Of a stretch of DNA of 64,000 nucleotides, positions 1 through 64,000 are shown piece after piece (the stretch's first letter is position 1; every line of letters begins with the position of its first letter). The translations under genes were made by a program, and so were the position numbers. The stretch is from an uncultured Pelagibacteraceae bacterium (GTDB lineage: Bacteria; Pseudomonadota; Alphaproteobacteria; Pelagibacterales; Pelagibacteraceae): NCBI GenBank assembly GCA_902574525.1, contig CACGNQ010000001.1, positions 1 through 64,000 of the forward strand, read 5' to 3'. Below the pieces are notes generated by a model. That model was not told the origin of the DNA, searched no databases, and worked only from the letters and a program-made list of their open reading frames with translations.

Positions 1-2
1 CT

Positions 3-479
3 CCACCCGAAGAAGTTTATAATAGAATTAAAGAGGAAAATAATAAAATTGGAAAAGCTAGGGCAATAAATTCTAATTTAGATTTCTTTAAAGATAAATT
101 TATAATGCCAGTTGAAGGAATTATTTCAGGAGTTTACGGAAGTCAGAGAATTTTAAATGGTAAACCAAAATGGCCACATTACGGAATAGACATTGCTGCT
201 AAAAAAGGAACAAAGATTAAAGCATCTGGTTCAGGAATTGTGACTATGGCGGAAAAAGATCTTTATTATACTGGAGGGACAATAATAATGGATCATGGTC
301 ATGGAATATCAACAATTTATTCTCATCTTGAATCAGTAAATGTCAATGTGGGAGATAAAATAGAAAAAGGAGAAATTATAGGAACAGTTGGTTCAACTGG
401 TAGATCAACGGGGCCACATTTAGATTTCCGTGTAAACTGGTTTCAAACTAGACTTGATCCTATGTCGATCTTAAATTAG
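3..479 (+). CDS. M23-family (LytM) metallopeptidase, C-terminal part; 5' end outside window
   Basis: Frame is open from base 3 (PPEEVYNRIKEENNKIGKA...) into the listed ORF; HYGIDIAAKKGTKIKASGSGIV and STGPHLDFRV are M23 motifs. Confidence 0.88.
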   Translation, partial: PPEEVYNRIKEENNKIGKARAINSNLDFFKDKFIMPVEGIISGVYGSQRILNGKPKWPHYGIDIAAKKGTKIKASGSGIVTMAEKDLYYTGGTIIMDHGHGISTIYSHLESVNVNVGDKIEKGEIIGTVGSTGRSTGPHLDFRVNWFQTRLDPMSILN

Positions 480-2255
480 TTAGACCGATTGTGTTTTCAT
501 ATCTTCTTTATTAATTCCAGCAACTTTTACTGGTTTTTTCATAGCATCTCTTCTGAATGGTTCACCTAATTCTTGATTTAATATTATTTCAATAAAAGTT
601 GTGATACCTTTTTTTTGATCTTCGCACGATTGTTTAATTGCCTTAGTGGTTTCTTCCATAGTTTTAACTGTTACACCTTTTAAACCACATGCGTTAGCAA
701 CTTTAGCATAACTTAATTCTGGATCTAATTCGGTTCCAACAAAATTGTCATCAAACCATAAAATTGAATTTCTTTTTTCCGCACCCCATTGGTAATTTCT
801 AAAAATTACCATTGTTATTGCTGGCCATTCTTTTCTAGCACATGAACTCATTTCATTCATACTTATTCCAAATGCTCCATCACCAGCAAAACCTATAACC
901 GGAGTTTCTGGGCAACCAATTTTTGCTCCAAGTATTGATGGAAAACCATATCCACAAGGACCGAATAATCCTGGCGCTAAATATTTTCTTCCCTCTTCGA
1001 AAGTTGGATATGCATTACCAATTGCGCAATTATTTCCAATATCACTTGAAATTATTGCACCAGTCGGTATTGCTTCCTGTATTGCCCTCCAAGCTTGCCT
1101 TGGTGACATTCTATCTTTATCTCTTTCTCTTGCTTCTTTATTCCAAACTGTGCCTGGGTCATCCTCTTCATGATCTAATCCAGTTAATGTTTGTAGCCAT
1201 GCAGATTTTGTTTTGTGAATTAAATTTTTTCTCTCTTCTCTACCATCATTTCCTGCATCTTTTGAAAGTTTGTCTGATATTTGTTTTGCAACCATTTTAC
1301 AATCTCCACAAATTCCAACAGTAACTTTTTTTGTTAAGCCTATTCTATCAGGATTCATATCTACCTGTATTATTGTTGCATTTTTTGGCCAATAATCAAT
1401 TCCGTATCCAGGCAATGTAGAGAATGGATTTAATCTTGTACCTAATGCTAGAACAACGTCAGCTTTGGAAATTAGTTGCATTGCTGCTTTTGAACCATTG
1501 TAACCTAGAGGTCCTACGGCAAGTGGATGACTGCCGGGAAAACTATCATTATGTTGATATCCATTGCAAACAGGTGCATCTAACCTTTCAGCTAATATTT
1601 TACATTCCTCTATCGCATTACCAATTACAACTCCTGCACCTGATAATATTACTGGAAATTTTGCTTTTGATAATATTGAAGCTGCTTTATTAACTGCCTC
1701 CTCTCCTCCTCCTTGTCTTTCAAATCTAACTATTGGAGGTAAGTCTATATCAATTACTTGTGTCCAGTAATCACGTGGGACATTAATTTGAGCTGGAGCA
1801 GATCCTCTAAAAGCTTTTTCAATCACTCTATTTAATACTTCTGCCATTCTAGATGGGTCTCTTACTTCTTCCTGGTAGCAAACCATGTCTTTAAATAAAT
1901 TCATTTGTTCAACTTCTTGAAATCCTCCTTGACCCATTGTTTTATTTGCAGCTTGAGGTGTTACAACAAGTAATGGTGTATGATTCCAATATGCAGTTTT
2001 AATTGGAGTAACTAAACCAGTTATACCTGGTCCATTTTGAGCTACCACCATCGACATTTTGCCGGTCGCTCTTGTATATCCATCAGCAATCAAACCGCCG
2101 TTAGTTTCATGTGCAACATCCCAAAAAGTAATCCCAGCTTTGGAGAATAAATCAGAAATGGGCATAAAAGCAGATCCTATTATTCCAAATGCATGTTCTA
2201 TACCGTGCATTTGCAATACTTTAATAAATGCTTCTTCTGTTGTCATTTTGGCCAT
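480..2255 (-). CDS. xsc: Sulfoacetaldehyde acetyltransferase (ThDP enzyme)
   Basis: 591 aa ThDP-fold enzyme with HETNGGLIADGYTRATGK and GPCGYGFPSILGAKIGCPETPVIGFAGDGAFGIS; strong Xsc character; next to suyAB and tauE-like genes. Confidence 0.93.
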   Translation of the reverse strand: MAKMTTEEAFIKVLQMHGIEHAFGIIGSAFMPISDLFSKAGITFWDVAHETNGGLIADGYTRATGKMSMVVAQNGPGITGLVTPIKTAYWNHTPLLVVTPQAANKTMGQGGFQEVEQMNLFKDMVCYQEEVRDPSRMAEVLNRVIEKAFRGSAPAQINVPRDYWTQVIDIDLPPIVRFERQGGGEEAVNKAASILSKAKFPVILSGAGVVIGNAIEECKILAERLDAPVCNGYQHNDSFPGSHPLAVGPLGYNGSKAAMQLISKADVVLALGTRLNPFSTLPGYGIDYWPKNATIIQVDMNPDRIGLTKKVTVGICGDCKMVAKQISDKLSKDAGNDGREERKNLIHKTKSAWLQTLTGLDHEEDDPGTVWNKEARERDKDRMSPRQAWRAIQEAIPTGAIISSDIGNNCAIGNAYPTFEEGRKYLAPGLFGPCGYGFPSILGAKIGCPETPVIGFAGDGAFGISMNEMSSCARKEWPAITMVIFRNYQWGAEKRNSILWFDDNFVGTELDPELSYAKVANACGLKGVTVKTMEETTKAIKQSCEDQKKGITTFIEIILNQELGEPFRRDAMKKPVKVAGINKEDMKTQSV

Positions 2256-2339
2256 AATTGAATCCTTAAAATTTATTATTTATAAATTTGAGTGATTAAT
2301 ATATAAGATCTCCTAAATTTCAAATAAGAAATCGTCACT

Positions 2340-2627
2340 ATGAATAATACAGACATAATTATACATGATGAAAAAGACAATGTTGGTGTTGTGGTTATTG
2401 AAAAAATAACCCCTAATCAGGATTGTAACTGTTGGATTATGGAAAACGACAAATCTGCAAAAATACAGTCTAAAAGCGAGATACCTTTAGGCCACAAAAT
2501 TGCTATGCTAGATTTAAAAGAAGGAGATGCAATATTAAAATACGGTCATGATATTGGTAAAGTAGTTAAAAATATTAAAAAAGGTGAACATGTGCATGTT
2601 CATAATGTAAAAACAAAAAAATGGTAA
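2340..2627 (+). CDS. suyA: (2R)-sulfolactate sulfo-lyase small (alpha) subunit, UxaA-SAF family
   Basis: 95 aa SAF-like domain, immediately followed by the large subunit. Confidence 0.85.
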
Positions 2628-3796
2628 ATATGGAAATCCCAAAAAGTTTTTTAGGTTATAAAAGAGAAAATGGAAGAGCTGGTACAAGAAACCATGTAAT
2701 AATTTTACCAGTTGATGATATTTCAAATGCATGTGCTGAGGCAGTTGCAAACAATATTAAAGGAACGATTGCATTACCTCATTCTTACGGAAGACTTCAA
2801 TTTGGAGCTGATTTAGAATTACACTTTAGAACAATGATTGGCACAGGTAAAAATCCTAATGTTGCTGCAGTTATTGTAATTGGTATAGAACCTAAGTGGA
2901 CAAAAAGAATTGTTGATGCAATTGCGAAAACTGGAAAACCAGTGGAGGGATTCAGTATTGAAGGTGTTGGAGACATCGACACAATTGCTAAAGTATCAAA
3001 AAAGGCTCAAGAGTTTTCAATGTGGGCATCAGAAAAACAAAGAGAGGATTGTCCAATTAGTGATTTATGGATATCAGTTAAATGCGGAGAGTCAGACACA
3101 ACATCTGGTCTTGCCTCAAATCCAACAGTCGGAAATTTAATGGATAAACTCGAACCACTTGGTGTTCATTTATGTTTTGGTGAGACATCAGAATTAACTG
3201 GTGCTGAAAATGTTTGTGCTAAAAGAGGCAAAACACCTGAAGCAAAAGAAAAATTTTTGAAAACTTGGAATGCATATAATGATTTTATTTTAAAAGAGGC
3301 AACAGATGACCTTTCTGAAAGTCAACCAACAGCAGGAAATATTGCAGGCGGCTTAACTACAATTGAGGAAAAAGCATTTGGCAACTTTCAAAAAATTGGA
3401 TCAAGGCAATTTATTGATGTGTTAGAACCTGCAGAAGAACCTACCAAAGGTAAGGGTTTATATTTTATGGATACTTCTTCTGCTGCTGCAGAATGTGTTA
3501 CATTGCAAGCTGCTGGGGGGTTCAATATTCATTTATTCCCAACGGGACAAGGTAATATTATAGGTAATCCTATTGAGCCTGTTATTAAACTTACAGCAAA
3601 TCCTCTCACAGCAAAAACTATGGGTGAGCATATTGACGTCGATGTATCAAAAATACTTTCACGGCAAATGAACCTGGACCAAGCTGGGGATGAATTAATA
3701 AAATCAACTATAAGGGTTGCGAATGGAAGGCTTACTTGTGCAGAAGCTCTAGGTCACAAAGAATTTGTAATGACAAAACTTTATAGGAGCGCTTAA
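2621..3796 (+). CDS. suyB: (2R)-sulfolactate sulfo-lyase large (beta) subunit, UxaA/altronate dehydratase family
   Basis: [50 protein letters not shown]; start overlaps suyA stop (alternative start ATG at 2630). Confidence 0.88.
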
Positions 3797-3797
3797 T

Positions 3798-4181
3798 TTA
3801 AATTGAGGATTTAATAGCTTTATAAATTTCTTCTCTGCTAATTTCACCAATGCTTCTATAAACTTCTTTATTGTCTTTAAAAATTAACAAAGTGGTTTGA
3901 TACTGTACCTTAAGTAAGTCTGATATTTCTCGATTAGTAATTTCAAATGTAAAATATTCAATATTGTCAAAATCATTCTTTACTTTATTTAAAACTTTCA
4001 TTTGACTAGCACAAGAATTACAATATTTTATCCAAGAACTAACAACTACAACTTTACCCTCTGATTGAGCTTTTTGAAATAATTCATTGTCAAAAGTTGT
4101 TTTTTTTTCTAAAGCATTGGCACTAAATGAAATTATTAAAAATAAAATTGTAAATATTTTTTTCATCTCAATTTTTAACAT
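3798..4181 (-). CDS. Exported thioredoxin-fold protein
   Basis: N-terminal signal-like segment, WIKYCNSCASQMK (CxxC) and thioredoxin-like C-terminal half. Confidence 0.65.
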   Translation of the reverse strand: MLKIEMKKIFTILFLIISFSANALEKKTTFDNELFQKAQSEGKVVVVSSWIKYCNSCASQMKVLNKVKNDFDNIEYFTFEITNREISDLLKVQYQTTLLIFKDNKEVYRSIGEISREEIYKAIKSSI

Positions 4182-4200
4182 ATTACTTATAATTTCAAAT

Positions 4201-5304
4201 CTACTTTAATGAAGCAGGTGGTGCTTTAGGTATAAATTTTTGCTTAAATTTTGAGAGAAATCTTCTCATTATTGCAGCTCCAATTCCAAGACCAAGAGCT
4301 AATACAATTGAAAACATTCCATATAAAAACGGAACATTTATTGATAGATCTCTTACAAATTGCGCTACAGGCCCAAGTGCAATATTTCCATTATTTTGAA
4401 CTTCTTTAATTGTTTCCTCAGCGAAAAACGTATCATACGCAATTGCTATTCCAACCAATAGTAGTAATACTGCTAATATTGTTTTAAATTCTGAACTGTC
4501 AACTTTTTCACCAATTTTTTGTCCTATTTGAACACCAATAATCGAGCCTAATATTAATACTACAACTAAAATCAAATCTATTGTTCCATAATTAAATGCG
4601 TGCAATACAGTAACAATTGCACTTACAAAAATTGTAACAAATAAAGAGGTTCCTGGAATTAATTTTGTTGGCATTCCTATAATATAAATCATTGCTGGTA
4701 CTAAAATAAAAGCTCCACCAACTCCCATAATTGCAGCAATAAATCCTACAATTAACCCAATTATTATCGGTGTAAATGCGCTCTCATAAAGTTTTGATTT
4801 TTTAAACCTCATTCTAAATGGAAGGCCATGTATCCAGTAATGTTCGTGTAATTTTTTTTTTTGAACTATTTTTTTTCTAGCTCTATCTAATTCTGTTACC
4901 CCTTGTACTAACATAAGGGTACCTATAATTGCTAAAATATACATATACGCTAAAGATATAACTATATTTATTTTACCGATGTCTTTAAAATATGTGAATG
5001 TTGCTATTCCCGCAACCGTACCAACAGCTCCTCCAACCACAATCATTAATCCCATTTTGTAATCTAATGTACCTTTAAACCAATGTGTTGTTGAACCAGA
5101 TATTGACGTTCCTAAGATATTATTTGCTTCATTGGGCACTGCATAAGTAGGGGGTACTCCCATAAAAATTAAAAATGGTGTCATCAAAAAACCTCCGCCA
5201 ACACCAAACAATCCTGACAAAACTCCAACTACTAGGCTAAGCAAAAATACTAAAGGTAAGCTTATATAAACTTCTGCTATTGGAAGAAAATATTCCATAA
5301 ACAC
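4201..5304 (-). CDS. TauE/SafE-family (DUF81) transporter, putative sulfite/organosulfonate exporter
   Basis: Two repeats of GLFGVGGGFLMTPFLIFMG / AAIMGVGGAFILVPAMIYIIG. Confidence 0.88.
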   Translation of the reverse strand: MFMEYFLPIAEVYISLPLVFLLSLVVGVLSGLFGVGGGFLMTPFLIFMGVPPTYAVPNEANNILGTSISGSTTHWFKGTLDYKMGLMIVVGGAVGTVAGIATFTYFKDIGKINIVISLAYMYILAIIGTLMLVQGVTELDRARKKIVQKKKLHEHYWIHGLPFRMRFKKSKLYESAFTPIIIGLIVGFIAAIMGVGGAFILVPAMIYIIGMPTKLIPGTSLFVTIFVSAIVTVLHAFNYGTIDLILVVVLILGSIIGVQIGQKIGEKVDSSEFKTILAVLLLLVGIAIAYDTFFAEETIKEVQNNGNIALGPVAQFVRDLSINVPFLYGMFSIVLALGLGIGAAIMRRFLSKFKQKFIPKAPPASLK

Positions 5305-5339
5305 TAACTATTCCTCAAAAATATTAAAGTCAACAATTC

Positions 5340-5690
5340 TTAAAAAATAGTTGCTCCAAATACTTTGACTAAACCATCTTCTTCTCCAAGAACTAGTCTA
5401 CCTAAAAATTCTCCAGAAATTTTTGTACTTTTTTGCTTATATAAAACAGTAATATATAAACCTCTTCTAAGGCAACCGAATGCTTTGTATTCATCTGATA
5501 AAGTTGAAATTAAATCATTGCTTGCCCATTGTTTTCCAAGTTCGACTTCGTTTGCGCCATAAAGCATTTGAGATGAAAAATCTTTTGTGAAACCTCCATA
5601 ATCTTTCATATTGGAGGATTTAACTAAATTTGCCCAAATAGGATTGGCTATTTCGATGATTTCGTTATCTGCTTTCTCAAGAAGACTCAT
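5340..5690 (-). CDS. Conserved-looking protein of unknown function in the apr/tauE block
   Basis: 116 aa ORF on the same strand with short spacers to tauE-like and aprA genes. Confidence 0.75.
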   Translation of the reverse strand: MSLLEKADNEIIEIANPIWANLVKSSNMKDYGGFTKDFSSQMLYGANEVELGKQWASNDLISTLSDEYKAFGCLRRGLYITVLYKQKSTKISGEFLGRLVLGEEDGLVKVFGATIF

Positions 5691-5696
5691 TAAACT

Positions 5697-7553
5697 TTAA
5701 GAAGCTTCTTTTTTTTCTTTTTCGTCAATTATGTGATAGACAGGCATCTTTTCTAAAGAAAATTTACCTGTTTTTGGATCCCTTCTTGAAACAGTTAAGC
5801 AGTGCCAGTTTTCATCATCGAGTTTCATATGATCACCTCTATAATAGTAACCAGGCCAACGAGTTTCTTTTCTGAAAAGAGTATGTTCAGTTACACATTG
5901 AGAAGTAACGGTTCTATGTTTCAACTCCCATGCTCTCATTAACTGATGATAATCTTCAGCACCAACATTTTCTAAATCTTCTTGTAACCAATCTAGTAGC
6001 TCAAGACCCTTTTTAAGTAAATTTCCATTGGTCATATAATTCACTGAAATACCACCAACATATTCATCCATAATTTTTTGTAATCTTTGTAGACCTTGTA
6101 TTGGAGAAATGTAGCTCGGAGAAACTGTACCTCCAGTTATTTCATTCCGTCCAACAGTATAGTTATCTAGAGGTTTATAAATCATTTCCTTAAAGTCCTC
6201 ACATTGCTTATCACTAACTTTTATATTATTAGCCTTCTGTTCTTCTATATATTTTACTGCAGCTTTTGCGGCTAATCTACCTTCAGTAAATGATCCTGAA
6301 GAAAATTTGTGTGCACTACCTCCAACTGTATCACCTGCTCCGAAAAGACCGTCTACCGTAGTCATTCTGTTATAACCCCAAAAATATTCTGGTGGTGATA
6401 AGTCTTCAGGTCCACTTACCCATGCTCCGGAACAAGTTGCGTGAGATCCCATTACATATGGTTCTGAAGTTGTTAATTCAGGATTTGTATATTTTGGATC
6501 TATATTTTGTGATGCCCAAACTACTGCTTGGCCTACTGTCATACCAAGAAAGTTCTCCCATCCTACTGTTTCTAAATGTGGATCTTGGAAAGCTTCTTTA
6601 GTAACCATGTGTATAGGACCACCACCTGCCATTACTTCTTGAACAAATGCGTGATTTCTTAAACATGTGGGTGTTGGATGATGATCAATATATTCTCCTA
6701 CAAGCTCTTTCGTTTGATTATACCATTTTTTCTCATAGTTTTCTCCGTTTGCATTTTGTGTATAAGTTTTTAAATGAAGGAAATAAGCTCCTACGGGACC
6801 ATAGCCATCTTTGAAACGGCACAATACTATTCTATTTTCCATTTGAGTCATTTTTGCACCAGCCTGTATTGGTAATGCATAAGCCGATCCATTACTCCAA
6901 GGAGCATACCAAGTTCTTCCCATGCCTTCTCCAACAGCTCTAGGTTTAAATATATGCGAAGCTCCTCCTGCTGCAACGATTACAGTTTTAGATTTAAATA
7001 CGTAGTAGTCACCAGTTCTCATATTAAATCCAACTGCTCCTCCTACTCTATTTTCATTTGTTTCATCCATTAATAAATGAGTTATCATTATTCTATTATA
7101 AATTTTATCTGCGGATTTTTTTGCTGCCTCAGCTACAATTGGTTTATAACTTTCTCCGTGAATCATTATTTGCCACTTACCTTCTCTTTGGTATCGACCT
7201 GTTTGTTTATTTTTCATCATCGGAAGTCCCCATTCATCAAACATGTGAACTGTTGAGTCAACGTGACGAGCCATGTCGTATCCTAGATCTTCTCTCACTA
7301 ATCCCATTAAATCATTTCTTGCATAACGAACATGATCTTCCGGTTGATTTTCGCCCCACTGCATCCCCATGTAACAGTTAATTGCGTATAATCCTTGTGC
7401 AACCGCACCACTCCTATCTATATTGGCTTTTTCAACACATATAATTTTTAGATCTCTGCCCCAGTGTCTAGCTTCAAAAGTAGCACCTGTACCAGCCATT
7501 CCTCCGCCGACAACTAAAACATCACACTCTTCAATAATAGTTTTTCTAGCCAT
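5697..7553 (-). CDS. aprA: Adenylylsulfate reductase alpha subunit (flavoprotein)
   Basis: 618 aa FAD protein; CDVLVVGGGMAGTGATFEARHWG, HPTPTCLRNHAF, HATCSGAWVSGPEDLSPPEYFWGYNRMTTVDGLFGAGD. Confidence 0.95.
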   Translation of the reverse strand: MARKTIIEECDVLVVGGGMAGTGATFEARHWGRDLKIICVEKANIDRSGAVAQGLYAINCYMGMQWGENQPEDHVRYARNDLMGLVREDLGYDMARHVDSTVHMFDEWGLPMMKNKQTGRYQREGKWQIMIHGESYKPIVAEAAKKSADKIYNRIMITHLLMDETNENRVGGAVGFNMRTGDYYVFKSKTVIVAAGGASHIFKPRAVGEGMGRTWYAPWSNGSAYALPIQAGAKMTQMENRIVLCRFKDGYGPVGAYFLHLKTYTQNANGENYEKKWYNQTKELVGEYIDHHPTPTCLRNHAFVQEVMAGGGPIHMVTKEAFQDPHLETVGWENFLGMTVGQAVVWASQNIDPKYTNPELTTSEPYVMGSHATCSGAWVSGPEDLSPPEYFWGYNRMTTVDGLFGAGDTVGGSAHKFSSGSFTEGRLAAKAAVKYIEEQKANNIKVSDKQCEDFKEMIYKPLDNYTVGRNEITGGTVSPSYISPIQGLQRLQKIMDEYVGGISVNYMTNGNLLKKGLELLDWLQEDLENVGAEDYHQLMRAWELKHRTVTSQCVTEHTLFRKETRWPGYYYRGDHMKLDDENWHCLTVSRRDPKTGKFSLEKMPVYHIIDEKEKKEAS

Positions 7554-8023
7554 TAATAGTAAACACCTTTTTTGAAAGCGCTTTTTTCAACTTTTGGTAA
7601 ATCTTTGTTTGTATTTAAACCATGTGGTTCATTATATAAAATCTGTGAATTAATTTCACCTTGATTAGGTTTGTCACCCTCTGCAAGCTTCGGAATAAAT
7701 TTTCCCCATGGCTTGGTAGTGATTGGTGATACAAAGTTTTTTTCTGTGCCGTTTCTAAATTTTATTTTCCAGGAGATTGTTCCTTTCTCTTCTTCTCTTC
7801 TAACTCTTACGCTATGACCCATGGGTGCAAAGTCTGCATAACCCCTAACATCAATTGCATGGTTTGGACAAGCTTTGACACAAGAGTAGCATTCCCAACA
7901 AAAATTTGGTTCAATATTTTTTGCTCTTCTTATCGTTTCATCGATATGCATTATATCAGATGGGCATATATCCACGCAGTGGCCACATCCATCGCATCTA
8001 GTCATATAAACAAATGTTGACAT
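7553..8023 (-). CDS. aprB: Adenylylsulfate reductase beta subunit (2x[4Fe-4S])
   Basis: MTRCDGCGHCVDICPSDIMHID and CWECYSCVKACPNHAIDVRGYADFAPMG; overlaps aprA start. Confidence 0.95.
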   Translation of the reverse strand: MSTFVYMTRCDGCGHCVDICPSDIMHIDETIRRAKNIEPNFCWECYSCVKACPNHAIDVRGYADFAPMGHSVRVRREEEKGTISWKIKFRNGTEKNFVSPITTKPWGKFIPKLAEGDKPNQGEINSQILYNEPHGLNTNKDLPKVEKSAFKKGVYY

Positions 8024-8048
8024 ATTTTATTTCCTTTTCTTTATCATA

Positions 8049-8849
8049 TTAATAATGTTTTGGCTCTTCTCTTTTTATTCCGAGGCCAAATTGCTCAGGT
8101 GCATCTGCTTCGGGTGGTAAATTATCTCTTGAACCATCTGCTTCAGCTAAATTTTTCTGAAGAGCTGCTCCTGGTTTATAAAACATATGCGCAAATTTTG
8201 ACCAATAAACTCCTCCAAATAAAACTAAATTTGATACGATGAAAAAAACTAAAAATACTTTGTCATCCCACCTACCTTGTAAATTTGCAGATTGAAGAAA
8301 TGACCAAACTAACCCAAAAAATGATGAGCTTACTAAGGCAAGCACAAATAAATCAGCTTTAATTATCCTATACCAAGGATGAGCTTCTGAATAGACATCC
8401 ACTCTTAAAAAAAACCAAAACCATGATCCTCCTAAAACTGTCATCAGAGCACCAATATGCCAAATTACTGGCCAAGCAGCAGGAGTAATTGAGGAAGGAT
8501 TAGAGTAAAAAAAAATCATTACAACTGAAGCTACCCAAAACAAGATTGTTCCATACATTCCCATGACATGTGCTAATCTTCTTTTTCCAGCGCCTAATTC
8601 TGAAGTAGTCGCAATATCACTTGCAATTGTTTTTGATATAACAGATATCCTTTCACCAGTAGTTAATGATTTTGTTGCTGATTTTTTTGCTTTTTTTGCA
8701 TTATTAAAAAAATATTTAACATTTTTCTTATGGATGATGTCCATAAGAGTGCCAATAACAATTAAAAGTCCCATAAGAATTACAAAAGACTGCATGAATA
8801 TGGGGGAAATACTCCCAGCTAAAATAGAAAATGGATTATTAACAAGCAT
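8049..8849 (-). CDS. aprM: Integral membrane protein, putative Apr membrane anchor (AprM-like)
   Basis: 266 aa multi-TM protein directly upstream of aprBA in the same operon. Confidence 0.72.
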   Translation of the reverse strand: MLVNNPFSILAGSISPIFMQSFVILMGLLIVIGTLMDIIHKKNVKYFFNNAKKAKKSATKSLTTGERISVISKTIASDIATTSELGAGKRRLAHVMGMYGTILFWVASVVMIFFYSNPSSITPAAWPVIWHIGALMTVLGGSWFWFFLRVDVYSEAHPWYRIIKADLFVLALVSSSFFGLVWSFLQSANLQGRWDDKVFLVFFIVSNLVLFGGVYWSKFAHMFYKPGAALQKNLAEADGSRDNLPPEADAPEQFGLGIKREEPKHY

Positions 8850-8928
8850 TTTGAAATTATACCCCTTTTTTGAAATATTTTTAGTACAGATGATCTAATA
8901 GATCAACTGCATAAATGGACTTCTTTCA

Positions 8929-9327
8929 TTAAGATTTTCTTATATAATGTTGTTTTAAGGGTATTACTCCACGAACACCCCCTTGCGGGTTATCAACATC
9001 GCCTTTTCTTCTGGGAATCACATGAATATGACAATGCATTATTGTTTGACCAGATATTAAACCAGCATTTGTGCCAATATTAAAGCCTTTAACAAATTTA
9101 TCCTTTTTTTCTATCACAGCTTTAACATGACGGATAATTTCATAACAGGAAACTAATTCATTTTCTTTTAATTCAAAAAAATCAGAAATATGTCTCTTTG
9201 GTATAATCAAACTATGAAACTTTGAAACAGGGTACGAGTCGTAGCTTGCATACGCATAGTCATTTTCAAAAATAATATTTTTTTTATCAATTTTACAAAA
9301 AATACAGGGGTTGTTTGGATTGCTCAT
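8929..9327 (-). CDS. HIT-family hydrolase
   Basis: CIFCKID N-terminus and HCHIHVIPRRKGD HIT motif. Confidence 0.92.
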   Translation of the reverse strand: MSNPNNPCIFCKIDKKNIIFENDYAYASYDSYPVSKFHSLIIPKRHISDFFELKENELVSCYEIIRHVKAVIEKKDKFVKGFNIGTNAGLISGQTIMHCHIHVIPRRKGDVDNPQGGVRGVIPLKQHYIRKS

Positions 9328-9333
9328 AGATTA

Positions 9334-10092
9334 TTAATTTAACTTACGTAATGCTCTTTTATAGATTTTATTCAATTTAACATACATTTTTTTATTTTTT
9401 CTTTTCCAATTAATTGATGGTATCTCTGATACCGATGTAACACCTTTTCCTGATCCAATTAATAATATTTCACTGTACTCGTCCATTTTGTTAATAAAGA
9501 TATTTTTATTTTTAATTTTAATAGATTTATTAAAATATTTATAAGTAACTCCCTTATAAAAATTTTTATATGGAGAAAAAATTTCGTTTTTTTTTATTAA
9601 AAATAGATTTGACGTACCTGTTTCTAATATTTGGTTTTTATAACATAATACTAAATCATTTTTTGTTGCATCATACTTTCCTAGTTCCTTTAAAATTTTA
9701 CCATATTTAAGATTTTTTAACTGAGGATCAACTCGTTTATGTTTTAACAATCTCAAATAAAAATTTTTGTGAGGTTTAAGTCTTCTTCGTAGAGAAATCG
9801 ATATAAAATTTTTATTACATGCGACTCTCAATAAATGATCGTATTTAATTTTTTTTTTTAAAGAATTTTTTACCAAATAATTTATATTTTGCCTTATATT
9901 ACTTTGATACAAGTTATAAATTTTCAATGATTTTATTAAATTATTAATATGTTCTTTATACAAAAAAATCTTTGGTGATTTTCCAATGACTCTCATAGTT
10001 GTAAATATCCCGTAGGAATCCCATAAATCTCTGAAACTAACTTCTTTCAAGTTTTTATGCAGATAAGATTTTTTTAATAATAGTTTTACCAT
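9334..10092 (-). CDS. pabC: Class IV aminotransferase, probable aminodeoxychorismate lyase
   Basis: TGTSNLFLIKKNEIFSPYKN...GVT motif region; follows pabB-pabA on the same strand; start overlaps pabA end. Confidence 0.75.
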   Translation of the reverse strand: MVKLLLKKSYLHKNLKEVSFRDLWDSYGIFTTMRVIGKSPKIFLYKEHINNLIKSLKIYNLYQSNIRQNINYLVKNSLKKKIKYDHLLRVACNKNFISISLRRRLKPHKNFYLRLLKHKRVDPQLKNLKYGKILKELGKYDATKNDLVLCYKNQILETGTSNLFLIKKNEIFSPYKNFYKGVTYKYFNKSIKIKNKNIFINKMDEYSEILLIGSGKGVTSVSEIPSINWKRKNKKMYVKLNKIYKRALRKLN

Positions 10093-10612
10093 TTTTAGTT
10101 AAAAAAGATTCTGGATGAAATTGAAAACCAAAAATTTTTTCTTTAATATTTTCAATAGCCATCGGGATATTTGTTTCTACACATCTCATGCTTATTTTAA
10201 TATTTTTTGATACAAAGGGCTCATTTAATTTTAGTGAATGGTACCTTCCAACCTGAAATACTTTGTTTTTTTTAAAAATTTTACTGTCTTTTGTTACCTT
10301 TATTTTAGATTGATAACCATGATAAATATTTTTTTGCTGAACTATTTTTCCATATTCGTTATGTAAGATCTGCTGAAATCCTAGACAAATACCTATAATT
10401 TTTTTTTTCCCTCTAAATTTTTTATAAATTTTTGAAGTTAATGGATAATCTTTAGGAGCTCCAGGTCCTGGTGAGAGTACAATAGTATCAGCTTTTAATA
10501 ATTTACTCTCTTTGATTTCAAAAAAATTACTACAAAAAACCTCTTCAAATTCTGAGAACTGATGAACAACATTCCAAGTAAACGAATCCTGGTGATCAAT
10601 AATATAAATCAT
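10055..10612 (-). CDS. pabA: Class I glutamine amidotransferase, aminodeoxychorismate/anthranilate synthase component II
   Basis: LSPGPGAPKDYP, GICLGFQQI, FQFHPES. Confidence 0.9.
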   Translation of the reverse strand: MIYIIDHQDSFTWNVVHQFSEFEEVFCSNFFEIKESKLLKADTIVLSPGPGAPKDYPLTSKIYKKFRGKKKIIGICLGFQQILHNEYGKIVQQKNIYHGYQSKIKVTKDSKIFKKNKVFQVGRYHSLKLNEPFVSKNIKISMRCVETNIPMAIENIKEKIFGFQFHPESFLTKNGKTIIKKILSA

Positions 10613-11823
10613 TTATATAACTCTAGTAAAGATTTTGCTTTTATATAATTTTCGTTAAATTCTTTTTTTGGAGCGCTATCTAAAACAACCCCTGAAGCAG
10701 CTGAAACTTCTGAATAATTTTTGTAATTAAGTATTGATCTAATAATAATGTTAAATCGCATATCCTTATTAAACTTTATATAACCGAAACTACCTGTGAA
10801 AATATTCCTGCCATCATTTTCTTGATTATTTAAAAGTTCTAGTGTTCTTATTTTTGGACAACCAATAACCGATCCACCAGGCATCATTGATATAATAATA
10901 TCTTTCAAAGAAATATTTTTCCTTATATTTCCTTGAATTGTAGTTACGTAATGAAATAAATGTTTATATTCTTCTACAAATTTTTCTTTTAATATTTGCA
11001 CAGACCCGGGGGAACAAATTCTTGAAAGGTCATTTCTTTCCATATCGACTATCATATTATGTTCTTTTGTTTCTTTTATATTACTTTTAAAAAACTTAAG
11101 TGCAGTATTTTTATTATATTTTTTATTTTTTTTAAGTGTTCCAGCAATTGGTTTTGTTATTATTTTTTTTCCTTTTTTATCTATAAGTGTTTCAGGTGAG
11201 CAACTTACAATTGAATAATCTTTATCCTTAATCATAAAAGACTCAGGGGAAGAGTTTACTTTCATTAAACGCCAAAAAAAATTAATTGGATTAATTTTTG
11301 ATTTATTTTTGTATTTAGTGCAAATTTTAATTTGGTAAGTCTCACCCTGTCTTATTTTTTTTGAAAAAGTATCAAATATTTTTTTATAAGCATTAAATTC
11401 TAAGTTTTTTTTAAATGGAGTTAAAATTTGAGTTTTATGAAAAGTTTCATTAAATTTATGCTCCTTTTTAGAAGAAACAATTTTTATTTTATCTCTAATT
11501 TTTATAACTGTCTCAGGTTTATAAAATATTCCTTTATAAAAGTTTATTTTTTTTTGATTTTTAATTTTTATATTTAAAAGATGACACAAAATTTCATAAC
11601 TAAAAAAACCTATAAATAGATCTAATTCCTTATTCTTTTTCTTTATTTTTCTAAATTTTAAAAAGTTATTTATATTATTTTTATTGAGTATAATTTTTTT
11701 TGAAAAATCAGTATAAATATTATACCCATTTTTCATTTTATAAATTATTAAAGGTTTGTCTGACTTGTAAAGCTTTTCTAAGTAAGGATTAAAACTCAAT
11801 TTATGCTGTTTGTGTTCTCTCAA
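10609..11823 (-). CDS. pabB: Aminodeoxychorismate synthase component I (chorismate-binding)
   Basis: KPIAGTLKK, DMERNDLSRICSPGSVQI, MPGGSVIGCPKIRTLELL. Confidence 0.88.
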   Translation of the reverse strand: MREHKQHKLSFNPYLEKLYKSDKPLIIYKMKNGYNIYTDFSKKIILNKNNINNFLKFRKIKKKNKELDLFIGFFSYEILCHLLNIKIKNQKKINFYKGIFYKPETVIKIRDKIKIVSSKKEHKFNETFHKTQILTPFKKNLEFNAYKKIFDTFSKKIRQGETYQIKICTKYKNKSKINPINFFWRLMKVNSSPESFMIKDKDYSIVSCSPETLIDKKGKKIITKPIAGTLKKNKKYNKNTALKFFKSNIKETKEHNMIVDMERNDLSRICSPGSVQILKEKFVEEYKHLFHYVTTIQGNIRKNISLKDIIISMMPGGSVIGCPKIRTLELLNNQENDGRNIFTGSFGYIKFNKDMRFNIIIRSILNYKNYSEVSAASGVVLDSAPKKEFNENYIKAKSLLELYK

Positions 11824-13018
11824 CTGGTTTCTCTTTTATTGGTAAATGTATTAAACCAGCAAATAAAGATAATGCAATTGCCAAATACCACGCATAATCA
11901 TAAGAACCATATAGGTCATAAAACAAACCACCTAGATAGGCACCAAAAAAAGATCCAATCTGATGACTTAAAAAAACTAAACCATAGAGTAGTCCTAAGT
12001 ATCTTGTTCCAAATATATGGGCTACTATTCCACTAGTTGCTGGTACTGTTGAAAGCCATAAAAAGCCAAAACTAGCGCCAAAAAAAATGGAAATAATTGT
12101 ACTAGGTGGTGAAAATATAAATATACAAATTGAAACTCCTCTTAATAAGTAGATTATACTCAGTATAATTTTTTTACTCATTTTTGTTGATAAGTAACCA
12201 CTAAGTAATGATCCAATTATATTAAAAAAACCAATTAAAGATAAAATTACTGCAGCTGTCCAATCAGCCAATCCTCTATCAGCAACGTATTTTGGGACAT
12301 GTGTTCCAACTAAGGTAATGTGAAATCCGCATACAAAAAAGCCAGCTATTAAAAGTAAATAACTTTTATTTTGAAAAGCTTCTTTTAAAGCTCCCATAGT
12401 GTCTTGTTTAAAATTAGTATCATTGGATTGAACCACGCTAGGTGATCTAACAAAATAACCAACCACAAGTCCAAAAGTTAAAAAAATCATAAATATGAAT
12501 AACGTTTGTTCCCATCCGTTAGAGCCCAAAGAATATTTAGTAAATAATGGGGACAAAAAATATCCAAAAGATCCAACTGCAGTAACAATGCTCATCGCTA
12601 TAGTCCGATTTGATAATGGAAAATGCTTTCCTACAATTGACATTGGAATACTAATTGCCGTCCCACCACATCCTATTCCAATCAAAACACCTAAACTTAT
12701 TTGAAAATAAATTCCAGTATTTGGTCCATTGTATAATAAGAAAACACCTAAAATATAAAAGAGAAATGCAAGTATGATTGCTCTATGCCCACCATATTTA
12801 TCAGCAATAGCTCCAAATATTGGTCCTGATAAGCCCCAGCCCAACATTTGAATGCCAATTGCTAGACCAAATTCCGTATTAGAGATTCCTAGATCGTTGT
12901 TAAAATCGATAAAAAACATTCCAAAAACTTGTCTAACGCTTAGTGATACAAGAACAACTAAGCATGCAGATATCAATGTGATAAGCGCTAAACGATTATT
13001 AATGAATTTTTCACCCAT
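11801..13018 (-). CDS. Major facilitator superfamily transporter
   Basis: 12-TM pattern, GPIFGAIADKYGGHRAI motif; overlaps pabB start by 23 bp. Confidence 0.9.
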   Translation of the reverse strand: MGEKFINNRLALITLISACLVVLVSLSVRQVFGMFFIDFNNDLGISNTEFGLAIGIQMLGWGLSGPIFGAIADKYGGHRAIILAFLFYILGVFLLYNGPNTGIYFQISLGVLIGIGCGGTAISIPMSIVGKHFPLSNRTIAMSIVTAVGSFGYFLSPLFTKYSLGSNGWEQTLFIFMIFLTFGLVVGYFVRSPSVVQSNDTNFKQDTMGALKEAFQNKSYLLLIAGFFVCGFHITLVGTHVPKYVADRGLADWTAAVILSLIGFFNIIGSLLSGYLSTKMSKKIILSIIYLLRGVSICIFIFSPPSTIISIFFGASFGFLWLSTVPATSGIVAHIFGTRYLGLLYGLVFLSHQIGSFFGAYLGGLFYDLYGSYDYAWYLAIALSLFAGLIHLPIKEKPVERTQTA

Positions 13019-14193
13019 TATTTAATATATTTAAATGATTTTCTAATATCTTTTATTAGATCTTTAGGATCTTCAAGCCCAATGTGCAATCTGACAATAA
13101 ATTCATTTTTTTTTAAATTTAAAAACTTTCTATTACCTTGTTCTTTAATTTCTTGATGAAGGGCCAGACTTTCAAATCCTCCCCAACTGTAACCATGTCC
13201 AAAAAAATTTAGAGAATTTACAAATTTATCAATAGATTTCTTATCTTTGGATTTTATTTTCATACCCATCAAACCTGAGGATCCTGAGTAATATTTTTTC
13301 CATAATTTGTAATTTTTAGAATTTTTTTTATAAGGATATAAGACTTCAATATTTTTCTTTTTTGACAAAAATTTTACAATAAGATTAGTATTTTTTTCAT
13401 GTCTATCTAACCTAACATCTAATGTTCTTAAACCTCTCATAATAAAATAAGCATCATCAGGGCTTAATCTTAAGCCAGTCATATTCTGAGCTAATAAAAC
13501 TTTTCTAAATATTCTTTTACTTACTGCTAAAGTCCCCCCCATTACATCCGAGTGCCCTGAATAATATTTAGTTGCAGATACTATTGATAAATCAAAACCT
13601 AATTTAATGGGCCTTAAAAAGTACGGAGTGCCCCATGTATTATCTATTGCTGTATAAATTTTTTTTGTTTTTGCTATAGAAAGTATTTTACCCAAGTCTT
13701 GAAACTCAAATGTATTACTTCCAGGATTTTCAACATAAATGAGTCTAGTTTTATTCGTAATATTTTTTTTGATTGTATCTAGATTATTCGGATCATAAAA
13801 TTTTGCAATTATGTTAAATTCATTTAAATACTTTTCAGTTAATAACCTAGTCGGACTATATACTGGATCAGCTATTATTAGTTCATCACCTGGCCTTAAA
13901 ACACTAAATAGACATAAAAAAACTGCCCCAAAACCTGTTGGTGTCAAAAATGTATGATATGATTCTTCCATTTTTGTTAACATTTTTTCTAATTCAAAAG
14001 TAGTAGAAGTACCTTGTCTTCCGTATTCAAAATGTCCACCTTTTGGATTCTTTAAGTTTTTTTTCTGCGTCTGTCTTAAATCTTTCATGGATTTAAAAAC
14101 CATTGTGGAGGTTCGAACTAATGGTGGATTTACTGAACGATTTTTAAAGTCTTTATAAGTATGTTTAAGATAAGTTTTAAAAGAATTTCCCAT
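13018..14193 (-). CDS. metC: Cys/Met metabolism PLP-dependent enzyme (cystathionine beta-lyase type)
   Basis: YGRQGTSTTFELEKMLTKME, YVENPGSNTFEFQDL, DNTWGTPYFLRPIKLGFDLSIVSATKYYSGHSDVMGG. Confidence 0.85.
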   Translation of the reverse strand: MGNSFKTYLKHTYKDFKNRSVNPPLVRTSTMVFKSMKDLRQTQKKNLKNPKGGHFEYGRQGTSTTFELEKMLTKMEESYHTFLTPTGFGAVFLCLFSVLRPGDELIIADPVYSPTRLLTEKYLNEFNIIAKFYDPNNLDTIKKNITNKTRLIYVENPGSNTFEFQDLGKILSIAKTKKIYTAIDNTWGTPYFLRPIKLGFDLSIVSATKYYSGHSDVMGGTLAVSKRIFRKVLLAQNMTGLRLSPDDAYFIMRGLRTLDVRLDRHEKNTNLIVKFLSKKKNIEVLYPYKKNSKNYKLWKKYYSGSSGLMGMKIKSKDKKSIDKFVNSLNFFGHGYSWGGFESLALHQEIKEQGNRKFLNLKKNEFIVRLHIGLEDPKDLIKDIRKSFKYIK

Positions 14194-14268
14194 AAATAAA
14201 TTTGATATGTGAGATTGAGAATGCTATATCCACCAAATAAGTCAATAAAATTATAATTTGAGGTAAAC

Positions 14269-14352
14269 ATGGGATATCCAAAGAAACATAGAGGCCGAAG
14301 AAAAATGGGCTCAAAAAAAAGAAGAGCAAGAAAAAAAAATAAAAAGAAATAA
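14269..14352 (+). CDS. 27-aa hyper-basic protein MGYPKKHRGRRKMGSKKRRARKKNKKK, possibly ribosome/nucleic-acid associated
   Basis: Read directly: ATG at 14269 preceded by TTTGAGGTAAAC (GAGG, 7 nt spacer), TAA at 14350-14352; absent from ORF track because of its length. Confidence 0.65.
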   Translation: MGYPKKHRGRRKMGSKKRRARKKNKKK

Positions 14353-14363
14353 TCAAACCCAAA

Positions 14364-15056
14364 ATGGATAGTATTCAAAAAGTTAGATCCATAACTTTAT
14401 GGATTTTTATAGTTCCATTCGTAGCAATAAATGCCTGTTTAATTTTGATTACGCAGTTTCACGGTCTTTTCCATCCTGAAGATATCATACATAATACACT
14501 ACCTTACATTGATGGTGGAGCATCGATAAGTCGAACTGCAAGAGTTTTTCCTACTTATTTGATTTTCAAGCCTGCTATGTTCCTTACTTCATATTTATTA
14601 ATAAAATATTGGATTTATAATAAAAATATAATTCTCTCGTTAGAAAAAAATAATAAGAATGTAAGTAAAATAATATTTTTTGGAATTGGCTCAGCAATAT
14701 TGTTAACTATTCATTCTATCTTCCTTGGAGTTAAGTTTGATTATGATTTGTATAAACTGTTTAGGAGAGTTGTAATGCTTCTTTTTATAATTTTTGAAAT
14801 TATAGCTCAAGCATACTTAGTTATTACATTGTATAAATTAAAAAATAAAATAATAGACAAAATAAATTTTAAATTTTTAAAATTAAAAGGATTGTTGGTA
14901 ACTTTATTAATTGTTGTAGCAATTTTAGCTATTCCAATTGTAAGCATGCCAGGTAACAAGTTTATAAAACATGCTCTAGAGTGGGATTATTTTGTAGGTG
15001 TAATAAGTTTTTATTTACTTACTTACTTTATGTGGAAAAAAAATATTAACTCTTAG
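14364..15056 (+). CDS. Six-TM membrane protein, tentatively Frag1/DRAM/Sfk1-like
   Basis: 230 aa multi-TM ORF; extracellular loop [28 protein letters not shown] is reminiscent of the family. Confidence 0.7.
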
Positions 15057-16164
15057 AAATCCATCCACCACCGAGAACCTTGTCTCCAAATTTATCTTTT
15101 GAATAAAACACACACGCCTGACCTGGTGATATACCAAATTCATCATCAAAAAGATTAAGATGAGCAAATTTATCTTTTATATTTAATTTAGATCTAATTA
15201 GTTTTCCTGTTGATCTTACTTTTACAAATATTTCTTTATCAAAATCTGTTTTATCTACTAAAAGATTGAGATCTCTCAATATTATATCTTTTTTTAACAA
15301 TTCTATTTTTGGTCCAACAATTATTTCATTTTTTTTTGGATCAATATTGATAACATATAAAGGATCTTTGGCAGCAATTTTAATACCCCTCCTCTGACCA
15401 ATTGTAAAATTTACAATTCCATTATGGACTCCTAGAACTTTCCCATCAGAGCTTTTAATATTTCCTTTTTTAAATGCGTCTGGTCTTATTTTTTCAATCA
15501 CCGAAACATAGTCGCCATTTGGAACAAAACATATATCCTGGCTATCTGGTTTGTCAGCAACATTTAAACCTAATTCTTTAGCAATTTCTCTTGTTTCAGA
15601 TTTCAACATCGCTCCCAATGGGAATCTCAAATAGTTTAATTGTTCTCTTGTTGTATTAAATAAAAAATAACTTTGATCTCTATTCTCATCAACAGCTCTA
15701 TACATATTCGTTGTATTATTTTTTGTTAAACTCTTCACATAATGACCAGTTATTAATGCATCTGCGTTTAAATTTTTTGATTCTTGAAATAAGTCGTTAA
15801 ATTTAACAGTTTTGTTACATTGAACACATGGAATAGGAGTCTCCCCATTTAAGTAACTTTCGACAAAATTATCAACAACACTTTCTTTAAATTTGCTTTG
15901 GTAATAAAAAATTTTATGATTAATATCCAATTTTTGAGCAACACGCTTTGCATCCATTATGTCCTGGCCTGTGCAGCATTGCTTAGTATTCTTGCTTTCT
16001 TTATTATCATCGTAAAGTTTTAATGTAACTCCAATGATATTATATCCCTCTTTTTTCATGATGCCTGCAACTGTTGAAGAGTCAACACCTCCTGACATGG
16101 CAATTACTACCTTTGTATCTTTTGGATCTTTATCCAAACCTATAGAGTTTAATTTTGTATTCAT
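15046..16164 (-). CDS. mnmA: tRNA-specific 2-thiouridylase MnmA
   Basis: [56 protein letters not shown]. Confidence 0.96.
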
Positions 16165-16206
16165 ATTGATGGTATTTATACTTAATTCTATTATAAATTA
16201 AATTAA

Positions 16207-16380
16207 ATGATTTTAGATTTTGACCCAGGAGACAAAGTGATAAATCCTATTAATAAAGAATGGGGTATAGGTCAAGTTCAGTCAATTATTAATGGAAAAG
16301 TGACTGTAAATTTCGAAAATGTTGGAAAAAAAGTAATAAATGCAAAAATAATAGAATTGAAAAAAATATATAATGAATAG
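16207..16380 (+). CDS. DUF3553-like small protein
   Basis: 57 aa read directly: MILDFDPGDKVINPINKEWGIGQVQSIINGKVTVNFENVGKKVINAKIIELKKIYNE; overlaps next start. Confidence 0.8.
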   Translation: MILDFDPGDKVINPINKEWGIGQVQSIINGKVTVNFENVGKKVINAKIIELKKIYNE

Positions 16381-17146
16381 TAAAGAGCTTAAAAATTTAA
16401 ATGATGATCTAAAAGAATGTTTTTTAAATGCCGGCGAAAGAGCTATATATTTAAGGAGCAAGGGATTAAAAACTGAAATCAAAAATGATAATACACCAGT
16501 AACCAATGGTGATTTAGAAGTAAATGAAATATTGACTGACAAAATTAAAGAACTTACTCCCAATATACCCATAGTATCAGAGGAAAGTTCTTTAAATAAA
16601 AATAATTCTGGGTTATCTAAATTTTGGTTAATTGATCCAATAGATGGAACTTACGATTATATTAATAACAGAGATGAATTTACATTAAATGCAGCATTAA
16701 TTATAAATAAGAAACCTGAACTTGGTATTATTTATGCTCCCGCAAAAAAAAGATTATTTTATACATTTGCCCCTGGCTATTGTTACGAATATTCTAATAA
16801 GAAAGAAATAAAGTTGAATTGTGAAAAAAAAACAAAAGCTAATGAAGTTATTGCTGTATCTTATTCAGACAATCTAAAACCACAAATTTTTGAAATTCAC
16901 AAACTGATAGGTGTAACAAGTCATAAGAAAATGAAAAGTTCATTTAAATTTTGTGTAATAGCAACAGGTGAATATGATTTATATGTTGCAGAACCAAGAG
17001 CGTCAGAATGGGATATTGCTGCTGGACATGCAATTTTAAAAAATGCTGGTGGAATTATCACTGATTTTGATGGCAATGAAATTCTTTATGGTAAAAAAGA
17101 TTTTAAAAATCCAAGTTTAATATTGAAAAGATCGAAAGTTTTATAA
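16373..17146 (+). CDS. cysQ: Inositol monophosphatase family, CysQ-like 3'(2'),5'-bisphosphate nucleotidase
   Basis: VSEESS, WLIDPIDGTYDYINNRDEFTLNAALI, EWDIAAGHAILKNAGG. Confidence 0.85.
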   Translation: MNSKELKNLNDDLKECFLNAGERAIYLRSKGLKTEIKNDNTPVTNGDLEVNEILTDKIKELTPNIPIVSEESSLNKNNSGLSKFWLIDPIDGTYDYINNRDEFTLNAALIINKKPELGIIYAPAKKRLFYTFAPGYCYEYSNKKEIKLNCEKKTKANEVIAVSYSDNLKPQIFEIHKLIGVTSHKKMKSSFKFCVIATGEYDLYVAEPRASEWDIAAGHAILKNAGGIITDFDGNEILYGKKDFKNPSLILKRSKVL

Positions 17147-17289
17147 TGGATGAACAGCTTAGGATAATTTTAATTATAATTGTTTCTGTGTCAATATTTG
17201 GTTTATTAGTATTTGTATTTGTCAAAAATTACATAAAAAGAAAACTGGAATATTATTTATCTGAAAAAAATAAAAATAATAAATTATAG
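17146..17289 (+). CDS. 47-aa single-TM small membrane protein
   Basis: Read directly: MDEQLRIILIIIVSVSIFGLLVFVFVKNYIKRKLEYYLSEKNKNNKL; start codon overlaps cysQ stop (TAATG). Confidence 0.6.
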   Translation: MDEQLRIILIIIVSVSIFGLLVFVFVKNYIKRKLEYYLSEKNKNNKL

Positions 17290-17847
17290 TAAATTTATTA
17301 TTTTCAAATATTCATCTTCTTCAATATCCATCACTTTTTTCGATATCTCAAAATCAAAACCAGACCTTGCCAAAACCCCGATATCTTTTTTGTAAAAAAG
17401 AGGTCTGTTACTCTCGTTACGGGCTGGTCCAATTCTTTTTTTTTTACATAACTTCACTGCAGAAAAAAAATCCTGATCTACATTTTCTTCATTAATTTTA
17501 TTAATTGTATTGTCTATATATTTATTATTAATCCCTTTAGATAAAAGATAATTTCTTATTTTATTTATAGAACTTCCTTGTCTAATTAGACTTTTTGCTT
17601 TCGAGTTTGAATAAAACTCATCATTAATAAACTTTAATTTTTCTAGATCCTGAAGGACAGCATCAATTAAATCTGTAAGATTTTTCTTATTAGTATTTGG
17701 TATTTTTGACTTTATATATTTTTTCAAAAGATATGTTCTAAGCTGTTGCTTAGATGGGGCATATTTCTCAATATAATTAAATGAAAAATTCCTCATTTCC
17801 TCTACTGTAACTTTTAAGTTTTTCTTCTTATTTTTAATAGGAATCAT
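17284..17847 (-). CDS. recX: Regulatory protein RecX family
   Basis: Three-helix repeats; LIRQGSSINKIRNYLLSKGINN and KKRIGP..... are consistent with RecX. Confidence 0.72.
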   Translation of the reverse strand: MIPIKNKKKNLKVTVEEMRNFSFNYIEKYAPSKQQLRTYLLKKYIKSKIPNTNKKNLTDLIDAVLQDLEKLKFINDEFYSNSKAKSLIRQGSSINKIRNYLLSKGINNKYIDNTINKINEENVDQDFFSAVKLCKKKRIGPARNESNRPLFYKKDIGVLARSGFDFEISKKVMDIEEDEYLKIINLL

Positions 17848-17875
17848 TCTAAGATTTAATATATTATATTTTTTT

Positions 17876-18349
17876 ATGATTGAGCAAATATCTGAATATT
17901 TTACAACTGAAATGATATATGTCTGGTTAAATATTGGCGTAGTCCCTTTTTGGCTAATTTTAATAGTTTTTCCAAAATCTAATATTTGTAGATTTATAGT
18001 TTCATCAATATTTCCAATTATAGTATTTGCAACAGTTTACACTTATCTAGTTATTTTGTTTTATAAATCAGGATATAATTTTTTGGAAAACTTTAGTCTT
18101 TACAAAGGCTTGCCTTACTTAAGTGAATTGATGCAAAATAACTCTTTTTTAATAACATTTTGGATACACTTCTTGGCAATTAATTTGTTTTGTGGATCTT
18201 GGATAGTTCGAGACTGTCTAAGATTTCAAATACCAAAATATTTAGCTTTCTTTCCATTGTTGCTTACATATTTTGTAGGACCATTAGGAATTTTTTTATA
18301 CTGGATTGTAAGAATATTTTTTTCTAAGAAAATTAGTCTATTCGACTAG
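17876..18349 (+). CDS. DUF4281 / ABA4-like membrane protein
   Basis: WIHFLAINLFCGSWIVRDC...LTYFVGPLGIFLYWIVR is characteristic of the ABA4-like family. Confidence 0.8.
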   Translation: MIEQISEYFTTEMIYVWLNIGVVPFWLILIVFPKSNICRFIVSSIFPIIVFATVYTYLVILFYKSGYNFLENFSLYKGLPYLSELMQNNSFLITFWIHFLAINLFCGSWIVRDCLRFQIPKYLAFFPLLLTYFVGPLGIFLYWIVRIFFSKKISLFD

Positions 18350-18350
18350 A

Positions 18351-18752
18351 TCACTCAACATCAAATCCCTTATTTTTCATTGAAGAAAAACCACCTTCAA
18401 TATGTGATACATTTTTGTAACCCATATCTTTTAGAGATTTAGTTGCAAGAGCTGATCTTAAGCCACCAGCGCAAAATAATACTATTTCTTTTTCCATATC
18501 AATTTTACCACTTTTGAAATATGCACTTTGTGGATCCATCCAGAATTCAAGCATTCCTCTAGGTATATGTGCGGAATTTTGAATTCTACCTTCTTTATCG
18601 AGTTCTCTGATGTCTCTAATATCTACTAAACTACATTTATTTTCTTTAACAAGTTCTAAAGCTTGATCAGCTGATAAAGTTTTGATCTCCTTTAGCGCAT
18701 TATTAACTAGTTCTTGAGATGATTTTATAGTCATAATGGAGTAAGTATACAA
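18351..18752 (-). CDS. Rhodanese-domain sulfurtransferase
   Basis: LVDIRDIRELDKEGRIQNSAHIPRGMLEF, VLFCAGGLRSALATKSLKDMGYKNVSHIEGGF; likely start Met7 at 18734. Confidence 0.93.
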   Translation of the reverse strand: MYTYSIMTIKSSQELVNNALKEIKTLSADQALELVKENKCSLVDIRDIRELDKEGRIQNSAHIPRGMLEFWMDPQSAYFKSGKIDMEKEIVLFCAGGLRSALATKSLKDMGYKNVSHIEGGFSSMKNKGFDVE

Positions 18753-18753
18753 T

Positions 18754-19785
18754 ATGAAAGCGTCAAAAATAAAGAAAAAAAAAACTTTTTTTAAAAAACT
18801 TTTTTTAAAACTTTCAAGACTTCTTGGTTACGAAGTTATGGATCAAGGTGACCTTTCATTGCTAAGCACAGAGGGAAAAGAGGAAAGAAACTCTTTATCC
18901 CAAATAGGAAAGAGTTCCTTAACACTTCCTATGGGTACAGTTAGCATTACAAGACCTGTAAAATCTTTAGATATTATTTTAAGAACATGCGCCTCTGTGA
19001 AAATGCTTACACAGTCGAAAGAAAGAATTTTTGAAAAGGAAAAGAGTGAGTATACTCTGAGATGCTTAAAATCAATTGTTAACTCAATAAATTTTTCTAA
19101 AAATGAACTTAAAAATATAAAAATTAAATTTACAATAATTGATTTTAAATCAGAGAAAAATATTATTGATAAGTTTAACTCTATTCTTCAAAATAATTTT
19201 TTTAATTATGATATTAAAATTTTAGATTATAATAAATATAGTGCTCATATATCTGAAAAGAATGAAGAGAATAAATCAGTAACTGATAATCAAAAATCAA
19301 ATATGTCAAATATTTATCAATCTCTTGATTTGTCTAAAAAGTGTGGTGATTTAATATATTTTGTTGAAGATGATTATCTGCATACAAAAAATTCTATACT
19401 TGAAATGGTTCTTGCGTATGAAAAATTTTCATCACAATTAAATAAAGAAATATTTTTATGCCCTGCGGATTATCCTTACTTATATAGAGATGTTGAAAAT
19501 ACAAATATTCTTATCGGTGATAAATTCCATTGGAGGAAAATTAATCAAACTTTATGCACTTTTTTAACCAGTAGAGAAATGATTAATAAATATTACGAGA
19601 AAATGGTCGAAATGTGTAAATATGAGCATTACCCATTCGAGAAACCTTTACATGAAATTTACAAGAATGAAGATTGTTTTAGTCCAATACCATCTATTGC
19701 AATTCACTGTACAAATATAAATTCTATATATGGGATTTCTCCAAATTCAGATGTTAAAAAAGTTTGGGAAGACTCTTCCTTCTAA
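18754..19785 (+). CDS. Putative glycosyltransferase-like (GT-A fold) protein
   Basis: 343 aa; DLIYFVEDDYLHTKNSILEMVLAYEKF resembles a GT-A DxD-type region; no full family assignment. Confidence 0.55.
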   Translation: MKASKIKKKKTFFKKLFLKLSRLLGYEVMDQGDLSLLSTEGKEERNSLSQIGKSSLTLPMGTVSITRPVKSLDIILRTCASVKMLTQSKERIFEKEKSEYTLRCLKSIVNSINFSKNELKNIKIKFTIIDFKSEKNIIDKFNSILQNNFFNYDIKILDYNKYSAHISEKNEENKSVTDNQKSNMSNIYQSLDLSKKCGDLIYFVEDDYLHTKNSILEMVLAYEKFSSQLNKEIFLCPADYPYLYRDVENTNILIGDKFHWRKINQTLCTFLTSREMINKYYEKMVEMCKYEHYPFEKPLHEIYKNEDCFSPIPSIAIHCTNINSIYGISPNSDVKKVWEDSSF

Positions 19786-19791
19786 AAATGC

Positions 19792-19817
19792 AAAGGCCCC
19801 TTTAAAAGGGGCCCTTA
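19792..19817. terminator. Bidirectional terminator-like hairpin between convergent genes
   Basis: AAAGGCCCCTTTAAAAGGGGCCCTT, GC-rich stem between convergent 18754+ and 19853- genes. Confidence 0.7.
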
Positions 19818-19852
19818 CATTAAGTCTTTAACGTATGAGGGAGTTAAAGTGC

Positions 19853-21154
19853 TTAATCTCTTATTGCGTAAGCAATAACACCAGTCTCTGTGACGTCTGT
19901 ACCTTTCAGTTCAGCTTCTTTACTTAATCTGATACCAAAAGTATTTTTCATTATTGCCCATATGATGAATGCAATTACGAAAACTGTTGCATTAATTGCG
20001 ATTACACCTAACAACTGAGTACCGAAATTTGCTCCAGAGTTTGTAATCGGAACCGCAAGAGTTCCCCAGATACCAGCAAACAAGTGAGCTGGAACTGCAC
20101 CTACTACATCATCAATTTTCATCGCAAATAAAAACTTAGTTCCATATACAACGATGACACCACCAACTGCACCAATTAAAATTGCTGCTATCGGTGAAGG
20201 CATTAAAGGCTCGGCTGTGATTGCTACTAGACCACCAATTGCCCCGTTTAACATTTGAACAACGTCTGTTTTACCCATTGAAAGTCTCGTTACAATTGCT
20301 GCTGCCATTACACCACCACAAGCTGCAAGATTAGTGTTTATAAAGATTTTTGATACTGCTACTGCATCATCAAAAGTTCCCATTGCAAGTTGCGATCCAC
20401 CATTAAATCCGAACCAACCTAGCCATAATATAAATACTCCTATTGTGACTAAAGGTATTGAAGATGCTGCGAACGGTTTAACGGGTGCAGGTTCACCTTT
20501 TTTAGTAAATCGGCCCAATCTTGGTCCAAGTAGAATTGCACCTGCTAAAGCAGCTGCTCCACCAGTAGAGTGTACAAGTGTAGATCCAGCAAAATCAGAA
20601 AAGCCTCTTGCTGCTAACCAACCACCACCCCATTGCCAGCCCATTACAAATGGATATAAAAATCCAGTTAAAATTGCTGCAAATAAGAAAAACGGCCATA
20701 GTTTAATTCTTTCTGCTAATGTACCTGATACAATAGATACTGTAGTTGCACAGAATACCATTTGGAAATACCAATCTGATCCATCGGCATATCCTGTTCC
20801 TATCTTACTACCATCGGACCATGGCATAAATTTACCTATGTATCCACCTTCTGGAATACCATATGCAACGTTGTATCCAAACATCCAAAACATAATACCA
20901 GCAATAGAAAACAAACCGATATTCTTCGCGCAAATTACAGATACACTTTTTGACGTAACCATTCCAGATTCTAACATTGCAAATCCTGCAGCCATAAACA
21001 TGACTAAAAAACCACAAACTAGAAAAAGGAATGTATTAAAAATAAACCCAACCTCAGCAGAAACAGTTGTTTCTGCTACGCCGGCACTACTCATGTTAAG
21101 CAAGAGTATGAGCGCTGTAGCTGGAGTAATTATTTTTTTAAAAATTTTCCTCAT
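19853..21154 (-). CDS. amtB: Ammonium transporter
   Basis: GFSDFAGSTLVHSTGGAAALAGAILLGPRLGRF, GWFGFNGGSQLA; typical Amt. Confidence 0.96.
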   Translation of the reverse strand: MRKIFKKIITPATALILLLNMSSAGVAETTVSAEVGFIFNTFLFLVCGFLVMFMAAGFAMLESGMVTSKSVSVICAKNIGLFSIAGIMFWMFGYNVAYGIPEGGYIGKFMPWSDGSKIGTGYADGSDWYFQMVFCATTVSIVSGTLAERIKLWPFFLFAAILTGFLYPFVMGWQWGGGWLAARGFSDFAGSTLVHSTGGAAALAGAILLGPRLGRFTKKGEPAPVKPFAASSIPLVTIGVFILWLGWFGFNGGSQLAMGTFDDAVAVSKIFINTNLAACGGVMAAAIVTRLSMGKTDVVQMLNGAIGGLVAITAEPLMPSPIAAILIGAVGGVIVVYGTKFLFAMKIDDVVGAVPAHLFAGIWGTLAVPITNSGANFGTQLLGVIAINATVFVIAFIIWAIMKNTFGIRLSKEAELKGTDVTETGVIAYAIRD

Positions 21155-21233
21155 ATTATCTCCTTTGAAATTAATTAAGCAAAACTTTTAATTTTAATCG
21201 AAAAAAATAACTATCGTTAATGAGGTAAAATAG

Positions 21234-21252
21234 ATATGCAATAATTGCATAT
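21234..21252. promoter_or_regulatory. Perfect dyad ATATGCAAT-A-ATTGCATAT upstream of amtB
   Basis: 9-bp perfect arms with a 1-nt spacer, about 80 bp upstream of the amtB start. Confidence 0.45.
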
Positions 21253-21257
21253 AGAAA

Positions 21258-21286
21258 CAGCCTTTATGAAGATTTCATAAAGGCTG
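21258..21286 (-). terminator. Intrinsic terminator of the HU gene
   Basis: CAGCCTTTATGAA-GAT-TTCATAAAGGCTG, 13-bp perfect stem just past the HU stop; minus-strand tail is T-rich. Confidence 0.75.
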
Positions 21287-21300
21287 TAAAACTTAAAAAA

Positions 21301-21576
21301 TTATTTATTGAATATTTCTTTAAGCGCTTTTGCAGGCAAAAATTTTACTTTTTGAGATGCTGCTATCTGAATCTGCTCACCAGTTCTTGGATTTCTTCCA
21401 ATTCTAGCTTTTCTTTTAGCCACTTTATATGTACCAAAACCAGCAATTTTAACTGAATCATCGCCTTTTAAAGCATCCAGTATTGTGTTGGTTATAGTAT
21501 CAAAAGTTCGCTCTGCATCTGCCTTGCTTAAATTTAGGCTTCCTGAAAGCTTTGCTACTAGTTGTTTTTTGTTCAT
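21301..21576 (-). CDS. hup: HU-family DNA-binding protein
   Basis: MNKKQLVAKLSGSLNLSKADAERTFDTITNTI...GFGTYKVAKRKARIGRNPRTGEQIQI. Confidence 0.96.
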   Translation of the reverse strand: MNKKQLVAKLSGSLNLSKADAERTFDTITNTILDALKGDDSVKIAGFGTYKVAKRKARIGRNPRTGEQIQIAASQKVKFLPAKALKEIFNK

Positions 21577-21617
21577 TTTAGCTCCGGTTTAAAGGTTAAA
21601 TACATACTTAACAAAAT

Positions 21618-21641
21618 GCTTGATAATTCAAGCTTTTTTTT
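21618..21641 (+). terminator. Terminator-like hairpin with U8 tract in the rseP-HU gap
   Basis: GCTTGA-TAAT-TCAAGC-TTTTTTTT; minus-strand reading gives a weaker T tail (ATTTTGTT). Confidence 0.5.
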
Positions 21642-21723
21642 AGTGTTAGAAAATTTTTTCCACACAATATATAGTGTTCTAAAAGTGTTGATTTTACTTA
21701 CTTTTTAAAGGCTAAAAAAGCCA

Positions 21724-22833
21724 TTAAAATAAGCCTAAATCTTTAAGGTCATTAAATGTAGCAAAAAACATTAAGGATAATAATAAAAACATTCCGATTC
21801 GAAAAAAACCTTCTTGGGTTTTTTGACTTAGTGGTCTACCCAAAATCTTTTCTATTCCATAAAACATCAAATGTCCCCCATCTAAAAGAGGTATAGGAAA
21901 TAAGTTAATTAAACCCAGGCTAATTGAAATATAGGCCATAATACTTAAGAAAGGAATTACTCCAAATTCAGCAACTTGGCCTGTAATTTTAGCAATCCTA
22001 ATAGGTCCACCCAGTTGTGTTGTATCTCCTGATCCATATATCATTGAACCTAGATACTTAAGTGAAGAAACAGAGACAAAATAAACCTCATATAAAGAGT
22101 AATATAAAGCTTTTGCAGGTCCAAGTTTTACATGATTAATCTGATCATTTAGTGGACTTAGCTGTATTCCTACAATCCTTTTTTTTGTTTTGTTTCCTAG
22201 ATTATCTGTACTGTCGATTAATTTAGGTTTTACTTTAAATAATATTTCGTCGTCAATTCTTTTAACTTTAAAATCAATTACGTCTGAGGTGGACATTGTT
22301 ATGAACTTTGATACATCTAAAATACTTTTTACCTCATTATTGTCGATCTCAAGGACAATATCATTTTTTTTCAATCCTGCATCAGCAGCGGGACTTTCAA
22401 CTTGTACATCATCTATTATAGCAGGGGTGAAATCTTTACCGGCAAACATATAAATAAACAAAAATATCACAGCTGCTAAAATAAAATTAGCTATTGGTCC
22501 TGCCGCAACAATTAAAGATCTTTGATAAATTGGTTTTAGTACAAAAAGTTTTTTCCTGTCTTCTTCGTTATATTTTTTAATTAATTCATCTTGATCGCTT
22601 TGAGAAAAAACATTTCTATCTCCGAAAAATTTTACATATCCACCCAAGGGAATAAGACATATTTTCCATCTTGTACCTGACTTATCATTCCAACCAAAAA
22701 TTTCTTTACCAAAACCAATTGAAAAATCTGTTACCCCAACACCATACTTTTTTGCAAAATAATAGTGTCCATATTCATGGATAAAAACAACAACTACTAT
22801 CAAAATAATAAAGGGTACAATCGTACTTAACAT
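21724..22833 (-). CDS. rseP: RIP metalloprotease RseP (site-2 protease, PDZ domain)
   Basis: VVVFIHEYGHYYFAKKYGVGVTDFSIGFG, LINLFPIPLLDGGHLMFY. Confidence 0.95.
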   Translation of the reverse strand: MLSTIVPFIILIVVVVFIHEYGHYYFAKKYGVGVTDFSIGFGKEIFGWNDKSGTRWKICLIPLGGYVKFFGDRNVFSQSDQDELIKKYNEEDRKKLFVLKPIYQRSLIVAAGPIANFILAAVIFLFIYMFAGKDFTPAIIDDVQVESPAADAGLKKNDIVLEIDNNEVKSILDVSKFITMSTSDVIDFKVKRIDDEILFKVKPKLIDSTDNLGNKTKKRIVGIQLSPLNDQINHVKLGPAKALYYSLYEVYFVSVSSLKYLGSMIYGSGDTTQLGGPIRIAKITGQVAEFGVIPFLSIMAYISISLGLINLFPIPLLDGGHLMFYGIEKILGRPLSQKTQEGFFRIGMFLLLSLMFFATFNDLKDLGLF

Positions 22834-22858
22834 ATATATATATTATATTTTTTAAATA

Positions 22859-24295
22859 TTATCTCAACTTCCAAATCAGCGCTGGTATAAATGTAGCAAC
22901 TATAAAAGATAGAAATAACAGTGATTGGGACATAAAAGAAGGAAAAACATCTACTGGTAAAATCATACCAACTAACAAACTTTTCGAGAAATCTGGCATT
23001 GGAAATAAAAGAAAGCCTGCTATTAAACCTACAATGATAGAAAGATACGCAGTTTTTTCATCTAGCTTCTTATTATAAAAACTATAGAAAACAGTAAGTA
23101 CAAACGCACAACATAGTAAGTCAGCTAATAAAAATAAGTACAAGACACTAAATCCCTTAGAGGCAATAAAGAATGCGATAATTGATATGCCGACTATAAA
23201 GTATTTGGATAATTTAAGATAATCGATTTTAGCTTTTAGGTTAAATGTTGCTTTACTATCAATCACTATTAAACTTGAAATTGCGTTAACCAATGTATCA
23301 ACTGTACTGATAGTTAGTGATAAACCTAAAATAATAATAATTAATGATAGGAATTTAGTTTCCTCTTTTAACAACAAAGAAAAAAATCCCAAATCAGGTA
23401 TAATATTTGTATCGACTGATACTGCAACTAGTCCACAAAAACCCATAAAAAATACAATTGGGATAATTACAATGAAAGCAATAATTAGACTTTTTTTTAA
23501 AATTTCATAATTTTTTGCTGCATATACTCTTTGCCAATTTCCTTGATGAAAAAGATTTGTTGCAGCAACTGCTATAAAAAATGTTAATCCTGCTGTGTAG
23601 TTTGGAAAATAATTACCACTTAATAAATCAGGTTTTTTTTCTTTTATAAAAGAAAAAGAAAATTGATCACCTGAAAAAGAAGTAAGATAATAAATAGAAA
23701 TAAAAAAAAGAATGATAATTACAATCATTTGAATATTATCAGTAAATATTGAGGCTCTTAGTCCCCCGTAAAGAGTGTAAGTTATAGTTCCTAATAAAAC
23801 TATCAGAGATGTTATCCATAGCTCTGTTCCAGATATATAATTTATTAAAATTGCTACAGCGGTTACCTCTGCACATAAAAAAATGAACATGTAAAAAACA
23901 GTTATCAATAGAATTAATTTAAATAAACTTTTACTAAACCTTTTTCTTAAAAATTCGATTAATGTTGATCCTTTTGGGAAATCTTTTCTAATTTTTTTTC
24001 CTAAGGATATTAAAAAAATCATTGGAAAAGCAGTCCCTAAAGCATAGCCAATTACAGCACCTATTCCGCCCCATGTTGCAGCTGAAGCTGGTCCAAACAA
24101 AATCCAAGCCCCAAGCGCTGATGCAATTAAACTTGTGGTTAAAGAAAAAAAACCGATACTTCTGTTTGCTGTTAGATAATTATTTATACCTTTATGTTTT
24201 TTTGAATAAGTTACTCCGATAACTGTAAAAATTAAGCTTATAATTATAACTATTATTAGCGATGATGATTGATGCAAAAAATGTACTTTATCCAT
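22859..24295 (-). CDS. thiV: Sodium:solute symporter, candidate HMP/thiamin-precursor transporter (ThiV-like)
   Basis: SSS-family TM pattern (LYGGLRASIFTDNIQ); TPP riboswitch in the leader. Confidence 0.82.
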   Translation of the reverse strand: MDKVHFLHQSSSLIIVIIISLIFTVIGVTYSKKHKGINNYLTANRSIGFFSLTTSLIASALGAWILFGPASAATWGGIGAVIGYALGTAFPMIFLISLGKKIRKDFPKGSTLIEFLRKRFSKSLFKLILLITVFYMFIFLCAEVTAVAILINYISGTELWITSLIVLLGTITYTLYGGLRASIFTDNIQMIVIIILFFISIYYLTSFSGDQFSFSFIKEKKPDLLSGNYFPNYTAGLTFFIAVAATNLFHQGNWQRVYAAKNYEILKKSLIIAFIVIIPIVFFMGFCGLVAVSVDTNIIPDLGFFSLLLKEETKFLSLIIIILGLSLTISTVDTLVNAISSLIVIDSKATFNLKAKIDYLKLSKYFIVGISIIAFFIASKGFSVLYLFLLADLLCCAFVLTVFYSFYNKKLDEKTAYLSIIVGLIAGFLLFPMPDFSKSLLVGMILPVDVFPSFMSQSLLFLSFIVATFIPALIWKLR

Positions 24296-24297
24296 AA

Positions 24298-24362
24298 TCT
24301 CCCTTTCTGAATTACCGGACAGGTTCTTAGGGTATATTCTCAGTCTACTTAGACACCCCTAT
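24298..24362 (-). promoter_or_regulatory. TPP (THI-box) riboswitch
   Basis: Reverse strand: AGGGGTGTCTAAGTAGACTGAGAATATACCCTAAGAACCTGTCCGGTAATTCAGAAAGGGAGATTATG; contains GGGGTG, CTGAGA, ACCCT, GAACCTG and a terminal AGGGAGA that doubles as SD. Confidence 0.92.
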
Positions 24363-24414
24363 AATATTAATATATCAAAATTAGACTGTATGTGTAAAAA
24401 ATTTTTTGAAAATT

Positions 24415-25692
24415 TTAAAACTGCTCAGATTCTGTTGAGCCTTCCATTGCAGTAGTTGAACTTTTTCCACCACTTATAGTGTTAGATACAGCATCAAAGT
24501 ATGAAGTTCCTACTTCTCTTTGATGTTTAACGCTCGTATAACCGTCTTTTTCTCTAGCAAACTCTTGTTCTTGAATTTTTGAATAAGCTGTCATGCCTTC
24601 TTTTTTATACTTTTGTGCTAATTCAAAGATAGCAATATTTTGAGTATGAAAGCCAGCTAAAGTAATAAATTGAAACTTATATCCCATATCACTAATTTTT
24701 TGTTGGAAAGTTGCAATTTCTGCATCAGATAAATGTTTTTTCCAATTAAAGGATGGAGAACAATTATAAGCTAACAATTTTCCAGGATACTTAGCATGAA
24801 TTGCGTCAGCAAATTTTTTAGCTTCTTCTAAGTTTGGAGTTGCTGTTTCACACCATATTAAATCTGAATAAGGGGCATAAGCTAATCCTCTTGAAATTGC
24901 TTGATCTATTCCATGTTTAACATAATAAAAACCTTCAGGTGACCTTTCTCCTGTCAAAAAAGGTTTGTCATTTTCATCGTGATCATTTGTAATTAATTTT
25001 GCTGCATTAGCGTCCGTTCTCGCTAAAATTATTAATGGAACATCCGCGATATCTGCCGCTAATCTTGCGGCTTTCAAATTTTTTATCATTGTACCAGTTG
25101 GAACTAATACTTTTCCTCCCATGTGGCCACATTTTTTTTCACTAGCTAATTGATCTTCAAAGTGTACTCCAGCTGCTCCAGCTCTTATAAATTTTTTAGC
25201 TAATTCAAAAACATTTAACGGTCCACCGAAACCGGCTTCTCCATCAGCAATAATAGGCAACATATAATCTACTCTATCTTTTGAGTTCATTTCTCCGTCT
25301 TTAATTTCCATGTGTTGGATTTGGTCAGCTCTTGTCAAAGCATTATTCATTGACTCAACTAATTTTGGTGCACTATCATAAGGATATAAAGATTGATCTG
25401 GGTACATTTCGCCTGCGCTATTGGCATCTGCAGCTACCTGCCATCCACTCAAGTAAATTGCTTTAAGACCAGCTTTAGCATGCTGAACAGCGTGATTACC
25501 AGATAGTGAGCCTAGTGTATTAATATATGGTTCTGTATTTAACAATCTCCAAAGTTTTTCTGATTGATGTTTGCACATCGAGTATTCAATTTTTATTGAA
25601 CCTTTTAATCTCTCTACCTCTTCTGGAGTATAGTCTCTTTTAATTCCTGCAAATCTTTTTAAATCGTAAGATACCTTTTTTTCTGAGCTCAT
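24415..25692 (-). CDS. aceA: Isocitrate lyase
   Basis: [14 protein letters not shown] (KKCGH active-site motif), [10 protein letters not shown]. Confidence 0.96.
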
Positions 25693-25735
25693 AATGTATT
25701 TCCTATTAAAATTAGTTTACTCTAGAAATAAGGTA

Positions 25736-25903
25736 TTAGTTGTTTTCGCTAAACTCGTTAGTGAATTCATTCATACCGCTTGAACCCCAATCACAATGGT
25801 CATCTCTCAAATAGATACCGTTTTTAGTTTCACTATTTGAATCGTCTATAAAGCTATTTTTAGCTTTGTTTTCAACGTTTTTGATTTTGTTTTTGTCGTT
25901 CAT
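25736..25903 (-). CDS. Small hypothetical protein upstream of aceA (55 aa from internal Met; ORF track extends to 25996)
   Basis: MNDKNKIKNVENKAKNSFIDDSNSETKNGIYLRDDHCDWGSSGMNEFTNEFSENN; the longer start would lie in the candidate operator. Confidence 0.5.
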   Translation of the reverse strand: MNDKNKIKNVENKAKNSFIDDSNSETKNGIYLRDDHCDWGSSGMNEFTNEFSENN

Positions 25904-25916
25904 AAAAGCTTTATAA

Positions 25917-26005
25917 TTTACAAAATTTACTTTTGCTAATAAATAATTAAAAAGTCTTGTAAAATAAGATAATTTGTTGTAAATATTTATTGACAAAATT
26001 TACAA
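25917..26005. promoter_or_regulatory. Cluster of four TTTACAA/TTGTAAA sites, candidate operator of the divergent ScfR/RamB-type regulator
   Basis: TTTACAA at 25917 and 25999, TTGTAAA at 25957 and 25977, all between the aceA-side gene and the regulator start. Confidence 0.5.
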
Positions 26006-26015
26006 ATAGAAAACT

Positions 26016-27443
26016 ATGAGTCAATTTAATCTTAAAATTGGGCCAAAAATCAAGGCATTTAGAAGAAAACTTGGGATACAGGCTAATAAGCTAGCTGAGC
26101 AACTTGATATATCGCCAAGCTATTTAAATCTTATAGAAGGTGGAAAACGTAAAATTGATGGTGATTTGCTTTTAAAAGTTTGCCAAGAATTAAAAATTGA
26201 ACTTTCAGATTTAACAGTAAAATCAGATTTAAATTTAGTTAATGATATATCAGAATTATTAGATGATCAATTATTTGAGGACCTGGACATACTTAGCCCA
26301 GAAATAAAAGATTTAGTTAACACAAACCCAAAAATTGCCAGAGCATTAATAAAACTTGGTGATAATTTTAGACAAAAAGATCATGACATCATCAATAGAG
26401 TTGAAAACCTATCTGGGAAAATAATTGACAAAAGAAAAGCTGCTTTTCCAGGAGAAATTGTCTCTGATTTCTTACAAGAAAATAATAATTATTTTCCAAA
26501 ATTAGAGGAATATGCAAATACAGTTTTTGATAAAATTCAAATTAATAATAGATGTACATACCTTGCTTTAAATGAATATTTAAAAAAAGAATACAATATA
26601 ATTGTAAAAGATGTTTTGCCCGAAGAAAGAAAACCATTCTCTAAATACTTCGACAAAAAGAAAAAAGAATTATTACTTAGCGACTATGTAGCATTAGAGA
26701 CCAAAAAATTATTTGTAGCTGCTCAAATTGCTCATGAGGGTGCCATAGATATAATAAACAATTATTTAATAAAATTTTCTTTTCCAAGTGAAGAATCAAA
26801 AAAACTTACACGTGTAGCTTTATTAAATTATTGCGGTGCAGCGATCCTCATGCCTTATAAACTTTTCCATAAAGAATGCATGAAAAATAAATATGATCTA
26901 GAATTACTACAAAATACTTTTGCAACTACATTTGAGCAAATTGCACATAGAGTAACTTGTTTGCAAGATCCAAAAATGCCAGGTATACCTTTCCATTTCT
27001 TAAGAGTAGATATAGCTGGAAATATATCAAAAAGATTTTCTTTATCGGGAATAGAAATACCAAGATACGGAGGTGCATGCCCAAGATGGAATGTATATTC
27101 TGCATTTACAAGGCCTGGAATAATTCAAGCAGCAGTTAGCAAAATGTCAAATGGTGAAAAATATGTTTGTATTGCTAAAACCGTAGAAAAAGGTGTTGGA
27201 AGATTTGGTGAAGCAAAGAGTATTCTTTCAATCGGCTTAGGTTGTGAAGCAAAATATGCAAAAGATTTTGTTTATACAGAAAACTTGAATTTGAACGATA
27301 AAAAAACTGAAATACCTATTGGTGTCTCTTGTAGAACTTGTGATAGATTAGATTGTTCTCAAAGAGCATTTCCACCTTTGCATAAAAAATTTGATGTAGA
27401 TGTAAACTCAAGAGGTGTTTCGGTTTATGTTAGTAACGACTAA
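26016..27443 (+). CDS. XRE-family transcriptional regulator with DUF2083/IrrE-like domain (ScfR/RamB type)
   Basis: HTH LGIQANKLAEQLDISPSYLNLIEGGKRKIDGD; HRVTCLQDPKMPGIPFHFLRVD; GVSCRTCDRLDCSQRAFPPLHK. Confidence 0.9.
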   Translation: MSQFNLKIGPKIKAFRRKLGIQANKLAEQLDISPSYLNLIEGGKRKIDGDLLLKVCQELKIELSDLTVKSDLNLVNDISELLDDQLFEDLDILSPEIKDLVNTNPKIARALIKLGDNFRQKDHDIINRVENLSGKIIDKRKAAFPGEIVSDFLQENNNYFPKLEEYANTVFDKIQINNRCTYLALNEYLKKEYNIIVKDVLPEERKPFSKYFDKKKKELLLSDYVALETKKLFVAAQIAHEGAIDIINNYLIKFSFPSEESKKLTRVALLNYCGAAILMPYKLFHKECMKNKYDLELLQNTFATTFEQIAHRVTCLQDPKMPGIPFHFLRVDIAGNISKRFSLSGIEIPRYGGACPRWNVYSAFTRPGIIQAAVSKMSNGEKYVCIAKTVEKGVGRFGEAKSILSIGLGCEAKYAKDFVYTENLNLNDKKTEIPIGVSCRTCDRLDCSQRAFPPLHKKFDVDVNSRGVSVYVSND

Positions 27444-27446
27444 AAT

Positions 27447-28508
27447 TTAAAAGCATACTAAATGTTCAATATGAATTGGTCTTTTAATACCAAATTTTTC
27501 TTGTAAATCATGTTGATGAATATGGTGTGAATGGACAAAAACAGGTATAAGTAAATTTTTTATAGTTTTTAAAGTATAAATGAAATTTGTACCTCTGAAT
27601 TTTCTATCAACTACTTCTAACTTAAGATTGCTTTTATCGTCATGTTCTAAGTCCTCTGGTTGAATCAAAAGTTTAACATCAGCACCTAAGGGAAATGGTT
27701 TAACAAAATTTCCGGTTATAGTTCCAAGTTCATCATTTTCTAAGCTTTTTGGGCTAGTAACCTTTGCGGGAACAAGAATTCCCCTATTTAAAAAATTAAC
27801 AACCTCAATAGAATTAGGTAGATGATAAACATTATATGGATCATCATACTGTTTCAGCTCATTATTCAAAATTATTCCACATTTTGTCCCTAAGTAAAAA
27901 GCCTCATAAGAATCATGAGTTACAATTATTGTGGTAATTTTTAGTTTTGTAAGCATTTTTTTAATTTTCTCCTGAATATCTTCTTTATGACTTTGATCTA
28001 CATTCGATAAAGGCTCATCCAATAAAAGTAAATCTGGTTTAGATAAAAGCGATCTAGCAAGTGAAGCTCGTTGTGCCTCTCCAGCACTAATTTGATGTGG
28101 GTATTGGTTTAATATTTGAGAAATATCTAACAAATCTACTATTTCATTCAAAGTAACTTGTTTATCTGTGTTACCTGAATTTTTTTCTGCACCCAATAGT
28201 ATATTCTTTTCTACAGAATAATGAGGAAATAAACTATTTTCTTGAAAAGCTAGAGATATATTTCTGTTTTCAGGTTCAATATTAATTTTGTCAGAGGATA
28301 AAACTTTTCCTTTTAATTTTATTTGACCATTTTTTATTTTTTGTAATCCAGCAATTGCTCTTAGTATTGTAGTCTTACCAATCCCAGATGGACCTAAAAG
28401 GCAGATAATGTCACCCTCATTTTCGATTGAAAAAGACATTTTTTTAACTTTTGTTTTTCCACCAACAATAAAATCAACATCATTAACTTCAAAAAAATTA
28501 CTACTCAT
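27447..28508 (-). CDS. Fe3+ ABC transporter ATP-binding protein
   Basis: Walker A GPSGIGKTTIL, ISAGEAQRASLARSLLSKPDLLLLDEPLSNVD. Confidence 0.9.
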   Translation of the reverse strand: MSSNFFEVNDVDFIVGGKTKVKKMSFSIENEGDIICLLGPSGIGKTTILRAIAGLQKIKNGQIKLKGKVLSSDKINIEPENRNISLAFQENSLFPHYSVEKNILLGAEKNSGNTDKQVTLNEIVDLLDISQILNQYPHQISAGEAQRASLARSLLSKPDLLLLDEPLSNVDQSHKEDIQEKIKKMLTKLKITTIIVTHDSYEAFYLGTKCGIILNNELKQYDDPYNVYHLPNSIEVVNFLNRGILVPAKVTSPKSLENDELGTITGNFVKPFPLGADVKLLIQPEDLEHDDKSNLKLEVVDRKFRGTNFIYTLKTIKNLLIPVFVHSHHIHQHDLQEKFGIKRPIHIEHLVCF

Positions 28509-30126
28509 TGTTTTCTCTTAAAATATATTTAGATGCAATTATAATAAAGATTGAAGCAATTAAAATTAAAAATAATGAAGGAACTGCCGCTGCTTCAAGT
28601 AAATCTTCTGAAGCTGATATATATGCTGTAGTAGCAAAAGTTTCAAAGTTAAATGGTCTTAAAATTAGAGTAATGGGTAATTCCCTTATAATCTCTAAAG
28701 CAATTAATATAATAATCAATAATAATGAGTTTCTTAAAAAAGGAATATGTATATTCATAAATGTTTTTCTTTTTGAATAACCTAGTAAGTATGCACTTTC
28801 ATCAACTGCGATGTTAATTTTTTCATAACCAGATTTTATTCCGTTAAATGCTAAAGAGTAAAATCTTATAAAATAAACTAAAACCAAACCTAAGATCGAG
28901 CCAATAAATAATTTTTTAATAGATAAAAATCCTAACGTTTTAACTATCGTATTGTCAAACCATGCAATGAAAGTTATAAAAGCTACCGCAAGTATAACTC
29001 CAGGTATTGCATACCCTGAAATTGATAAAGTAGATAGTATGTTAAGTGTTTTATTATTTGTTACTCTGTTTCCATAATTTGATATTAAAGAAAATGTTAT
29101 TAACACTAAACTAGATAATAATGCTAAGTAGAGTGTATTTAATGAAAGTGTAACAATTTGGAGATCAAATATATTTTCGGGAAACTTTATTGTCCAATAC
29201 AACATCTGGCTTAATGGAAATAAAAAACTCATTAAAAAAACAACAAAACAGAACATAAATGCAAAAAAAGATTTATAACCTGAAAGCTTAATTTTTTCTT
29301 TTTGTTTAAAACCACCTTTAATATTGAAATGATATTTTGCTTTTTTTCTAGATAAGTTTTCTATTATGAATAAAGAGAATATGAATAATAATAAAAAAGA
29401 AGCTATTCTGTTTGCAAAAGCAAGATCATCAAATGTAATCCATGAATTATATATACCTGTAGTTAAAGTATTGATCGAAAAAAAATCGACAGCTCCGAAC
29501 TCTGCCAATGTCTCCATCGCTACTAGAGACAAACCAGCAACAATTGCTGGTCTCGATGCTGGTAATATTATTTTATAAAATGATTTAAATTTTGAAAAAC
29601 CAAGATTTTTACCTAAATCAATCAAATTTTGAGATTGATACAGAAATGATGCTCTAGAAAGTATATATACATAAGCATAAAGTGAGAAAGTCATAGATAT
29701 TACAGCGCCTGACATTCCATTAAATTTTGGGATATTTTTATTATAATCACCATCTCCAAACAAATTTTTTAAAATAGTAAAAGCAGTTCCATAATTATCA
29801 AAAAAAGCTGTTAGAGAGTAAGCATAAATATATGGTGGCACAGCAAAAGATAATATAAGTGCCCACTTAAAAATATTACTTCCAGGAAATTTAAAGAATG
29901 AAACTAAATAAGCTGTACTAGTGCCTAATAAAAAAGTAAAAACTAAAACACATAGTAAAAGAACTAATGAATTAAAAATATACTCCATTAAAAAAGTATC
30001 TTTTAATATTTCATAATAATTTGAAGTACTTTCAAAAAAACTTGAAAAAACTGTTATGATTGGGATGCAAACAAATACAGAAATTAGTAGGGATAAAAAA
30101 AACCAAATGTTAAATTTTGTTGTCAA
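28501..30126 (-). CDS. Fe3+ ABC transporter permease (fused two-domain type)
   Basis: 541 aa with two permease domains; ETLAEFGAVDFFSINTLTTGIY. Confidence 0.9.
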   Translation of the reverse strand: MTTKFNIWFFLSLLISVFVCIPIITVFSSFFESTSNYYEILKDTFLMEYIFNSLVLLLCVLVFTFLLGTSTAYLVSFFKFPGSNIFKWALILSFAVPPYIYAYSLTAFFDNYGTAFTILKNLFGDGDYNKNIPKFNGMSGAVISMTFSLYAYVYILSRASFLYQSQNLIDLGKNLGFSKFKSFYKIILPASRPAIVAGLSLVAMETLAEFGAVDFFSINTLTTGIYNSWITFDDLAFANRIASFLLLFIFSLFIIENLSRKKAKYHFNIKGGFKQKEKIKLSGYKSFFAFMFCFVVFLMSFLFPLSQMLYWTIKFPENIFDLQIVTLSLNTLYLALLSSLVLITFSLISNYGNRVTNNKTLNILSTLSISGYAIPGVILAVAFITFIAWFDNTIVKTLGFLSIKKLFIGSILGLVLVYFIRFYSLAFNGIKSGYEKINIAVDESAYLLGYSKRKTFMNIHIPFLRNSLLLIIILIALEIIRELPITLILRPFNFETFATTAYISASEDLLEAAAVPSLFLILIASIFIIIASKYILRENNE

Positions 30127-30147
30127 AATATTACCCTTATAATACTA

Positions 30148-30193
30148 AAGACTTGCAACTAAAAGGGGGTAATGCCAATTAGTCACAAGTCTT
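30148..30193 (-). promoter_or_regulatory. Intra-operon RNA hairpin between the 56-aa gene/SBP and the permease
   Basis: Minus strand: AAGACTTG-TG-ACTAA-TT-GG...CC-TT-TTAGT-TG-CAAGTCTT; 8+2(G.U)+5 pairs. Confidence 0.65.
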
Positions 30194-30211
30194 GTTTGTG
30201 AGTAAAGAAAA

Positions 30212-30382
30212 TTACTTTATATCTTCAAAAATATTTAGTATGTGTGAAACCTCTTTATTTTTGAGCTCAGATAACTTTCTTTTATTTATTTTTTCATTGA
30301 TTTTTTCACACTCTAAAGCACACGGGTCGCATGCTTTAGAAGATTTATTTAAATCAATTTCAAATAAATTCTTTTTATTCAT
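30212..30382 (-). CDS. 56-aa CxxCxxxC protein in the iron transporter operon
   Basis: Read directly: MNKKNLFEIDLNKSSKACDPCALECEKINEKINKRKLSELKNKEVSHILNIFEDIK; ATG 4 nt after the SBP stop. Confidence 0.7.
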   Translation of the reverse strand: MNKKNLFEIDLNKSSKACDPCALECEKINEKINKRKLSELKNKEVSHILNIFEDIK

Positions 30383-30386
30383 TAAC

Positions 30387-31415
30387 TTACTTCCAACCTG
30401 CGGCTGTCATCACTTCCACTGCAGCAGCTTGATTTTTTCCATAAGAAGCAAGCTTAGTTTTCATATCTTGTTTAAAATCTAAACCTAAGTTGTTCACTAC
30501 CAATGGATTTGGTGAAACACCGTCAATCATTGGAAACTCAAAAGTATTGTTTGTGAAGTGCTCTTGAGATTCTGGAGTTAATAAAAATTCGACAAGCTTA
30601 ACAGCATTAGCTTTATTAGGCGCACCCTTTACTAAAGCTGCACAACTTACGTTCATGTGTGTCCCTCTATCGTTTTGATTAGGAAAAAAAGCTTTTACTT
30701 TTTTTGCTGCTTCTTGTTGTTCTGCACCTTTTTTACCAGATAACATAAGAGCTAAGTAGTATGTGTTAGCTACTGCAATATCAGCTTCTCCAGCTGCTAC
30801 TGCCATAATTTGTGCTCTATCGTTACCAGTTGGTGTTCTTGCCATGTTTGCAACAACCCCTTCAGCCCATACAGCTGTTGCAGCTTTTCCATTATTTTTA
30901 ATTAATGAAGCTACAAGTGATTTATTATAAATGTTACTAGATTTTCTAATTACTAATCTACCTTTCCATTTAGGATCAGCTAGACCTTCATAAGTCATTC
31001 CAGATAATTCAGCACCAGTAACTCTTTCGGGTGAATAATAAATTATTCTTGCTCTTTTTGCGATACCAACCCACTTGCTTGTTCTAAAGCTTTTTGGAAC
31101 AGCTGCTTTAATAGATGCAGATGTTAAACCACCTTGAAGCGCACCTTTTTTATCCATAGCACCACATCTTCCAGCATCTGCTGTGATGTAAAGGTCTGCA
31201 GTTGCATCAGCACCCTCTTCAAGTATTCTTTTTTCTAAAGCACCAGATTTTCCATTAATCAGATTAACTTTGATTCCGGTCATGTTTGTAAATTTACTAT
31301 ATAGTTCTCCGTCAGCCTTATAGTGTCTTGCGTTAAATACATTAACTTCATTTGCTATTGCAAAAGTTGATGCAAATAAAAATGAAATTAACGTAATAAT
31401 TGTAATCTTCTTCAT
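30387..31415 (-). CDS. Fe3+ ABC transporter substrate-binding protein
   Basis: Signal peptide; NVFNARHYKADGELYSKFTNMTGIKVNLI; FutA/AfuA-like. Confidence 0.93.
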   Translation of the reverse strand: MKKITIITLISFLFASTFAIANEVNVFNARHYKADGELYSKFTNMTGIKVNLINGKSGALEKRILEEGADATADLYITADAGRCGAMDKKGALQGGLTSASIKAAVPKSFRTSKWVGIAKRARIIYYSPERVTGAELSGMTYEGLADPKWKGRLVIRKSSNIYNKSLVASLIKNNGKAATAVWAEGVVANMARTPTGNDRAQIMAVAAGEADIAVANTYYLALMLSGKKGAEQQEAAKKVKAFFPNQNDRGTHMNVSCAALVKGAPNKANAVKLVEFLLTPESQEHFTNNTFEFPMIDGVSPNPLVVNNLGLDFKQDMKTKLASYGKNQAAAVEVMTAAGWK

Positions 31416-31450
31416 TTATTCTCCTTTTTTTAAAACTTCAGGTCTTATAA

Positions 31451-31471
31451 TGCAAATGAGAATTATTTGCA
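31451..31471. promoter_or_regulatory. Fur-like box upstream of the iron SBP gene
   Basis: TGCAAATGAGAATTATTTGCA, 7-bp perfect outer arms, Fur-like AATGAGAATTATTTGCAAT, 36-56 bp upstream of start. Confidence 0.6.
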
Positions 31472-31555
31472 ATGCGAATAGTTATTAGTTGCGACAATCT
31501 ATTCTTTAATAAAAATGTGTATTTTTATGGATTATTAATGATTTTTTTTAAAAAA

Positions 31556-32446
31556 TTAAAAATTCCATTCAGAAATTTTACTATATAAAAAATTTCTGAA
31601 TGCCTGAACTCTCGCTACATTTTTTAATGATTGCGGATATACAAAATGTGCTTCGGTTATTGGCCCTTCGATTTTAGGGAGTACTTTTATCAAATTTTTC
31701 GATTGTACTACTAAATAATCAGGCAAAGCTGCAAGACCAACCCCGCTTTCAACTGCTAGCAACAATCCCATTACGCTATTTACTTTCATAACAGACTTTC
31801 TTTTTTTACTATCCTTCATACCTATTTTAATTGCCCAGTCAGGGTTATATACAGGTGATGGTGTCCCTCTGCCAAAGGAAATAAATTTATGTTTATTTAA
31901 ATCATTTACAGTTTTCGGCATACCAAATTTCTCAAGATACGCGTTTGATCCATAAATATGATAGTTGATATCAATTAACTTTTTCTGAATATAATTAAGT
32001 TGCTTAGGTCTTCGCATGAATATACCAATATCAGCCTGTCTAGTGCTTAAATCTAGCTCTTTATCATCAAATATAAGCTCAACTTCCATTTCTGGATGAA
32101 GTTGCATAAATTCTTGAATTCTTGGAGTTAACCAATGTGTTCCAAAGCTTCTGACTGTTGTGATCGTTATTTTGCCAGATGGCTTATTTTTTTGATCACC
32201 TAACGAAGTTTCAACTTCTTTCAATTTACTTATGACTTCATGAGCCGTTTTATAAACATATTCGCCATTTTCAGTAAGAGTAAGCCCTCTTGCATGTCGT
32301 TCAAACAATTTTACTTTTAAATCATCCTCTAAAGATTGAATCTGACGACTTATAGCTGACTGACTTAAGTTTAAAGTAACTGTTGCACTGGTAAAACTAC
32401 CAGCCTCGGCAACTGCGTGGAAAATTTTGAGTTTATCCCAATCCAT
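31556..32446 (-). CDS. LysR-family transcriptional regulator
   Basis: MDWDKLKIFHAVAEAGSFTSATVTLNLSQSAISRQIQSLEDDL. Confidence 0.95.
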   Translation of the reverse strand: MDWDKLKIFHAVAEAGSFTSATVTLNLSQSAISRQIQSLEDDLKVKLFERHARGLTLTENGEYVYKTAHEVISKLKEVETSLGDQKNKPSGKITITTVRSFGTHWLTPRIQEFMQLHPEMEVELIFDDKELDLSTRQADIGIFMRRPKQLNYIQKKLIDINYHIYGSNAYLEKFGMPKTVNDLNKHKFISFGRGTPSPVYNPDWAIKIGMKDSKKRKSVMKVNSVMGLLLAVESGVGLAALPDYLVVQSKNLIKVLPKIEGPITEAHFVYPQSLKNVARVQAFRNFLYSKISEWNF

Positions 32447-33447
32447 TATTTATTTAAATTCACGATATATTTACCAGAGGTTTTACCTTCTAGCATTAAC
32501 GAATATGTATTCAAAAGTTCGTCTAAACTAATTTCTTTTATTGATTTACCTATTAAATCAAAATCAATTAATTTTGGTAATTCTCCCCATAGGAAATCTC
32601 TTCGCTTTTTTGATGTATCAACAGAATTTATTCCCCAAAGTTTAACTCCCCTTATTATAAAAGGCATTACAGTAGTATTTAATTTATAATGCTTGGCATT
32701 TCCACATGCAGCTACAATTCCTTTATCCCTTATATGGGGTAAAACATTTGCTAGGATATTACCACCAACTGTATCTACAGCACCGTCATATAAACCTTTA
32801 TCAAGCACTCTTGGCTCTTTATCTAAATCTGCACTATTTATAAGGTTTTTTGCACCTAAAGAAGTAAGGTAATCATTATTTTCCTTTTTCCCTGTTACAG
32901 CCGTTACATTGCAATTTAGTTTATTTAAAATCATTACAGACATACTTCCAACTCCACCTGAAGCTCCTGTAACAATTACATCAACAACTTTTTTTTGAAG
33001 TAATAATTCCTCTCTTGCTTTTACAGCGAAAGCACATTGTATAGCAGTTATACCAGCTGTTCCTAATATCATAGCCTGTTTTGCTGAAATATCTTTAGGT
33101 CTTTTCACAAGATATTCTCCCTTTACTTTTGCATACTGAGAATAACCACCATAAAATATTTCGCCCACCCTCCATCCTGTACAGATAATTTCATCACCTT
33201 CTTTGTAGTTTTCATTTTCACTTTCTACAACTGTTCCTGAAAAATCTATACCTGGTATATGAGGAAACTCTTTTACAAGTTTTGCTCCATTTTTTAAAAT
33301 TAAAGCATCTTTATAGTTTAGACCTGAATATTCTACTTTAACTAAAACATCTCCATGTTTTAAAAAATCTTTATTAATAGACTTTACTTCCCTAGTGAAT
33401 TTATCGCCCTCATGATTTACTATTAATGCTTTGAAATTATCGGACAT
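32446..33447 (-). CDS. acuI: AcuI/YhdH-type NADPH-dependent acrylyl-CoA (quinone-type) oxidoreductase
   Basis: MDR family; VEYSGLNYKDALIL, HIPGIDFSGTVVES, VTGASGGVGSMSVMILNKL. Confidence 0.88.
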   Translation of the reverse strand: MSDNFKALIVNHEGDKFTREVKSINKDFLKHGDVLVKVEYSGLNYKDALILKNGAKLVKEFPHIPGIDFSGTVVESENENYKEGDEIICTGWRVGEIFYGGYSQYAKVKGEYLVKRPKDISAKQAMILGTAGITAIQCAFAVKAREELLLQKKVVDVIVTGASGGVGSMSVMILNKLNCNVTAVTGKKENNDYLTSLGAKNLINSADLDKEPRVLDKGLYDGAVDTVGGNILANVLPHIRDKGIVAACGNAKHYKLNTTVMPFIIRGVKLWGINSVDTSKKRRDFLWGELPKLIDFDLIGKSIKEISLDELLNTYSLMLEGKTSGKYIVNLNK

Positions 33448-33471
33448 ATCTGAAAATGATTATACAGATAT

Positions 33472-34077
33472 TTATTTGCTAATAAATCTTAAATATCTGT
33501 TTTGATAACTTAAATCTTCTTTGAATTGACCTAGATAATAATTAGTTACTGTCGTTGCTTGTTCTTTTTTAACACCTCTCATAGTCATACACATATGATT
33601 AGAGTCTATAGTTACCGCAACCCCTTTTGCGTCTAAAGCCTCCATTACAGTATTTGCAATTTGCATTGTAAGTCTTTCTTGTGTTTGAAGTCTTTTAGAA
33701 AATACTTCTACAACTCTTGCGAGTTTACTTAAACCTACTACTCTTTCATTTGGTATATAGGCTACATGTGCTATTCCAATTATTGGAGCCATATGATGTT
33801 CACAATGACTTTGAACAGAAATATTCTTTTGTATTACAATATCGTTATATCCATCAACATCTCCAAATGTTTTTGATAAAATTTTGTAAGGGTCTTCTTG
33901 GTAACCTTGAAAGTACTCTTTAAAAGCTTTTCTTACTCTTTTCGGTGTTTCTAATAAACCCTCTCTTGATGGATCCTCACCAATATATTTTAATATCTTA
34001 ACAAATGCTTCTTCTGCCTCTTTGTCAGATACTTCATTACTTAAAGATTGTTTATCTAATTCTTTAACTAGTTTCAT
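33472..34077 (-). CDS. folE: GTP cyclohydrolase I
   Basis: SHCEHHMAPIIGIAHVAYIPNERVVGLSKLARVVEVFSKRLQTQERLT, HMCMTMRGV. Confidence 0.97.
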   Translation of the reverse strand: MKLVKELDKQSLSNEVSDKEAEEAFVKILKYIGEDPSREGLLETPKRVRKAFKEYFQGYQEDPYKILSKTFGDVDGYNDIVIQKNISVQSHCEHHMAPIIGIAHVAYIPNERVVGLSKLARVVEVFSKRLQTQERLTMQIANTVMEALDAKGVAVTIDSNHMCMTMRGVKKEQATTVTNYYLGQFKEDLSYQNRYLRFISK

Positions 34078-34152
34078 CGGGCCTCTTATACATATAAATA
34101 CTATTTTTTAAAATATTTAATATATCTGCTAATATGTTACATAATAAAGGAA

Positions 34153-34620
34153 ATGTTTAAAAAAAGAGAAAATGTTAAGGAAATAGAGGAAGGCAAGCTT
34201 TTATCACCTAAATTCGATAATGATGGCCTGATACCAGTTGTGACAACATGCAACAACACAAAAGAAATTTTGATGCATGGATATATGAATGTAGAGGCTT
34301 TTCGGCTAACTTTAGAAACTAAAGAAGCCCACTACTGGAGTAGATCAAGAAATCAAATTTGGCATAAAGGGAAAACAAGTGGATTCACACAAAAAGTTAA
34401 AGAAATAAGAATTGATGATGATCAAGATTCTGTTTGGATGAGTGTGGATATTGGTGATGGAGCCAGCTGCCACGTAGGTTATAGATCATGTTTTTATAGG
34501 TCCATACCTTTAGGTAAAATTGATAATGGTAGAAATGTAGAAATGAAATTTGAAGAAAAAGAAAAAAAATTTGATCCAGAAGAAGTTTACAAGGGACAAC
34601 CAAATCCAACAAAAATTTAA
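34153..34620 (+). CDS. hisI: Phosphoribosyl-AMP cyclohydrolase
   Basis: MHGYMNVEAFRLTLETKEAHYWSRSRNQIWHKGKTSG. Confidence 0.94.
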   Translation: MFKKRENVKEIEEGKLLSPKFDNDGLIPVVTTCNNTKEILMHGYMNVEAFRLTLETKEAHYWSRSRNQIWHKGKTSGFTQKVKEIRIDDDQDSVWMSVDIGDGASCHVGYRSCFYRSIPLGKIDNGRNVEMKFEEKEKKFDPEEVYKGQPNPTKI

Positions 34621-34994
34621 TGGAAAATATTCAAAAAAATGTTTTAGGAGAAGATCTTGAAGAATGTTCATTAGATCCTTTAACTGGATGGTATAGAGAT
34701 GGTTGCTGCAAAACAGATGAAAATGACAAAGGTGTTCACACAGTATGTGCAAAAGTTAATAATGAATTTTTAAATTGGTGTAAGACAGCTGGAAATGATC
34801 TAATTACACCTCATCCAGAATTTGGTTTTCCAGGATTAAAAGATGGTGACTCATGGTGCGTATGTGCCAGTTGGTACTCAAGAGCAGTTGAGGCTGGCAA
34901 AGGATGTCCTGTTTATTTAAAAAGGACTCATGAAAATACTTTAAATCTTATACCGATTGAAACTTTAAAAAAATTTGCAATAGATTTATCTTAG
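34620..34994 (+). CDS. DUF2237 protein
   Basis: NVLGEDLEECSLDPLTGWYRDGCC...DSWCVCASWYSRA. Confidence 0.9.
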   Translation: MENIQKNVLGEDLEECSLDPLTGWYRDGCCKTDENDKGVHTVCAKVNNEFLNWCKTAGNDLITPHPEFGFPGLKDGDSWCVCASWYSRAVEAGKGCPVYLKRTHENTLNLIPIETLKKFAIDLS

Positions 34995-34995
34995 T

Positions 34996-35568
34996 CTAGT
35001 ATAGTTCTGCGTCAGATAATTTTCCAGAACAATTAATATTAAATTTTGAAATTGGATGTATAATATTTATTTTAATAGTAGTTTTTTTAATTAGACCTTT
35101 AATTTCATCTTCATTTAAATTTTGAATATTAAAAATATTATTTTTTATATATTCAAATAAAACATCCTCAGTAATTGAATAATTTGGTTTTAAGGTTATT
35201 GGTGAATAACCCATTTTATTAGCAACAATTTTATTTCTAATAATATTACAATCTGAAATCCTAGGTTTATATTTTTTTTTCTTCAAATATCTATTCTTAT
35301 CCATTACTGCATTAATAATTATATTTGTATTATTTTCTCCGTCGATTTTTAATTCATAATTAATTGATTGGTATCTAACCATTAGTCCAGTCTTTTTGGA
35401 GTTAATAACTCTTGATTGATTTTTTAAAAAAAAAATCTCATATTTCATTAAAATTAAATCAGTAATAGTTAGATTTATATTATTAAGATTATTTTCTGCT
35501 TTAATATTTGAAATTAAAAAAAAAATTGAAGTTAAAAAATAAAAAATTACTTTTTTACATATTCCCAT
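34996..35568 (-). CDS. Hypothetical exported protein
   Basis: Signal-like N-terminus MGICKKVIFYFLTSIFFLISNIKAE; overlaps the ETF-QO 3' end. Confidence 0.6.
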   Translation of the reverse strand: MGICKKVIFYFLTSIFFLISNIKAENNLNNINLTITDLILMKYEIFFLKNQSRVINSKKTGLMVRYQSINYELKIDGENNTNIIINAVMDKNRYLKKKKYKPRISDCNIIRNKIVANKMGYSPITLKPNYSITEDVLFEYIKNNIFNIQNLNEDEIKGLIKKTTIKINIIHPISKFNINCSGKLSDAELY

Positions 35569-37174
35569 ATTTAGGCCCACCACCGCCTTCTGGGGTTACC
35601 CATGTAATATTCTGAGATGGCTCTTTAATATCACAAGTTTTACAATGAATACAATTTTGAGAATTAATTACAAATTTTGATGAACCATTCACAATCTGAA
35701 CTTCATAAACGCCCACAGGACAATACTTTTGAGCTGGCTCATCATATTTCTTTAAAGTATAATTTATTGGTAAATTTGGATCCTTTAATCTTAAATGAAC
35801 AGGTTGATTTTCCGCATGGTTGGTTCCCGTTAAATATACAGAACTAGTCTTATCAAAAGTAATTTTATTATCTGGCTTTGGATAATCGATTTTTGGCATG
35901 TCTTTTGCATCTTTTAAAGTTTCATGATCGGCGTGTTTGTGCCTTAATGTAAAAGGTAATTTACCTCTAAATATTATTTGATCTAATCCAGTAAAAATTA
36001 TTCCAAGCAATAAACCCCAGCTAAAACTAGGTTTTACATTTCTTGCGGCGTATAATTCTTCATATACCCAACTTTTATTAAATTTTTCCTCATAAATTGC
36101 TAGATCTTTTTGTTGGTTAAGGTGCTCAAATATTGTTTCTGCTGCAATCATTCCACTTTTCATTGCTGTATGTGAACCTTTAATTTTAGGCATATTTAAA
36201 GTTCCAGCATCACAACCGACTAATAAAGCACCGGGCATATACATTCTTGGCAAACTCTGAATACCACCTTCTATTAATGCTCTTGCACCGAAAGAAATTC
36301 TTTTACCATTTTCAATATATTTTTTAATGGATGGATGAGTTTTAAATCTTTGAAATTCATCAAAGGGGGATAAGTGTGGATTTTTATAATCCAAACCAAT
36401 TACATAACCTAAGAAGATTTGTTTGTTTTCAGCGTGGTACATAAAACTTCCGCCATAAGTCTGATTGTCTAACGGCCATCCAGCTGTATGCATTACAAGA
36501 CCTTCTTGATGTTGCTCTTCTGTTATTTCCCAAATTTCTTTAAAACCAATTCCATACTGTTGTGGATCTTTTCCTTTATTTAGATCAAATTTTTTAATTA
36601 ATTCTTTTCCTAAGTGACCTCTACAACCTTCTGCAAATATTGTTACCTTTGCATGTAGCTCCATTCCAGGTTCATAACTATCTTTTTTTTCCCCGTTTTT
36701 ATCTAATCCCATATCTTGAGTTGCTACACCTTTTACAGATCCATCATCGTTATATAAAATTTCACTTGCAGGAAAACCAGGAAAAATTTCAACGCCTAAA
36801 CCTTCAGCTTGCTCTGCAAGCCATCTGCATAGATTTGCTAAACTTATAATATAATTATTATGATTTTGTTGGACTTTAGGTAATAACCAGGTTGGCCAAC
36901 TAAAAGATTTTTTCTTTCCTAAAAATAAAAATTTTTCTTTAGAGACTTTAGTTTTGATTGGACTATTTAAATCTCTCCATTTAGGTAATAACTCATCTAA
37001 AGCTCTAGTTTCAAATACATTTCCAGATAAAATATGAGCACCAATTTCGGAAGCTTTTTCTAATATACAAATATTTAATTCTGCATTAAGTTGTTTAAGT
37101 TTGATCGCAGCGGATAATCCTGATGGTCCGCCACCAATAATCACAACATCGTATTCCATTACCTCTCTAGACAT
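35555..37174 (-). CDS. Electron transfer flavoprotein-ubiquinone oxidoreductase
   Basis: VVIIGGGPSGLSAAIKLKQ; INSQNCIHCKTCDIKEPSQNITWVTPEGGGGPKY. Confidence 0.96.
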   Translation of the reverse strand: MSREVMEYDVVIIGGGPSGLSAAIKLKQLNAELNICILEKASEIGAHILSGNVFETRALDELLPKWRDLNSPIKTKVSKEKFLFLGKKKSFSWPTWLLPKVQQNHNNYIISLANLCRWLAEQAEGLGVEIFPGFPASEILYNDDGSVKGVATQDMGLDKNGEKKDSYEPGMELHAKVTIFAEGCRGHLGKELIKKFDLNKGKDPQQYGIGFKEIWEITEEQHQEGLVMHTAGWPLDNQTYGGSFMYHAENKQIFLGYVIGLDYKNPHLSPFDEFQRFKTHPSIKKYIENGKRISFGARALIEGGIQSLPRMYMPGALLVGCDAGTLNMPKIKGSHTAMKSGMIAAETIFEHLNQQKDLAIYEEKFNKSWVYEELYAARNVKPSFSWGLLLGIIFTGLDQIIFRGKLPFTLRHKHADHETLKDAKDMPKIDYPKPDNKITFDKTSSVYLTGTNHAENQPVHLRLKDPNLPINYTLKKYDEPAQKYCPVGVYEVQIVNGSSKFVINSQNCIHCKTCDIKEPSQNITWVTPEGGGGPKYGNM

Positions 37175-37198
37175 ATTGGTAATTTTTTACAGTATTTG

Positions 37199-38152
37199 TT
37201 ATTTTTGTATAGTGTTTAATTTGTTCAATTCTTCCAAAAATTTAGGAAGCGCATCAAATAAGTCCGCCTCTAAGCCGTAATCTGCGACTGAAAAAATAGG
37301 AGCTTCGCCATCTTTATTGATTGCGACAATTACTTTACTCTCTTTCATTCCAGCTAAGTGCTGAATAGCGCCTGATATTCCGACTGCTATATATAAATCA
37401 GGAACGACCACTTTACCCGTTTGACCAACTTGGTGTTCGTTAGTTATATAACCTGCATCCACTGCCGCTCGTGATGCTCCAATAGCTGCATTTAATTTAT
37501 CTGCAATAGCTGTAATTAACTTAAAATTATCTCCACTTTGCATTCCCCGACCACCTGAAATTACTATTCGTGCAGTTCCAAGCTCTGGTCTGTCAGATTT
37601 TATTTCTTCTTTTTTTAAAAATTTTGTGTTTTCTGATGGATCTGTATTTTCACCTTTTACTATTTCTGCAGATCCACCTGATGTGGGTGCAGCATCAAAA
37701 GAAGTAGGTCTTATAGTAATACATTTTTTTTTATCGGTACTTTTAACTGTTGCAAAAGCATTGCCGGCATAAATAGGTCTTAAAAAAGTATCTTCGGAAA
37801 TTACTTTAATAATATCACTTACTTGTGATGTATCTAGTAATGCAGCTATTCTTGGCATTAAGTTTTTACCAAAGGTATTGGCTGAACAAATAATGTGGGA
37901 GTAATTTTCAGAGAGCTTAAGTATGACTGGGGTGTAATTTTCTGCAATATAGTTTTCATAAATATCATTATCGACATGAATAACTTTTTTTACATTAGGA
38001 ACTTCAGAGATTGATTTTGCAACAGGATCTGCATTTTTACCAATAACCAAAACATGTAAATCATCATTTATTTGAGAAGCTGCAGTTATAGCGTTAAATG
38101 TAAATTGCTTGACCTCTTTATTGTTATGTTCAGCTATCAATAATACAGACAT
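37199..38152 (-). CDS. etfA: Electron transfer flavoprotein alpha subunit
   Basis: VVPDLYIAVGISGAIQHLAGMKESKVIVAINKDGEAPIF. Confidence 0.96.
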   Translation of the reverse strand: MSVLLIAEHNNKEVKQFTFNAITAASQINDDLHVLVIGKNADPVAKSISEVPNVKKVIHVDNDIYENYIAENYTPVILKLSENYSHIICSANTFGKNLMPRIAALLDTSQVSDIIKVISEDTFLRPIYAGNAFATVKSTDKKKCITIRPTSFDAAPTSGGSAEIVKGENTDPSENTKFLKKEEIKSDRPELGTARIVISGGRGMQSGDNFKLITAIADKLNAAIGASRAAVDAGYITNEHQVGQTGKVVVPDLYIAVGISGAIQHLAGMKESKVIVAINKDGEAPIFSVADYGLEADLFDALPKFLEELNKLNTIQK

Positions 38153-38901
38153 TAAATTACTTTTGCCTCATTTTTTAATTTTTGAACCAATTCTTCTACA
38201 CTAGAAACTTTTATTCCAGCTTTTCTTTTTGGTGGTTCTTCAACCTTAATTTGCTCGATTCTTGGTTTAATATCAACTCCCAATTCTGAAGCATCTATTT
38301 GCTCTAAGGGTTTTTTCTTTGCTTTCATTATATTTGGTAAAGAGGCATATCTAGGCTCATTTAGCCTTAAATCACAAGTCACAATAGATGGTATACTTAC
38401 TTCTATAGTTTCAAGACCCTCATCAACTTCTCTTGTTACTTCCAAAACTTTTTCTTTAACTTCAATTTTGGATGCGAAGGTTGCTTGTGGCCAATTTAAT
38501 ATTGCAGCAAGCATTTGTCCGGTTTGATTACAATCGTCATCTATAGCTTGTTTTCCCATAAAGACTAAATCTGGTTTTTCTTTTTCAACAATTTTTTGCA
38601 AAATTTTTGCAACTGCTAAAGGCTCAACAGTTCCGCTAGCTTTAACTAAAATTCCTCTATCAGCTCCTACAGCTAATGCCTTTCTAACAGTTTCTTGAGC
38701 TTTTTCTTCTCCAACAGTAACGGCGACAATTTCTTTTGCTTTACCAGCCTCTTTTATTTTTACAGCTTCCTCAATAGCATTGTCATCTGGTGGGTTCGTT
38801 GACATTTTTACATTATCTGTAACTACTCCAGATCCGTCCTCCTTAACTCTAATTTGGACGTTGTAATCAATAACTCTTTTTACCGCTACAAGTATTTTCA
38901 T
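38152..38901 (-). CDS. etfB: Electron transfer flavoprotein beta subunit
   Basis: [39 protein letters not shown]. Confidence 0.96.
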
Positions 38902-41333
38902 TAAGCTCTTATTAAATTATTTTTTGAATCATATGGGCTATCTTCTAAAATAGTAGCCTCATACATTTTGCCTAGTATATCAATTTTAAGTTTTTGTCCA
39001 ACATTTGCTAAATTTGGTTTTACCATTCCTAGTGCTATCGATTTACCTAATCTAAATCCATAATCCCCTCCAGTAGCTCTTCCAACAACTGATCCATTCT
39101 CGTAAATAGGATTATTACCTAAAACATCTGCGTCGGTGACATTATGAACTTCCATAGTTACTAACTTGTTATTAAATCCTTTTTCTCTCCACTTATTTAG
39201 TGCATCTAAACCAATAAAATTACCTTTATTTGGATGAACGAACCTATCCAATCCGCTCTCGTAGGGTGCGTACTCAATTGACAGTTCAGTACCAACAAGT
39301 TTGTAAGATTTTTCAACTCTTAAACTATTCATTGCTCTAATACCAAAAGGCTTTAACCCTAAATCTTTTCCTGCTTCCATCAACTTATCAAATATATGAT
39401 TTTGGTATTCAATTGGATGATGCAGTTCCCATCCTAGTTCACCAACAAAATTTACTCTCATTGCATTTACTGGTGCATATCCCACATCTACATTTTTTGC
39501 ACTTAACCATTTGAAGTTTTCATTTGAAAAATCGTCCTTTGAAACTTTTTGCATGAGTTCTCTAGATTTTGGACCTGCTACAACTAATACCCCTGTGCTG
39601 CTAGTTAAATTTTCAAATATAACACTTCCATCTTTTGGCATCCATTTAAGTATCCAATCATGATCGAGTCTTTGGAAAGCTCCTGCTGAAACTAAATAAA
39701 AACTATTCTCAGACTCTTTTAAAATAGTAAATTCAGAATGAACACCGCCTTTTGTATTTAAGGCATGACACAAATTTACTCTGCCACTTTTTTTTGGAAG
39801 TTTATTTGCAACCAAATTATCTAAAAATTCTTCTGCTTTTGGTCCTTTTATTCTACATTTAGCAAATGCTGTCATATCTAAAAGGCCAACATTTTCTTTT
39901 ACATTTTTACATTCTTTTTTAACAGCCTCAAACCATTTTGATCTTCTAAATGACCAATCATCTTTTTGCTCCATGCCATCTGTTGCAAAAAAGTTTGGTC
40001 TTTCCCATCCAAATTTTTGACCGAATACAGCACCCAATTTTTTCATTCTATCGTAACACGGGGCTGTTCTTAATGGCCTCGCAGCTGGTCTTTCTTCATC
40101 AGGAAAATGAGTAATAAAAACATGACTGTAGGCTTCTTCATTTTTTTCTTTTAAATAAGATTTTGAACAATAGTCACCATATCTTCTAGGTTCAACGCCC
40201 AACATATCAATAGTTGGTTCTCCATCTACTATCCACTCTGCTAACTGCCAACCTGCACCTCCAGCAGCTGTGATACCAAAACTATGACCTTCATTTATCC
40301 AAAAATTTTTTAAACCCCATGCAGGACCAACGATTGGGTTTCCGTCTGGTGTATAACAGATTGCTCCATTATAAACTTTCTTAACACCTACTTCACCAAA
40401 AGCAGGAACTCTATGAATTGCTCCTTCTATGTGTGGAGCAAGTCTATCCAAGTCCTCTTGAAATAATTCATACTCCGATTCTTTAGATGGTCCATTAACA
40501 TAACACGCTGGAGCTCCATCTTCATACGGTCCTAATATAAGACCACCTGCTTCTTCTCGCATGTACCATCTGCTATCACTATCTCTAAGAACTCCCATTT
40601 CAGGAAGACCATCTTTTTTTCTTTTTTGAATTTCTGGATGAGGTTCTGTAACTATATATTGATGTTCAACTGGAATTACAGGTATATCCAAACCAACCAT
40701 TTTACCAGTTTGCCTAGCAAAATTTCCTGAGCATGAGATTACATGTTCGCATTCTATTGTTCCTTTATCTGTTTCGACTACCCATCCTTCTTTAGTTTGT
40801 TTAATTCCAATGACCGTTGTATTTCTATAAATTTCAGCACCTCTATTTCTTGCACCAGTCGCTAGTGCCTGAGTAAGATCTGCTGGCTGTATATATCCGT
40901 CTTCCGGGTGTTGTATTGCACCTATAAGATCCGATGTATTACATAAAGGCCAAATTTCTTTAACTTGATCAGGAGTTAAAAATTTTACATCTACGCCTAT
41001 TGTTTGAGCAACACCTGCGTATTGATGATACTCGTCCATTCTATCTTTATTATTTGCTAATCTTATATTTGAAACGACACTGAAGCCTACATTTTTACCA
41101 GTCTCCTCCTCTAATGACTTATAAAGATTTACAGCATATTTATGAAGTTGACCTACAGAGTAACTCATATTGAATAAAGGCAAAAGACCGGCTGCATGCC
41201 ATGTTGAACCAGAAGTTAGTTCTTTTCTTTCAACTAAAACTACATCTGACCAACCTTTTTTTGCTAGATGATATAAAGCACTAACACCTACAACTCCTCC
41301 ACCTACAACAACTACTTTAGCTTTTGATTTCAT
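38901..41333 (-). CDS. FAD-dependent DAO + GcvT-like protein, dimethylglycine dehydrogenase/sarcosine dehydrogenase family
   Basis: [44 protein letters not shown] plus C-terminal aminomethyltransferase domain ([10 protein letters not shown]). Confidence 0.9.
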
Positions 41334-41377
41334 AAATCAGATTCCTACTAGATTTTCGATTTGAACGAAACAAAATT

Positions 41378-41584
41378 TTAATAATCGTCGTCTCCATCTC
41401 TCCAACCTTTAATATACATTAAATACGCAGCTACGGTTACACTTATTGCTCCCACAACCATACCCAAGTTTAAACCAAATTGTTTACCAAAGAAATACCA
41501 ACCCAACTGGGTAGATCCTATTGTTGGTACGCACAAAATAATCATTAATATTGGAATTCTTTCATAGAAAGGTTTTTTTCTCAT
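41378..41584 (-). CDS. Small two-TM hypothetical membrane protein
   Basis: 68 aa, hydrophobic segments, abuts the next gene by 1 nt. Confidence 0.65.
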   Translation of the reverse strand: MRKKPFYERIPILMIILCVPTIGSTQLGWYFFGKQFGLNLGMVVGAISVTVAAYLMYIKGWRDGDDDY

Positions 41585-42058
41585 TTAGATTGATGATCCT
41601 AATAATAAAGGTTGAGAAACACCAGTTGTCAACCAACAGTTTTCAAGTGGCCCAGACTTATCATATTTCTGCACTATCCAATCGAATTCGTAGTATTTTT
41701 TCTTATCATCTAAAACTGTAACTTTATAGGACATAGTTTTTTCAGACATAGATACTATATCTATTTTGTACTCTATGTGGTTAATTAACATCACATACAT
41801 TTCACTTTTAAGCATTGATTTAAACTTTTCTAATGGACCAGTATATTTCTTATTGTTTGGGTGGGCAAACTCCCAAGTCTGCTCAATCCCAAAATCTTCA
41901 TACGGTTTATTGTTATTTTTTAATCCATTCAATTGAATCTCTACAACTTCTAATGGCTTAATTGTATTTTTGGGTTTTATTATTTCCGCATTAGAGACAC
42001 TGTAAAATAATAAGCTCAAAAATAAATAAACTACAATTTTATTTTTTAATAAATACAT
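41585..42058 (-). CDS. DUF4864 exported protein
   Basis: KPLEVVEIQLNGLKNNNKPYEDFGIEQTWEFAHPNNKKYTGPLEKF. Confidence 0.8.
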   Translation of the reverse strand: MYLLKNKIVVYLFLSLLFYSVSNAEIIKPKNTIKPLEVVEIQLNGLKNNNKPYEDFGIEQTWEFAHPNNKKYTGPLEKFKSMLKSEMYVMLINHIEYKIDIVSMSEKTMSYKVTVLDDKKKYYEFDWIVQKYDKSGPLENCWLTTGVSQPLLLGSSI

Positions 42059-42116
42059 TTTTTAATAAACAATATATCATGAAGCTAACAAAATTAACTT
42101 TACAATAAGGACGCAA

Positions 42117-43058
42117 ATGAGAATAGGTTTTATAGGTTTAGGCAATGTGGGAGGTAAATTAGCTGGAAGTCTGATAAGAAATAATTTTAAACTTACTGTA
42201 TTTGATTTAGATAAAGAAATAATGAATAATTTTAAATCAAAAGGTGCAAATACTTCAAAAAATCCAAAAGAATTAGCTGAAGCAGTTGATGTTGTGATTA
42301 CGTGTCTACCATCGCCAGATGCATGTAAGCAAGTAATGGAGTCAGATGATGGTGTAATTGCAGGATTGTCAAAAGATAAGGTTTGGCTTGAAATGAGTAC
42401 TACAGATGAAAACGATGTAAAAAGAATGGGTAAACTAGTAAATGAAAAAAAAGCAATTGCATTAGATGGCCCTGTTAGCGGTGGGTGTCATAGAGCAGCT
42501 ACTGGAAATATTGCAATCTTTGTCGGTGGAGATAGGGTCGCGTTTGAAAAAATTTTACCAATACTTTCAGCTATGGGTGAAAAAATTCTTCATACAGGTG
42601 ATTTAGGTTCTGCAACTGTTTTGAAAGTTATAACAAATTATTTGGCTTCGGCTCATTTGGTTGCTTTAGGTGAAGCATGGACAGTTGCAAAAAAATCAAA
42701 TTTGGATCTAGAGAAAACTTTTAAAGGAATTATGGTTTCGTCTGGTAATTCATTTGTTCATGAAACTGAGAGTCAGGTTATACTTAATGGTTCTTATAAT
42801 ATTAATTTTACAATGGACTTGGTTTTAAAAGATACATCGTTATTTAACAATTTAGCAAAAAAACTAAATGCATCATTGGAATTATCTCCGTTGATTGTGA
42901 AAACGTTTAAAGACGGCCTAGAAAAATACGGGCCACGAGCTTGGTCGTCAATGATTGTTAAGCGAATGGAAGATTTAAATAGTATTAATTTTCGTGCAAA
43001 AGGATTTCCAAGTGAATTAAAAGATAATGAGCCTGAAAAGAAAGGTTATGAGATCTAA
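42117..43058 (+). CDS. Beta-hydroxyacid dehydrogenase (3-hydroxyisobutyrate dehydrogenase family)
   Basis: RIGFIGLGNVGGKLAGSLIRN, DGPVSGGCHRAATGNIAIFVGG. Confidence 0.93.
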   Translation: MRIGFIGLGNVGGKLAGSLIRNNFKLTVFDLDKEIMNNFKSKGANTSKNPKELAEAVDVVITCLPSPDACKQVMESDDGVIAGLSKDKVWLEMSTTDENDVKRMGKLVNEKKAIALDGPVSGGCHRAATGNIAIFVGGDRVAFEKILPILSAMGEKILHTGDLGSATVLKVITNYLASAHLVALGEAWTVAKKSNLDLEKTFKGIMVSSGNSFVHETESQVILNGSYNINFTMDLVLKDTSLFNNLAKKLNASLELSPLIVKTFKDGLEKYGPRAWSSMIVKRMEDLNSINFRAKGFPSELKDNEPEKKGYEI

Positions 43059-43701
43059 TTTTCAAAGTCTTAAATTAATTCATAGAGGTTTAGCAAAAAA
43101 AAACTTTAAAGAAAACACACTAAATGCATTTAGATATTGTTTTAAAAAAAAATATGGAATAGAGACAGATTTACATACAACACGTGATAATGAAATCATA
43201 TGTTTTCATGATTTTAGTCTAAAAAAATTTAAAAGCTCAAAACTTATTAAAAATACAAATTATAATGAAATAAAAGTAATTGCAGGCAAATTTAATGTAG
43301 ATATTCCTAAACTTGTTGACTTAATCAAAATATCTAAAAAAAAATTTTTAATGTTAGAAATAAAATCTAATTTTTCAAAAAAAAATCTAATTAATTTAGT
43401 AAAATTAACAAAAAAACTAAAAAAATTTTGTATAACTTCTTTTAATGAAAAAAATATTAAAAATATTTACAAAATAAATAGAAATTTAAACCTAGGAATT
43501 ATCTTTTCATCAAGTACCTCTATCAAAAAAATTATTAAAAAAAGCAAATTAAAATATTTAAAAATACTGGTTTTAGAGAAAAAATTTATTAACAATAAAA
43601 CAATTAACAAATTAAATAAGTCTTTATATTTTTATACTATCAAAGATAAGGAAGTAAGAGATAAACATTCAAATAAAAATCTCATTTTTGAAAATCTTTA
43701 A
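43048..43701 (+). CDS. Glycerophosphodiester phosphodiesterase
   Basis: LIHRGLAKKNFKENTLNAFRYCFKKKYGIETDLHTTRDNEIICFHDFSL; start at 43048 preferred over 43027. Confidence 0.88.
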   Translation: MRSNFQSLKLIHRGLAKKNFKENTLNAFRYCFKKKYGIETDLHTTRDNEIICFHDFSLKKFKSSKLIKNTNYNEIKVIAGKFNVDIPKLVDLIKISKKKFLMLEIKSNFSKKNLINLVKLTKKLKKFCITSFNEKNIKNIYKINRNLNLGIIFSSSTSIKKIIKKSKLKYLKILVLEKKFINNKTINKLNKSLYFYTIKDKEVRDKHSNKNLIFENL

Positions 43702-43702
43702 T

Positions 43703-44827
43703 TTATTTAATTAAGTAACTCAATCTCCCTATAATTTCATCTCGGTCAATATAGTATCCTTGTAGGTGTCTGTGGCCTGAATTTGGATCAAAAGCAGTTC
43801 TACCATGTAAAACTCTTCTATTATTAAATGAGTAAATATCGCCAGGGTTTAATCTAAATCTAATAACAAATTTATCATCATGTAATAGATTACCAAATCT
43901 GTGGTGAGCAGAATATACTTTGTCCATCACATCTGGATGACAATCAAGAGCATCCATAGTTGCCACACTGAACCTAATGTCATTAAAATCTCCATCTTTA
44001 GTAAGACTAACTGCTGGAGCATAAAAACTTCTATGAGATTGCTGGGTATAATCTTTATCTCTAAATTTAAGTGGCACACTTACCAATGTCTCAAAAATAT
44101 CTTTTTCATTCTTTCTCAAATATTCCGCCACAGCAAATCCATCTACAGCTGATGAGTCTCCTCCATTTGCTGAATTAATCAAACAATGCAGAAACTGATA
44201 ACCAGGAGGATTTTCGAACCATGGTAAATCCATATGATTTTTTAATGCATGAGCTGTGTATGCAGAATTATTAGGTTTTGGAACATTTATAACTTCAAAA
44301 GGTGTTTTAAAAAAAGTTTCTCTTGTATGACTAATTCTGTTTAACACTTCAAAAGCAGACTTTTCCTTGGTGGGTGCGTTATTTACTATTGCAATTCCTT
44401 TAAAATGTAAAAGTTTTAACCATTTTACAAGTCCTTCATTTGAAGACATGATTTCATCACAGTTAATACTGATTGATTTAATATCGTTCTGAAGAGAATT
44501 ATCCCAGAGTTTATAGGGAGAAATATATTTTTGTTTATTTTTGATAGTATAACAATTTTCTCTTAACCAATTAATATCGTAATGACTTGTATGTTCTCCT
44601 TCACTCCACTCTATTTCTAATTTGCCATTAGTATTTATTGTATATTTTTTAGGATTTATATCTTTCGATACTTTTAAAATATCAAACATCCTGTGTCTTG
44701 AATCTTTATCATGAGCGGTTGGGCAATTGTCTCTGAGCCACATATAATTAAATTTACTTTCCTCACCATCATCCCAAATTACTTTTAGATATGTTCCATT
44801 TTTTTCGAGTTTTGAAATACCTGCCAT
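43703..44827 (-). CDS. Gamma-butyrobetaine hydroxylase-like 2OG-Fe(II) dioxygenase (DUF971 N-term + TauD)
   Basis: WLRDNCPTAHDKDSRHRMFD N-domain; HMDLPWFENPPGYQFLHCL; NNRRVLHGRTAF. Confidence 0.87.
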   Translation of the reverse strand: MAGISKLEKNGTYLKVIWDDGEESKFNYMWLRDNCPTAHDKDSRHRMFDILKVSKDINPKKYTINTNGKLEIEWSEGEHTSHYDINWLRENCYTIKNKQKYISPYKLWDNSLQNDIKSISINCDEIMSSNEGLVKWLKLLHFKGIAIVNNAPTKEKSAFEVLNRISHTRETFFKTPFEVINVPKPNNSAYTAHALKNHMDLPWFENPPGYQFLHCLINSANGGDSSAVDGFAVAEYLRKNEKDIFETLVSVPLKFRDKDYTQQSHRSFYAPAVSLTKDGDFNDIRFSVATMDALDCHPDVMDKVYSAHHRFGNLLHDDKFVIRFRLNPGDIYSFNNRRVLHGRTAFDPNSGHRHLQGYYIDRDEIIGRLSYLIK

Positions 44828-44964
44828 GATTAAAACTTATTATACTTATTTACATTTTCAATGCAATTTATAGTTGATAATGCATTTATTATTTTAGTAA
44901 TGCTTAAAATTTAAATTAGATACTTTGCAAGAAATAAACACAGCTGTTAAAACATTGTAAAAAA

Positions 44965-46011
44965 ATGAATAAAATTGAAATAAATAACGTTTATAAAATT
45001 TTTGGCCCTAATCCAAAAAGGATATTGCCAATGGTTCAAGATGGGGCAACTAAAGAAGAAGTTTTAGAAAAAACAGGACATACTGTTGGTCTGGATAATG
45101 TTTCTCTTAAAATTGATGAGGGCGAAACCTTCGTGTGCATGGGTCTATCTGGTTCTGGAAAATCTACTTTAATAAGGCATATCAATAGATTAATTGATCC
45201 AACATCAGGAGTGGTATCCGTAGAAGGTACTGATGTAATGAGTTTAGATAAAAAAAAACTAATAGATTTTAGAAGACATAAAATGAGTATGGTCTTTCAA
45301 AGATTTGGTTTATTTCCACATAAAACAGTTTTGGAAAATGTTGGATACGGACTTGAGGTTCAGGGGAAAAAACTTGAGGATAAAAACAAAGTTGCAATGG
45401 AAAAAATAGAAGCTGTAGGCTTAAGCGGATTTGAAAATCAATATCCAAATCAACTATCAGGGGGTATGCAGCAAAGAGTGGGACTAGCAAGAGCACTCGC
45501 GACTGATACCGATATTTTGTTAATGGATGAAGCATTTTCAGCTCTAGATCCTTTAATTAGAAGTGATATGCAAAAACAGTTACTAGACTTGCAAGGAGAA
45601 TTAAAAAAAACAATAGTTTTCATTACACACGATTTAGATGAATCTTTAAAACTGGGAGATCACATAGGTATTTTAAATGGTGGAAGATTGGTTCAAGTAG
45701 GAACACCGATTGAGATAATAATGAAACCTGCTGATGATTATGTTGCAGCCTTTGTAAAAGATGTTAATCGGGCAAAAGTAATTAAAGCAAAGATTATAAT
45801 GAAATCAGTAAGTGAATCTGATGGAATAGATAAAAACAATACAGTAAAAGTAAATGAGGACCAATTTTTAGAAGAATTCTTGCCTCAGGTTGTTTGCTCT
45901 AACGCAAATTGTGAAGTTGTTGACAAAAGTGGAAATATTAAAGGGTATTTAACCCAAAATGAATTATCTAAAGCTTTAGCCAAAGAAAACTTAAAAGAAG
46001 CAGTTAAATAA
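44965..46011 (+). CDS. proV: Glycine betaine/proline-type ABC ATPase (ProV-like), without adjacent permease
   Basis: MGLSGSGKSTLIRHINRLIDPTSG, LSGGMQQRVGLARALATDTDILLMDEAFSALDPLIR. Confidence 0.93.
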   Translation: MNKIEINNVYKIFGPNPKRILPMVQDGATKEEVLEKTGHTVGLDNVSLKIDEGETFVCMGLSGSGKSTLIRHINRLIDPTSGVVSVEGTDVMSLDKKKLIDFRRHKMSMVFQRFGLFPHKTVLENVGYGLEVQGKKLEDKNKVAMEKIEAVGLSGFENQYPNQLSGGMQQRVGLARALATDTDILLMDEAFSALDPLIRSDMQKQLLDLQGELKKTIVFITHDLDESLKLGDHIGILNGGRLVQVGTPIEIIMKPADDYVAAFVKDVNRAKVIKAKIIMKSVSESDGIDKNNTVKVNEDQFLEEFLPQVVCSNANCEVVDKSGNIKGYLTQNELSKALAKENLKEAVK

Positions 46012-46020
46012 AATATTAAA

Positions 46021-46452
46021 TTAAAGTTTGCTTATAAGATCTGGTGCAATTTTTTTTGATTTACCAAAGAATTTAAGAGATTTAATAGCCTCTAAATTAG
46101 ATTTATCTCCACCAACTACTACAAAACCAATCATTCCCATGCTTTTATGTGGTGTGCACCAATAAGCGTAAATACCAGGTACTGTAAATGTATACTCTGT
46201 ATCTTTGTTCATTTTCGATTTAAATTTTTCTACACCATCTGGAACCCCGCCCTTCATAAACTGAACATTGTGGCCTTTGGTTGTAGCTTTCCAAAAAACA
46301 GTGTCGCCAACGTTAACATTTACAATTTTTTGTGAATAGACCATGCTTTCTTTACCTTGTTTATTAAGCATTTCTATAGTGACGTCAGCTGCCATAGCCA
46401 AGTTTGGAAAAAATAGTGTTGCTAGAACTAATGTTTTTAATAATGATTGCAT
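46021..46452 (-). CDS. Pseudoazurin-like cupredoxin
   Basis: GHNVQFMKGGVPDG...YAYWCTPHKSMGMIGFVVVG copper ligands. Confidence 0.93.
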   Translation of the reverse strand: MQSLLKTLVLATLFFPNLAMAADVTIEMLNKQGKESMVYSQKIVNVNVGDTVFWKATTKGHNVQFMKGGVPDGVEKFKSKMNKDTEYTFTVPGIYAYWCTPHKSMGMIGFVVVGGDKSNLEAIKSLKFFGKSKKIAPDLISKL

Positions 46453-46535
46453 AAAATGTATGTAATATTAAAACTTAGGATATCAATTTAATTATTAGTG
46501 CAAGTTGCCACAGTTAATATTTTAAAATTTACTAT

Positions 46536-47420
46536 TTAATTGTGTTTAACCAATTTTAATTTTTCTCTTGTTTCTTTAGGTGTCATTATAGATGCACCTA
46601 GGTCTTCAACAATCCTTCTGGCTTTCTCAACTAATTGAGCATTTGTTGCAAGCTTTCCTTTTGAAATATAAAGATTATCTTCAAGTCCTACTCTAGGATT
46701 TCCTCCCATTACCACAGTTTGTGCTACATAAGGCATCTCGTTTTTTGAAATTGCAAAACCTGACCATACCGCTTCTTTAGGCATTATATCTTTCATGGCC
46801 TGCATAGCTGATGTAGTAGCTGGAGCACCCCATGGAATACCTAGACACATTTGAAACATTGGAGGATCGCTTAACAATCCCTCTTCATAAAGTTGTGCTC
46901 CGAACCACATATTTCCAAGATCAAACGCCTCAATCTCGGGCTTTACTTTTATTTCTTGTAATCTCTTAGCAGCTTTCCTTAAATCTCTCGGTGTATTAAC
47001 TGTGATCACAGATCCATCTCCAAAATTTAAAGTCCCACAATCTAATGTACATATTTCTGGCAGAAATTGTTCTGCATTTGCTATTCTCTCCATTACGTTT
47101 ACCATGTCTGTTAACGGACCAAACTGAAGCGGACTATTCTCGCCAATATCTAAATCCCCACCCATTCCTGTAGTCAAATTTAAAACTACATCAGTGTCTG
47201 ATGACCTAATTCTATCGACTACCTCTTTATATAATTCTAGTCTTCTACTAGGTGTTCCATCTTCTTCTCTAACATGCACATGAGCTATTGCGGCTCCTGC
47301 TTTTGCCGCTTCGATCGCAGATTTAGCAATTTGTTCTGGTGTCTTAGGTAAATCTGGATGCTTTTTAGCTGTATCTCCTGATCCTGTAACTGCGCATGAA
47401 ATAAATACTTTATTGTTCAT
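46536..47420 (-). CDS. BKACE family beta-keto acid cleavage enzyme
   Basis: FISCAVTGSGDTAKKHPDLPKTPEQIAKSAIEAAKAGAAIAHVHVREEDGTPSR, MGGNPRVGLEDNLYISKG. Confidence 0.93.
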   Translation of the reverse strand: MNNKVFISCAVTGSGDTAKKHPDLPKTPEQIAKSAIEAAKAGAAIAHVHVREEDGTPSRRLELYKEVVDRIRSSDTDVVLNLTTGMGGDLDIGENSPLQFGPLTDMVNVMERIANAEQFLPEICTLDCGTLNFGDGSVITVNTPRDLRKAAKRLQEIKVKPEIEAFDLGNMWFGAQLYEEGLLSDPPMFQMCLGIPWGAPATTSAMQAMKDIMPKEAVWSGFAISKNEMPYVAQTVVMGGNPRVGLEDNLYISKGKLATNAQLVEKARRIVEDLGASIMTPKETREKLKLVKHN

Positions 47421-47453
47421 ATTTTATTAATGATATAGTTTAATATAATTAAA

Positions 47454-48182
47454 ATGGAAATAATAGAGTTAAAAAAGGACTTAGCAGCAACATTTAGATG
47501 GGCAGCTAGATTAAATATGAATGAAGGAGTTGCAAATCACTTTAGTGCTTGCATTCCTGGATCAACTGATGAATTTTTAGTTAATAAATCAGGTATTCAT
47601 TTTAGCCAAATGAAAGTAAGCGATTTAATTTTGGTTAACAAAGAAAATATTGAGGAACTAAAAAAAAAACCCGATCTAGTAGATGCTACAGCAATAAATA
47701 TTCATGGGACTATTCATCAAAAAGTACCTCATGCAAAGTGTATATTTCATGTCCACTCAAAGTATGCGACTGCACTTTCTGCTCTAAAAGACCCTGTTCT
47801 TCCCCCAATAGATCAAAATACCATGAGGTTTTATAATAGAGTCTCTATATATAATGAATATGGTGGCATGGGTTTCGAGGAAGAATCACTAAAAATGGCA
47901 GCATCTTTAGGAAATAAACAAAATTTGTTAATGGCTAATCATGGAATATTAACTACTGGTGAAACCGTTTCAGATGGGTTTGATGCTTTATATTATTTTG
48001 AAAAATCCGCTGAAACTTATTTAACAGCTTTGGCTACTGGCAAAGAATTAAATATTGCTTCGCACGAGGTAGCAGAAAAAACAGCACAAGAATGGTCAAA
48101 CTATCCTTCTGATCTTGGAAGAGCACATTTAGATCAAATAAGGTTAATTTTAGATAAAGAAGAACCTGATTACCAAAATTAA
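47454..48182 (+). CDS. Class II aldolase/adducin domain protein
   Basis: NHFSACIPG, HGTIHQKVPHAKCIFHVHSKYATALSAL, NHGILTTGETV. Confidence 0.9.
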   Translation: MEIIELKKDLAATFRWAARLNMNEGVANHFSACIPGSTDEFLVNKSGIHFSQMKVSDLILVNKENIEELKKKPDLVDATAINIHGTIHQKVPHAKCIFHVHSKYATALSALKDPVLPPIDQNTMRFYNRVSIYNEYGGMGFEEESLKMAASLGNKQNLLMANHGILTTGETVSDGFDALYYFEKSAETYLTALATGKELNIASHEVAEKTAQEWSNYPSDLGRAHLDQIRLILDKEEPDYQN

Positions 48183-48191
48183 ATATAAATT

Positions 48192-49625
48192 ATGAAAGAT
48201 AAGAAAAAATTTTATATAAATGGAAAATGGGTTAATCCAATTAAACCAAAAGACTTTAATGTAATTAATCCATCTACTGAAGAAGTTTGTGCAATAATTT
48301 CTCTTGGCAGTCCAGAAGATACTGATCTTGCTGTAAAATCTGCAAAATCATCTTTTGAAACTTGGAAAGAAACCTCAAAACAAGAAAGAATTAAACTTTT
48401 AGAAAAATTATTAGAAATCTATAAATCTAAATGGGATGAAATGACTGATGCTATATCTACAGAGCTTGGTTGTCCAAAAGACTGGTGTTCAGCCAATCAA
48501 ACTGCATCAGGTGCAGGTCATATTGAGGATTTTATAAAAAGATTAAAAGAGTTCAATTTTGAACCTGGTTTTGACAAAGGTTCTGTTAATCATATAGTCT
48601 ATGAACCTATTGGAGTGTGTGGTTTGATAACTCCATGGAATTGGCCAATAAATCAAATAGCACTAAAAGTTATACCGGCATTAGCAACTGGATGCACTAT
48701 GGTTTTGAAACCTTCTGAGATTGCACCTTTATCTGGAATGCTATTTGCTGAAATGATTCATGAGGCTGGATTTCCTGCTGGTGTTTTTAATTTAGTAAAT
48801 GGTGATGGCCCAGGTGTTGGTACAGATTTATCAGGCCATCCTGATGTTGATATGGTCTCATTTACTGGATCAACAAGAGCTGGGAAATTAATAACAAAAA
48901 ATGCTGCTGATACAATCAAACGAGTATGTTTAGAACTTGGAGGGAAAGGTGGAAATATTGTATTTGCGGATGCTTATCCTGATGCAGTTAGAGATGGGAT
49001 AAGAAATATTATGAGTAACTCTGGACAATCATGCGATGCACCAACAAGAATGTTGGTAGAAAAATCCATCTACAAAAGAGCAGTAGAAGAAGCTGCTGAT
49101 GAAGCAAATAAAATTAAAGTAGACCTAGCCTCAAAAGCTGGTGAACATATAGGTCCTGTTATATCTAAAACTCAATACGATAAAATTCAAAGTTTAATCA
49201 AAAGTGGAATTGAAGAAGGCGCAACATTGGTAGCAGGTGGACCTGAAAAACCTCAAGATTTAAAAAACGGGTATTTTATTAAACCTACTGTGTTTACAGA
49301 TGTAAATAATGATATGAGGATTGCTAAAGAAGAAATTTTTGGGCCAGTTTTATCCATAATTCCGTTTGAGAATGAAGAAGATGCAATAAAAATTACAAAT
49401 GATACTGAATATGGCCTCGGGAATTATTTACAAACTGAAGATAAAGAAAAAGCAAAAAGGGTTTCAAAGAAATTAAGATCTGGAATTGTATACGTAAATC
49501 ATAAACCAGCAGACTCTGGCACGCCATTTGGTGGTTATAGACAGTCTGGAAATGGACGTGAGGGTGGCACGTGGGGTTTGCATGAATATTTGGAGGTTAA
49601 AACCATTACTGAATGGAAAAACTAA
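48192..49625 (+). CDS. NAD(P)-dependent aldehyde dehydrogenase
   Basis: GLITPWNWPINQIALKVIPALATGCTMVLKPSE, ELGGKGGNIVFADA, NSGQSCDAPTRM. Confidence 0.95.
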   Translation: MKDKKKFYINGKWVNPIKPKDFNVINPSTEEVCAIISLGSPEDTDLAVKSAKSSFETWKETSKQERIKLLEKLLEIYKSKWDEMTDAISTELGCPKDWCSANQTASGAGHIEDFIKRLKEFNFEPGFDKGSVNHIVYEPIGVCGLITPWNWPINQIALKVIPALATGCTMVLKPSEIAPLSGMLFAEMIHEAGFPAGVFNLVNGDGPGVGTDLSGHPDVDMVSFTGSTRAGKLITKNAADTIKRVCLELGGKGGNIVFADAYPDAVRDGIRNIMSNSGQSCDAPTRMLVEKSIYKRAVEEAADEANKIKVDLASKAGEHIGPVISKTQYDKIQSLIKSGIEEGATLVAGGPEKPQDLKNGYFIKPTVFTDVNNDMRIAKEEIFGPVLSIIPFENEEDAIKITNDTEYGLGNYLQTEDKEKAKRVSKKLRSGIVYVNHKPADSGTPFGGYRQSGNGREGGTWGLHEYLEVKTITEWKN

Positions 49626-49626
49626 A

Positions 49627-50010
49627 ATGATTGGTTACGTAATGGTCGGTACAAATAATCTAGAAAAAGCGATTACTTTTTACGATGAAGTTTTACAAGT
49701 TATAAACTTAAGAAGAAAAGATACTGATGAATTTTGTGCTGGATATACACAAAATGATAGCGATGGAACCATAGAATTCTATGTTACAAAACCAGCTAAT
49801 GGTAAAACAGCTACGTTTGGAAATGGAACTCAAGTATCTTTTAATGTTTCGTCAAGAGCGATAGTTGATAAGTTTCATGAAATTGGGTTAAAAGCAGGCG
49901 GTAGTAGCGAAGGAAGTGGTGGAGAAAGACCAGAAGGTTCTGGTGTATATTACTCCTATGTTCGTGATTTGGATGGAAATAAGATCTGCGCTTTTACAAA
50001 TAATAAATAA
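49627..50010 (+). CDS. VOC/glyoxalase-family protein
   Basis: MIGYVMVGTNNLEKAITFYDEVL...VRDLDGNKICAF; start set at 49627 rather than 49528, which overlaps the ALDH. Confidence 0.88.
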   Translation: MIGYVMVGTNNLEKAITFYDEVLQVINLRRKDTDEFCAGYTQNDSDGTIEFYVTKPANGKTATFGNGTQVSFNVSSRAIVDKFHEIGLKAGGSSEGSGGERPEGSGVYYSYVRDLDGNKICAFTNNK

Positions 50011-50015
50011 ATTAA

Positions 50016-50927
50016 ATGTCATATTCATCAATTGAAAAACGACTAGCTAATGGCAAAACTATTATTCTCGATGGTGGTATAGGAGGAGAGTTACAGAAAA
50101 TTGGAGCAAAAATGGATAAGGGATTATGGTGCGGAAAATGTTCTATAGATAGTCCTGATGAACTTTTAAAAGTACATCATAATTATATTGAAGCGGGGGC
50201 TGATGTAATTACTGCTAATACTTATGCTTCAACTCCTATATCAATGAAAAAATATGGTTATGAAGACTTGATAGAGGAATGTAATCTTAAAAGTATCAAA
50301 ATTGCCAAACAAGCTGTGGCAGGAAAAAATGTTTTAGTTGCTGGATCAGTTTCCACTTATGGTTATTTTATGAAAGACGGTATAAAAAAAATGAAACCAA
50401 GTTTTGACCAACACTTAAGTATTCTATCTAATGCTGGTGTAGATCTTGTGATTCTTGAAGCTATGTCGTCACAAGCTGATATTGTTGAGGTTTTAGCAGA
50501 ATGTTCAAGTAATTTAAAATTACCAACATGGTTATCAGTATCTTGTGTATTTGATAAAGATAAAAATATTCATCTAGGGTATGACGATGATGTTTCTCAT
50601 ACAGATCCTCAAATTTATGAAAAACTCGATGAGTCATTGCAAAGATTTAAAAAATTTCACTCTGGACCAATACTTGTTGCTCACTCGAACATGAGTGTGA
50701 CTGAAGAAGCAGTTAAAATATTAAAAACTAACTATGACAATACCATTGGTGCTTATCCAAACAGAGGTCATTTTATAAAACCCGAATGGAAGTTTACAGA
50801 TGATATCAAGCCAAGTGATTATCTCGAAAGCGCAAAAAAATGGATTGCTAGTGGGGCTCAAATTATTGGTGGTTGCTGTGGTATTGGTGTTGAGGAGATA
50901 AAAGCAATATCAATTCTAAAAAATTAA
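50016..50927 (+). CDS. Homocysteine S-methyltransferase family protein (BHMT/MmuM-like)
   Basis: ILDGGIGGELQKIGA, GADVITANTYAS, IIGGCCGIGVEEI zinc motif. Confidence 0.9.
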   Translation: MSYSSIEKRLANGKTIILDGGIGGELQKIGAKMDKGLWCGKCSIDSPDELLKVHHNYIEAGADVITANTYASTPISMKKYGYEDLIEECNLKSIKIAKQAVAGKNVLVAGSVSTYGYFMKDGIKKMKPSFDQHLSILSNAGVDLVILEAMSSQADIVEVLAECSSNLKLPTWLSVSCVFDKDKNIHLGYDDDVSHTDPQIYEKLDESLQRFKKFHSGPILVAHSNMSVTEEAVKILKTNYDNTIGAYPNRGHFIKPEWKFTDDIKPSDYLESAKKWIASGAQIIGGCCGIGVEEIKAISILKN

Positions 50928-50941
50928 TATAAAATGAAAAT

Positions 50942-51397
50942 ATGAGGACATTTATTGGGGGAATTGGTTGCTTTTGGGATGAAACTAAATACGAAGGTAT
51001 TGAAGGAATAATATCTACTGAGTGTGGCTATTGTGGAGGAGAGGATCCCAACATAACTTATAAAGCAGTATGCGGTGGAGATACTGGTCATATAGAAGTT
51101 GTTAAAGTCGAGTATGATGAAAAAGTTAAATCGTATGAAGATATGGTGAGACTTTTTTTTGAATTACACGACTCTACTCAAGTAAATAGACAAGGAACAT
51201 ATGTTGGAATTCAATATCGATCTGAAATTTTTTATAATAATGACGAAGAAAAAAAAATTGCAGAAAAAGTGTTAAATGAAATGAATAATAAGCTTGGGGG
51301 TAAGGTTTCTACTAAAGTTTCAAAAGAGAAAAATTATTGTAAGGCTGAAGGTTATCACCAAAAATATGAAAAAAAGAAATCCTTAAAATTTGATTAA
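50942..51397 (+). CDS. msrA: Peptide methionine sulfoxide reductase A
   Basis: GGIGCFWDETKYEGIEGIISTECGYCGG, YRSEIFYNNDEEKKIAEKVL. Confidence 0.93.
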   Translation: MRTFIGGIGCFWDETKYEGIEGIISTECGYCGGEDPNITYKAVCGGDTGHIEVVKVEYDEKVKSYEDMVRLFFELHDSTQVNRQGTYVGIQYRSEIFYNNDEEKKIAEKVLNEMNNKLGGKVSTKVSKEKNYCKAEGYHQKYEKKKSLKFD

Positions 51398-51412
51398 AAA
51401 TTAAATTCTCAT

Positions 51413-52570
51413 TTGACTAAAGTAATATCATATAAAAATCCTGAATTAACAACAGTCAAAGATAATAAAGCTGTATGGAATCTTCCTAAAACCAGAAGAT
51501 ATGGTTATAGAAATCTTCACAAAATAAATAGATATGGATTATTTTTAAGATCAGATTTGGTTTTAAAATTAAAAAAAAAATACAAAGATACTATTTATAA
51601 AAAGCCACTCGTAAAAAAAATGACTAAACACAAGTCTTTTTGCTCTTTAATAGTTGGAAATAAACAAAATATTTATTTTGAAAAATACGCTAAAGATTTT
51701 ACAGAAAATCAACCTCAAACGATAATGTCTATAACAAAAATGTTTGTTAATCTTTTCGTGGGCGAATTATTAAATAATAAGTCTATAAATCTTGATAAAA
51801 AAGTGTCTTACTATCTTCCAAAAATTGGAAGTGGATATGCCAATGCTAAAGTCCAAGATGTATTAAATATGAATGTAATAAATGCTTACACAGAAGATTA
51901 TACCAAAGCATACTCCTCATCTTTTTTACATGAGCCGGTTGGTGGATGGAGACTGCCGAAAAACGGTGATAAACATTTAAGCCAGGAAGATTATCTAAAT
52001 ACTATTAAATCAAAAAAAAATAGAAATTTAATAAACAAAAGTAATTTAGCTTTTTATAAGTCTGCAAATACTGATGTTGTAGGATTAATAGTTGAGAAGA
52101 TCAGTGGTAAACCGTTAAGACATTGGATGTTAAGAGCAGTTGAGGCAGCTGGCTTTGAAGAAGGAATTTATATTGCATCCGATAGATACGGTATGCCTTG
52201 GATGTCAGGTGGAGGGTGTTTAATAACAAGAGACTTTTTAAGAATGGGGCTTTTATTTGCAAGAAAAGGTAAAGGTGTTGGAAATAGAAAGATTGGCTCA
52301 GCTTCTTTTTTAGATCAAACTGTTAAAAATGTTGGTCCAAAATATATGAACTTATCAGAGAATAAATATTTATATTATTCAAACTCAACCATGGTTTCTG
52401 GAAATATGATTGGTCATTCTGGATATGGTGGTCAATTTTTAGCTGTAAATTTAAAAACTGGAAACGTTGCTGCATTTTTTTCTGTTTTGGAAACTAAATC
52501 AGCAACTAAAGAAAGTTATAAAGTAGATATGATAAATATGTTGATTGATATAGTGAATACTAAATATTAA
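51413..52570 (+). CDS. Beta-lactamase-family (class C) serine hydrolase; TTG start
   Basis: QTIMSITKMFVNLFVGELL (SxxK), MIGHSGYGGQFLAV. Confidence 0.85.
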   Translation: MTKVISYKNPELTTVKDNKAVWNLPKTRRYGYRNLHKINRYGLFLRSDLVLKLKKKYKDTIYKKPLVKKMTKHKSFCSLIVGNKQNIYFEKYAKDFTENQPQTIMSITKMFVNLFVGELLNNKSINLDKKVSYYLPKIGSGYANAKVQDVLNMNVINAYTEDYTKAYSSSFLHEPVGGWRLPKNGDKHLSQEDYLNTIKSKKNRNLINKSNLAFYKSANTDVVGLIVEKISGKPLRHWMLRAVEAAGFEEGIYIASDRYGMPWMSGGGCLITRDFLRMGLLFARKGKGVGNRKIGSASFLDQTVKNVGPKYMNLSENKYLYYSNSTMVSGNMIGHSGYGGQFLAVNLKTGNVAAFFSVLETKSATKESYKVDMINMLIDIVNTKY

Positions 52571-53472
52571 GCAGTAACTTTTTCTTCCTCTTTAGGAGCA
52601 AGAACAACTGCTAAAATTCCACCTAAAATAATCATTGAACTTCCAACTATTTCTCTCCATCCAAAAGGCTCATCGGTTAATATACTAGAACTTACAACAC
52701 CAACGACTATTTCAGTTAAAAAAAGTATTGAGCATAGTCCTGCACCTAGTTTGCTTGGCGCCCAAAGAATAACAATTCCTGTAGGAATGAAATAAAACAA
52801 TGACAAAACAATTAAAAACATAGCCATTGGAATAAAAGACTCGATCGGTGGAGTTTCACCTAAATAATCAACTAATAAAAAACCAGCTACAATATTAAAT
52901 AATGTTCCATAAAAGAAAAATGAAAATATAATTGGAAATACTCCATCAGTTTTAACAACCTCAAGTCTTATCATTCCACCTGCAAAAATTGCACCTCCAA
53001 TTAGTGCAATCCAATCTCCCGCATTTTGAGGTAAAGGTATAATCGCATCTTTGCTAAACACTATCCATAATCCAGCGAGAGCTAATGTAAGTGTAACAGC
53101 TCTTTCCCAGCCTGGTTTTCTTTTTAAAAATAAAATTTCAAAGATAGTAGTCCAGATAGGCGTCATATAAAAAAGTATTAAAGCTCTTATGACATCTGTT
53201 AATAAAAAACTGAGTGCATAACAAATAAAACCACCACCAACCAATAATCCCGTTAATGGAAGCTCGAAGCCACTTCCTTTTTTTTTATAAATTCTCCACA
53301 GAGCAATTGGTAATAACAATAATACTCCGATTACCATCTGAGCAATTGTTCCCCATCCACCGGTTAATCCTCCAGCCTCTAATGTACGTTGAGGGAGCCA
53401 ATAAATTCCCCACGCACCAGCGGAAAATGCTAAAGCAAGAGCAATTTTAAAATGGTGAGGATGTCTTTGCAT
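52567..53472 (-). CDS. EamA/DMT-family transporter
   Basis: About ten-TM pattern with two EamA repeats. Confidence 0.88.
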   Translation of the reverse strand: MQRHPHHFKIALALAFSAGAWGIYWLPQRTLEAGGLTGGWGTIAQMVIGVLLLLPIALWRIYKKKGSGFELPLTGLLVGGGFICYALSFLLTDVIRALILFYMTPIWTTIFEILFLKRKPGWERAVTLTLALAGLWIVFSKDAIIPLPQNAGDWIALIGGAIFAGGMIRLEVVKTDGVFPIIFSFFFYGTLFNIVAGFLLVDYLGETPPIESFIPMAMFLIVLSLFYFIPTGIVILWAPSKLGAGLCSILFLTEIVVGVVSSSILTDEPFGWREIVGSSMIILGGILAVVLAPKEEEKVTA

Positions 53473-53475
53473 TAA

Positions 53476-54891
53476 TTATTTTATTTCTGGTTTTATTTTT
53501 GAATAATTGAACATTTGTTCGTATTTTCTAGCAAATGCAAGTACTTTTAAATCGTCATTCTTTTTTCCAATTATCTGCATACCCATTGGCAGTTTATTTT
53601 TATTAAAACCAACTGGAACTGTTATAGTGGGTAATTCTAAAAGACTTGATAATATAAAAACTTCAATCCATCGATGATAAGTATCTAAATTAAAATCATT
53701 TATTTTTTCTGGGTAATTTAATTCTTTTTTAAATGGAAATACTTGTGCAGATGGCAAAGCTAAAAAATCGTAATCTTTAAAGATCTGTTCTATATCATCC
53801 ATGCACCTCTTTCTTTTTTCAATCGCAATATTGATGTCATTTTCCCTAATATTTTTCCCCCTTTTGTACTCCCAAATTGCCTGATATGTCATTTCATCGA
53901 TATCTTTTATATCCATGCTTCCAATATCCATAAATATACTTTTTGATCTAAATGTTAACCACGAGTTCCATAGATCATGAGTGTTAATACTTGGTTTCAA
54001 AAAATCTATTTTTACATTGTGCTTATTTAATTCGCTCAGTTTTTTTTCACAGATTTCTAAAATTTCGTTTTCAAACTTATAACTACCATTAACATCAGAT
54101 AACCATCCTATTTTAATATTTTTTAATTCTGTGTCATTTATTTCAACATTGTTAAAATTAGATTTTAGGTTGAAAGAGTACGGATCCAAATTGTGTCTTC
54201 CAGTTACACTATCTAAAATAATTGTCATATCGTCTGGTGTTCTAGATAAAAAACCAGGAGTAGTTAAAATAGGAATATTTTTTTGATTATCTGATCTAGC
54301 TGAAGCAATAACTCCAGGGGTTGGTCTAAAACCGTATATATTAGAATATGCTGCTGGATTCCTGCATGAACCCATTTGATCTGTACCATCAGCAAAGGGA
54401 ATTAATTGAGCAGCAACTGCTGAGCTTGCCCCACCACTTGAACCACCAGCAGACTTGCTTAAATCATAAACATTCGAGGTTGGACCAAAAAGTCTATTAA
54501 TTGTATGTCCTCCTATCCCAAGTTCAGCTGTATTAGTTTTTCCAATTATGATCGCGCCGTTTTCAATTAGTTTATCTACAAAAAAAGAATTTTTATTTGG
54601 AAAATAATCTTTGTACCCTTTAAAGCCGTATGTTGTTTGAATTCCAACAACATCACTTAAATCTTTAATTGCTAACGGTAATCCAAACAAAGATTTATTT
54701 TTATCCTTTTGATTATCTTTTTTTTTAGCTTCTTCTAAAATTTTTTCAGTCTCTTTTAAAAGAATAATTGCATTTAATTTTGGATTGTATTTTTCAATCC
54801 TTGCAATATAAAATTCTACAACTTCTTTTACTGATATTTGTTTTAACTGAATTAATTTAATAATTTCAGATACATTTTTATTTTCTAGCAT
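53476..54891 (-). CDS. Amidase signature family protein
   Basis: GLPLAIKDLSDVVGIQTTYG, SKSAGGSSGGASSAVAAQLIPFADGTDQMGS. Confidence 0.93.
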   Translation of the reverse strand: MLENKNVSEIIKLIQLKQISVKEVVEFYIARIEKYNPKLNAIILLKETEKILEEAKKKDNQKDKNKSLFGLPLAIKDLSDVVGIQTTYGFKGYKDYFPNKNSFFVDKLIENGAIIIGKTNTAELGIGGHTINRLFGPTSNVYDLSKSAGGSSGGASSAVAAQLIPFADGTDQMGSCRNPAAYSNIYGFRPTPGVIASARSDNQKNIPILTTPGFLSRTPDDMTIILDSVTGRHNLDPYSFNLKSNFNNVEINDTELKNIKIGWLSDVNGSYKFENEILEICEKKLSELNKHNVKIDFLKPSINTHDLWNSWLTFRSKSIFMDIGSMDIKDIDEMTYQAIWEYKRGKNIRENDINIAIEKRKRCMDDIEQIFKDYDFLALPSAQVFPFKKELNYPEKINDFNLDTYHRWIEVFILSSLLELPTITVPVGFNKNKLPMGMQIIGKKNDDLKVLAFARKYEQMFNYSKIKPEIK

Positions 54892-54896
54892 CTGCC

Positions 54897-56090
54897 CTAA
54901 CGAGCTTTTTTAATACTTTTTAAAGTTAGTTGTTCAACCTCTTCTAAAGTTGCTTTTTTAGGGTTTTGACCATATGCCTGGTCGAGCATAGATTTTTTGG
55001 CAATTCTTTTGTATGAGTCCTCAGGTACACCAATTTCATTTAATCCTCTTGGTATGTTGAGTTCATCTAACATTTTATTTAAATTTTCTTTAAAACCATT
55101 TACAGAATGATCATCAAATTGCATCGCTTCTGACATTCGTTGAACTTTTTCCTCTAACCCAGGTAAATTATATTCCATTACTGTTGGTAGAATTATTGCA
55201 TTTGTAAGTCCATGGTGGGTATTGTATTCTGCACCTACCATATGAGATATTGCGTGAACTAGTCCTAACCCTTTCAAAAACGCTATCCCTCCTAAGTAAG
55301 AACCTATAATCATTCCCCCTCTAGCTACTAAATTGTCTGGTTCATTTACAGCTAACTTCAATGATTTTGAAATCAGATTTAAGCTTTCCAATGCAGAGCC
55401 ATCGCATAACGGATGAAACATCGGTACACTATAACCTTCAATCGCATGAATCATCGCATCGACACCAGTCCATGCTGTTAAGTTTGCTGGTAACTTTAAA
55501 GTTAATTCTGGATCAACTAATGCTAAACAAGGTCTAGCATCTGGATGCCATAAACAAAATTTCATTCCTTTTTTGGTATCAGTAACCATAGCAGTTATTT
55601 CTGTTTCAGCGCCCGTTCCAGAAGTTGTTGGTATAGTTATTAGTTTTGGAAAAGGATTCTTTCCTTTAAGGTCTCTTGGAACTTTATCTAAAAATTCAAA
55701 ATCCCATAAAGGAATCCCGCTATTAACTGTTAAGGATATTGCCTTGCCCCCATCCATAGCACTGCCTCCTCCAATAGCAATTATACCATCATGGCTTCCG
55801 TCTCTAAATTTTTTACATCCACCCTCTATTTCATCATCTCTAGGATTGGGTGATATGTTGGAATAAATATTTGATTTTATTTTAGAATCTAAAAGTAAAT
55901 TTTGTAGATCACTTATAAAGGGTAAATTTATACTTCCACTATCTGTTACAATTAAAACGTTTTGAATATTAAAATTTTTACAAAAATTCCCAATTTCTTT
56001 AAATCTTCCTGGTCCATATGCAGTAAATGTTGGAAAGGTCCAATCCTGAGCTCCTAATAAATCAGTTTTGTTAAGTTTAAAATTTTGCAT
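54897..56090 (-). CDS. Iron-containing alcohol dehydrogenase
   Basis: IAIGGGSAMDGGKAISL, TIPTTSGTGAETEITAMVTD, GLVHAISHMVGAEYNTHHGLTNAIILP. Confidence 0.93.
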   Translation of the reverse strand: MQNFKLNKTDLLGAQDWTFPTFTAYGPGRFKEIGNFCKNFNIQNVLIVTDSGSINLPFISDLQNLLLDSKIKSNIYSNISPNPRDDEIEGGCKKFRDGSHDGIIAIGGGSAMDGGKAISLTVNSGIPLWDFEFLDKVPRDLKGKNPFPKLITIPTTSGTGAETEITAMVTDTKKGMKFCLWHPDARPCLALVDPELTLKLPANLTAWTGVDAMIHAIEGYSVPMFHPLCDGSALESLNLISKSLKLAVNEPDNLVARGGMIIGSYLGGIAFLKGLGLVHAISHMVGAEYNTHHGLTNAIILPTVMEYNLPGLEEKVQRMSEAMQFDDHSVNGFKENLNKMLDELNIPRGLNEIGVPEDSYKRIAKKSMLDQAYGQNPKKATLEEVEQLTLKSIKKAR

Positions 56091-56126
56091 ATTTATTTAA
56101 AAATTTATACTAATTTACAAAAATAA

Positions 56127-57059
56127 ATGAAAATCGCAAAAGAAAAAGCAGATTTCAAAAAAACTATATTAGCAATTGTTACAATGCTTTTAGGAGTAGT
56201 TTGTGTAGATCTATACTTAGTTGTAATAAGATTAATAGGTAGTGACTATTCTGTGCTTAAATTAGCTGTATTTAGAAATTTTTTTGCAATTATACCCTTG
56301 CTTGTTTTGCTGTTGATTTCTAAAGAATACAGCACACTTTTTAAAAATATAAATAAGAAATTTTTATCTCTTTGTTGTTTTAGAGGTTTATGCTTTTTAG
56401 CGATGAATATATTTATTTTTATCTCTGTAATAAATGTTGAATTTGCAACCGCTATGACATTAACGTTTTCTTCACCATTTTTTATTGTAATACTCTCAAT
56501 AATTTTTCTACAAGATAAAGTTGGTATTTACAGATGGTCAGCGATTATAATTGGATTTATTGGAGTAGTATTAATCTTAAGACCCACAAGTGAAATATTT
56601 AATTTTTTTTCAATCTTTTCAATATTAACAGCTTTTGCATGGGGTGTTACGGTAATGATATTAAAATTCATTCCACCAAATTTTTCAACATCAAAAATAC
56701 AGTTTTATACTTTAATCTTTAATGTAATTGGTGCATTGACGTTATTTATTATTTTATCAAATGATTTTACTGTTAATTCGATGAAGGATTTAATGTTAAT
56801 GGTTTTAACTGGAATACTAGGGGGTACCGCTGCAATATTATTTGTATATGCTTATAGACTAATCTCATTAAGCAAACTTGCCTCTTTTGAATATTTTGGA
56901 ATCCCCTCCTCTTTTTTATTAGGATGGATTTTTTTTAACGAAGCACCTTGGTCTCAGCTTTTTCCAGGAGTCTTATTAATTGTGTTTGCAGGTTTTATAA
57001 TTATATGGAGAGACGCGCAAAAAAATAAACCTATAAAAGGAAGTAAAAAATTTTATTAA
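56127..57059 (+). CDS. EamA/DMT-family transporter
   Basis: Ten-TM EamA duplication. Confidence 0.9.
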   Translation: MKIAKEKADFKKTILAIVTMLLGVVCVDLYLVVIRLIGSDYSVLKLAVFRNFFAIIPLLVLLLISKEYSTLFKNINKKFLSLCCFRGLCFLAMNIFIFISVINVEFATAMTLTFSSPFFIVILSIIFLQDKVGIYRWSAIIIGFIGVVLILRPTSEIFNFFSIFSILTAFAWGVTVMILKFIPPNFSTSKIQFYTLIFNVIGALTLFIILSNDFTVNSMKDLMLMVLTGILGGTAAILFVYAYRLISLSKLASFEYFGIPSSFLLGWIFFNEAPWSQLFPGVLLIVFAGFIIIWRDAQKNKPIKGSKKFY

Positions 57060-58106
57060 TTAAGATTTAGATTTCATTGATTTCATAACGATTGATCTGT
57101 CAATTTCACCTAACAAGTTTCCAGTTTCGTTACATATTACAGGATAACTTTTATCTGTATCCACTAATTTATCAATCAAAGTTTCAATTTTTAGGTTATC
57201 CATAATACAATCTGTCTTTTTTGAAAATAAATTTTTAGTTTCATCACAACATTCTTTTCTCATAACCTTACCTGCACTTAAAACTTTGTATTTTGGAACA
57301 TCTTCACAGAAATCTTTAACATATTGATCTTTAGGGTTAGCAACTATTTCTTCTGGTGTTCCAACTTGTGAAACTTCACCATCTTTCATTATTGCAATAT
57401 GATCTCCCATTTTGATTGCTTCCAAAAAATCATGCGTTATAAAAACCATAGTCCTTTGAAGCTTTTCTTGAATTTTTAAAAGTTCGTCTTGCATCTCTCT
57501 TCTTATCAATGGATCTAATGCTGAAAATGGTTCATCAAAAATTAAAATTTCTGGATCTACCGCTAGTGCTCTCGCTAGCCCTACCCTTTGTTGCATACCA
57601 CCTGAGAGTTCTCTAGGGTAATTATTTTCCCAACCATCTAAGCCTACCATTTTCAAAACTTCCATAGATTTTTCTAATCTAATCTCTTTTTTTGTACCTC
57701 TTACCTCCAGTCCATATCCTATATTTTCTACTACAGTTCTATGTGGAAAGAGTCCAAAATGTTGAAAAACCATACTCATTTTATTTCTTCTTAATTCTAA
57801 TAAATCTCTTGAACTCATATTAGTAACATCAACATCGTCCATTTTAACAGTGCCAGATGTTGGTTCAATTAATCTTGAAATACATCTAACTAAAGTAGAT
57901 TTTCCACTTCCAGATAGTCCCATTACTACAAAAGTTTCGCCTTTTTGAATTGAAAAACTTACATCTCTTACTGCCACAACATGACCGGTCTTTTCTTGTA
58001 TTTGTTTAATTGATAAACTTTTATCTAGATTTTTTATTATTCTTTTCTCATCTGGCCCAAATAATTTCCAAATATTTGTACAAGTAATTTTTTGGTCTGA
58101 ATTCAT
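57060..58106 (-). CDS. proV: Glycine betaine/proline ABC transporter ATPase
   Basis: MGLSGSGKSTLVRCISRLIEPTSG, LSGGMQQRVGLARALAVDPEILIFDEPFSALDPLIRREMQ. Confidence 0.95.
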   Translation of the reverse strand: MNSDQKITCTNIWKLFGPDEKRIIKNLDKSLSIKQIQEKTGHVVAVRDVSFSIQKGETFVVMGLSGSGKSTLVRCISRLIEPTSGTVKMDDVDVTNMSSRDLLELRRNKMSMVFQHFGLFPHRTVVENIGYGLEVRGTKKEIRLEKSMEVLKMVGLDGWENNYPRELSGGMQQRVGLARALAVDPEILIFDEPFSALDPLIRREMQDELLKIQEKLQRTMVFITHDFLEAIKMGDHIAIMKDGEVSQVGTPEEIVANPKDQYVKDFCEDVPKYKVLSAGKVMRKECCDETKNLFSKKTDCIMDNLKIETLIDKLVDTDKSYPVICNETGNLLGEIDRSIVMKSMKSKS

Positions 58107-58188
58107 CTTAAAATTTATAATTTAATGTTTAAATACACAATATTTTACTTTAAAAGTAAATTTAATTATTTTATTTTTGTTTGTAAAT

Positions 58189-60303
58189 ATGTCTAGTAGT
58201 AACGAAATATTAGGAAAATCAAATCAATCGAAAAATATAATAACTTATTCAATTATCGGTATAGTTTTTTTAATAGCATTGTGGTTGTCTTCTCAAAGTG
58301 AGGGTCCATCTAAGTTTCCAAAGTTTGTAACAGACGAATTTACTTTCACAGCATGGGTTAATGAGGGAGAAGATTTTTTAAAAAAAAATTATAGATGGAT
58401 GACCAAAATCATAGCTGGTTACATTAAAGCTAGCTATTATTTTGTAGAAGATTTTTTACTTGAATCACCTTGGCTTTTAATTGCGGCGATTATCTTTTTA
58501 CCATGTATTATTGCTGGAGGCCTAAAATTAGGACTCTACTCTTTATTTGTAATCTATTTCTGGGGAGCTACGGGAATGTGGGAGCCTTCACTCCAAACAG
58601 TTGCATTGATGGGTTTGTCTGTCCTTCTTTGCGTTTTTTTTGGATTTATATTGGGAGTTTTATGTTCACAAAGCGATAGATTTGAAAATTTTATGAAACC
58701 AGTTTTAGATACAATGCAGGTTATGCCTGCTTTTGTTTATCTATTTCCTGCTTTATTTTTTTTTGGTATCGGCGGAGCGCCAGCGATTCTTGCAACTATG
58801 ATTTATGCTATGCCTCCAATTATAAGATTAACCAATACTGGTATAAGACAGGTGCCTGCTCAAACTATAGAAAGTGCAACTTCTTTTGGTTCAAATAAAC
58901 TACAACTTTTATTTAAAATTAAAATTCCATTATCTTTGCCAAGTATAATGATGGGTATCAATCAGGTTATAATGATGGCTCTTGCACTTGTTGTTTTAGC
59001 TTGTTTTATTGGTGCAGAAGGAATTGGGGGACAAGTATGGCAGGCTATTAGACGATTAGATGTTGGTTGGGCTATGGAAGGAGGTTTGTGTATATTATTT
59101 ATGGCGATAATGTTTGATAGATTTAGTTCAGCATTTAGTAAAACTGAAGAAAGACTTCCATCAGATGTTCAAAAATTTTATTTACTTCCCCAAGGATGGG
59201 CAAAATATACACTAGCAAGAATTATAGAAAAGCCTTTAAGCATTATTCAAGGGCTTACAAAATATATTTGTATATTTATTACTAATTTAATTGCATATTT
59301 TTTTAAATCTTTATTCTTCATATTCAACAAAAGGTCTGCAGAAAACATCAAAGAGTTTATAGGTAAAAGATATTATATTATTCCATCCTTTATAGTCTTC
59401 TTTGTAATAAGCTTAGTTGATACATACTTGATAAATATTGGTACATTCCCTGAAGAATGGCGACTATCAATTAGACAACCAATAACAAATGCTGTTGAAA
59501 GTTTGACAGTTAATCCGGGCTTCATTGCTTTCACGAAAGGTTTAAGAGCATTTGTATATCTAAATTTATTAAGACCATTAGATGTTTTTTTAACTCATAT
59601 ACCTTGGTGGTACACCATGGCTATATTTGTTGCATTGGGATACATTACGGTTGGAATAAGATTTGCATTTATAACAGCTCTATTGTTACTCTTTATTGGA
59701 GCGTGTGGAATTTGGTCCCACTCAATGATCACTCTATCTTCGGTTTTGGTTTCAGTTGCTTTATGTTTCGTTATTGGAGTTCCACTTGGAATAATAGCAT
59801 CTTATAATGAGAGATTTAGGAATATTCAAAATGTTGTGTTAGATGCAATGCAAACACTTCCTTACTTCTGCTATTTAATTCCTGTTCTAATGTTTTTTGG
59901 TGGTGGTATTGTATCTGCAGTTCTAGCAACTGTTATTTATTCTATCCCTCCAATAATAAGATTAACTTCATTAGGTTTAACTCAAGTATCAGGATCATAT
60001 TCGGAAGTTTCTAGATCATTTGGAGGTACGCTAATACAAACCTTAAATAAAGTTAAATTTCCATTGGCAGTTCCAAGTTTAGTAATAGGTTTTAATCAAA
60101 CTGTTATAATGGCATTTGCTATGCAAATAGTAACTCCACTTATTGGAGGAAAAGGTCTAGGTTTAGAAGTATTTAATGGTCTAGCTAGATCCGATACTGG
60201 AAGAGGTCTTGCAGCAGGAATAGGTATTGTACTCTTAGCTATTATTATAGACAGAATTTCTCTAGCTTGGACAAAGAAGCAAAGAGAAGCCCTAGGATTA
60301 TAG
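58189..60303 (+). CDS. proW: Glycine betaine ABC permease with two fused ProW domains
   Basis: Two copies of VLDTMQVMPAFVYLFPALFFFGIGGAPAILATMIYAMPPIIRLT / VLDAMQTLPYFCYLIPVLMFFGGGIVSAVLATVIYSIPPIIRLT; likely start 58189. Confidence 0.93.
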   Translation: MSSSNEILGKSNQSKNIITYSIIGIVFLIALWLSSQSEGPSKFPKFVTDEFTFTAWVNEGEDFLKKNYRWMTKIIAGYIKASYYFVEDFLLESPWLLIAAIIFLPCIIAGGLKLGLYSLFVIYFWGATGMWEPSLQTVALMGLSVLLCVFFGFILGVLCSQSDRFENFMKPVLDTMQVMPAFVYLFPALFFFGIGGAPAILATMIYAMPPIIRLTNTGIRQVPAQTIESATSFGSNKLQLLFKIKIPLSLPSIMMGINQVIMMALALVVLACFIGAEGIGGQVWQAIRRLDVGWAMEGGLCILFMAIMFDRFSSAFSKTEERLPSDVQKFYLLPQGWAKYTLARIIEKPLSIIQGLTKYICIFITNLIAYFFKSLFFIFNKRSAENIKEFIGKRYYIIPSFIVFFVISLVDTYLINIGTFPEEWRLSIRQPITNAVESLTVNPGFIAFTKGLRAFVYLNLLRPLDVFLTHIPWWYTMAIFVALGYITVGIRFAFITALLLLFIGACGIWSHSMITLSSVLVSVALCFVIGVPLGIIASYNERFRNIQNVVLDAMQTLPYFCYLIPVLMFFGGGIVSAVLATVIYSIPPIIRLTSLGLTQVSGSYSEVSRSFGGTLIQTLNKVKFPLAVPSLVIGFNQTVIMAFAMQIVTPLIGGKGLGLEVFNGLARSDTGRGLAAGIGIVLLAIIIDRISLAWTKKQREALGL

Positions 60304-60345
60304 AAAAAAGTCATTAGATCAGAAATTAAGCCATTTTTTACCCGG

Positions 60346-60375
60346 TTTACATCTATATAACTTTTGAACTACAAT
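60346..60375 (+). promoter_or_regulatory. Candidate sigma70-type promoter for proX
   Basis: TTTACA-N18-TACAAT between proW and proX. Confidence 0.4.
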
Positions 60376-60405
60376 GCTCTTTTAATTTTTAGAGGAGGAA
60401 ACTTA

Positions 60406-61416
60406 ATGAAATTAACTAAAACAATCTCAGCACTATTATTATCTTTAGTGCTTCTTGTAGGTAGTTTAGGGCAAGCGAACGCTGCTAAAAGACTACATGC
60501 AGCTATTGCTGACTGGACAGGTGGTATAATCACTTGTGAAGTTGCTGTAGCAATTCTTGAAAGAGAATATGGATACAAAGTAAAACAAACAGTATTTCCA
60601 TCAGGAACTGGTTTATGGGAAGCAATTGCAGCAGGAGAACTTGATTTTGCTTGCGAAAGCTGGCCAAGTTATGCTGAAGCGGATTCTGTTATGTTAAATG
60701 AAGATCTAATTTATGAAGGTAAAGTAGTTGGATCTTACAGCGGTGATGGAAGTGTTGATCTTTTAGGTACGTCTGGAATTATCGGATTATCTGATTATTG
60801 GATTCCAAGATACGCTGCTGAAGAGTTTGGTATCAAAACTTGGAAAGATTTAAATAAACACAAAGCTAAATTTGCTACTATTGAAACTGGAAGCAGAGGT
60901 AGACTTATTGGATGTCCTGTAGCTGGTTGGAACTGTCATGACCAAAAAAGACTTGATCTATTGGGAATAGATTTCCAAGCAGATGAACTAGGTACTGAAG
61001 CTGCAGCAATTGCAGAAGCAAAAGCAGCTTACATGAGAAAAGAACCTTTTATGTTATACCTTTGGTCACCTCATTGGTTCTTTGGTGAGTTTGACATGGT
61101 AGGAGTTCAACTTCCTGAGCACAAAGTTTGTGACCCTGATACATTTACTGAAGCAGGTAACTGGAAAGATTGTGGAACAAAAGGATGGCCAGCAACTGGT
61201 TGGGCGAAGGATTATACAATGAATTATGGTAATCCAGCGACTTTTGCTAAATCAGAACATGCTGATGCTAAGAAATTCTTTGAAAACATGTCTTTACAAA
61301 ATATTGATCAAGCTAAAATGTTAGTTGAAGTTGATATTAAGAAAAGACCAGTAAAAGAAGTTGTTAAAGAGTGGTTAGACAACAATCCAGATAAGTGGAA
61401 GCCTTGGCTAAAATAA
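60406..61416 (+). CDS. proX: Glycine betaine ABC transporter substrate-binding protein
   Basis: Signal peptide; ADWTGGIITCEVAVAILEREYGYKV; LWSPHWFFGEFDMV; AGGAGG SD before ATG at 60406. Confidence 0.94.
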   Translation: MKLTKTISALLLSLVLLVGSLGQANAAKRLHAAIADWTGGIITCEVAVAILEREYGYKVKQTVFPSGTGLWEAIAAGELDFACESWPSYAEADSVMLNEDLIYEGKVVGSYSGDGSVDLLGTSGIIGLSDYWIPRYAAEEFGIKTWKDLNKHKAKFATIETGSRGRLIGCPVAGWNCHDQKRLDLLGIDFQADELGTEAAAIAEAKAAYMRKEPFMLYLWSPHWFFGEFDMVGVQLPEHKVCDPDTFTEAGNWKDCGTKGWPATGWAKDYTMNYGNPATFAKSEHADAKKFFENMSLQNIDQAKMLVEVDIKKRPVKEVVKEWLDNNPDKWKPWLK

Positions 61417-61438
61417 AACTTTTTAAATATTAAAAATT

Positions 61439-61468
61439 AAAGGCCCTTTTTTAAAGGGCCTTTTTTTT
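61439..61468 (+). terminator. Intrinsic terminator after proX
   Basis: AAAGGCCC-TTTTTTAAA-GGGCCTTT followed by a T run. Confidence 0.92.
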
Positions 61469-61471
61469 ATT

Positions 61472-62260
61472 ATGGTAAATCAATCTTTAAAAAATAAAAA
61501 AATTATAATATCAGCAGGGGCCTCCGGGATCGGATTAGCTACAGTAAAAGTTTGTTTAGACAGAGGTGCCACAGTTTTTGTGAGTGATATAAATGAAAAA
61601 TATATCAATAAACTTAAAAAAAATTCAAAAATTAATAAAAAACTATTTGTCTTTAATTGTGATGCTTCAGATGAATATCAAGTAGTAAATTTATTTGAAA
61701 AAATTAGAAAAAAAACTCCGAAAATAGATTGTCTAATAAACAATGTTGGAATAGCGGGTCCAACAGGAACAATGGATAATTTATCCTCATCAGAATGGGA
61801 AAATACTTTAAGAGTAAATGTGTTTAGTCATTTTTATTTTAATAAGCTTGCGATCCCTATGCTAAAGAAGAATAAAGGTGGATCAATTATTAATATTTCT
61901 TCTGGAGCAGGCATAATGGGCTTTCCATTAAGATCACCTTATGCAGCAAGTAAATGGGCTATAATTGGTATGACTAAAACTTTATCAATGGAACTTGGAA
62001 AATTTAAAATTAGAGTTAATGCGTTATGTCCAGGAACAATTAAGGGTGATAGAATGGTTAGGGTAGCAAAAGATAAAGCTAAACATTTAAAGATTTCAAA
62101 AAAATCTATCGAGAAAGAATTCATATCTATGGCCTCTATGAACTGCTGGATTTATGAAAGTGATATTGGAAAAATGTGTAGTTTCTTAATTTCAGATGAT
62201 GCTGCAAGAATCTCCGGGCAAGTAATCGGTGTAGATGGTGATGCTATTAGATTACATTAG
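61472..62260 (+). CDS. Short-chain dehydrogenase/reductase
   Basis: IIISAGASGIGLATVKVCLDRGA, NNVGIAGPTG, YAASKWAIIGMTKTLSMELG. Confidence 0.93.
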   Translation: MVNQSLKNKKIIISAGASGIGLATVKVCLDRGATVFVSDINEKYINKLKKNSKINKKLFVFNCDASDEYQVVNLFEKIRKKTPKIDCLINNVGIAGPTGTMDNLSSSEWENTLRVNVFSHFYFNKLAIPMLKKNKGGSIINISSGAGIMGFPLRSPYAASKWAIIGMTKTLSMELGKFKIRVNALCPGTIKGDRMVRVAKDKAKHLKISKKSIEKEFISMASMNCWIYESDIGKMCSFLISDDAARISGQVIGVDGDAIRLH

Positions 62261-62296
62261 GTCTTTGAATTATGATGATGTATTAATAAGAGTCAA

Positions 62297-62767
62297 ATGA
62301 CAATAAAGATTTCGACAGAAACAATTAAGAAAGAATGGACTGATTATAATGGTCATATGAATGTAGCATATTACATTCTTATCTTTGACCAAAATGCTGC
62401 TGAAACGCTGATGACGAAACTTAATATGGGTGAAAAATCAGCTTTAGAAACTAATAAAAGTACAATGGTGGTAGAATCTCATATTACTTATAATCAAGAA
62501 TTAATTGAGGGTGATGAAGTTGAATTAAATCTAATTCATTTTGATCATGATAAAAAAAGAATTCAGTACAAATTTGAGATGATACACAAAGAAAAAAAAT
62601 ATTTAGCTTCTACAATTGAAGTCTTAGCTCTCTATGTTGATTTAAAGGAAAGAAAAGTTGCTGAATTTGAAGAAGAAAAAGTAAAACTAATGGCAAAATT
62701 TATAAGTGAAAATAAAGAGACTTTTAAAAGCGAAAATCTTATATTTTCTAGTAAATTAAAAAAATAA
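62297..62767 (+). CDS. Hotdog-fold thioesterase (4HBT-like; CdhB-like candidate)
   Basis: EWTDYNGHMNVAYYILIFDQNAAETLM. Confidence 0.85.
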   Translation: MTIKISTETIKKEWTDYNGHMNVAYYILIFDQNAAETLMTKLNMGEKSALETNKSTMVVESHITYNQELIEGDEVELNLIHFDHDKKRIQYKFEMIHKEKKYLASTIEVLALYVDLKERKVAEFEEEKVKLMAKFISENKETFKSENLIFSSKLKK

Positions 62768-62808
62768 TTCTATTATTTTAAAATTATACTTTTATATAGG
62801 CGCAATTA

Positions 62809-63756
62809 ATGGAAGCTAACAATAATACAAAAGGAATTTTTCTTATTCTTTTGGGTATGGCCTTTTTTTCGGTGCAAGATGCTTTAATTAAATTTATCTA
62901 CAATGATATTGCTTTATATGAGCTGTACATGGTGAGAACAATAACAGCATTTATACTGTTATTATCTTTTATGATAATTGCTAAAAAAAAAATAATTTTT
63001 AAGACTCATTTTTTATTATTAACTATTGTACGTGTAATATTTTTCTTTTTTGGTTTTAGCTTTTTTTATATTTCCCTAACATTTATGTCTCTAGCTATGG
63101 CTAATGCATTATTCTTTTCAAGTCCATTTTTTATGTCCATACTTGCAATGATATTTTTAAAAGAAAAAATTGGTATAAGAAGATGGAGCGCAATTGTTGT
63201 CGGATTTATTGGGGTATTTATTGTTTTAAATCCTGACTTTAAAGATTTTAATTTTATGAAACTCTCCCCAGTATTGTGTGCAATATTCTACGCATCGTCT
63301 ATGATCATAACAAAAATTACTTCAAAGAAAGATAATGTTTATACTCAAATGATGCATTTATATATTGGTGCGCTTTTAATAAGCCTAATATTTTATTTAA
63401 CAATGGGAAATGGAGAATTAAATAATTTTTCAGATCCAACTTTTCAATTTATTTTAAGAGAGTGGTTTGTTAACGTGAGTTATTCCTGGCCTTTTGTTAT
63501 TCTAATGGGTTTTATTGCATCAGTTTCGTTTTATTGTGTTTTTACAGCATATAGTATTGCGTCCCCATCATTGGTTTCATTATTTGAGTATTCTTTAATT
63601 ATTTGGGCAATCATCACTGGATATTTATTATTTAATGAAATGCCAAATACTAGAACATTTTTGGGAGCATTTATTATTATTGCTGCAGGGATTTATATTT
63701 ACTTTAGGGAAAAGGTGAAAGATCAAATGATTGTAACAGATACACCGAATAGATGA
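62809..63756 (+). CDS. EamA/DMT-family transporter
   Basis: Ten-TM EamA duplication. Confidence 0.9.
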   Translation: MEANNNTKGIFLILLGMAFFSVQDALIKFIYNDIALYELYMVRTITAFILLLSFMIIAKKKIIFKTHFLLLTIVRVIFFFFGFSFFYISLTFMSLAMANALFFSSPFFMSILAMIFLKEKIGIRRWSAIVVGFIGVFIVLNPDFKDFNFMKLSPVLCAIFYASSMIITKITSKKDNVYTQMMHLYIGALLISLIFYLTMGNGELNNFSDPTFQFILREWFVNVSYSWPFVILMGFIASVSFYCVFTAYSIASPSLVSLFEYSLIIWAIITGYLLFNEMPNTRTFLGAFIIIAAGIYIYFREKVKDQMIVTDTPNR

Positions 63757-64000
63757 AAAGAAATTATATTCCAACAATTGATATATCTTCACTAACTAAA
63801 AGTAATTTTAAATCAAAAAAATCAATTCAAACTATTAAACAAATTGAAAAAGCTTGTAAAAAAATCGGCTTCTTCCAGGTAACTGGCCATGGAATAAAAA
63901 TTAATAAAGTTTCTGAAGTAGGACAAAAATTTTTTAAATTACCATTAAAAAATAAAATTAAATTAGCACCAAAAAAATGGAATAAATTAAGTAAAAATAT
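63753..64000 (+). CDS. 2OG-Fe(II) oxygenase (isopenicillin N synthase-like), N-terminal part
   Basis: MKRNYIPTIDISSLTKSN...IEKACKKIGFFQVTGHGIK; ATGA overlap with previous stop; truncated by window end. Confidence 0.8.
   Translation, partial: MKRNYIPTIDISSLTKSNFKSKKSIQTIKQIEKACKKIGFFQVTGHGIKINKVSEVGQKFFKLPLKNKIKLAPKKWNKLSKN

Follow-up and report, generated by a model that had tools for sequence, protein, structure and literature searches.

A 27-residue basic protein of SAR11 bacteria belongs to an unnamed family with members in tailed phages

A 27-codon gene in the window (the whole 64-kb stretch of DNA that was analyzed) encodes a strongly basic protein whose family is common to SAR11 bacteria and many phages, and this shared occurrence is the main fact that the analysis adds to the first-pass annotation of the sequence. 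The family, with members of 27-40 aa, is without a name in the sequence libraries searched: no member was found in Pfam, NCBIfam, PHROGs or the PDB. It would comprise nucleic-acid-binding proteins that are chromosomal in SAR11 and HIMB59-type bacteria and are separately carried by many tailed phages. The preferred reading, to which about an even chance is given, is that it binds rRNA as a small ribosomal or ribosome-associated protein, of which many tailed phages have their own copy.

The gene and its coding capacity

The features of the locus are as follows.

14269-14352, + strand: gene for the 27-aa basic protein MGYPKKHRGRRKMGSKKRRARKKNKKK, stop codon TAA (14350-14352) included; frame conserved in about 203 family genomes, dN/dS 0.03
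14202-14207, + strand: -35 box TTGATA, followed by a 17-nt spacer; part of the pattern TTGA-N(15-17)-TGCTATA found upstream of the gene in 4/4 genomes and at nearly all loci of the genus
14225-14230, + strand: -10 box TATATC with an extended TGC in front; part of the same pattern, about 38 nt from the ATG
14260-14263, + strand: Shine-Dalgarno-like GAGG
14364-15056, + strand: 230-aa membrane-protein ORF, beginning 11 nt downstream of the 27-aa gene
13018-14193, - strand: metC-like gene, divergent from the 27-aa gene

The ORF at 14269-14352 is a real protein-coding gene under purifying selection. The complete ORF described in the first-pass annotation was confirmed, with its ATG at 14269, 27 codons and the same protein sequence. 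The product is strongly basic, as had been claimed (calculated pI of about 12, charge of about +15.6), but Lys and Arg account for 16 of 27 residues (59%, or 63% counting His) and not for two thirds. Its mass is 3.34 kDa, or about 3.21 kDa when Met1 is removed. No other ATG-initiated ORF in the window reaches both 25 aa and 55% Lys and Arg, and none with these properties arose when the window was simulated 100 times with an order-2 Markov model.

It was conservation that decisively distinguished the gene from a chance ORF. A peptide search of 61 genomes returned 32 positives, all from the window's own genus; these copies were 85-100% identical and contained no internal stops. The dN/dS ratio over 83 distinct DNA sequences of the genus type was 0.032, i.e., synonymous change was dominant, and the identical 27 residues were encoded by 59 distinct DNA sequences. 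Variability lay at third codon positions, with positions 1 and 2 conserved. Conservation in relatives and dN/dS were the checks that the first-pass annotation had proposed, with loss of the ATG or the frame in close relatives named as grounds for abandoning its reading; start, frame and stop were all kept. Identity between copies equaled or exceeded that of bL34 from the same genomes in most pairs (for the window's genome, 78 vs 75% against G301 and 78 vs 66% against G411). The same annotation had suggested an overlooked ribosome- or RNA-binding peptide. That a protein had been overlooked is strongly supported by its conservation, its promoter and its lack of a family match, and RNA or ribosome binding by it is plausible.

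A scan of the window against Rfam matched no family. Although the AT bias is extreme, most Pelagibacter loci use GGC for Gly codons 9 and 14 (window 14290-14312; alignment A4 columns 23-44), yielding the half-complementary stretches GAGGCC...GGGCTC, from which an RNA-level constraint inside the ORF is possible.

Distribution among bacteria

When 248 genomes of the order were searched by profile, 203 members of the window's family (f1), representing each of its six genera, gave a match at E <= 2e-6. Within f1 the gene is near-universal, single-copy and chromosomal. Two nearly complete genomes, G071 and G092, had neither the gene nor its usual neighbor mnmA, and its absence was therefore attributed to an assembly gap at the locus. 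Among the matches listed in a scan of named genomes, Candidatus Pelagibacter ubique HIMB058 and AAA795-E07 carry the gene, which identifies f1 as SAR11; counts from that scan, and from one of the viral scans below, are lower bounds.

Outside f1, a genome assembled as a single contig of 1,410,127 bp, which we take to be HIMB59, and its relatives carry MGYPKKHRGRRKIGSRKRRAKRRAKKK. A second group, presumably the AEGEAN-169 lineage, comprises G411 and single-cell genomes such as AG-337-I02, and carries MGYPKKHRGRRKRGSKYRRNKKRQKKK. The gene was found neither by profile nor at the mnmA locus in the sister family f2 of the same order (G037-G048, e.g., loci L199-L201), nor was it found in almost all other Proteobacteria sampled, and so the protein is not a core ribosomal protein. 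The presence of the gene in HIMB59-type genomes of other families but not in f2 reflects either loss or transfer, or else is a hint about the disputed relationship between SAR11 and HIMB59.

Promoter and gene neighborhood

The 27-aa gene of Pelagibacter is predicted to have its own conserved sigma70-type promoter. Each of the four complete Pelagibacter-type genomes that were scanned has the TTGA-N(15-17)-TGCTATA pattern upstream of the gene, and the remaining matches in these genomes occurred at about the level of a reversed-pattern control. As the -10 box lies only about 38 nt from the ATG, the leader would be short. A Shine-Dalgarno site of the AGG type was present at 110 of 160 loci overall and at most Pelagibacter loci; it was often missing at HIMB59 and AEGEAN-169 loci and in several other SAR11 genera. 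The GAGG site noted in the first-pass annotation is present in the window, but lies 5 nt, and not 7 nt, before the ATG. At HIMB59- and AEGEAN-type loci (L060-L063 and L096), about 8-14 nt separate the ATG from the end of a -10-like box (TATAGT, TATACG or TATACC), and a Shine-Dalgarno site was not seen; because of this short distance and the missing site, the mRNA of these copies may be leaderless or nearly so.

The gene had also been placed in a divergent intergenic gap. It is divergent from the metC-like gene, but the 230-aa ORF that follows is co-directional and is possibly co-transcribed with it in the window. The arrangement with the metC-like gene behind and the membrane protein in front was found in the window and in G012. 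The gene of SAR11 genera g5-g7 faces mnmA, that of the HIMB59-type genome is accompanied by an MFS transporter with msrB further on, and that of the AEGEAN-type group has unrelated genes as neighbors. A multi-spanning 230-aa membrane protein also follows the gene at L085 and L022. Since this ORF is not beside the gene in g5-g7, HIMB59 or AEGEAN-169, it is not considered part of the system. The changing neighborhoods imply that the 27-aa protein is neither a leader peptide nor a local operon subunit; as the neighborhoods are unrelated across hosts and phages, the protein presumably acts on a partner of its own.

Relatives in tailed phages

A scan of IMG/VR with the host profile identified 34 contigs with clear relatives of 28-40 aa, close to the host form, and a second scan, in which one divergent member served as the query, identified at least 460 contigs, mostly T4-like, of which 80 were kept. 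The T4-like form reads M-x-[WH]-P-x-KNRPRKGRRK-[IV]-GS-x-KR[KR]. The phage copies are real genes under purifying selection, as a Shine-Dalgarno site precedes 77 of 79 T4-type loci and dN/dS is 0.026-0.046.

The relationship between host and phage forms was examined with a profile (A8) built from nine T4-like phage sequences only; it contained no host sequence, and the test was therefore non-circular. Among 398 proteobacterial (Pseudomonadota) genomes, the best match to A8 was the window's own gene (G000, 14269-14349; E 3.2e-5, full length), and the second was in another SAR11-family genome. Compared with 3000 composition-matched shuffles, the SAR11 protein scored 12.5 SD above the mean, the HIMB59-type protein 10.7 and the AEGEAN-type protein 6.7. 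Host and phage forms are shown by these profile comparisons to be homologous. The first 25 residues encoded by phages L203 and L209 do not differ from those of the AEGEAN-169-type host protein, with a nucleotide identity of about 80%, which suggests that the same protein is demanded on the host and the phage side.

The phage copies occupy several settings. Those of group A belong to a module of head genes that includes the genes for the portal and the major capsid protein (PHROG matches); this capsid protein shares about 67-69% identity with its counterparts in Pelagibacter phages HTVC023P and HTVC027P. Those of group B lie in an early module with an exonuclease, an HNH nuclease and a DnaA-like protein. 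T4-like copies are near genes for glutaredoxin, ribonucleotide reductase (nrd), primase, a T4-type RNase H and a homolog of T4 gene 31.1. On T4-like contigs L222-L223 and L261-L338 the tiny gene often follows the gene 31.1 homolog (SH3-like, DUF2693) by 32-36 nt, with a DUF458 RNase-H-like gene and glutaredoxin nearby. The GC content of the phage contigs is 31-51%, against 25-30% at SAR11 loci, and many of these phages therefore probably infect other hosts that are without the gene on their chromosome. The family is spread more widely among phages than among hosts.

No member was found in the whole genome of the cultured phage HTVC008M, in the capsid neighborhoods of HTVC023P, HTVC027P, CRP-902, Pag-Yong1, DSL-LC04 and QDWS535, or in the T4-like neighborhoods of phiM12, RHph_I1_18, OC and part of Cr30. 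A tblastn search of the phage collection with the tiny proteins gave 0 matches, a result in which the BLAST low-complexity filter may hide them.

Family core and predicted structure

The family core reads P-x-K-[HN]-R-(PRK)-GRRK-[IV]-GS-x-K-R-[RK], and members carried P-x-K-[HN]-R-(0-3 aa)-GRRK-x-GS-x-x-R in an ORF of 27-40 aa. Across 61 distinct cores the G, RRK, GS and following R were unchanged, partly by construction as the search pattern required most of G-RRK-x-GS; I or V was preferred between K and GS. P4, H7/N7, G9, G14 and S15 are kept in both host and phage forms. For a 35-aa phage member, AlphaFold2 gave an extended arm (residues 1-14) and a helix (residues 15-34) with a mean pLDDT of 83 and a pTM of 0.39. 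The predicted fold is thus a free arm followed by one basic helix that begins at the serine.

Comparison with known ribosomal proteins

The first-pass annotation could not recognize the protein as bTHX, bS22 or eL41, and our comparisons agreed, as none of these scored above composition-matched shuffles. For bL37, also named there, the coverage was that of the general database scans, which yielded no match. Pairwise and profile comparisons were made against column, residue or composition-matched shuffles, with bS22, mS38 and bTHX references confirmed against PDB chains and provisional sequences for eL41 and E. coli bL34. The protein is like bTHX (PF17070) in its 27 aa, MG start, KKK end and basic character, but there was no similarity above shuffles, and the Thx models PF17070 and TIGR04560 did not match it while both matched true bTHX as a control. 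With the provisional sequence, eL41 was rejected at z -1.5 and p 0.40-0.96 against shuffles. Origin as a bL34 paralog was also rejected (p 0.33-0.65 against shuffles), and all 12 genomes carry their own bL34.

Among six reference families in the profile test, bS22 of Bacteroidota/Borrelia scored best (z 1.25, p 0.11), aligned so that [IV]-x-[ST]-[HK]-K-R coincides, in a test of low power that gave z 1.5 and p 0.086 for the accepted pair of Bacteroidota and Actinobacteria bS22. In the other shuffle tests (single-sequence and HMM), bS22/mS38 gave p 0.08-0.84; in the single-sequence and HMM comparisons the Bacteroidota/Borrelia forms gave p 0.22-0.6 and the remaining forms p 0.08-0.6. PF08213 had no match in the SAR11 genomes searched and none above cut-off in 193 alphaproteobacterial genomes. 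The 27-aa protein was matched by neither PF08213 and NF047430 nor the solved bS22 chains; the models also miss the accepted Fjo and Borrelia bS22, whereas Msm (actinobacterial) bS22, the positive control, matches both. The bS22/mS38 assignment was dropped as unsupported, the similarity being not significantly greater than that of shuffles, and an early visual match to Flavobacterium and mycobacterial bS22 was mostly composition. Accepted Flavobacterium and Borrelia bS22 are likewise without a Pfam or NCBIfam match, and tiny proteins rich in Lys and Arg easily escape HMMER with its bias filter and BLAST with its low-complexity filter.

Identity of the protein with bS22/mS38 (AURKAIP1/COX24), as a divergent but true member held in the 30S pocket of h27, h44 and h45 and forming a bridge to the 50S subunit (H67/H68) as in Mycobacterium, Flavobacterium and Borrelia, is unlikely, though less so than the other alternatives considered below. 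The two share their size (about 30 aa), composition (55-65% K/R), frequent lack of annotation and a loosely spaced motif, [RK]-x-K-[IVM]-x-[ST]-[HK]-K-R, in which Pel K12-[IVM]13-G14-S15-K-K-R aligns with Fjo K11-V12-A13-T14-H-K-R, but host forms drift at residue 13, to Q or R, and the Pel-type invariants YPKKHRG and GS are missing from bS22. The profile score is about as strong as that of the accepted pair, and Borrelia bS22 was also unannotated until cryo-EM (PMC10618245); the lack of significance in the single-sequence and HMM tests and the PF08213 results stand against the assignment. Furthermore, bS22 does not appear among the phage-encoded ribosomal proteins that PMC6375957 names. The protein may still work like bS22, which binds the 16S h27/h44/h45 pocket in common with mS38 and resembles eL41 (PMC10618245, PMC10085706). 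No SAR11 ribosome structure was found in a literature search.

Proposed function

Binding of the protein to RNA is very probable, with the ribosome as a possible site. The invariant arm and basic helix, the slow evolution and the independence from neighbors suggest a protein that binds in an RNA groove, for instance a tiny ribosomal protein. In the proposed mechanism, residues 1-14, which form the invariant N-terminal arm, would dock together with the basic helix from Ser15 into a folded RNA, for which 16S or 23S rRNA is the likeliest candidate, and the 27-aa protein would be a ribosomal or ribosome-associated subunit. The phage copy would serve to maintain or change the ribosomes of the infected host, a role that has been proposed for phage bS21. 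Phages encode the ribosomal proteins bS21, bL31, bL33 and bL12 (Mizuno et al. 2019, PMC6375957); when E. coli expresses phage bS21 or bL12, the protein is incorporated into ribosomes (PMC6375957). The present family is similar in combining a small host-type protein with a matching phage copy that is common in aquatic phages, and HTVC008M, a pelagiphage that infects Pelagibacter, carries bS21. It is unlike them in that it is not among the known ribosomal proteins, its ribosome link being putative, and in that it is wider in phages than in hosts.

Several observations weigh against rRNA binding by a ribosomal or ribosome-associated protein. Composition alone fits DNA binding too, and similarity to known ribosomal proteins was not detectable beyond composition; the phage gene neighbors are replication, nucleotide and head genes, not translation genes; the gene is missing from f2 and almost all other Proteobacteria; and the higher GC of the phages means that many are probably in hosts without the chromosomal gene. 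A bolder form of the proposal, which falls somewhat short of an even chance, is that this is a new ribosomal protein outside current inventories in the most abundant ocean bacteria, that hundreds of phage lineages independently carry copies to remodel host ribosomes, and that SAR11 may have acquired it from phages.

Lambda N-type arginine-rich peptides can insert a short basic helix into the groove of an RNA, and evolve fast with their cognate boxB. The predicted arm and basic helix of the present family, its far wider and more varied occurrence in phages, and the frequent position of phage copies in early or nucleotide-metabolism modules would fit a phage-derived RNA-binding regulator, either such a peptide acting on nascent RNA or RNA polymerase or an RNA chaperone, that was domesticated by SAR11/HIMB59 ancestors. 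However, group A copies lie among late head genes, and the 27-aa protein is almost invariant and universal on SAR11 chromosomes, which makes this origin rather doubtful.

Ranked below it, and improbable, is a protamine-like, DNA-condensing peptide that serves as a nucleoid protein in SAR11 and as a packaging or condensation aid in phages. Such a role accords with the composition and with the portal and capsid genes that adjoin the group A copies, but not with the nrd and primase genes beside the T4-like copies, and peptides valued for charge only should drift, yet the five positions P4 to S15 listed above are kept. A leader peptide or RNA element for the downstream gene, or a spurious ORF, is very improbable and largely refuted: the close co-directional gene and some conserved GGC codons in Pelagibacter are outweighed by a downstream gene that differs or is convergent in other genera, by conservation at codon positions 1 and 2, by the unmatched Rfam scan and by the Shine-Dalgarno sites of the T4-type phage loci.

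SAR11 genomes are streamlined and intensely studied, and this nearly invariant gene is still without a name in the libraries searched; its many Lys and Arg residues make the protein nearly invisible to trypsin-based proteomics and bias-filtered homology searches. Should the protein prove ribosomal, then the commonest marine bacteria have a ribosome component that is in no model so far. The phage spread would then make the gene a tiny translation-targeting gene alongside bS21, and the family lends itself well to testing whether ribosome parts move from phage to host or from host to phage. The 27-aa sequence was not found in a literature search. Conserved intergenic coding regions of HTCC1062 were excluded by Meyer et al. 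2009 and moved to the supplement (PMC2704228), and the 27-aa ORF may have been seen before, among the regions in that supplement.
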